Positions 1 to 43,438 of a DNA stretch of 43,438 bases are shown in pieces. Position 1 is the first letter of the stretch, and each line of letters starts with the position of its first letter. The stretch is from Ectocarpus siliculosus. Its lineage: Eukaryota; Sar; Phaeophyceae; Ectocarpales; Ectocarpaceae. Position numbers and translations under genes: made by a program. The stretch lies in the NCBI GenBank assembly GCA_000310025.1, contig FN648740.1:7341-50778 (forward strand), read 5' to 3'. Below the pieces are notes generated by a model. The model saw only the letters and a program-made list of their open reading frames with translations. It was not told where the DNA came from and searched no databases.

Positions 1-642
1 AGAACAAACACGGCGGGAGAAACGTCAGTTCTCCACCTCGGAATGTGTTCTCAACGGCCACATTCCCATCTTGCATTCTGCTGCACCCCCCTCCCCCCCC
101 CCCCCCTCTCACCTGAATTGCCGTCCACCCCCTCCCCTCCCTGTAGGAATGGCTGTACGTACATTTTGGCTCGAACTCGGAACACCTGTTTCGGGAACGG
201 TCAAGGGGAAGGTCCAAGCACCCTTAGCCGAAAATACGTGCGAGATCTCTCAGCCGGGGTGAGTGAGCCAGGGAGGCGGTAGCCGCGCGCGGCACCGACA
301 GCAACGAGGTTATGCATGTGTTGGAAAGAGTTGAGACGCACGTCGACTCGGGTTCGAGGCTGGAGACGCGCGGTAGGGGCGACGTCATCATCATCATCAT
401 CAACAACGACGACAGCAACAACAAAACAAAAACAGCAGCAGCAGCAGCAAGAGCAAGAGCAAAGCAGCAACGGCAACAACAACAATATCAATACGCAGGC
501 GCGGCAGAATAGCAAGAGCCACAAGAGCGCCAACAACAGCAACCGGGAGAAAACCCAAACAGCTCACTTGTAACCGCCGTGGCAACAACGACAACAACAA
601 CGACAACAACAACAACAACAATCTCCCAAAACCAGCTCTCAC
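1..642 (-). other. probable intron and downstream part of the aspartic protease gene
   Basis: This stretch lies downstream of the protease exon on the minus strand. It opens with a GTGAGA donor at 642-637 and is dominated by a GTT-rich tract (AAC on the plus strand). I could not find the next protease exon here, so the rest of the gene probably lies outside the window. A poly-C run is present near 90-106. The open frames in this stretch are repeat artefacts. Confidence 0.5.
404..632. repeat. AAC/CAG-rich imperfect trinucleotide tract
   Basis: Imperfect CAA/AAC/CAG/GAC triplets run over about 230 bases. Read on the protease's own strand it is a GTT/TTG-rich tract beginning about ten bases past the 5' splice site. 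Length and purity look variable. Confidence 0.8.
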
Positions 643-1355
643 GTGTAATCCCCGTGGCACTCGTCGCAGCTCAGCTCCGCGGCCGTCGCCGACGCCCCGG
701 GGTCCCAGAACGGCGTCCGCGACCTCGGGCGGCACTTGTCACACCCGACGCAGGGGAAGGCCAGCGTGAAGCTCCCGGTGTCCACGATGAGGCTGACCCT
801 CTGAGGGGGCGTGCCGACGTGGGCGTAGACGAAGTGGGTCCCCTCGCTCCACCTCAGGGGGAATCGCGCCGTGCCAGGGAGGAGCTGCCTTCTTCTTCTC
901 CTCCCCATCTCCTTCGAGTAGTAGCTGGTTTGGTTGGCGTGCGGCTGGGGCAGCGACTCCTCCTCCTCCTCCTCCTCCCGCTGCAGCAGCCACGCCTGCA
1001 GCTGCTGTGATCGCAGGCGGTGGTGGTCGCCGCGGCGGTGATCCCGGGAGGATTCGTCGGATGAGGCGTTATCGCCAGGCCGGCGGCGCCCCAGGGGGAG
1101 AGAGAGCATCGGCTCTCCGTCCTCGGGGGAAAGCAGCCGCCGAGAGACTAGCACCGGAGACGCGCCCGAAAGTGGTTCCTGCCCCTGTTGTTGCTGTTGC
1201 TGTTGCTGGTGTTGCTGTTGCTGTTGCTGGTGTTGCTGGTGCTGTTGTGTACTTCTGTGACGGCCAGTCTTGGCCTGGTGCCGGTTGTGTTGCTGACCCT
1301 GGTTCTGATGTCCGCAGGGCTTGTCCAGACGGTCTGGTTCCTGCGGCGGCGTCAT
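643..1355 (-). CDS. pepsin-family (A1) aspartic protease, plasmepsin V-like, first exon (partial)
   Basis: A 237-codon open exon starts at ATG 1355-1353, the first Met after an in-frame TAG. Residues 1-110 are His/Gln-rich with a long poly-Gln run. The catalytic N-lobe follows: a V-G-T-P-P-Q strand, then DTGS with the active-site Asp at about residue 192, followed by F-P-C-x2-C-x2-C, F-W-D-P and S-C-D-E-C. A-D-T-G-S motif with a Cys cluster just after it is typical of the plasmepsin V / nepenthesin-like branch of family A1; in plasmepsin V this is an ER-resident protease, but location here is inference. No clear signal peptide is visible at this start, so an upstream exon is possible. The exon ends at a GTGAGA donor in phase 2. 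The second catalytic Asp and the C-lobe are not in the window. It is head-to-head with the phosphatase gene at 3.5 kb. Confidence 0.75.
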
Positions 1356-1479
1356 AGCGGCGGGGGTCGCTGCCTATCTGGTGCATGTTAACGTTGTGTT
1401 CGGGCAAGGTTTGGTCGTTGGCATGGTGCCGACGGGCGGGGAGGGGAGGGTCGCGAGATGAGTGTACATGTGGTGGGAT

Positions 1480-1481
<2 letters not shown>

Positions 1482-1533
<52 letters not shown>
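1482..1533. repeat. (GA)n microsatellite
   Basis: Uninterrupted AG dinucleotides for about 52 bases, then degenerate GAGT/GAGA sequence to about 1620. It lies upstream of the minus-strand protease gene, where it reads as CT. Confidence 0.95.
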
Positions 1534-1536
<3 letters not shown>

Positions 1537-2051
1537 GTGAGAGAGATTGAACGTACATGGTGGTGGGATGATGAGACAGCGAGACCGAGAGAGAGACAGA
1601 GAGAGGCACAAACACAGAGACAACGGGAGCGGAGGTGGGGGGGCGCTCGGGGTGCAGGTACTCGAAATGTTCTTGCGGGCGAAACGAAACGCCTCTTTCG
1701 CGCAAGAAGAAGGGGCGCCTTGCCGCTGCCTCCTTTGCCCATACCAACACCGCTTGCACCACGATACGAAGGCAACCCAGCAAGGGCATGTGCATAGGTG
1801 ATTTGCTTGGAGAAAGGTTGGGGGTGCAAGACACCAAGTAAGGGTGCAAGTACGCACATTCGAGCAGTATTCTTATTCTTGGAACAACGGTTTGCGGGAG
1901 AAAGACAAAATCGAACGCTTTTTGGGCCAATATCCCTTGCATTTTCGTAAAGTTTCCCCGACTGTTGTGGTTGTGGTTACAAAAAATAAATAAATACATG
2001 CTCTTCGAACTTGTTGTGCAGCAGTACCACGGTTAGTCCCCAAGATAATAA

Positions 2052-2090
2052 AACAGATGGTCTTAAGCCTAAGGCATGCAAAACATAAGT
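2052..2090 (+). repeat. R1 dispersed repeat, short fragment
   Basis: Shares TGGTCT, AAGGCATGCAAAAC and AAGTACGCC with the copy at 24312-24378, so it is a truncated member of the R1 family described at 38366-38510. Confidence 0.5.
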
Positions 2091-3395
2091 ACGCCCCCCC
2101 CCCAAGAGAGAGAGGGAGCTCAGGCGGTCGCGGTGCGGTGTTGCAACCATAGAGCTATTTGGCGGCGTCGATGTTGGACGTGCTCGCACCCCCTGGATGT
2201 TCGAACCTTCACAGGTTGAACTCAGCAGGACACATGTTACAAGCAGTGTGACACTCTAGAACGCCACTGGATGTTCCTGTAACCTCTCTCTCATGACCCG
2301 TGGCCACGCAACTGCTGGCTGTATGAAAGTATACGGGGGGCAGTCAGTCGGGCACATCAATGGACGCATGACATTGCTGCATGTTCAAAAATTCAGTATT
2401 CGCCGTGTTCCTACTACTTACTGTACCGCTGCACCGCTGCGTGGAGGAGCGTCTGCTGCACGTACACGGGCAGAACAGCATGGCTGAGCGTATGGTATTC
2501 CAAGCTAGACAACATCCAACGTGTGCAAAAAATGTCCTCGGCGAAACGCACCTTTTGCCCACCCCCCCGCAGCGGTAGCACCCTCTGCTCCTGTCGCCTG
2601 CTACAGGTTGCCTACCCCTCGTTTGTAAAGCGAAGTATACGTAATGAAATTGACTAATAAATGTCGGTGTGTACCGGAACACTAAAAGTTTGGAAATAGG
2701 CCAATCGGTCCTCTCCACGCACTCACACGCACCCCGCACCACGGGTGGTGAGAGTCAGCCTTGGGGAGTGAAACAGCCTTGCCAATGTGGCGTACGCGTA
2801 GAGCACGAACAGGCGCACTCGTTGTGGCGTCCAGGAGCGCCCTGCGCCGCAATGCCCCGTGGCGATGAAAGAAACGCTGTTGGTTCCGCAAGTGCGCCAA
2901 GAAGGTTCGGAATGCCCCCATGCCCTTCGCCCTACCGTGCTTCGCCGCTTTGCGTATTCTGCGGACCCCCTTCTTTTCTCTTTTTACCCTCTTCGCCCCC
3001 GCCCTGCTGTGAACAGTAATTTTGGGCACGACCGCACCACCACGAGCCACGTGCCGCAGCAGCTGCAGCTACAGGACAATTTAACAGGCCGCCCTACCTC
3101 TCCGTGACTGTGGAGCACCGCGCGATGGTGAGACTTTCTATTGGCGCTCGACAGCAGCAGCCGCCTCTGTGTGTTGTGTCCGCACATGGAGAGGATGCGG
3201 CGCGGCGCTATAATACCGCCGCGCCTGCTGTAGCAGCTCTATTCCTCGTTTCCCGGATTCGTTCCTTTGGCGCGATTTTTTTTTTGGCGGCGCCGGCGTT
3301 TGCTGCGTTTGCGCCGGATCCTCGTTGCATCTCGGCGCGCTAGAGGATCCTCGTCGTGCCTAGGACACTTTCAGCCGATTGAGGAAGTCGCGCCC

Positions 3396-3404
3396 TTTAA
3401 ATAT
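3396..3404 (+). promoter_or_regulatory. possible TATA-like element
   Basis: TTTAAATAT lies about 105 bases before the ATG at 3509 in a GC-rich setting, a reasonable spacing for a TATA box with a short 5' UTR. A second AT-rich motif (CTATAATA) is at about 3208. Support is positional only. Confidence 0.2.
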
Positions 3405-3508
3405 CTCGTCGGTCGGTCCCTCATTCGTGTATGATTAATTTCCTCCCCTCTCTCTGCGTGTGTGTGCGTTAGTTGCCAAAGTCAGCACCACAGGCAGCAC
3501 CATCAGGA

Positions 3509-6500
3509 ATGAGCGGCGGGACGGCAGCAGTAGACGCAGAGGCAGCAGCAGCAGCAGCAGCAGCCAACATCATGACGAGACCGCTAGCTGCGCCCGAGAT
3601 AGGTCCTCCCTCGACCGATGACGAGGAAGAGGAGGAGGACCAGTCCGACGTAGAGGAGGAGCAAGAGGAGGAAGAAGTCGACGAGGGGCTGGTCGCAGCC
3701 GTTGAACTTTTGCTGGCGGAGGTAGAGGTGAGGGTGTGCGTTGGCGCTTTTTTTCTTCTTTTTCCCCGCACACACCCAGGACCGCCCTCTTCTCCTCTAT
3801 TTCCGCAGCCGTTAGGCTTGTGGGTGCACCTGTCGGTGGAACATCCAAGCGTATGTACCAATCCGCTACTGGACAGCAGGCCGCTGCCCTCTCTCTCTCT
3901 CTCCCGGTCGGCGCTTCGGTTTGCGGTTTTGTCTTGCGTGCTGCAAAAAATGGAAGGACATTCTTCATTTCTTGTACTTCTGTGTACATGACCTTTTGAT
4001 AAAATGGACCTATTCTATGTAGCAGTAATACTCCTGTTCATTTAAGCAGTACAGACATGTTTACCCAACCGCTCCGAATTCTGACTGGCCTCGAAAGGGA
4101 AGGGGGGGGGGGGGCATGCATGCCCATGCCCCCTCGCCGGTAACAGTTGTTGCCACTCATGCACACATGCACACCCACCACTTCTTCTCCCGTTCTTCCC
4201 ACCCGCAACAACACAGGCGCTGCGAAGGGCGAGCTCCTTCCCCGGCCTGGAGGCGCTGTCCAGCATCGACAAGGCCGGGCGGTACCTCGGTCCCACCATG
4301 GAGTCGAACTGGGTGCTCCCGGGGCGTCTGCTCGTGGGCGCGTACCCGGCGTCCATGAACGACAGCCACCACGCCCACCTCCTCTGCACCATCCTGCTGC
4401 AGGGAGTCTCGACCTTCGTGTGCCTGCAGCAGGAGTACCAGGCGGAGGGCGTGACGGAGGAGATGTGGAGGTCGGGCGACGCGCTCAGGCCGTACTTCCA
4501 AGACGTGGTGCAGCTGCTGGCGAAGCTCGGGGAGCTCAGGAGGGCAGACCCGAGGTCCGTGCCCGCCATCTGCGCGCCGGAGGAGACCGACTTCGTGCAC
4601 TTCCCGATCGTCGACTGCAACGTCGCCGACGATACCAAGGTATGCTTTGTTTGTGAATGCAGCATATATTAGACTTTTGACAAGTATTTTTTTTTGCACT
4701 CCATTGCTCGTGGGATGCTTGTATTGTATGCATTCTCCGGAGCACTGCAGTATAGCATTCATGTTTATTTGTTTTTTATTTTTTCATTTTTTCCCATATT
4801 CTTACGTCGGAGTCCAGCGTTACAGGTACGCACACGTGCAACCATTGCGTGCGTCTTGATGATGCGCGTGTTTCTTCGAAACGCCGCATTTGTGGTGCGG
4901 ATTGCAGTCAAGGGTTCGCTCATGTATCACGTGGCAACACGGCGTGCAAGCAACCATTGCCGTGTGTGCGAATCTACTTGTTTCGGAACGCCGCGCGTGT
5001 GAGGCATCATGCCTATGACGCACGCATCTGTATGTAGTCAAAAGGCTCGCTGCTGTGCGCGGCGCGGAATAACCTTCCAACACAGAGTGATTGCTCCTCC
5101 ATATGTGTTCAGTACTGCTGCTGTGTGTGGCCGGTTATCTCTCTGGCCTGCTGCCGCGACTGATGGGGGGTTCTCGTTCCCCCCCCCCCCCCCCCGGTGA
5201 AGCCCAACCAACCGCTCAGAGGGGTGTACCAGTATCTAAAACCGCCATGGAACTGCTTGTCTTGTTCGCGACTTGACACAACACAAGTATAACGGGACTT
5301 TGCAGGCTTGCTGCTGCGGGGGTAGCGCGTGTGTGTGAGTCCTTGTCGCTTCTCTTATCTGAAGCTAGATACTACAAGCGAACAACGCGTATTTACATTT
5401 TATTTGTATACAGCAGTAGCACACTTTTTTCTGCCCCCTTTTTCCCACGGGCTGCTGTCGGTCGGCTACTGTTGAAGACCCGTTAATAAAAAAAAAGAAA
5501 CACCCCATCACATCTATGCATTTGCGCCCAGCAAGCGGGGGGCGGGGCTTCCAGTGCAAGATAGCTCCCGCTCTTTGTTGGCAAGCAACGCGAACGTATA
5601 CTACCCATGTTTGTGGTTGGGTGTTTCACACCCCAGGATTCACGCGGTTTGTTGCTGGTGCCACTTCTGAGTACCACGTGCAGTAGCTCATTGGGCAGTT
5701 TCGTCGCGAAGAAGAACAACATCTCGTCACTCGTTACCGAACACGATCAAGCGGGCAGGGTGTTTGGCTTCGCGAAGGATGCTTTCTCTTTTTTTTTTGT
5801 TCTTCGTGGCACACAGCAGCAGCAGGCGGGTGCGCGGTGACGTTAGTTGCACGACAACGTTACCTCGGCGGGGATGGCCATACCCGTTGGCACCATGCGG
5901 CACGACTTCGAGCCGATTTAGGGCATCTGAGGGTGCTCCTCCCGTCTGCAGGGTATCATGAAAGCGCGCAAGGGTGTAATGCACCCCACGTTCCATCGCT
6001 CTTGCTTTTCACGCATTCGCAGCGTATGAACTTAGACCTTGCGCGACACCGGACACTTGGAACACCCCATCTCCGTCTGCCCCGCCATTTTTGTCACCTT
6101 TGACTTGCCTTTGATGCCCACGTTGACACCGTCCGTATCCCCCCCCCCCTCCCGCAACAATGCTCTTCCCGATTTATGCCACACGAAAAAAGGTGCTCCA
6201 ACTCGCCGCACAGCTGGCCGGCCGGCTTGCCCGCGGCGAGGTGATGTACCTGCACTGCTGGGGAGGGCACGGCCGCACGGGCACCGTGGTGTGCATCATG
6301 CTGCACCTCATGTACGGCCTCAGCGCTGACGAGGCCATGGAGCGTTGCCAGCACGTGCACGACGTCCGGCGCATCCCGATAAGCGTGGGGTCCCCGCAGA
6401 CGGAGGCGCAGCGTCAGCAGGTGCGCCGCGTGATCGGGCGCGTCATCGCCCACCGCCGGTCTCTCGTGCCGTCTCCGCCGCCGGCAGCGGCGGCCACCTC

Positions 6501-7371
6501 TCCGGCACCGAAGCAGCACCAGCACCAGCACCAGCGGGAGTCGTCGCCATCCAACGGCGGCGGCGGCGGCGGCGGCGGCGGCATCAGCGGTGCCGACCTC
6601 TCCCCGGAGAGCAGCAGGAAGAAGGAGGCCGGAGGAGGCGCCACGACCGCTGCTTCTGCTTCGACTACCGTGGGCGGTCGCCGAGCGTGGGTGCGGGGGC
6701 GGCGGCAGGCGTTCGCCCAGGCGCCCAACGGCGTTGGCGAAGACGTGTCCGGCTGGCTGGACGACGACAACGAAGCCGAAGGGGATGGGCTCAGCGACCT
6801 ACAGCGTGGCAAGAAGCTCAAGGCGGGAGCGGGCCAGACCAGCGCCCACCGCCGCCACCACCACCACCGCATGCCTTCCACGGTGTCGTCGGAGTCGTTG
6901 CCGTCCTCGGTAGGCGTAGCGGCGGCGACGGCGGCGGCAACGGCGGCGGCAGCGGCGTCGTCGTCGTCGTCGTCGATGCCGCGCCGAAAGTCGTTCACGG
7001 AGCCCTACTCGAAGGACGACCCGTCGCGAGGGACGAGGATGAGCCGCGCGCGGCGCAAGTCGGCGCCGGGCAAGCCGCCGGCCGACGTACTTGCGGCACG
7101 CGCTGCTGCTGCTGCTGCTGCTGCTGATGGCGCGTCGTCGTCGTCGTCGTCGTCGGGCAAAGAGGACAAGGATGACGGTTGGACGAAGTCGCTACTGTCG
7201 ATCAGCCCCGCGAAGGGGATCAACTGCCGCCAGACGCCGTCGGTGGCGGCGTGCTCGACGCCAGGGGATGATGCCGCGGCCGCCGCGTCCCCGGGTTCGT
7301 GCACGGGGGTGGAGCGGTGCGTGACGAGGTCTAGCGGCGGCGGCGGGGGAACCTCCTACCGCGCGAGGTGA
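3509..7371 (+). CDS. dual-specificity / tyrosine-type CX5R protein phosphatase, three exons
   Basis: Exons 3509-3727, 4217-4639 and 6193-7371 join in phase 0 to give 606 residues. The ATG at 3509 is the first after an in-frame TAG at 3470. Donors are GTGAGG and GTATGC; acceptors are CACAG and AAAAAAG. Residues 1-73 are poly-Ala followed by a Glu/Asp-rich acidic stretch. The catalytic domain spans about 95-300. The P-loop reads HCWGGHGRTG, with nucleophile Cys236 and Arg242; Asp206 in the F-P-I-V-D stretch is the likely general acid. Residues after about 300 are Ser/Ala/Gly/His-rich low complexity, probably disordered. Enzymes of this fold hydrolyse phospho-Tyr or phospho-Ser/Thr; the substrate cannot be told. 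The tail and poly-Ala/poly-Gly runs reflect GCx/GGC triplet expansions. An undetected intron in the tail is possible. Intron 2 is 1,553 bases long and contains poly-C runs. Confidence 0.85.
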
Positions 7372-7853
7372 TAGGGGTCATGCCATGCTTGTCGCTTCCG
7401 TCGGTGGATCCAATTTCCGTTCTTGGAATGGGAGGAACGTTGTAACGTTGCCGCCCCGCTGCACGGAGGCGCCGCCTAGGCTCAGGCAGTGAGTGGCTTG
7501 GGCGCCAGCAGCGAGGGCAACAGGAACGTTGATCGAGTCGCGGGGAAGGGGTGCGGCGGGAGCATCGGAACTCGTTTCGTTTCGGTGTTGCGGCGAGACG
7601 GTACAGTCACGTGTACAGCAGCAACAACTACAGCTAGATACGAGATAGCGAGAGGTTGATGGTGGGTTCCCCACGGGCCGGACGGTCTTTCGCTTCGTGG
7701 CGTTTATATATATATATTTTTTTTTTGTGATTGTGTTCTTTTTTTCTCTTGTTTTTTTGTGGGGTGTGGTTTGGTTTACTCTCGCGGTTAAGTCAGGCAA
7801 GGCAGTCACCGTTCGTCCTTGGAAGAGGGGCGCGGGCGAAGTGCTAGGGAAAA

Positions 7854-7904
7854 GCGCAGAGCGACTGCAAGCGCAGAGCGACTGCAAGCGCAGAGCGACT
7901 GCTA
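7854..7904. repeat. 17-bp tandem repeat, three units
   Basis: The unit GCGCAGAGCGACTGCAA occurs three times at 7854, 7871 and 7888; the last unit ends CTA. It lies about 480 bases after the phosphatase stop codon, probably in or near its 3' UTR. Confidence 0.95.
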
Positions 7905-9020
7905 CTGCTGTTGTGCTCCTTCGTCGTCGATGTCGTACAATACCTCGTCTTTAGTTTGGGCGTTACAGCACCGCGCCGTCGGGGGGTGGATGCACTTGTG
8001 GATGCCTATTTTCATTGATTCCATTTACTGGACGATTGGCGATACTCGTGCGCGTTCGTTCGCCCGTGAACTTATTGTTGGAACAGCAGTGCTCTTCGAA
8101 GTGGCTGTGTGTGGTTGTGGGTGTTTTTGTTCCCGAGAACGATGCGCTTTTACCTTCCTTTTTTTTACAAGGGCGGGCAGCAGCAGCAGTTGACTCCACG
8201 CATGTCGTAGCAAAAATAGCTCGCTGGTTTTCACGTGAGGATGGGCGATGATTGTCGTTTCTGATGGAAGAATGGGTGGGGGATATTCCTGTACCCACAC
8301 CATAACAGCGTAGAATGGGAGGTGTTTCGACTTTTTCTTGCTGGTGCGGTGGGTAACGGCACGACTTTGGTGGGTGGTGATTATTACTTGCTGCCCGACG
8401 ACCCCCCGGGCGCTCTGCTTCTTGGTACACCCAGACCTACAGCAGCAGCAGCAGCTCGTTCAGCCGCCTTGCTTGTGGTGCGGGATCTACGAGAGTCTCG
8501 CCTTCAAGCCGACGCCTCTGTCCAAGCCTGCTCCTGCGGCCGAATCCGGCGTGCCGTGCCTAACTGTGACGGGTGTTTGTTTTCTGTTCTGCTGCGCCAC
8601 CTTTTTTTGAATCTACGTCGTCTTTGTTTTGTCGCCTTTTTTTCTGTTGTGCTTGTGTGCTTGTGTGTCCGGTTACTGGCGGCGATGGTTGAAGAAAAAC
8701 GGATGTTTCAACACGATCAAGGACGTCGTTAGGGGGGGGGACTGAAACACGCCTCTCCCCCGTAATTGCTGGTACACCTTTGACGACGAAAGTCGTTGCG
8801 TGCCTGTGGTGTGATCTGTGTGCATGATCCATATGTTCTGCATGAATTATTGAGTACTGTGGGTGGTGTGGAGGTGAACTGCGTGGTTGATTGATTTATG
8901 TTAAAGCTTGTCGTGCGACCGAGCAGATGTCCGGCGGACCATTTGCAGTGGATCGGCCGTGACCCCGGGGGACACATCAAAAGAGTAGAATCTCCAGCGC
9001 GTGGTGGGGGGGGAGGGTGG

Positions 9021-9165
9021 AGGGGTACTCATGGCAGTACATGCCGTAGTCGTTAGACCATTGAGCTCTCATCCCTACAAAACCGGGACGGAGCACGCCG
9101 GGTTCTCACCGGACCCGCTCTCAATTACCAAGCGCGAAGCGCCGTGAGGTATTCGGCGAGTCGCA
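9021..9165 (-). repeat. R1 dispersed repeat, full-length-like copy
   Basis: Its reverse complement matches 38366-38510 nearly end to end: CGCTTCGCGCTTGGT, GTCCGGTGAGAAC, GTGCTCCGTCCCGG, then AATGGTCTAACGACTACGG. It is a mobile or SINE-like sequence; see the 38366 copy. Confidence 0.75.
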
Positions 9166-11292
9166 TGGGGGGTGCGCTACATCCCGCACAGGGTGCTCGG
9201 TATCTTGTGCTTAGGAGGGGGCATTTTTTCTTTCGTCCAGAATTATCATTTGTAAGGCTACAGTAACGGGGGTAGGATTGGTTGGTTGGCGTTTGGCGGG
9301 AAGGAAAAACTTCGTTTTGTCGAGGCCAACGGGTGGTTGGGTCGGTGCACGGAGATGGGAAAAGGATACTACATCGCAGCAGAAGTTCTCCGCCATTCAT
9401 GATAGCTGGATCGGTGGGTCGCGTCCGTGGGCTCGTGTCCTTTCTTGGCGTTGTTTTTGTTGCAGATTCGTTTTGCTGTTGTTGGGGGCTTTTTACATAT
9501 GGCTCGTTGTGGCCCTTTGGTTTTTTTAGAAGATATACATACAGACTCCCCGTTGGAGGTAAGGCCACAGCAGTAGATACTCGAAGGGGGCGTGTTGGAA
9601 GTCTTCGTGGTTTTTCGCTGTTGCTCTGTGGACACTAGATAGTCGGGTAGGTTTTTGATGGGTGTTCTTACTGCCGTTGGGGGGATGTGGAGGTTTCTGC
9701 TACTCTTCTTTATATTGAAGGTGACAGTTTGATATCACGTATAAGAGTGGTTGGCTGTGAACGTTTCTGCCCTCCGCAGAACGCCAGAGGGGGGGGGGGG
9801 GGTCGGACGATAGTCGTGGGGCGTGGTTGTGTTGGTTGGTTCGCCTTGAGGATGCCCATGTACGTTCGTTCCCGATACACGAGAGAGGGAAGGAGGGAAA
9901 GATGTGGCGGCGTACGTGTCATGTCGGATAGATTGCTCTCTCTTTCTCTCTCTCTCTCTCTCGGCGAACAGCCACACGCTGCCTGCATCTCGAGCACGAG
10001 AATAGTTCAAATCGAACGGAGAGGAGACGGACGAAGTTGCGATGGGACCTTGACATGGTTTTCGCGCCACTGTAGCGCGCGCCTTCGTATGGTCGCTTGT
10101 CGTCGTCTGTGGTATGTATCACGAAGTACTTACGAGCGCGTTGCGACGAGGAGGGGGGAAAAGTAGCGTCAACGGCACTTTGTCGACGGCTCTATCCTCT
10201 GTCAGACGTGCTCCTGTGTGCGTGTTGGTTGAATGTTATGAGATAGTCTCCCCGCTGTTCAACATCTTTCGCAATTTTTTTCTTGTTTTTAGTTTGCTCT
10301 TGCCTTTGTTCTTGCGAGCGCCGCCCGTTCGTTGTGGCGTTCTTGTGCGTGTTTCCACTTGCTCGGAATGGAAGATGCTGACAAATGTGGTTACCCCGGA
10401 ACAATTGGGTGGGATGAGGAAGCATGTGCCTTGCCTTTCTCGACTGGCTTACGAGTTCATTGTGTTCCAGCCGTTTGGGAAATTCTGTAGGTGTGTAGGG
10501 TGTGATGTGCTTTATTTTTGGGATGATGGCGGTATGGTATGGAACGCTGTACTGGTATGGTACGGTACTCGCGAGTACGCCGCATGTTTTTTTCTTTTTA
10601 TTGTGGTACTTCTATTTTTCTTGTTTGTGTGTGGTGGAAGGTATATCATTAGTCAGTCGCGGTTGGACAAGCGATTGGACAAAGTGTGTACTCGATGAAG
10701 GAACACCGAAACGTACGGGGATGAACGTGGAGGTGGTGAGTTGGTGCGGACGGACGGGATGTATTCTGACGATGAACAATAATTTTTCGTGTAACATTTT
10801 TTTCATGCAGCAACCAGTTTGTTATGCATTCAGATTTCTTTGTTTGTTCTGAAGTGCTACCAGATTCCTCGTACATCTTGGCCCAATACTTTGTTGCCAC
10901 TGAAATCTGATTGGTCAGAAACCCGGAGCAACCCCTCTGCGGGTTGGGTCGGTCGGCACCCGACCCCGTCCCTTCCATTACAAGGTCCTCCGCGAGGGAT
11001 GCTCTACAGCTCAAGTTACGAAGAAATCCGAACCCAGTCTCCACCAACTCCCCCCGCCCCTTCCACAACAACCCTGTAACCTCCTTTTTGTGATGAAACC
11101 GAGGACCACGTTCCTTGTGGCATCAAAACTACCAGGTCGTGAGGGATTCCACGCAGCAACCGCAACGATCTATGTAAGCCACCGCAATAAGACTCTTGAT
11201 GTCTCGACGAGGGGTCGGAGGCATGCTCTAACCTCATTGAGACAGAAACAAATGTGGCCGAGAGTTGAGGTGTTGAGGGGAGTGAGACGGAA

Positions 11293-11541
<249 letters not shown>

Positions 11542-11641
11542 NNNNNNNNNNNNNNNNNNNNNNNNNNNNNNNNNNNNNNNNNNNNNNNNNNNNNNNNNNN
11601 NNNNNNNNNNNNNNNNNNNNNNNNNNNNNNNNNNNNNNNNN
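11542..11641. other. assembly gap (100 N)
   Basis: Exactly 100 N, a conventional placeholder for a gap of unknown size. It is flanked by GA on the left and GAGG repeats on the right, so the missing sequence is probably more of the same. Confidence 0.98.
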
Positions 11642-11890
11642 GAGGGAGGGAGGGAGGGAGGGGACGAGGTTGGGGAAAGGCGAATAATAGTACGCAGAGA
11701 GACAGAGAGAAGAGAGAGCCACATGAACTAGGGCTATAACTGCTCTTGTGACTCACAAATACTAGCATACGCCATCATCACACGGATTGTAAGAAGCACA
11801 CATCTACATTAGACTGGAGGTGCTGGTTTCCACTCCCGTACAACAACACAGCAGCAGTACCTTCGCCAGGGACGCGTGCATGTAGAGTAG

Positions 11891-12181
11891 CTATACCGCA
11901 ATATCCCTGCTTCTTGGTGCCACCGCTCTGGCTTTTATTGGAGCTTGAGGTGGATCGTTGGTATGTAGCACCAGCCCGAGAGGAAGGCGAAGACTCAACG
12001 GGGGCGTTGCAAGCGCGTCGCCCACCCAGCTCTGACGGCGAAATACAGCAACTTTTGAGATGGAACATCTTGTCGAGTGTGATAGTGGTGGCGTCGGCGG
12101 CAGCAGCAGTAAGGCGTAGAGCAGCATCAGTATCAGAAGTACGACGCTGGTCGGTAGTCTGAAACACCGGCAGCGCTCCAT
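11891..12181 (-). CDS. possible first exon with N-terminal membrane anchor (uncertain)
   Basis: A minus-strand frame from ATG 12181 encodes about 96 residues: a short Arg/Cys-rich head, a 20-residue hydrophobic segment rich in Leu, then a Pro/Ser/Arg-rich stretch. This layout resembles a signal anchor of a type II membrane protein. No domain is recognised. The sequence downstream on this strand runs into the GA repeat and gap, so no further exon can be tested. The hydrophobic stretch could equally come from CTG/GCAGCA repeats by chance. Confidence 0.18.
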   Translation of the reverse strand: MERCRCFRLPTSVVLLILMLLYALLLLPPTPPLSHSTRCSISKVAVFRRQSWVGDALATPPLSLRLPLGLVLHTNDPPQAPIKARAVAPRSRDIAV

Positions 12182-12389
12182 TCGGGCCAAGAGACCACGG
12201 GACTGTCGGGTGCGGCGGAAAAATGGCGAATCGAATACTATAACGCGGAACCGTTCTCTCGTTCTGGCGTTCTGGCGATTGTTCTCATGTTGGTCTGTTC
12301 GCAATATTTCAATATTTTGTTGGAAAAAAATAAACTTATGACAACAAGAACAGGATGCGTACACAGAGTGCCCACACGCCCACACCATC

Positions 12390-12790
12390 CCACGTCTCCG
12401 CAATCTTCACACACCAGTTCCTAGTTCTTCTACGCTAGAAGATCCTGTTGCCAGTCAGCACTATTTGGCCTGCTGAACACAGACATCTCTTCACGTCTCG
12501 ACCGGCGAAACGAGACCCCAACTGCGTCTTTCAGCATAACCACAACCCCGTAGGTGAGCATCAGCCTACACCTGGCACTTTCGACGAGTTCTGCTTCTGC
12601 AGCTCGCTCCTGTAAACGACGAAAAACAAAGGTAAGCTCTACATGTAGACCGCGGCTCTTCTTCCGTCGTGACCTCTCGGTTACGACATCAATGTCCATA
12701 TATTCTCGAAGCCGCATTTTAGCAGGGGCGTACTAAATCCTGCCTGTAGCCAGTCATCAGTCCTGTTTCCACAGACTTCAAAATAAAGCC
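12390..12790. repeat. R2 dispersed repeat, copy 1
   Basis: Shares CCTGTTGCCAG, TTTGGCCTGC, GTCTCGACCGG, CAACTGC, TTTCAGCATAA, TTTTCGACG-like and TCTGCAGCTCGCTCCT with 14440-14690. Its second half (GTAGACCGCGGCTCTT, CTCGAAGCCGC, TGTAGCCAGTC, CCTGTTTCCACA) recurs at 22261-22430. It looks like an old non-coding transposon. No gene is seen between 12182 and 13025 apart from this. Confidence 0.8.
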
Positions 12791-13025
12791 TTGCACATAC
12801 GATGCAGTAGGAGCAGCGTTGGACGGACCCCGCTCGATAGTAGTGACCGCAAGGGACCACTTGCTCGTGACTCGATGGCACAGAGGGGGAGAGTCGCTAC
12901 AGCAGCAGCAGTCGGTCTAAAATGTTCCCGACCTGCAAGCAAGGCAGGGGTGCAGAAAAGGGGTTTTGACGCTGGCTCTTTTCCCATACTTTAATCCTAT
13001 ACAGAAAGAAAACAACCTTCCCGCC

Positions 13026-13468
13026 AGGGTTAGGTTAGGCATTCTATTGTCATCAGTAGAGGACACCATGAAGAGGCGTCGTGTGTGCTGGCACGTTCAG
13101 GTTTGCTACTGGAGCGGAAATATCGAAGGTCGCAGCAGCCTCTGAAAACAGTCCGAAATCTGCGCCGGAACCAGGCGGCATCCAACATTTGTCACAGCCA
13201 TGATCACCGCCACGGACCGTCAGCAGTTGCTAGTGGCATCAGCTACTGCTGTAAACCCGTAGTTCAGGGGATTGGGGTCGGTGGCGGCGAGCACGGCTGT
13301 GACAAATGTTGGATGCCGCTTGGTTCCGGCGCAGATTTCGGACTGTTTTGAAAGGCTCCTGTGACCTTCGATATTTCAGCTCCAGTAGCAAACCTGAACG
13401 TGCCAGCACGCACGACGCCTCTTCATGATGTCCTCTACTGCTGACAATAGAATGCCTAACCTAACCCT
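13026..13468. mobile_element. foldback element / large hairpin with about 190-bp arms
   Basis: The left arm starts AGGGTTAGGTTAGGC and the right arm ends with its exact complement, GCCTAACCTAACCCT. The arms pair across about 13026-13218 and 13277-13468 with few mismatches, leaving a loop of about 58 bases. It has no coding capacity, so it is a non-autonomous foldback or MITE-type element. I could not identify a clear target-site duplication. Confidence 0.9.
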
Positions 13469-14439
13469 CAAAACTAACCTTGTTTGAGCGCCTTCCGTTT
13501 TGGCTCTTTCGACTTGAATTTAGAATGGTGTGAATTTTATCTTGATTTCAAAGAGGTCTGCGGAGGTAGACGCGTGAAATGTATGTTTTGAGCAGCCTCT
13601 ACTGCCGCCCTGTGCGAGAATCAACGATTTCTGTGTTTCGCGATGCCTCCCGAATGGTCTGGTGTATCTGTTGTGCAATTTCTGGTGCTCTTGCGTTTGT
13701 TTTCAAAATTAGTCAACATCAAAATTCGTCTTCTTCTGCACCCCCTCAAGACGACGTCTGAGGCTGGCACCGATCGGGCTACGGAATCCGCCCACCAACG
13801 TCTGGCGCACCCGGGCGTATATGTAGGCGGCTCGCTTTGTCTGTCCGGTGTGGTTTGAAGGGTGTAAAGAGAGCGTTGTATGCATACTGTAGTCGCTCGG
13901 ATCTAAGGAGGGGAGGGCTCTCTGTAATGGAGCAACTATAATAATAGTGTATTTGCATTGTTGTACGAGCGTTTAAGGAACGTTGTATGAGCGCTTATTG
14001 GATATTTTGAATTTTCTTTGGATATGGATATTTGGCGACGTTGAGGGGTATTGAAGTACAGCTTGAAGGAAGATCAAAATCCCAGCCCCGCTCCCTCACT
14101 CTCCGAGTGGGCGCTGAGCGGACCTGGTCTAAGAAGGCTAAAACAAGAGATCAAACAACAACTGTGAGTACCCGAAGCCAGGAGCAACGAACTTGCTCCC
14201 TTCCCTATTTTATTTCTCTGTTCCTCCATTACATCTCCTCTCAGCATCGGCCCCTGCCTGGAAAGAGAAGAAAGCAACGGCCGAAACGCGCGTCGAAAAT
14301 ATCAGAAATCTCGGAAAAAGCCGCACGCCGTCTCCGATCGTTATTTTTTTTTTTTCTGAATACCCAACGCATCCATCTGACCAAGGACAGGACGCAACGA
14401 CGCAACATCGCAACATACAACATACCTCACACCACCCAA
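13469..14439. other. non-coding interval
   Basis: No convincing gene. A semi-repeated motif, TTGTA(T/C)GAGCG, occurs near 13962 and 13984. Short frames here have no domain or splice context. Confidence 0.5.
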
Positions 14440-14690
14440 TCTCCGCAGTCTTGAAACTTCAAACGAGTCTCCAGCTGTTCCGCTAGACAACCCTGTTGCC
14501 AGCCAGTACTGTTTGGCCTGCAGTTGGCCTGTCTCGACCGGTGAAACGACCCCAACTGCTGCGTCCTTCAGCATAATAACCAAATCCCCAAGGAGAGCAT
14601 CAGCCCTGGAATTTTCGACGGGTTCTTCTGCAGCTCGCTCCTCCTGCTGTCAGAGACGAAACACAAACATAAGCTCCTATGATTGACATC
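14440..14690. repeat. R2 dispersed repeat, copy 2
   Basis: Same order of blocks as 12390-12640, including TCTCCGCA.TCTT at the left edge and AACATAAGCTC at the right. It is more diverged, with a CTGCAGTTGGCC difference, and lacks the second half seen in copy 1. Confidence 0.75.
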
Positions 14691-14945
14691 ATGTGTGTAG
14701 TAGACTAGATGTCACACACTTTGCTGCGATTGATTGCCGTTGCCGTTCATGCTGACCGCCGCCCTTTCTATGTCTCTGTTCCCCCTAACACAACAAGGTG
14801 AACTCCGTTCTGATACAAACAAACTGCAATCACCTTCCTACCATGTCATACTACATGTATATGTGTTGTCAATCCGATCTAGACTACTCCATCGTGCGGT
14901 GTAAATCAGCGAGTGATGAATGATGATGATGCAGATGAATATCTA

Positions 14946-15463
14946 CCTGTCAGACCCATGTTTATGGTTTCCAAATCTTTATCTTCCTTTCTTTGGACAA
15001 ATGTGGACTTTTTCGACCTTTTCGGCAGTCTGCCTCCCGAACGAATGCGAATCAGCTGTTCGACCTTCGAGAATAGTCACAGCTTTGCCTGAGAGGTATA
15101 CAGACCGCCTACTTGTTTCCCCAGGGTCCACGTTTGATTTTTCCAGCAGAGCAAGATGTGCAAGTTTCGGCCGAAAGACCACCTCGGAGCAAATCTTGGG
15201 CCAAGATCTGTCGAAACGCTGGTGTTGGAAAAAAATTGCGTGAAAATTGTGCATCTTGCTCTGCTAGAAAAAAATCAAACGTGGACCCTGGCGAAACAAA
15301 TAGGCGGTCTGTATACATCTCAGGCAAAGCTGTGACTATTCTCGAAGGTCGAACAGCTGGTTCGCATTCGTTCGGGAGGCAGACTGCCGAAAAGGTCGAA
15401 AAAGTCCACATTTGTCCAAAGAAAGGAAGATAAAGATTTGGAAACCATAAACATGGGTCTCAG
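14946..15463. mobile_element. foldback element / large hairpin with about 218-bp arms
   Basis: Left-arm words such as AGACCCATGTTTATGG, CTTTGGACAAATGTGG, CTTTTCGGCAGTCTGCC and CAGGGTCCACGTTTGAT all recur as reverse complements in mirror order up to 15463. The arms are about 14946-15163 and 15247-15463, with a central 83-bp loop. The frames read on both strands are mirror images and not genes. The arms differ by only a few percent by eye. Confidence 0.92.
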
Positions 15464-15711
15464 GCAAGAGGAAATTTTTCAAATATTAAATGTTCAGTTC
15501 TGCTCGGTACCAAGACTAAGGCTACAAACCGGACACCAACGATTTTCAGCCCGAAATACCACAAACCGAGGTGATGGCGCCAGCTTTGAAGGGATTCATT
15601 GCGGGGGGGGGCATATGATCAGGTTTTTGTCCGGCTAGTCTAGTTGTCGTTGAGAAATAAATCTGTTTGAAAAGTGCGTGCGGGCCATTTTCCTTTCTGC
15701 CGTTTTTTAAG

Positions 15712-16022
15712 TGTTTCAGAATTGGTTCTCCAGACCTTGTCTGCGCGGAACGCGTCCCCGGGGTTAAATAGAGCCAGTTTTTGCGACTTTGACCGTCAAC
15801 CACACGCTCCACGGAGGCCTGCCGAGCTCCGCGCATGAGCGTTGATGTGCCGACGAGCCTCGTGCGTGCCCCTGAGAAGGAAGCGCGAGAAAATACTCAC
15901 TGCCAAGAAAAATGATCAAACCTTAGACTATGTGTACATACATACAAGGTCTCCCTTTCGGGACGCGGGTGCCAAGCCTCCCGCGGGCGACGCAAGGCCA
16001 CATGCGCATTGCCCGAAGAGGG
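15712..16022. repeat. R3 dispersed repeat, copy 1
   Basis: Shares TTTCAGAATTGGTT, TGCGCGGAACGCG, CTTTGACCGTCAACCACACG, CACGGAGGCCTGCCGAGCTC, CATACAAGGTCTCCC and CGGGCGACGCAA with 21586-21905 in the same order and orientation. About 310 bp; no coding potential recognised. Confidence 0.85.
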
Positions 16023-16855
16023 TTGTGTGTCTTATGTTTGATGGACGTGTTTTTTTACGCTCGTCTTCCGTAAAAAACATCGCGCACGTAGTTATTCGAC
16101 ATTGGAGCCAGCTCGAGCGGACAACAACTTGCCAGCGAAAAAAAAAAAAGGCTTCTACTATGATGGCTTCTTAGAGTTATTTAAAACTCGAAAAAATGCA
16201 TGAAACCAGTGGAAGAGCCCGAAAAGTGGATGAATCGAGATTTATATCGGAGGGAACTTTTGGGCAAAAATACATGAATCGTGAGAAAAAATATGTTTGG
16301 GGCTCCCCAAGTTGTTGTTGTTGTTGTTCTCTCACATTAGCTCTATAGTCCACAAAGATGGGGAGCCCGTGGTCGCAAAATCCGGCACATATGACGCCGC
16401 GGGGAAACACAACAAGAATAGAGTACAAACCACTCGGAAAAAGAAACAAAATGATAGAAAGAAAAGAACAGCTACCGCACCGACCGGTCGAGAAAAGGAG
16501 CCCTAGGAAACCGATCAAATTAAAACAAACAAAATTAAAGGCAAACATAAAAAGGGAAAAAGGAGCGCTTCCCACACCCGCCTAAAAATATCAAAGGGTA
16601 CCGTACCAGCATCAGGCACTACGCACCAGGGCATGGGAGTAATGGAGGCAACAGAACAAAGAGGCGGCAGATGGGTAGACAGTCATCTATATATACGCAA
16701 CAGCAAACGGCAAAAGGGAGACCAAGGTACCCGACAAGGCAGAGTCGGCAGGGAGGACATGAAAAAAGAAGCACAGCACTGAGGCCGAAGGCAATACAAA
16801 GAACATACAAGAGTATAGCATACAGTAGCAGGGGGGGGGACAGGGCGCAACAACA
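16023..16855. other. non-coding interval next to the retrotransposon 3' end
   Basis: No gene recognised. On the minus strand this is the sequence directly after the retrotransposon stop codon, so part of it may be element 3' UTR. It is A-rich on the plus strand from about 16390 to 16600 and has a TTG repeat at 16311-16328. The element's 3' end was not determined. Confidence 0.45.
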
Positions 16856-19800
16856 TCAGCCGGGTACATAGTTCGCCACAAGTGCTGCCTCGGCCGCCCT
16901 ACTCGCTTCTACAGCAGCAGCGCCCGGTCGCCGTTTCTTCCCCCCCACCGCCGCTTCCCCGACTCTCTTAGTTCCCAAGATGGCCGTACTCCCTGCTTCT
17001 GCTTCCCTCGCACGCTGGCACTTCGCGGACGCTTCCGCCTCCTGTCTGTGCCATTTCCTCATGAACCATGCCGCCCCGTCCTCGACCTTGTTGTACCACG
17101 CCTCCGGGTCCTTGGCGCTCTCTTTCCCCCTTCCTTTTCGTCTCCCATGTTGAACGCCACGAGGTCCTCTCCTAGACGAGACACCCAGTCGCTCTCCTGC
17201 CCGCCCCGGTATCCCACGCCCCCCGCCATCGCTCCTACTGGGGAGGCGGTTGTCCTCCATGCGCATAACGAAGCCCGCGAAGCACAGTCTCCGTTTGCGA
17301 ACGGTGGCCTCGATGGTTTCCTCGCAGCCGGCCTGGATGAGGGCCTGGGCATAGGACAGGGGGCGGTCTGAGCGTTTCCGCTTGCTCCAGCCGATGCACC
17401 GTGTCAGGAACTGGCGGTGGGTCCCATTGAGCTTCGTGTAGTGCTCCGCTGTTAGGATCCACGAGGCGCACCCGTATAGGAGAGTCTCCACCACTTCAGC
17501 CTGGAGTAGCCGGATCTTGAGCTGGCGGTCGGCCCGTCGCCTGTCGTACATCGAAGCACTGTTCCGGCGGTAGCACTTTCACGCTCGGCAGCTGCGGCTC
17601 GTGATCTCCCGGTCGGCCTTCCCGTCCGTGCAGATGGTACGTCCAAGGTACACAAACCGATCTGTCTGCTCGTACGTCTGGCCGGCGGCGCTGACCGTGA
17701 ACGGGCGTTCCTCGATCCCTTTCGGCAGCATGCACATGATCTCCGTCGTTGGCTCCGATACCATCAGTCCGAACAGGCCGGCTACGCGCACGATGACCGA
17801 CATCATCTTCTCGAGACTCTCCGGCGAGCGCGAGACGATAGCCGCTTCGTCAGCGTAGAGCATGGCCCACAGGGCCTCCACGTCCGTCACCACCGTCGTC
17901 TTGTTCCCCGCCGACCTGCCCTTCTTGCCCATGTACCCCACTTGTGTCCCGATCTTGACCATGTCCGCCGTTACCTTGGGGTCCTTGTCGAACTCGGTCA
18001 CGGCGACCATGAGCATCGCGGCGGGGCCAGGTTGCATCCCTGTCGGAGGCCTTGGCCCACGTCGAACCATTCCGAGTACTGCCCGTCGTCCGTTCGGACG
18101 CGCGCCCTCATGCCCTCGTGGAAGTGGCGAATGACCGCCAGCATCTTCGGGGGCACGCCGAAGCGTCGGAGCACGTCCCACAGCAGTAGGTCTCGGTCCA
18201 CCGAATCGTACACCTTGGTGAGGTCGACGAAGCACGCGAAGACCGCAGTACTCTTCTTCCTCGCGAGCTCATGGAGCCGCTGGATCGCGAACAGCATGTC
18301 GGGCGTCGACCGGTGTGGGCGGAACCCGCTCTGCTCCTCCGGGAGGATGCCCTCTCGCTCGCAGTAGTGGCTCAGTCGTGTAGCGACGACCTTAAGCAGC
18401 GCCTTGCCGGCGTGTGCGACGAGAGAGATGCCCCGGTAGTTGCCGCACTCCATGTTATCCCCCTTCTTGAACAGCACTTTGATGGTGGCATCCTTCCACT
18501 GCTGTGGTACGCTGTGGTACGTCCCCCGTCTGCCACACGTCCACGACGATGGCGTGGAATTCGCGGAGGAGGCCTCGATCTCCGTCCAGGAAAAGCTTGA
18601 TCAGCTCAGCCGGTAGGTCGTCCGGCCCGACGGCCTTTCTGTTGGCCATTTCCCGTACCACTTCCTCAACCTCGAATAGAGATGGGATGTCGTCGAGTGG
18701 CACGCACGTGGGCCACTGCTTGACCTTGTCAGCCGCATGCAGGTCGATGGTCGGCGACTTGGTGTTGAGAAGCTGGTGGAACCACCGCGCCCACCGTTGG
18801 CGAAAAAACGTGGGGTCCCGAAGGACCTTGCCGTCCTCGTCCTTGATGTTCTGAGAGGTGAACGATCTCTTACCTTCGATGCCGATCATCTTCAGGTGCC
18901 TGTAGAAGCCCGCCTAATCCCCCTCGCGGCTCTTCTTCTCGACCTGCCGTACATAGCCCTCGAAGAACGTTTCCAGTGCTCTCCACCTCGCGATGCTGCG
19001 CTTCTTCCGCGCCGCCTTGAGCATCGCCTTCAGGGTCGCCTCGAAGGCGCTGTTCTTGGAGGCCCCACGAAGTTGCTGCTGGGCCGCCCTAATCTCTATA
19101 GACGCTTCGGAGATCTCGTGCTGCGCTTCGCTCGTGTACCAGCCTCTCTGCCCTCGTGCGCACCTCGGCAGCGGCGCGGTCTCGGCAGCGGCCGACATCA
19201 CCATATCCGTCAGCCCGGCGGCGGTCTCTCCCGTTGGCCGCCTGGGCGCCGTGGGCGGAGGGCGGCTGGAGGCCCTGTCTTGGAAGGCGGTCCGTAGGTT
19301 TTTGTCCTTACTTAATTGCTCGAGCTCGAGGTCGATACGGATTCGGCTGCTTCCGCTGTTCCCCCGCACTCGTCGGTTGGGTGCGACACGGGGGGGGAGG
19401 CGGACAGTCGTAAGCACGAGGTTGTGGTCAGAGTCCTTGAAGTCGACATGTTTGACGGAGACATTACACACGAAACGCCGGCCCGCATGAGGATGAAGTC
19501 GAGGCGGTACTTCTCCTTCCCCATGTTGGAGCTCTGGAACGTGTGCTGCACTCCACCTTTCGGTGTCCGAAAGTAGGTGTTGATCAGGGAGAGTTGGTTG
19601 TCTGATGCCAGTCCAACGAGTCGTTCCCTGTTGTTGTTCATAATGTCGCGTCCGTGCGCGCCCAAAATCTTGGCATCGCAGCACCCGTCTCGCCTCCTGC
19701 CGGTGCGTGCGTTGGCGTCCATTAGCACCACGAGATGGTCACGGCTGTGAACCTCCCGGATCGCTGCGTCGAGAGCAGTCCAGAAGGAGTCCGTGGCGTT
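16856..19800 (-). mobile_element. degenerate non-LTR retrotransposon (endonuclease plus reverse transcriptase), 5'-truncated
   Basis: Reading on the minus strand, the remains give the C-terminal half of an apurinic-type endonuclease (about 19800-19312: [15 protein letters not shown], then S-D-H-N-L-V), a linker, and a reverse transcriptase (about 18900-17600: [35 protein letters not shown] and the active-site box). A C-terminal tail (E-T-L-L-Y-G-C) follows to 16856. It is dead: frame changes near 19480, 18515, 18025 and 17560, a TAG at 18914-18916, and YADE instead of the catalytic YADD at 17846-17857. Endonuclease motifs upstream of 19800 are missing, as expected of truncated insertions. Clade not assigned. 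Confidence 0.9.
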
Positions 19801-21585
19801 AACACCACCGCCCGCGGTGGTGCGGACAGCTGCCGTGGTATGTATTTGTGTTCCGAGACGAACATACTGCCCTCTCTATCTCCCTCTCTCCCTCTCCTCT
19901 CTCCTCGATTTTGCAGCAAACACCACCGCCGTCACAACAGCAAAGACACAGCACACAGTCATAACAACGCCGCCACCACCGCCAGCCCCCAACCAAACTT
20001 TCGGGCACTGCCCGGACGATTTTTTGTTGTGCTGCATGCGTATCAAAGCGTACGTAAGGTTGCTGCATGCTGCTGCACCCTCTCTTTTCCCCTCTGCCCT
20101 CCTCGCTCGTCGTGCTCCTTTTTCTTTCTCGCTTTCTCTGGTGCCGCCATCGCACGCAAGCACAGACGAACTAACGAACAGACACAGTTCCACAAGGCTC
20201 GCCGCGTAGCTTATGGGCTGCCCCGTTATTTTTGTGGGGGGGAGGGCGGCCCTTCCTAGTCGGCGTGGCGGGGAGGCTGGAGGTTGTCGTTGCCGTTGAT
20301 GCACAGGGTGTGCGTATACGCCTGTCTTCCTGTCTTTTCTAACCTCTCTCTCATTTTCTCTTTGGCACAAAAAAAAGAGAAGAAGGACCAACGGTTTGTT
20401 ATCATCAACGTGCCCGAGTGCCAACATACAGAGTATCAGCTAGCGTGGGATGGGGGCGCTCTTGGCAGAGACGAACGCTCCTTGTCCGCTATTCGTTCAC
20501 TACGTAAGGGTGTGCATATTCGTATCACCTTGACAAAGGGCACTCTAATTTCGCTTGCTGCTTGTTTCCGGTTGATCAAATTTGGCTGCACCACAACGGC
20601 AGCCCACCTGCCCAACACCAGCTGTCCGAGGATGTATTGGTGCAGGCTAACAGTCCTCCTGTGTTTTTATCCTGTGAAGATCTATTCTCGAGTTTTATAT
20701 CACGAGAGTTTTCCACCAAAAATGTACCAAAGCAGCGAAAGGCCCAAAAAAGTCCCGCCGGTCCATGCATCATGTTTTAAATAACTCTCTTGTGATGATG
20801 GCAAGTTTCCGATAAGAACCGAATTTGATATAAGAACCGAATTTGACATCCGAAACAACACCACAAACAAGAACATGACATGTTCAATCAACACTGCGGG
20901 TGCATGCGCGAAAACTTGCCTACAGCAGCAGAGTTTCACTTGGCCCGCTGCGAAGTGTAAAAGAGCAAACGTAGGTACTGTTGTTGGACTTTTCGATGAC
21001 ACGAAGAGTCACAGCGATGTGAAATAGAGGAGGTGATGAAGCAAGAGGCAAATAATATTTCAAACTGTCCACCTGGGTTGCAAGCCCCCACAAAAAGCTT
21101 TTTTTTTTTTATTAAGACAAGGCATCGATCACGCGGAGCCCCTACAACGGCCAGATTCCTATGGGACAGGCCGTTGTTCGTCAACAACTCCGGCTGTAGT
21201 GGCGATCCAAAATGTTGAAACCTTCTAAAAGCATGTCTCTACAGCGTGGTGCCATAAAAATATTGGACTGGATCGTTTTTTGAAGGTGTAAGAAGAGCGT
21301 CGAAGGTCAATTTTCGGGGGAGGTTGGCTGAGAATCCAAACAAAATTGGAGGTAGGGCAAACCAAATGTCTGCGCGTGTAGAACATGACATGCTTGAGGT
21401 ATCCTGCAGGTTTCATGGCACGTCGCCATCCATCTGTGTGAGGAGGACCAGCAGTGACAAAGGTGTGCGCCAGATGGTGCGCTGGGCAACCCATCATGGG
21501 AGCTCAAGCGGGGTATAATCGATCTTCGCGGAGCCCCTTTGTCATAGTTTTTTTGCTTTTTGTGTGACTTGCAACCCGGGTGATG
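19801..21585. other. non-coding interval
   Basis: No gene recognised. Contains CT-rich sequence at 19870-19910. The frame at 20284-20784 has no domain. A short imperfect direct repeat (ATAAGAACCGAATTTGA) lies at 20812 and 20830. Confidence 0.5.
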
Positions 21586-21905
21586 GGTTTCAGAATTGGT
21601 TAGTCAGGCGTTGCCTGCGCGGAACGCGCCCCCGGGGTTTCAATCCAGTTTTCACAACTTTGACCGTCAACCACACGCGCCACGGAGGCCTGCCGAGCTC
21701 CGGGCACGAGCTTTGATATACCGACGAGCCTCCTGTGTGCCCCTCATAAGGAATTGGGAGAAAAGATTCGATGCCACGAGAGAAAGAAATGCCGGAGCCG
21801 GAACAGTGACCAGATCTTTATGTGCATACAAGGTCTCCCTTCGGGACGTGGGTCTCAAGCCTCTCGCGGGCGACGCAAGACCACATGCGCGTTGCTCGAA
21901 ATAGC
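21586..21905. repeat. R3 dispersed repeat, copy 2
   Basis: Direct-orientation partner of 15712-16022. The two copies share both ends, and their flanks diverge immediately outside, which marks the element edges. Confidence 0.85.
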
Positions 21906-22004
21906 CGGTTTCCTTCCACTCACTGAACAGATTTCAACACATCCCTTTCGACTGGGGTTATATCTCGAACGTGTCGTCTTCCTGTGAGATTATGTAAACT
22001 TTTT

Positions 22005-22430
22005 AGAAAACAAACGTAAGCTCCTTTGTACATGCCGCGTGTATTGTAGACTACCGTAAATGGCACAAGATAACGCACACCCTGGACCGATTTTCAAATC
22101 TCGATAGAGTCACAGCGCCAAAAACGGTGGCGTCGAACCTGTTTCGTCGAGAGCTTTCCGACAGTGTATTGTTTCATTTATGCATCCTCTTCGTCATGGT
22201 GCAATCGAGCTTTGAAGATTGCTCCAGGAGGTGTGTTATCTTGTGTCATATACGGTACGTGTAGACCGCGGCTCTTTTTCCGTGTTCCTCTCGGTTACTT
22301 GTACTCTTGTCCATTTTTTCTCGAAGCCGCCAGCAGGGACTGCTTGGCTTGTAGCCAGTCGTTCCTGTTTCCACATGTTTGATGCTTGAGGATGCCCCAT
22401 AAAGCCTGCATGATAAGATGTAGAGTTGAT
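22005..22430. repeat. R2 dispersed repeat, copy 3, interrupted by a MITE
   Basis: The left piece (about 22005-22051, AAACGTAAGCTC) and right piece (22260-22430, GTAGACCGCGGCTCTTT, CTCGAAGCCGC, CCTGTTTCCACA) are continuous in copy 1 at 12620-12790. Here they are split by the inverted-repeat element at 22052-22259. Confidence 0.75.
22052..22259. mobile_element. MITE-like element, about 208 bp, with 7-bp flanking direct repeat
   Basis: Terminal inverted repeats of about 50 bases: the left reads TACCGTA, CACAAGATAACGCACA, CCTGGACCGATTTTCAAA; the right is the complement. TGTAGAC flanks both sides (22045-22051 and 22260-22266) and occurs once at the matching empty position in R2 copy 1. The same family recurs at 31344-31566, and a half copy is near 31974-32030. 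Confidence 0.85.
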
Positions 22431-22921
22431 TCTTGCCTCAATCAAGCTCGAGTAGGAGGGCAATCAAGGAGGTGTTTCCTCTTTGGGATTTGTTTTACAG
22501 ATCACAGTATACAGATCACAGTAGTCTACTTAGGTCAGGTTGGCGCCACGTTCGGGTGAGCTTTGTGTGTGCAAGCAAGGATCGCTATCCCTACGCTCGG
22601 CGCTTATGTGCGAAATTGAACTGAAGTAGGGTGTAGTGAACGTTCAGACGTCTTAGCGTATGTAGTACTTTGAAGAGAGGCCCACGCTTGTTGTATCCAC
22701 GCACCTCTAACGATGGAACCCACGCCGGCCTCTCCTCGTCTCCCTGGCATCTTCGTGCTATCCAAGAAGTAGGTCAGCAATGCCTTTCTCTTCAGTCTCT
22801 TACGGCGCACGCACGCTTGCTCTTTCCGTTTTTTTGTCTGACAGAGTGCACGGATACTGCTCTTCTTCAAGGTCCACTTCTCACAAAGCTCCCCGAGCAT
22901 ACCCGCCCGACCAGCACAGCC

Positions 22922-23458
22922 ATGGCCGCAGAGGTGAGACGGACACGGACATTTCTCGAAAGAAAGACTTGAACAGGTGAAGTTTGTGGATGGGTGATGG
23001 GTTCTTTTATCGTTTCCCATCCGACCACGACGCTCTCCTCGGTTCACCAGACCGATTGGTTTCGCTCCCATATGTCCCTCCGCGGTGAACAAAGCTACTG
23101 CCTCACCCATTTCGAAGAATTCTTACAGGATGCATCACATACTTGCCAGAATTACAGGAAGTTCTTTTCTGTCGAATAGTGTACGAGATAGTATAGAACA
23201 AAAAGCGAAGTAGGATAGATCCATGCGTCTTTTCTGCCTTGGTTCCAGATGATACCTACACGCACGCACTGCACGAAACCCACTTTCCCGGCTCCTCTTC
23301 AGACGATTGTGGCAGCACACTGCCTGGATTCCATCGATGTGCCTCCCTTGATGCTCAAGGTCCCAGAGAATACTGACTACTTCGAGTTGGCCCAGAAGAT
23401 CACGGGGGCCCTGCAGTCTTACCGCGACAAGGACGGAGAAGAAGTCTTCGTGAAGCAG
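22922..23458 (+). CDS. possible small gene, first two exons, function unknown
   Basis: Exon 1 is a 12-base coding piece (M-A-A-E) at 22922-22933 with a CCATGG start context and a GTGAGA donor. Exon 2 is 23303-23458 after a strong pyrimidine tract and CTCTTCAG; it holds 52 codons, phase 0 at both ends, and reaches AAGCAG|GTTGGC. The peptide (V-P-P-L-M-L-K-V-P-E-N-T-D-Y-F-E-L-A-Q-K) has high G/C at third positions and looks real, but I do not recognise the family. The weak point is the GTTGGC donor; reading through gives a stop at 23536. No third exon was found with confidence. Confidence 0.35.
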
Positions 23459-24311
23459 GTTGGCTGCCTGATGATGTGTGCTCGAGTTCCATTCATTTTC
23501 GGCCAACACCTGTACCTTCCGCCTACGAAATATTAGTTCCTATCGGTGTCTTCCCTACCCCTCCGACCGCTCATGCTGTACATATTGCCGACCCCCTAGC
23601 GACCCAGTTCTAGGGTTGGGGCGATTGTGACCGCGGTCTCCAGGCTCCCAGCAACGATATTCAGGGCTCTGGCTGGCGCTGGTTCAGACTCTTCGGCCAC
23701 CGTATTAGTGGTGCTTGTAGTTTACGTCTACTGTTTAGGTGCCCAATCTCGCGAACCCGATGACCGTAATCACATGCCTTGCAATCACGCAGACGAAAAC
23801 CTTTAACAACCACATACAATATGTTGTATTCCCCGGGCCCGAGGTCGACTGTAGTGCATATGCTGTCTACCTGAATGCTCCAAGCTGTCGTTTTTCCTGT
23901 CACTCCTCGTTCTTCGCACGATACCATACCCTGTACTACTAGTAGATACGATGGCAACGCAGTGGTCGCATTCTCTTCCGTTTGTTGATTTGTAAGCAAC
24001 AGTCTCTCTTGCACGCGTCTTTCCGCCCCCTCCTGTCAACCCTAAGCATTGCATTGTCGGCCCCCCCACACAGCAGTACCCCCCCTGACTGAGCTGGGAA
24101 AAGTAGAAGACAAGTACAGGGAGATGTTTGAGGCATGGGATAGGCAGGAGAAGACGTTACCTGTACTGGGGCATAGGAAGTGGGTTGAAAAGGCGAGAAG
24201 TAATATCGGTAGGATAGAAAGACTAGGGAAGACATTTTTATGCCACCTTTGGCAAAGTAGGAAGGAACGATTGGCCATCGGTGATTGGTCCTGTGGGAAC
24301 AGTGCTCCATC

Positions 24312-24378
24312 CTCTCGAGGACGCGTGGTCAATGGTCTAACCGCTAAGGCATGCAAAACGCAAGAGTACGCCCCCGCT
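24312..24378 (+). repeat. R1 dispersed repeat, partial
   Basis: Carries CTCGAGGACGCGTGGTCAAT, GGTCTAACCGCTAAGGCATG and AGTACGCCC. The TGGTCAATGGTCTAAC core resembles a tRNA D-arm / A box. Confidence 0.6.
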
Positions 24379-24719
24379 GCGCTACTGTCGCCCCATCACC
24401 CCCGGGCTGGAACGCCAGCCTACTGGAACAATGGAATTCTGCCATCTTGACACCGCTTTTTCTGCAACTTGGCTCGGGAACTCTATCAGTAACGCTTTTG
24501 GCGAAGCTCATCATGGGACGAAGAAGGTTTTGTGCACGGAACTGGCGGAATGCGGATGCGTGATCTTTATTGTTTTTTTAGCAACGGCGAGAAGAAGGCA
24601 CACGCCTTTCATATCGCACCGCGAAAGAACCGGTCAGAGCGTGCGGGAGAGGGTAGTTCCAACCTTTTTCCTCCACACTTACGATGCCCCAAGGCATCTA
24701 ACCTGGTACCAGCAAGATG

Positions 24720-25130
24720 CTGGGTAGAGCTAGCTCCCTCGGGGTGGCATTGCTGTTGCTGTTGTTTTCTCCTTCGAAAAGTTATCGCTGGAAAACCAAA
24801 CCATGTGCACACAATCCCTGCGAACTGGAACCAACCGTTCTCTGAGGTGGGTATTTTAGGGTCGACCAAAAAACAAATCCCGATGCGCACGATTCCCCAC
24901 GGCACCAAACCTTGGGCATGAAAGATGGAGCAGAGAGCTACCTCCCGCCGAGTGGCCTTGCTCTTATTGCTGTTGCTTCCTCCTTCGGAAAGTTATCGGT
25001 GGATAACCTAACCCGTGGCGGAACTTGAACTAACCGCTCGCGGCCGTAGACGGTCGTGCACAGCACAATTTGTTTTTCCCGGGGCGCATTCGGCACCTCA
25101 CGGCCCCAAACCTTGGCATTGCCCAACAGC
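24720..25130. repeat. two-unit tandem duplication, about 211 bp period
   Basis: Blocks GTGGC.TTGCT, TGCTGTTG, TCCTTCG.AAAGTTATCG and CCAAACCTTGG recur in the same order about 211 bases apart (GTTATCGCTGG at 24781, GTTATCGGTGG at 24992). The units are diverged, so the duplication is old. Confidence 0.7.
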
Positions 25131-25269
25131 CCATGGCATCACCTCCTTCCAGATACCATTCATGAGGCAACTAGTTAAGTATTCGTCGAGATATCGGTGA
25201 TCACAGCCTTCCCACGATCGCAGCTGGAGAGGGTCTACGTGCGCGGTAGGGGTAGCACCTTGAGGTGGA

Positions 25270-25470
25270 TTGGCGGAAGCTCCGCCGTGCAGCTTTTCCC
25301 GCCCCTTCCCGACTCGAGAAAAATTGCCAAAACTCTTCCGCCAGATTGCAGCTTTTCGCTCCGGAGAAAAAATTGCACAACTTTCCGCGCAGATTTTAGC
25401 TCCCATACTGAGCGTACATTAGGAAAATTGCAAGAAAAGTTGCAGAACTTTAACTTTCCTTGCAACATTC
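25270..25470. repeat. degenerate direct repeats, about 50-60 bp period
   Basis: GCAGCTTTTC and GAGAAAAATTGC-type words recur two to three times: GAGAAAAATTGCC, GAGAAAAAATTGCAC and GGAAAATTGCAAG. No coding potential. Confidence 0.45.
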
Positions 25471-25617
25471 TGGAGCCATAAAAAGCGGTGTGTGAGTGCC
25501 GGTGGGTGCCAATCGTGAGTTGTAGACCTCTCGCTTGCAATCTATCTTTAACCTACCACATCATCGATTTCACCCAACCAACTGCTGTCTCATGAACATT
25601 GCCCGGTGCGTCACCGC

Positions 25618-25649
<32 letters not shown>

Positions 25650-26296
25650 GTGCGGTTTTGGAACAGGTTCTGCACGGCGGGTTCGACCAGAGTTTGGACG
25701 GTCCTGAGCTTACACCCTGAGGCTTTTACACTTTCTCGGGGGAACCAGTGCTGTTTCGAATGGGCCCGAAAGTGAGTGCACCCCGCACGGTACATTCTTT
25801 TCACACTGCACGTCTGGGCCGCAGAGGTCTGTGCAGGCGCACCAAACACATCTTTGCCGCCGGTTTCGATCCCGAGCATTGCTCCTCACGCCAAATACGC
25901 AGCGAATTCATTGGCCCGCTCTTTGAGTAGATCGTGGCACATCGATCGGTAGTTTTGCTGCCGCCACTGAGAGAGCGGGCCAAGGTGTTTTCATTCGGAC
26001 GGCATGATCGGCAGAGGAGAAACAAGTGATTCAGCAAAAAAAAGAGGGGGAAGATGCTAGATTAATGTATTCCCAGCCACAAATAATACATAAGCGCCGT
26101 GGACGTGGTTTGAGTAGCCTGGCGGGCGGATTGATGTTCTTAGCCGGCCCGAGCGGGTAGACATCGCTGGCGAAGCCTTTTGGGCGTATGACATTCCCTC
26201 GTCCCTTCTACTGACCCGATACCGTTTGTGACCCCCCCCCCCCCCCGTCCCTATGGCTCGTCTGTTCTTCTTGGTTTCTTCCGCTCTCAGAAGCAG

Positions 26297-27498
26297 ATGA
26301 ACGTCTCCGTCCAGACTCCCGACCGGGAAAACACTCCAGCTTGTCGTCAGCACGAACGACACGACCACCGACGTGAAGAAAAAGATCCAGGACAGCGACG
26401 GCATCATCCCGCTCGACCAGCAGCGTCTGCTCTGCACAACCCAAATGATGGATGATCTTCGCACGGTTTCAGAATACAAGATCAAAGGAGACACGCTTCA
26501 CTTGATTCAGCGTGTGAGCGGGGGCGGGTGGGCGTGTCCTCCCTCGCTTGGAAAGTATGTGATATTCGTCAAGACCCTCACCGGAAAAACTGTCGAGCTT
26601 GTCGTCGGCTCGTACAACACGATCGCCGACATGAAGCTAATGATTCAGGACAAGAAGGGGATCCCGCCCGACCAGCAGCGGCTGATATTCGGCGGCAAGC
26701 AGCTGGCGGACGGTCTTACGTGTTCATTTTACAACATAGAAGGAAATTCTACGCTTCACTTGGTCCTTCGCTTGAGAGGTGGATTCGCTGCTCCCACCGT
26801 TGCCGTTGGCGCGAAGTTTGCCGACGTTTCCGACTCGTCCGACCTCACAGAGCACGCCTTCTCGAACGACGCCCCGTCCTGGAGGGTTGCCGAGGCTGTG
26901 CCTGGAAGGAAGGTGCACCAACCGCCAATGCGACGCTCACGGCCGCATGGTCATCCTTAACCATGCGTTCCGGGACTTCGACCTGATCCGGCCCGGCAGA
27001 GACCCGAAGCGCTGCCCAATGTGCAACCGCGAGGTGGTGCCGAGCACGTGTGCCTTCACCGACTGCACGTGGAGGTACAAGGGGCGGAAGGCCGGGGAGA
27101 CCAACGTCCTGGTCGGCATGTGGAAAGAGGCCGGCGACAGCTACCACCGCTTCGAGGAAGGGGGTGAGGTGCAGTGGGACAGGCTGCTCATCCAGGTCAG
27201 GCCCCTGCTCAAGCTCGAGCAACGTGTCCCTTCCGCACCACCGGCGGACGAGAGGATGGAGCGTCCCAACACGACAGCCAATACCGCGACGTCAACCGTA
27301 GCAGTCGTGATCGACCACACGTGGAGTCGATGCACGAGGTGCACGGATTGTTCCGCGTTCGGGGCAACCCCTGCGTCCGACGAGACGGTCCTGGATTGTG
27401 GCCACCGGTTCCACACCAGGTGCCTCGCGGGCTGGGAGCAGGGCTCGATGATCGTCTGTCCCATCTGCCGGGAAGAGTCGTCGCCGCTGCCTCAGTAG
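26297..27498 (+). CDS. ubiquitin-ubiquitin-Cys-rich-RING-H2 fusion, two frame breaks
   Basis: Start ATG 26297 opens a diverged ubiquitin unit (M-N-V-S-V-Q-T-P, then after one surplus base near 26321 T-G-K-T-L-Q-L to L-H-L-I-Q-R-V). After a short Gly/Trp linker comes a second, closer unit (F-V-K-T-L-T-G-K-T ... L-V-L-R-L-R-G-G), with the Lys29 position as Met and the Lys63 position as Gly. The same frame continues through S-D-L-T-E-H and A-P-S-W-R-V-A-E; one surplus base near 26895 then moves to a frame with [13 protein letters not shown] and a further Cys pair, probably zinc-binding. A RING-H2 finger follows (C-x2-C, D-C-G-H-x-F-H-x2-C, C-P-I-C), and the stop is at 27496. Likely a ubiquitin ligase carrying its own ubiquitin-like head. 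The breaks may be sequencing errors, pseudogene lesions or real; the open, motif-intact remainder argues for recent or artefactual breaks. CTCAG just before the ATG could be an acceptor. Confidence 0.7.
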
Positions 27499-28649
27499 AG
27501 AGCAGTGTCGACATGCATGTTGGCATGTTTGACCGACCCAGGGCTCGACGCAGTGCGCATGGTGTGTGTGTCGTGTGTTTGAATATCGAGGCATCGTTAC
27601 TTTACCGGATGAAAGAAAAAACGTGTTTCTTTCTTTAGATGGGTCACCTGTCAACCCCAGGAGGCGTAGATATGCTGCTCTAGTGGTTTGATGATGAGCT
27701 CCTCCTCCTGCAAGTGTTTGGTCGAGTTGTGCGGGTAAATGCCAGGCATACGTTGACTGTGATCCGAAGACGAAGCAGAACAGGAGAGCGTTTATATCTC
27801 CGCCGTGATTGCCTCGGGGAGTCGTCTGTATGACGTGAGTTGGGTTGGTTTGGGTTCAGCTGGGTTGGGTCGGATCAACTTGGGTTGGTCGGTTTTGGGT
27901 ACTGAAATGTGCCCTGTCGATTTCACGTGTTCGTACCACGGGGTACATTAGGAAAGGGCACATAGCAGGTCTCCACCCACGGGGGTGTTGGGATACCTCT
28001 GTCGCGACACGACACGGACACTACCATGTGATATTGCGTGGTCTCGCAAAGTTTGTGCGACTTGGGGGCGCCATTTCGAACCTAGCTGCGCTGTAAGTTG
28101 TTGTAATATCGGTCGCCGAACGCGCCACGAAGATGGCCGATCTGAATGTAATGTTTGTGCACACATCTGGTTGTATGGGACGAACCATCCCACTGCAACC
28201 AACATGAATGCGAATATTGGAACAGGCACACAGCGCGTCGTACCAAGTCGCGGGGCGAGGTGGAGATGAAACAATGCGTCAAGTTCCCCAAACGGCACAC
28301 ACGCACGTGGTAGGGCAAACACATGCACTAGCATGCATAGAAAATGAAACCCTAACAACGCAACACCACACAGCGGAATATGAGATGGAACCCTTGGTAG
28401 TTCAAGCCAAATCATGGATGAACCAAACCCCCATGCTCCCACAGACACAAACCATACACACAAACTCGTCGGTTCAGCCGGGAAGCGCGGTCGAAGCTAA
28501 CAATGAGAAAGACACACGCGCGCGTGCGTTTGAACAAAAAACACATCTTGGTTAGAATGTGACAATTTATCCACGGCGGTCGACCCTCCGTTTGCTACAA
28601 TAGTCGTCCCAACGATTTTACTAGGCGATTCACAACGATGCCTCCTAGT
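27499..28649. other. intergenic between convergent genes
   Basis: Holds the 3' regions of the ubiquitin-RING gene (plus) and the PAP2 gene (minus). A GGGTT-rich stretch lies at 27839-27900. A polar Gln/Thr-rich frame at 28208-28555 has no domain or codon bias. No other gene seen. Confidence 0.6.
27839..27900. repeat. GGGTT-rich imperfect repeat
   Basis: TTGGGTTGG-like words recur about seven times over 60 bases. The spacing is irregular and not TTAGGG, so it is simple sequence rather than a telomere relic. Confidence 0.6.
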
Positions 28650-31600
28650 CTACTCCTTCTCAAGCCCAAAATAGAGCCAGAGGCTCGGCACGAAGTAGCA
28701 GGAACTTTTTCCGCACGGACAAAACGATTGGAGCGGGGGCGGGGGGTGGGAGGGAGGGCGGGATCGACGCCATTCGTTGAAACGGCGAGACGGAGATGGG
28801 ACGGTCGGTGAGTGCGTCGCGTCGTGATTGTCCCGAATAAACGTGCGCCTTTTCCTACAGACGATAAATATATATCTAGACCACATGCCCAAAACTCTCA
28901 TTATTTCCACAACATTTTCAGCAGGTATTTAGGTCCCTACGAAAGAAACATATCGATCATCATGCGGGGCACGTCCCAGTTACAGCATCTCAGTTGCAGA
29001 GCGGCTACACAAGAACAGCAAAAAAAAAAACACCACCACCGAAAACGCTCTCTCTCTCTCTCTCTCTCGAGCACGAACGACGGTGTGCGTGCTCTCCGTC
29101 GGAGCACCCTACCCACCCACCTGAACCCCATGCAGCCGTACACCACGACCTTGGAAGGGATGTCCACCAAATTCCTCCGCGGGGTCTCCCCCTTGGGCCA
29201 GCTGGGGCTGCGGGCTAGCACGGCTGATAGCGCCCCTTTAGACACGAGCTTCAGCACCGACCTGAAGCGCCGCCAACAAAAAGGCGGGGGTATACCTACT
29301 CGTGAACGCGCATGCCGTAGTCGTGAGACCATTGACCTCGCATCCCTACAAAGCCGGGACGGAGCACGCTGGGTTCTCACCGGACCAGGCTCTCACATCA
29401 CCAAGCGCGAAGCGGGGAGGGAAGGGAGGGCTCATAGCCGTGCATGTTGTATTCGTTGGACCATCGACCTCGCATCGCCACATTCCCGGGACGGAGCGAT
29501 ATGCCGGGGGGGAGGGCGGGGTGATATGACGCGGACCCCGGGCAAGGCGGTAGTACGGCATTTTCGCTGGCGAGGGGGCGGGGAGATAACTCCGTTTGGG
29601 GCTTGGGCATATGACGGTTCGCAGGGTAGAGATGTAGTACCTTGACCTTTGCCTTACGCGCGCCCATCGACCGGAAGCAAATAACTTCAGCCGGGCGTCC
29701 GGGAGGAAGAGGATGGACGGGGGAGACGTGCTACGGTACGGGCGGGGTGCCTTCCGCCGCGGTTAACTTGGTCCCACACTCCGTTTCCCCCGCTACCGTA
29801 GCCACGGTTCGACTGGGCTGTGCGGGCAGAGTGGCCTGTAGGATGTCGCAACAATAACCAGTCACAGCAACAGTAACAACAACAATGACAACAACAATGA
29901 TAACAACAACAACAACAACAACAAAAACAACGCACCTCATTGGCAAGAGGACTAAAAACCCCACGCCGCACCGCCTCCCGTCCCCGAGCAGTGCGCCCCA
30001 CCCGTACCCTTCGGCTCGCCCGGAGGAGAGCAAGTGAACTCCTTGCAGGACCTGTAAAAAACACGCGGGTCGTACCACGGTACAGTACGCGGGAAGGACC
30101 GCACGGCGGGGGCGGGTGTCCGAACAAGTCGCAACGGATTGACAACGGCTTCGACACACAGCAAACCACTGCACTGCACCGACGTCATTTTGCTGGTCGA
30201 TCGCTGGTACCAGACGTCTTGTTCATTGGTCAGGCGGTTAGCGCGGTCGATGCTAGTCATGAACAAACACACACACACACACAAAAGAATTTAGCTTGCC
30301 CCATCAGATCATGGACTTTACAAGTATTCTTTGTTTGCACCCGCACTGAGACTGACGTCTTTCCATCGGCCAGGCAGTTAGCGCGGCCGATGCCAATAAT
30401 CAAGCGACACACACACAATCAGGGACGTTGCGCGTCGCGACACGCACGAGACAACCCTGGCTACGGGCACGTTTCCAGCGCCACAAAAAACTTGACCCGC
30501 ATGGTTCTACCCCTGGTACTGCTGTGGCTGGCTGTGGGAACATTCCCAGCAAAAAAACCTTGGCGTCTACCAACAACCACTGCACCACCGCCACCAACCA
30601 CAACAACAATAACAACAACAACAACAACAACAGCAATAAATACAACAAATACACCACCACCACCACCACCACCACCAATACCAACACTTACAACACACCT
30701 GGAGAGTAACGTCACCAGTGCCGCCGCCGCCGCCGCCGTCACCCCTACCGCCGCGATGCAAAAGGCAGCAGGCCTCAAGGAAACCCGCCGCCGTGGCCAC
30801 GATGATTACGGTGTCCCCGAAAGAGTTCGTCCACTTTTTGGGGCACGGGTAGGCCAAGATAGCCCCGCCCGCCCCGCCCAAGACAACCAACCAAGCCTGC
30901 ACACGATTGGAGCGGGGTACTCACGTAAACGCATGCCGTAATATAGCCGTAGAGCTGGCATCCCTACGATGCCGGGACGGGGCGAAACTTGGGTGAGGGG
31001 GGGGAGAGATGGATACGGACTGAGGACTGCTCACGCTTCGCTGTTTAGACGTTTCTCACTTGAGACGGGGGTATCGGAGAGGGTCACAGCAAAACATTCA
31101 CGTGGGCAAACCACCAGTTGAAGGTGATATTGCAAAAGGAGAGGTCCTGGTTGCCTGGGGAACGAGTATGTTCCCCGCAACGTAGGCCAGCCGTTTTCAC
31201 TGCACTCTCCTGGGTATATGATGCACCCTTGCCCCTTACCACCGGGTTTCTCACCGTGAAGGCGTCTACGGCTTACCTCTCAAAATGGTATTTTACGGGT
31301 TACCGCATACCATTGGGTTTCCCACGGTGAAGGCGTCTGCAGTATACCATATTCGACACAAGATAACACACCCCCTGGACCGATTTTCAAAGCTCGAATA
31401 CTACACGACGAAGAGGATGCACAAACGAAACGATACATTTTCGGAGAGGCATCGACCCGACGGCTTGAACGCCGCCGTTTTCGACGCTGCGGCTTTTTCT
31501 GTTGTTCATAAATCGAGCTTTGAAAATCTGTCCGGGGGGTGTGCCATCTTGTGTCGTATACGGGTGCCCCTCACCATGGGGTTTCCCACGATGAAGGCGT

Positions 31601-34600
31601 CCACGGCGCCCCCGAAGGCGAGCCAGAACGTCAAAAGGAAGCCTCCTAACAGATACCCCGCAAGCACGTCAGGAATCGAGTGCACCTGCCGGCGAGAACC
31701 AAAAAACGAAAGCGGAAGAAAAAATGAACAAAACACGCAGCCGTTCCTTTCGGAAACAGGCAAATAAAGACGACAAACCTTGGAGGGTAAGTGAACAAAA
31801 ACAGCCGCCATACAGAGAATAATGCAGGGTTAGAGTCGCCGGGAGCAGGACATCGGGAGAGTTGGCGGGGCTTATTTTGTCTGCGTGACAGGGAGGGTGC
31901 CACACTCAAATAATGCATTTTTGGGGACCCACCAGTATCGCCGCCGTCACCAGTAATGTTCTTGCTGCAGAGAAAATCGAGGTTTGAAAACGGTCCAGGG
32001 GGTGCGGCATCCTATGCAACCTATGAGGTCGCCACATTGCTCTTGAGTTAGTGGGATCAGGATCAGAACACATTCTTGCCTTTGAGTTGAGTAGTGGAGT
32101 CACACAAGCAAGCGCGCCTGCCCAAAGGGTTGTTTTCAACACAGCTGTTTTGCTTCCAAATTTCCAAATTCCAAATTCCAACTTTGCAGATTTTCCAAAA
32201 TTTGGAAGCAATTCGTTCCAAATTTTTCGGTGCCAGTAGTTTCCGAGTTTCCAAAAAAAGATCCTCGTCCGCAAATCGGCAAATCGAGCTTCTATGGTCT
32301 ACGGATTTCGAAATTTGGCAATGTGGAAGCTAAATACCAGCTGTTTAAGACGACCCTTACAGATTTGAAAACATGGAAGCAAAACAGCTGCTGTTTAAAC
32401 CGGCCCTTGCGGTAACAAAAAAGTAGAATAAGCTCACACACTCTCACCCCCATGTACAACCTGCTGGTCGCGATGGCGGAGCTCCAAGCCAGGCACGCCC
32501 ACAACAACACCCCCGCGGTCGGATAGCTACTATCCCCGACGACATCGGCGGCGCCGCCCTCGAGGAGGGAGCAGTCATTGCCGTCGCAGCCGCTGCTTCC
32601 GCTGCCGCTTCCTCGCCGGGAATGGCAAGCCACGAGGAACAACGGGATGAGCGAGCCCATCGTGTGCGTGCTTGGGAGGCCGTACCTGCGGGGGGGAGGG
32701 GGGGGCGCCGTCGGTGATACATGGGGGGGGGAGGGGGGGTGCAAAACGGTCGAGTTGTGGAGGATTCTTAGATTTGGAGGTAATGGAGGCGTCATATTTA
32801 GCGAGCCCTTCCTAGAAGGTACGTGGTGTGACGCTGGATGCGTTTTCCATCTCTTTTATTTTTCATCGCCACATTCGTTCGAGTAAAACGATGGGAGAGG
32901 GCGAGGAACGAAGCGAATGTCGTCACCCTCTTCCTCGACCAGGAGGGTTCTCTTATCTTGGTGGCATTTTGAAGCCAAGGAAAAGACCCCCCGTCACAAG
33001 CGCGCGTGATCGCACATACACCCTTCTCTAACCCCGAACTTCAAAGAAAGCTCGAATTGCTCCACAACCAAGAGGCGAGATGACAAAAACGCCCGATCGA
33101 TGCACGAAGCAAGGAAGGCTCTTGTCGAGATCTATCTTTTCTACGCAACTTTCTTCGTCAGTGACAGGCTCGCGGTAGCGGAGCAATCGGGCTTTCAACT
33201 TCACTCTAGCGGGTGTAAGTGTGTTCCCCCATAAGCGGCTTGCGTGAAGTGTGCTACAAAAAAGCCCCAAGTTGAAATTCCGATAAGCTTTTTCGGCCCT
33301 CGCCATGACTTCTACGTGCACCCTTGGGGCGTGTGAAATTACTCGCACTCTTCTTACAATGGAAGGAAAAAGAAGAAACACGATCTGGGGGGCGCAATCA
33401 ATCAAGTTTTGCATGCCCAGCGGTTAGACCATTGTCCTCGAGGGGACAGACGGAGCGTTGTTTCTACAGGATTGATCACCGATATGGCTAATCACTCCTT
33501 TTCCTGCTTTGCCAATTGTGGCTCAAACATTTTGACAGTATCACTTCTCGCCTGCGTTATACCACTGGGGGTTGAGGGTCGAGGGTCGAGGGTGCAAAAC
33601 GAAGTAAGCGTGGGCTCCAGCAACTAAATAACCATTGCTCACAGCAGTGGTCTGGAGACAAGAAGCGCGTGCTTGCAGTTGGACAAAACAAAAACATCTC
33701 GGGATACGTTCGGGTAGCAACATGTGTCGGACAAGTAAGTGGTTAATTGTAAGGGATTTCGATAGGTTTTGATTTTCGAACGTAATCATAATCTTGGTAA
33801 CAAATCATGATTCATGTCGAAAATTCACGATGGAATAAAATCGTTTCTGGACTCGTTTTCGAAAAATTCGAGGAAGTGGTCCGATTTTGGAGACATCGAT
33901 AAATTTTGAAGTATTCTACATGAGTGTGGGTGAAATCGGCTGGATTGCACCGGGATTAATATTACCGGGACCATTAATGCCATAATTCTCGGCCATTATT
34001 CGACATGTTACAATTGCATATGAACTTCCCAAGCAGCGATTTTCGTTTCGAGCCATGCTTGTTAATACATTTTTTCCGTACGCAAAAATACTCGGCGTGT
34101 TTCACCAGTTCCACCATCAACTCTGTAGACTGGTACATGTAACACCCAGAATAGATGGGACGACAATACACAACCCATGACGAGACAACATTATTACGTA
34201 CATTACCGATAGTGAAATATAAGTCAAATTATTTCGAGATTTTCCAACCAGCTCCCAGAGCTCCGTTGGTAGAGCGCGGCTCTGATAAAGCCGAGGTCCC
34301 GGGTTCGAACCCCGGTGGGAGTATTCCTTTTTTGATTCGGACTTTTTTTTTTTCCCCAACTTGTTTTGTCCTGGGCGTTTTTTTGTTTCATGTGCAATGA
34401 GTTGCTTTCGTGCGCGTCTTTTTCAAAGCTTTTATGACTTTTGCTGGGAGAGCATTGTTAGCATTGTTAATATGCATGAAACTATCATATTTTGTTAAGA
34501 TTGTTATTGGTGTTCATCAATTAATTTGGTCTGTATACATCTCGCCGCATTGTTGTTTTGTTCTCCTCTGTACATACCACGTTCGTTCGTTCGTTCGTTC

Positions 34601-37239
34601 ATAACATGCGCATAATATTAACCACACGCCCAACTTGGTATGGTCGAGCTTCGTTGCTCAGCTCTACCAACCATTGGCCGTTGCGTTCCTTGCCTGCTGT
34701 TGGCAATGGATGTTTTCTTATGCAACAACAGCAGCAACGATTTTTTTTGCTCCCTCGTTTTCCTCCTTCTATTCGGCTCTTCTATTGTTCCACCGTGCAT
34801 AGCTGGACTGCCTACTTATTTTATGGGGACAAAAAGTCCAGGGAGGGGGTACGCAGGCCCTACTCAACCCCAACGTAGCCGATCCTATACTTTAGTATGT
34901 TTACTTAGCTAGAAAAACCTGCGTAGACTACTGGCATAGTTCTCGGAAGTACCACAACAATTTGGAACAAAGGCTCACGTGGATGGTATTTGTGTTCCTC
35001 GATGACAATACGCACGCACACGCTTACACTCACTCTGCGGAGTAACGGTGCTCCAGACGAACGACCGGCGCGGGGGGTCTTGGTAGCCGAAAAACCTCCT
35101 GTATTATGTAGATAGATAATTCGTTGAATAAATAACTTGACAAGAAACGAACACAAACACGCGTGTTCTGCGTAGCATGCCCAACGTCGCATATATGCCA
35201 TGCATACCCAGGATTCAGACGATTTGCTATGCCAGGGTGACCCTAGAGCCTTCCTGTCCAAGAAAAAGCGGGCACCGCGTGCGGTCTGGAGGCGACATTA
35301 TTATCCAGTTTCACGCCTAAGCCTTCACCGGTGCTCGGGGCGGCGGTGGTGGTGCAGCACACGCATGTTTGTGTAGATGACAGGGACACGGATGCTCAGG
35401 AACGGATTCATCGATGGGTGCATGCATGCATGGAAGATTTCTTAACCCGCCGGTCTGTTGTGTGGAGAAGAAAGGGACGGCGGCGGTTGAATGCACGGGC
35501 AACCCTCAAAAGCAGAAAGCAGACGGTTTCGATGTTTTAATGATCCTCGGCAATAAGAGAGCGCACATACACAGCATCGGTATGCCCGCCGTTCGCGTTC
35601 GATCTCGCCACGCATACGTACGTACAGACAGCAACCCCGGGGAGCCCGCCGACAAGTAAGAAGAAGATTGTTTGCGCTCGTTACACCGCCGCTACAGACT
35701 CGACGTCTCCTATTCGTCAGTTCAGCCGGTTTCTTGATGCTACCCAGCAGTATAGGGATAACAAAATGCACAAGAGTCACACCTTAGCCGCTTGGCCCGC
35801 GTAGTAAGTGGAGGCCCAGAAGAACGCGAGGCGGCGGCCCAGCTCGAGGTCCAGCACCCAAGCGCAGAGCGGCAGGGCCACTGTGTAGAAGGCCTCGTCC
35901 CCTAGGGCCGACGCCGCGGTGAAGAGGGCGTGAAGGGGGGCATTGCCGACCCGCCCGGCCGCGGACACTCCGCAGGCTGCTTGGAAAGATCTGTCGTTTC
36001 AGTCAGCCGTGTTGTTATTGTTGCGAGAAAGGACTCGACGGCGCGTTGTTGGTGCATCCAGCAGTGCGGCAGCACGTGGTCATTTAGGCGGAAGAAAAGG
36101 TAGAAGCTTACGGCCCGGTGCGTGAGAACTGCCCCTCTTTAATTGGGGGCCGAATGGATACCGACTGCCCGTAGGTGACAACTGACTGCTGTGGATCTTG
36201 GTCTGTTTCAAAGAAACAAAAACAACAGCAGAGAGAGCTTGGGGTTCCAATTTACTTGTTGTCTCCGAAATACCACGAAGATCGTGGTACTTCGCTCGAC
36301 TGCAAACGTGACAGTGACAGACTACGAGAGGGCTACGGTACAGCAGCGTCTACAGCAGTGGCATATATGTACGCGATGTATAGACTACGAGTCGAAAACC
36401 ACGCTTCTAGTCTGTACAGCAGTACCGACTCCCATCGAAGGCTCCTCCTGGGGTGAAACAATCTCACACTATGGGCCCCATTTTCAGTGGCACCTGTCCT
36501 CGACCGTGGGGTATTTGATTATCGTACCCAACTTCGGTGGTGGGTAAGCAAATCGCGCGTGGTGGGTGGATCGATCAACTGCAGCGAGTGTGCCGCTCCT
36601 GGTGTTGCTGGTGCTGCTGCTTGTACAGAACATTTCTTTGAAAATTTGAATTGCAGGGAAGGTTTGGAGTCCAGGTTGTATGTCATGCCATCACACACCT
36701 CACGTAACCCAGCAGGCGCTTGGAGGTGACGGCATCGCAAAGATTTCTCCTCAGAGACCCGGAAATAACTCTCCCGCTGAACCACTTGGGCCTACACATC
36801 TCAAGGTACTACCACGGCTGACTGCTGTTACACATGCTGCATGTGGACGTACAGCAGCATGCACACATCTCCGCAGGAGAACAGGGGGGAGGTGCATTTC
36901 TGTCGCGGAGCCCCTTTCGCGTCGCAGCCGCGGCTGCTGGGCACAGGGCAGGCCGCTGCACGCCGGACACCTGTGCTGCATTCCTCGACAAAAAGTCCGT
37001 CGAGGCGGCAGCCTCTCTCTCTTCACTCCCTTCTTGCCCAAGCGCCGGTGTGGCCAGCTTGTGGCGCCTTCCCTTGTGGTGTGCTCGCAGAGAGCAAAAA
37101 GCGGAGACAGAGAGGCGGAGGGAGCGGCACCAGCCGGACAAACCCATGAAGAACAACGCGGCAAGCAGGAGCAGGCGGGGCTCGCCGTCGCCTGCGGCGG
37201 CGCCGCCATCCACAGGTGCGACGTCGGGGGTCGATGAAG
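28650..37239 (-). CDS. sphingosine-1-phosphate phosphatase-like PAP2 membrane enzyme, multi-exon
   Basis: Eight exons join in perfect phase on the minus strand: 35783-35976, 35034-35098, 32448-32685, 31575-31685, 30699-30896, 29936-30051, 29121-29261 and 28650-28704 (stop at 28652-28650), giving 371 residues plus an N-terminus. All three PAP2 motifs are present: K-x6-R-P (K-E-V-F-R-L-P-R-P), G-L-P-S-T-H, and S-R-x5-H-x3-D (S-R-L-Y-M-G-V-H-S-I-P-D, split by an intron). Hydrophobic segments recur before and after them. Conserved context words (F-Y-T-V-A-L-P-L, N-S-F-G-D-T) match the long-chain-base phosphate phosphatases (LCB3/SGPP), ER enzymes that dephosphorylate sphingoid-base phosphates. 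A likely upstream exon at about 37144-37239 (L-L-L-L-A-A-L-F-F-M) ends in phase 1 at a GTTTGT donor, as needed; the true start is not settled. Introns hold a tRNA, MITEs and duplicated splice junctions. Confidence 0.85.
29292..29515 (-). repeat. R1 dispersed repeat, two adjacent copies
   Basis: A good copy (about 29292-29420) contains the complements of TTGGTGATGTGAGAGCC, GTCCGGTGAGAACCCA and GAGGTCAATGGTCTCACGAC. A more decayed copy follows at 29428-29515. Both lie in a PAP2-gene intron and in the same orientation as that gene. Confidence 0.7.
29857..29930. repeat. (AAC)n tract next to a PAP2-gene donor
   Basis: CAACAATGACAACAACAA-type triplets end five bases from the GTGCG donor at 29935-29931. 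In the transcript this is a GUU-rich tract just downstream of the 5' splice site. Confidence 0.85.
30205..30430. repeat. two-unit tandem duplication with tRNA D-arm-like core
   Basis: Two units about 143 bp apart share GACGTCTT, GGTCAGGCGGTTAGCGCGG (second copy GGCCAGGCAGTTAGCGCGG), CGATGC and a following CA repeat. The core fits a tRNA A box, but no B box follows. Confidence 0.65.
30596..30690. repeat. (AAC)n/(CAC)n tract next to a PAP2-gene donor
   Basis: AAC then ACC triplets run to within eight bases of the GTGTGT donor at 30698. In the transcript it reads GGU/GUU just after the 5' splice site. Confidence 0.85.
30915..30990 (-). repeat. R1 dispersed repeat, partial
   Basis: Contains TACTCACGTAAACGCATGCC and GGCATCCCTACGATGCCGGG, close to the reverse complement of 38265-38350. 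It sits directly upstream of a PAP2-gene acceptor. Confidence 0.55.
31232..31345 (-). repeat. two decayed copies of a PAP2-gene exon 3' end with decoy donors
   Basis: Reading on the minus strand, 31345-31298 and 31275-31232 repeat the end of exon 31575-31685: GACGCCTTCA, GTG.GAAACCC, then ATG|GTATGC and GTG|GTAAGG in place of the real ATG|GTGAGG. The copies are about 73 bases apart and each still encodes D-A-F-T-V-like residues. Confidence 0.8.
31344..31566. mobile_element. MITE-like element, second copy of the 22052 family
   Basis: Long inverted ends: left CGACACAAGATAACACACCC and CCTGGACCGATTTTCAAAGC; right the complement TCGAGCTTTGAAAATCTGTC to TTGTGTCGTATACGGG. It lies in a PAP2-gene intron, beginning only a few bases past the donor at 31574. 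A half copy at 31974-32030 shares TCGAGGTTTGAAAACGGTCC. Confidence 0.85.
32115..32420. mobile_element. probable inverted-repeat (MITE-like) element
   Basis: The left end (CCCAAAGGGTTGTTTTCAAC, ACAGCTGTTTTGCTTCCAAA) is mirrored imperfectly at the right end (GGAAGCAAAACAGCTGCTGT, TTTAAACCGGCCCTTGCGG). The inside is rich in AAATTTCCAAATTCC words. It lies in a PAP2-gene intron. Confidence 0.6.
33408..33465 (-). repeat. R1 dispersed repeat, short fragment
   Basis: GCATGCCCAGCGGTTAGACC then ATTGTCCTCGAG matches the reverse complement of the 24312 copy. Confidence 0.55.
34251..34323 (+). tRNA. tRNA-Ile (anticodon GAU), possibly degenerate
   Basis: A full cloverleaf folds: acceptor GCTCCCA with TGGGAGT (one G-U pair), D stem GCTC/GAGC, anticodon stem CGGCT/AGCCG with loop CTGATAA (anticodon GAT at 34284-34286), variable AGGTC, T stem CCGGG/CCCGG with loop TTCGAAC, and discriminator A. 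The B box GGTTCGAACCC is perfect and TTTTTT follows five bases later. Two near-invariant bases are off: position 8 is G rather than T and position 14 is C rather than A, which also weakens the A box. GAU is the bacterial/organellar isoleucine anticodon; nuclear genes normally use AAU. It lies on the strand opposite the host PAP2 gene, in its largest intron. Confidence 0.8.
34328..34333 (+). terminator. Pol III T-run terminator for the tRNA
   Basis: Six T's begin five bases after the tRNA discriminator, the usual RNA polymerase III stop. A longer T tract at 34343-34354 could back it up. Confidence 0.75.
35977..37143 (-). other. probable first intron of the PAP2 gene
   Basis: No exon identified inside. 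It is bounded by GTTTGT (37143) and AAGCAG (35977). A hairpin-like GCCCCTCTTTAATTGGGGGC is at 36131-36150. Frames at 36680-37237 on both strands are shadows of the Gly/Ala-rich minus-strand exon or read through it. Confidence 0.4.
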
Positions 37240-37844
37240 CTATAGGCGTTCGTTGATTGTCGTGCGTGACGTTCGGTTCCGCTTCTGCTATCCTACGTAA
37301 GCGTATGATACGTGCGGCGCTATATCTTCGGTGGTGTCGCGGTGGTGTGTGCATCATCTCCCAAAACCGGTACAAAGAAGGCATCAACAACCAACAACCA
37401 CGCTTTTTTCGCGCCATTGTTGTGGGGCAGATCCTTTGTCTGAGCTGCAATTTGCGGCATGCACGTGCCGGAAGTGTTGCATGCACGTTCGTCGCGATCT
37501 TTTAAGCAACGGAGAGAGTTGAAAGACAGATGGTGGACATGGGATTGATCGGAAGACAGCTGTTGTTGTCATCTGGGTGTGGTACAGGGTGTGATCGTGC
37601 AGCGCGCGGAGGGTCTGATGCAGCAGCAGCAGTGCACGCCATCTATCCTGCTATCAGCGCTTTGCTTTCCAAGGCAACCTTCCCATTAGCGCACCTTTCC
37701 ACGCATACGTGCAATGCCCCCGTCTTGCGTGTCGATCGGAATACTGTGCAGCAGCAGCAATCGCGACACCCGTCGCGGAGCGATTTACCACGGGTTTTGC
37801 GTAAGATACCGCACCCCCCTTGCATAATTTTTTTTTTTTTTCAG

Positions 37845-37987
37845 AGCTCGACTTACTCCACAACGACGAGGATGTCAAGATAGACCGATCCGTTTCCCAA
37901 TACGTCTCCAGAGGAGACGGTTCCAACGCCTTCATTTTCGGGACCGCCACTGCTCTCTACTACTACAGAACAATCGAGCTCAAGTGA
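37845..37987 (+). CDS. orphan terminal exon of an unrecognised gene
   Basis: After a 13-T tract and TCAG, an open frame of 47 codons ends in TGA at 37985 (L-D-L-L-H-N-D-E-D-V-K-I-D-R-S ... F-G-T-A-T-A-L-Y-Y-Y-R). Third positions are about 70% G/C, as in the other real exons, and it starts with two bases completing a split codon. No partner exon or family was found. The minus strand is also open here (M-A-V-P-K-M-K-A-L-E-P-S) with a GTAAGT donor that would fit in phase onto the start of the PAP2 gene, so this could instead be that gene's first exon. Confidence 0.4.
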
Positions 37988-38264
37988 GCCCACGGGCCCA
38001 GCGGTGTCGTAACGTACACATCATGTACGGCAGTCTGATTTTGTAGCGCGGTCCATGTCACGAGGGCGTTCGGTGTCCATGACTATCAATCTTTGATGTC
38101 GTCTTGGTCAAACGTCAGCATGGATGTAACCACAACTTCCCATGAAACCCGGGAATCACAGCAGTGACAGCAGACGTAGCTTGCCCTCTTCATCGATCGA
38201 TCACCATTTCCACGGACAGGGGTGTTCATGCAACCAACCCTCCACCCCCCCGGGCGAAAACCCG

Positions 38265-38350
38265 ACACTTCGCTCGGTCCCGGCATCGTAAGGATGCGAG
38301 GCCAATGGTCTAACGACTACGGCATGCGTTTACATGAGCATGAGTACGCC
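38265..38350 (+). repeat. R1 dispersed repeat, partial copy
   Basis: CTTCGCTCGGTCCCGGCATC, then GATGCGAGGCCAATGGTCTA, ACGACTACGGCATGCG and GAGTACGCC. It is the 3' half of the unit seen in full just downstream. Confidence 0.75.
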
Positions 38351-38365
38351 CCGCCCCCCCTCCGT

Positions 38366-38510
38366 GCCACTCGCCGAATACCTCACGCTGCGCTTCGCGC
38401 TTGGTGATGTGAGAGCCTGGTCCGGTGAGAACCGGGCGTGCTCCGTCCCGGCTTTGTAGGGGGATGCGAGGTCAACGGTCTAACGACTACGGCATGCGTT
38501 ACATGAGTAA
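38366..38510 (+). repeat. R1 dispersed repeat, best copy
   Basis: About 145 bp: ACTCGCCGAATACCTCACG, CTTCGCGCTTGGTGATGTGA, CCTGGTCCGGTGAGAACC, GTGCTCCGTCCCGGCTTTGT, then GATGCGAGGTCAACGGTCTA and ACGACTACGGCATGCG. Copies at 9021, 29292 and 29428 (minus) share most of it; 2052, 24312, 30915 and 33408 share the 3' part. The GGTCAATGGTCTAAC core looks like a tRNA A box, suggesting a tRNA-derived SINE; no B box was found. Confidence 0.75.
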
Positions 38511-38562
38511 CCCCTGTCACGCCCTTGTCGCCCTCCTCTTCCCTCAGCCCCAAGGAGATACG

Positions 38563-40579
38563 ATGATCACTCATCACTCCAAGATATTACCAACGATCCC
38601 AAGCAATCAGCCATTCATAGAACCGGCCAGAACCTGCTTCGAACCAGACCCCCCCACCCCCAAATGCCCGAAACGCACAGCAGTGCAGAAGCCAAAGTCT
38701 TCCTCCTCTTATGCCACCATCGGTGGCGGGGGGGGTGTGAAGGGTACCGATCCAGACGCCGGGGGCGCGTGGCCGGAGGAGCCCGCGGAGATTCGGACCG
38801 GCTTCCCGGCTGTGATGAAGTACGCCATCCTCGCCATGATCTGCGCCCTGGCGTTCTTCATCCGCCTCTTCGCGGTGGTAAGTCATATTGCTTGCATGCA
38901 TTGATCGGTACGGACAGAAGAAGGTTCTGGGCGGAGAGATCGGAACGGTTTTGACTGCAAAGACAACAACAAAATGCGTTGGTGTCTTGTGTGTGTTCTG
39001 TTTTTTGTTTTTTTTTGCTTTCTTGATGTTTCAACAGCAGCCGCTGCTGTACCTTTTTTGGGTGTTCAAAACCACATCAGGCATGCGCATCGGTTGAACC
39101 GCCCCATCCGCCTATGGGTGTGAAAAGGTACTGGGCAGAGGTTGGATAGTGTTTACGATGTAAAATCAGTAATACCAGTGAAAAAAATCCGCCATCATGC
39201 CAGGTGTACATAGCGGAACTGAAGAATGCACGTATAATCACACCTGTTTTGTTGATGCTTGTAGGCCTGTTTTCGCGGGCCAGTGTCTTGACCCTTCCCC
39301 ATTCGTTGTTGCCGCAAGAAGACGCATTCTATGCATCCATCCGGAGGTGTTGGGGGTGCTCGGAAATTTAAAATTTAGTCAGGGGTGGGGTGGAAATCAG
39401 CGGATGGTAGTGAGTGAACCGGAAATTGAAGTACCGCGAGGGAGCGTGATTTGACCCCGCTGCTGCTGTGGTGCCACTGGCATGTCTCATGACTCGGCAC
39501 TTTTACGGTACTTTGGTGGCGAAAATCGGTCCCAAGTCAACGCTCTACTCACCACCAACGCCCATGCGCGACGTTTAGTCCTTGTCTTTCCATCGCCCCC
39601 CCTCCCAGAACTAAAAGAAGGAACGAAAACAAGTCAAAACTTGAAATTATACATTTTTTTTCTCCCCGTGTGGGTGGGCCCTGGCTGCATGATTCAACAC
39701 GGCAGGTGCGCTACGAGTCCGTCATCCACGAATTCGACCCGTATTTCAACTTCCGTACCACCAAGTTCCTGGCCACGGAAGGGTTCCTGGACTTCCTCAA
39801 CTGGTTCGACGACCGAGGCTGGTACGACCTCGTCGTATGGGTTAACGATACCATTAAAAAAAAAAAAGTGCCCCATGCACGATGCATGATGTGTGTATTC
39901 TGGAGATGAATCGGCATCTATTTCTTCAAGTCCTCTGGGGGGTGGGGGGGGGCGAGGTCCGTCGTCTTGGGAGTGTGTTCTCCGGAAAGTTCTTTTTTTC
40001 ATGTCGCGGAGGAAAGTTCTTCCGTCGGCCTTTGCCCTAACAAGGAGATGGATGTCCGTTCGTGCCCCCCTGTGTTATTAGTGTAATTTGCCTTTTGGGA
40101 TTGTCCGCCGCCTTGGTTCCCTGTCGGGAGGGGCGGTTCGAGTTTGTTTTTATTTCCTTCGGAAGGGTACCCCCTCGGGAGAACCAACGGAAGCACCGTC
40201 CAAACTACCAAAGTCTGATATTTTCTTCTTTTGTTATAATATTTTTGCAGGTACCCCCTCGGGACAACTATCGGAAGAATCATCCCACCCGAGTCTGACC
40301 TTTTTTTTTTTTGTTGTGGGTTCAGGTACCCCCTCGGGAGAACCATTGGAGGTACCATCTACCCGGGTCTGATGGCCACCGCGGCGTCGTTCTACTGGAT
40401 CCTCCACGCGCTCCACATCACCATCAACATCCGTAACGTGTGAGTTGCACAGTGGTGTCTCAGCTTCCTCTGTGTGTGTGTGTGTGTGTGTGGCTCTCTC
40501 TCTCTCTGTCCCTCTCTCTGTCTGTCTTTTGTCTCTCTCTCTGTCTTCTTCTTCCTCTCTCTGTGTCTCTCTTGTCTCT

Positions 40580-40629
<50 letters not shown>

Positions 40630-41303
40630 CTGGCCGGGTTTCTGTCCCTGTGTCTCGTTCGTTCTTTTGCCCTCTCTCTCTTCCAAAGCTCCACTAACAC
40701 TCGACGTTTACGCACGCATGGGGATTTTGGGTGGGAGGCGCGTAATCGTTCGGTCAAACTCTTCTTTTTTTTTTGTCGTTGATGTTGCTCCTTTGCTTTC
40801 CCCGCTACGCAAGTGTGTCGCGCACAGACCGGTTTCATGTCGGGGTTGCCTATAGCATCAGAGCCGATGGATCACGCGCGCTATGCCTCCCGAGAATTGT
40901 TCTTGTAACTCTCGCCGTCTCTCTCCAAAGAATTAGTGGCATTTTTTTGCTTTTTTTTTTTTTGTACGATGTGTTGTGGTGGTGATATCCCTTCTTCTTT
41001 TTTTTGTTTTTTTGGTCAGGTGTGTCTTCCTGGCCCCGCTTTTCGCGGCCAACACGGCGGTTGCCAGCTACCTCCTCACCACCGAGGTGAGAGTTTTTTT
41101 GGTGGAAACGGTCGGGAGGTGTCGTTGTGTGCATCTATTATTACGTGCCCGTACCTGCCTTCCTGGAAAAGAGGGGGTCCCGTTTTCTTTCCTTGAAATG
41201 TCCGTGGACGCGTGCATGCACGTCCGCACCCTGGTACACATAACCCGGATATTCGCACACTTTTATTGGTTTGCGTAGAGCGTGCAAGGCGTACCTCTCT
41301 CTT

Positions 41304-41351
<48 letters not shown>

Positions 41352-43226
41352 CCTCGTCCTCCTTCTCTCTCCCGCTGTCTCTCTGTGTCTGTCTCTCTCT
41401 TTCTCTCTCTCTCTGTGCCTGTTGGTGTCATGTGGCCACGAACAACGCACGAGATTTTTGCGGAACAGGCCGTTACAGTACCGCCCGGCGATTGATTTTA
41501 CCATATCCCGCGATGGCGTGCCTCGTCTTTTCCGGAACATGTAGAAAAAGCTTTTCTAATCGTGGAGAACTAGTGCGTGCCTCCCGAAGACAACTCTGTT
41601 TGACAATACAAGCACCATTTTGATACTGCACTGATGTAATGTTTCCGAACAGAGTGGGGCAACGACAACAACCCTCCTGCTTGTTACGTACGCAAAGGGA
41701 ACTTCGACCACAAGTTTTGTTATTTCCGTCTTCAAAGTCAAGTGAAATGATCGATTTTCAACACCGGGCACCCGATATCCACTCAACAGAGTGGTAACAA
41801 ACAACTGTCTTGTTTTGTTTGTTTTTTGCGACGGTTTCGTAAAACGCCTTCCCAGGTGACGAAGCGGTCGTCCACGGGGCTGCTGGCGGCCGCGTTTACG
41901 GCGATCGTGCCCTCGTACATCTCCCGCAGCGTGGGTGGGTCCTACGACAACGAGGGCGTGGCGATCTTCGCCCTTATTTTCGTCTTCTACCTGTGGATCA
42001 AGAGCGTCAACACCGGCTCCATGATGTGGGCGTGCCTCACGGTGAGAAACAGATGTTGTTGTGGTCGCCGCTGTTGTTGTTGTTTTGTTGTTGTTGCCGC
42101 TGGTGTTGTTGTTGCTGTTGCATGTCCAAGCCTGTGTTTCTCGAAGCCTCATACATTAGCGAGTGTCTTCTTCTGAGTACATTCTGTTTTCGATTTTTTT
42201 TTTTTAGATTTGGCGATGGAAATCCCACTTGCCGTGGCCTAATTCTCCAAACCTTGATACTGAACGCCTTTTCTTCGATTTTTTTTGTTTGTAATTTGGC
42301 GATGGAAACTCTCCACAGGCGTTGGCCTACTTCTACATGGTGGCCGCCTGGGGAGGGTACGTGTTCATCATCAACATCATCCCCATCTACGTGGTGGTAA
42401 TGGTGGTCGCCGGCCGTTACAGCAGCCGCTTGTACATCGCCTACTCCACGTTCTACGCCCTCGGCAGCATCATGGCAATGCAGGTATCTATCTGAATATG
42501 AGTATAGCATCATGGCAACGCAGGTATCTATCTAAGTATGAGTATATGTCTTGTGTATATGTTTATGTCTACTGCTGCTGCTGCTGCTACTGAGTCGGTC
42601 CATGGTGCCGTGGACGTCGAGGCATGCCGTTGTTTTGTGCTGTTTTCTGCCGCTCTGTGTCTAGACATGCACCGCAGCAGGTGTTGTTTTATGTTTTGGC
42701 GTGCTGTCTACTACTATTAGTACCGCCATTCGTCTAAACATGCACCACAGCAGATGTCGTGTTCATGTTCTTGTGTGCTGTCTACCACTATTTTCTGAAC
42801 ACACCGAAGCAGTTGTTGTTGTCTACTATTAGTACCGCCATTTGTCTACACACGCACCTTAGCACGTGTGCCATGTTTATCTTCTGGCTTGCTGCCCACC
42901 GCCCGCTGCGTAGAGACAGTTAGAGGAAGTGGGGTCTTCATTTCTAGGCACGGCGCACGAGGCTGACCTGTCGGAATGGACGACTTCAACCTGTCGTGGC
43001 GTCGGGACGCGCGAAAGTGAAAAGAGGAACAGGCCGTTTTCTCAAGAAATATATAAAACATGTCGACTTCAAACTAGCTCCGACGATGTTCTTTCTGTAC
43101 ACCATGCACGTACCCGCTGTTCGTGCGAAACTAACGAAAAAAAAAAAAAAGGTTCCCTTCGTGGGTTTCAACGTGGTCAAGCAGGCGGAATGCATGGCCT
43201 CCCACGGGGTGTTCATCGGTATCCAG
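38563..43226 (+). CDS. STT3: STT3, catalytic subunit of ER oligosaccharyltransferase (5' part, runs off window)
   Basis: Seven exons join in phase: 38563-38877, 39706-39821, 40326-40439, 41020-41086, 41856-42041, 42319-42483 and 43152-43226; 346 residues are visible. The protein is collinear with eukaryotic STT3: first membrane segment, then [10 protein letters not shown] (DxD-type catalytic region, Asp about 116), [50 protein letters not shown], and [13 protein letters not shown]3 transfers the lipid-linked glycan to Asn in N-x-S/T sequons in the ER lumen. The soluble WWDYG domain lies beyond the window. The start is uncertain: ATG 38563 gives an unusual Pro/Ser/Gly-rich extension of about 80 residues beside an R1 repeat, and an acceptor near 38684 is an alternative. 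Introns 2 and 6 contain duplicated splice junctions. Confidence 0.93.
40167..40300 (+). repeat. two degenerate upstream copies of the STT3 exon 3 start
   Basis: GTACCCCCTCGGGA, AAC and a GTCTGA end block occur at 40167, 40251 and, as the true exon, 40326. The intervening T-rich stretches end in TTTGCAG and GGTTCAG. The first copy has a stop (TGA) in the exon frame; the second reads [13 protein letters not shown] but runs into the T tract. Confidence 0.88.
40470..40626. repeat. TG and CT microsatellite in STT3 intron 3
   Basis: A (GT) run at 40474-40491 then CTCTCTGTC-type repeats and a 50-base pure CT run. Frames through it are artefacts. Confidence 0.95.
41300..41420. repeat. CT/CTGT microsatellite in STT3 intron 4
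   Basis: TCTGTCTGTCTG then CT runs with TGTCCC interruptions, similar in composition to the tract in intron 3. Confidence 0.95.
42467..42546 (+). repeat. 40-bp tandem duplication across the STT3 exon 6 donor
   Basis: Units 42467-42506 and 42507-42546 each read GCATCATGGCAAYGCAG followed by GTATCTATCT and GTATGAGTATA-like sequence, differing at three to four bases. The first contains the real junction after 42483; the second offers a decoy donor 40 bases on. Using the decoy would add 40 bases and meet a TGA at once. Confidence 0.95.
42650..42900. repeat. degenerate tandem repeat in STT3 intron 6
   Basis: Three imperfect units carry (C/T)GTCTA.ACA(T/C)GCACC, AGCA(G/C).TGT, TGTTTATCTT-like and GTGCTGTCTAC words; CTATTAGTACCGCCATT occurs twice (near 42714 and 42828). 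Spacing is about 75-115 bases. Confidence 0.7.
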
Positions 43227-43438
43227 GTGGGTTGTCTTCGTTTGTTGCTGGCCGTCTCCCTGCAGTTGATCCACACGATCTGTTGGTGTGTGTAGCGCTA
43301 CCTACCTAGCGCCCCATCCCCCTGTTGTTCCGCCCCCTCCCCCCCCCTTCCCTGCCCTGCTGCCCCCCCTCCTGGGTGTGCTCCTCGGCTCTCCCCCCCC
43401 CCCCCCCCCCCCCTTTTTTTTTTTGCCCTGGGGCGCCC
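43227..43438 (+). other. start of STT3 intron 7
   Basis: Opens with GTGGGT after ATCCAG and ends the window in C and T homopolymer runs. The next STT3 exon is outside. Confidence 0.7.

Follow-up and report, generated by a model that had tools for sequence, protein, structure and literature searches.

Copies of splice junctions inside introns of STT3 and other genes of Ectocarpus siliculosus, and their probable origin by local tandem duplication

Results

The window, i.e. the whole stretch of 43,438 nucleotides of the Ectocarpus siliculosus genome that we analysed (C205:7341-50778), reaches the end of its contig in a 189-Mb genome of 492 contigs. At 38563..43226, on the forward strand, it carries the gene for STT3, the catalytic subunit of OST, which continues past the contig end. 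The gene has seven exons joined at GT-AG introns (38563-38877, 39706-39821, 40326-40439, 41020-41086, 41856-42041, 42319-42483 and 43152-43226), and the joined exons form a stop-free reading that matches PF02516 with an E value of 3.6e-81. A very similar query, with a guessed beginning of about eleven residues, matched STT3A of the PDB (E 6.2e-103). The whole-genome search for the STT3 family gave three matches, each on the contig of this gene. They cover 23-65, 119-181 and 183-273 of the 405 profile positions, and what is left of the gene either lies past the contig end or was missed by the family search. Exon 2 ends at 39821 and intron 2 thus spans 39822..40325 on the forward strand, a phase 2 intron of 504 nt that contains the copies described below. 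An Rfam search of 38000-43438 returned nothing that reached the gathering score.

The start of exon 3, i.e. its first 47-52 nt, is present in three copies, from 40167, 40251 and 40326, at spacings of 84 and 75. The copies stand in direct order with T-rich spacers between them; all three positions carry GTACCCCCTCGGGA, and each block terminates in GTCTGA. Copies 2 and 3 are immediately preceded by CAG, and copy 1 by CGGAAGG. All lie on the forward strand. Copy 1 (40167..40218) has a degenerate acceptor (GGAAG|G) and its frame hits a stop; copy 2 (40251..40298) has an intact TTTTTGCAG acceptor, whose end is at 40250; copy 3 (40326..40372) is the real start of exon 3 and the only one of the three that is conserved exon. 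An earlier note on this DNA had described the triplication with these spacings, block ends, spacers and CAGs, and had taken only the third copy for conserved exon. Both descriptions hold.

Chance similarity between the copies is ruled out by two results. The exon 3 start scores 28.5 against its own intron, as high as none of 200 dinucleotide shuffles, and its 15-base core GGTACCCCCTCGGGA occurs in 189,456,909 bases three times in forward orientation, never in reverse and never in the backwards control, all three occurrences being in intron 2 and exon 3 of STT3. The copies have nevertheless diverged from each other: over the first 36 bases, copies 1 and 2 share 29, copies 1 and 3 share 30, and copies 2 and 3 share 28. 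The differences are unevenly spread. From the junction on, 15 columns are identical in all copies; of the 33 ungapped columns that follow, 21 are, terminal GTCTGA included (p 0.009, for a block chosen post hoc).

Judging from its sequence, acceptor 2, which consists of a T-rich tract and CAG|G, would add 25 amino acids if used, keeping the frame and meeting no stop, and use of acceptor 1 would run the frame into a stop. A generic acceptor matrix gave acceptors 1, 2 and 3 scores of 4.5, 3.8 and 6.3. With the same matrix the remaining true STT3 acceptors scored -2.4, 8.9, -1.1, -2.4 and -11.9, and since several of these are low, the matrix is a poor basis for ranking the three copies. The tails of the relics also contain candidate branch sites: upstream of acceptor 2 the AG-free zone has a single YTNAY, CTGAT in the tail of copy 1, and upstream of acceptor 3 it likewise has a single one, CTGAC in the tail of copy 2. 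The latter belongs to a forward-strand TCTGAC at 40294..40299, whose A, at position 40298, is 27 nt away from the end of intron 2. That relic exon sequence might act as the branch site of the true intron 2 acceptor is a suggestion. It stays one because the motif CT[AG]A[CT], sought 15-55 nt before predicted acceptors, was found in 12 of 83 introns, without clear enrichment over three bins further upstream (10, 6 and 10 of 83), and because the AG-free zones of STT3 introns 1, 3 and 4 contain no YTNAY at all.

Two further junctions of STT3 are duplicated, again on the forward strand. The true acceptor junction of intron 5 (42294..42337, with exon 6 starting at 42319) has a relic at 42208..42249 (score 25.5, 0/200 shuffles as high), in which the AG has decayed to TT (CCACTTGCC for CCACAGGCG). 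The true donor junction of intron 6 (42466..42505, with exon 6 ending at 42483) is copied 40 bp downstream, at 42506..42545, with CAG|GTATCT intact (TRF period 40, 92-93%; 0/200 shuffles). Hence, introns 2, 5 and 6 have one junction apiece that outscores all 200 shuffles. Intron 6 also holds a diverged three-copy repeat at 42650-42875, with copies 73 and 112 apart, so that much of this intron consists of local copies. Its acceptor (43131-43151) is preceded by CTAAC and a run of A in place of a pyrimidine tract.

Copies of splice junctions are not restricted to STT3. On the minus strand, a PAP2-family phosphatase gene (PF01569, E 1.4e-12) has an exon end with the true donor CCCATG|GTGAGG at 31575..31601, and relic copies of this donor edge, with the GT kept, at 31311..31337 (25/27) and 31240..31266 (22/27). 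The exon parts of the three copies share 25, 22 and 23 of 27 bases, and this triplicated 5' splice edge mirrors the triplicated acceptor of STT3. Another donor edge is triplicated on the minus strand of L023 (2221-2508), with scores of 25.5 and 16.5 versus 12 for the best of 200 plain shuffles, in a gene that matches PF00118 and whose best-matching PDB chains are CCT gamma. In the same gene, intron 10 contains an extra donor copy, and intron 8 an acceptor copy, which is weaker. L024 has a donor copy (score 16 versus 14.5 for the best shuffle) in a gene whose upstream part matches Reelin_subrepeat-B, and the donor copy in L011, of complex sequence, belongs to a gene that is only predicted and has no Pfam match. 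Similar copies were found on the multi-megabase contigs C7, C19 and C20.

Local repeats were surveyed in 20 stretches of 10 kb and in the window, i.e. in 214,796 called bases. These contained 72 complex pairs with a score of at least 18 at distances of 20-399, versus 2 at distances of 3000-3379. Local duplication is thus general in the E. siliculosus stretches surveyed. For a count at splice junctions we used a home-made gene finder, with STT3 as its first training, which in a strict run yielded 77 introns beyond STT3. This run had STT3 introns 1-5 right at both ends, misplaced the donor of intron 6 and missed exon 7. Beyond STT3, the junctions of the predicted introns gave 8 positives in 154 tests; four concerned simple sequence and four were complex (PAP2, L011, CCT-gamma and L024), the latter all donors. 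Interior 60-mers of predicted introns were positive in 6 of 136 cases, five of them complex and two of these five from one array. The controls for the exon edges were 447 reversed, reverse-complement or distal-exon sequences. At a score of at least 16, 5/170 exon edges matched their own intron, the given STT3 case included, versus 0/447 controls (Fisher test, p 0.0015). At 14 or above the numbers were 5/170 versus 1/447, and at 12.5 or above 8/170 versus 10/447, where the separation from controls is weaker.

We also checked by hand 27 introns of six genes, with a median length of 580. Eight of their 54 junctions were positive, or seven after removal of one whose G-rich surroundings adjoin a gap, as were 24 of the 143 interiors, 19 of these being complex. 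Junctions (7/54) and interiors (19/143) do not differ (p = 1), in a comparison where interior windows overlap and several match one array. All 19 complex interior matches are confined to STT3 and CCT-gamma; three coincide in part with the junction arrays in introns 2 and 5 of STT3, and three sit in the gap-bearing intron 10 of CCT-gamma. Both rates are biased by the choice of genes, as STT3 was given beforehand and CCT-gamma and PAP2 were picked for having a match. In the three genes picked without prior knowledge of matches (CDC48, LON and another AAA gene) none of 14 junctions was positive. The ab initio figure of 4/154 is a less biased rate of junction copies than the hand-checked one. Relative to this sample STT3 is enriched, with 3/12 junctions copied (p 0.009), or 2/11 when the given case is removed (p 0.05).

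Discussion

We consider it probable that these copies result from local tandem duplications that are blind to splicing: they lengthen introns and, when they happen to span a junction, leave behind relics of exon edges. In STT3, two local tandem duplications with units of about 75-85 bp would have affected the 3' splice junction of intron 2, each taking along the T-rich tract, the CAG and about 47 bases from the beginning of exon 3. The copy farthest downstream remained exon, since it alone is followed by the remainder of the gene. Those upstream of it would have become part of the intron, where they would be decaying neutrally as relics, one of them still a good decoy acceptor that the spliceosome presumably ignores or rarely uses. 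The same process, ignoring splice sites, would copy intron interiors and other junctions, both 5' and 3'. Where a 3' junction was straddled, the exon-forming copy would be the downstream one; where a 5' junction was straddled, it would be the upstream one. Selection may later silence a decoy, and the lost AG in intron 5 suggests that this has happened there. Yet, several observations count against this reading. STT3 is richer in junction copies than the sample, the three genes picked without prior knowledge have none, the exon edges exceed the controls clearly at high scores only, and the invariant block of 15 columns at the junction of exon 3 hints at constraint or conversion.

Introns of Ectocarpus are long, with a median of 524 bp on autosomes, and tandem repeats make up 3.35% according to a 2025 report (PMC12477816). 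That introns can arise from duplicated AG|GT segments of exons is already in print, and so is a boundary-crossing duplicate in potato (PMC2891723, PMC4974935). In potato RdRp a tandem duplication across the boundary between an intron and an exon gave rise to a new intron; the duplicate holds the intron's 3' end (putative branch site, pyrimidine tract and 3' splice site) together with the beginning of the exon that follows (PMC4974935). The repeat unit of STT3 is likewise the 3' end of an intron and the start of an exon, in direct order, i.e. a boundary-crossing duplicate of the potato RdRp type. The outcome would differ: the potato gene gained an intron together with an insertion of exon sequence, whereas in STT3 there are three copies, of which the extra ones would remain intronic, with relic acceptors. 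In the model of Rogers (cited in PMC4974935), tandem duplication of an exon segment with AG|GT produces new introns, and another report gives Drosophila cases of such gains (PMC2891723). STT3 resembles these in having repeats near the intron ends at a proto-splice site. It differs from them in that the end of the upstream exon is not significantly repeated and that the T-rich sequence of the intron has no evident counterpart in the exons. Among the open-licence papers that our searches brought up, represented mostly by titles and the first lines of abstracts, none names junction copies there as a genome-wide class. What looked like one oddity becomes a countable class of relic exon edges. If a few percent of the junctions in an intron-rich genome carry such relics, they constitute natural experiments on how decoys are tolerated, silenced or used, and on how introns grow.

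Was intron 2 itself born by copying? To the earlier note it seemed to preserve an intermediate of a proposed route to new introns and alternative acceptors. Under the hypothesis of a birth by copying, the whole intron arose when the start of exon 3 was serially copied in tandem: a copy 0 would provide the donor (G|GTAC), copies 1 and 2 the filling and the AG before copy 3 the acceptor, as in the intron gain of the Rogers type. The first 36 nt of intron 2 (39822..39857, forward strand, GTACGACCTCGTC...TACCAT) indeed match the exon 3 start at 20 of 36 positions. This is the top value among 92 introns and is reached by 0.0001 of cross pairs. The putative copy 0 is also nearer to the exon than to either relic (15/36 each), which fits a star from a slowly evolving exon. 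The resemblance speaks for a possible fourth copy at the donor, decayed by now. But the likeness was spotted by eye prior to testing, and without its first four bases (GTAC) it falls to 16/32, reached by 0.0027 of pairs. In addition, the exon 2 end shows no significant repeat in intron 2 (score 10.0, matched by 61/200 shuffles), and the T-rich tract with CAG has, by eye, no evident source in the exons. We regard the birth of intron 2 by copying as unlikely. Of the earlier interpretation, the two relic exon 3 starts with acceptor-like sequence stand, copy 2 being a plausible in-frame alternative acceptor; as to the intron-birth intermediate, the end of exon 2 speaks against the plain AG|GT duplication model and the likeness between intron start and exon 3 start for it. 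The simplest event would be the duplication of a pre-existing 3' splice junction, lengthening the intron. A search for relatives, in one scan of viral contigs, gave 52 pattern stretches, none of them confirmed.

One might instead see copy 2 as an acceptor in use. Duplicated acceptors can give alternative 3' splice sites, and STT3 would present a comparable situation, a competing in-frame AG 75 nt upstream. Copy 2 would then insert 25 residues after DDRGW, or copy 1 would lead to nonsense-mediated decay, resulting in regulated isoforms. The T-rich tract, CAG|G and open frame of acceptor 2, the stop that follows acceptor 1 and the absence of mutations in the 15 junction columns of all copies are in line with this. 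If functional, the acceptor of copy 2 should compete, and this counts against its being a relic. But copy 2 shows by eye no synonymous bias, and it deviates from a segment that is conserved between STT3A of the PDB and the E. siliculosus genome. No coding constraint is apparent by eye in either relic, copy 1 having its stop, and an insertion at the DDRGW site would probably harm STT3. We find regulated isoforms quite unlikely. A bolder speculation, to which we give equally little credence, is that junctions are repeatedly carried outward by duplications straddling them and that exon relics are taken over as splice signals. A copy of the Gly-Leu-Met part of the exon would have become the branch site CTGAC and an older copy the donor, intron 2 being then largely assembled from duplicates of the exon that follows it.

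As the window lies at the end of a small contig, of 50,778 bases, one might suspect an error of assembly or a damaged haplotype. Yet, the copies are mutually divergent (28-30 of the first 36 bases shared) and comparable junction copies occur on multi-megabase contigs, so we hold such an artefact to be very improbable. A dispersed mobile or introner-like element, which the location of the repeat at an AG|GT junction might evoke, is hardly credible and we reject it, since it has no copies elsewhere: genome-wide the exact core is restricted to STT3 intron 2 and exon 3, and a search of intron 2 against 189 Mb, which skips simple repeats, found its own exon copy as the sole further match. The preferred reading thus remains the tandem duplication of junctions in place.

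Repeats and repeat-like features of other kinds occur in the window and in the genome. The minus strand at 16857-19875 has open frames, in several pieces, that by eye look like a non-LTR retroelement with its endonuclease and reverse transcriptase. At 26322-26960 two ubiquitin-like repeats, also recognised by eye, lie in one frame about 255-258 bases apart. A motif of 39 bp (GGATGCGAGG..GGTCTAACGACTACGGCATGCG) is repeated at 38292-38330 and 38462-38500, and a similar one stands on the opposite strand within 29307-29365. A minisatellite with a unit of 66-67 bp (GGCTTGTTTTACAACGTCGTTGCC...) is found on three contigs, at L008 9696-9831, L021 6050-6113 and L022 5093-5229.
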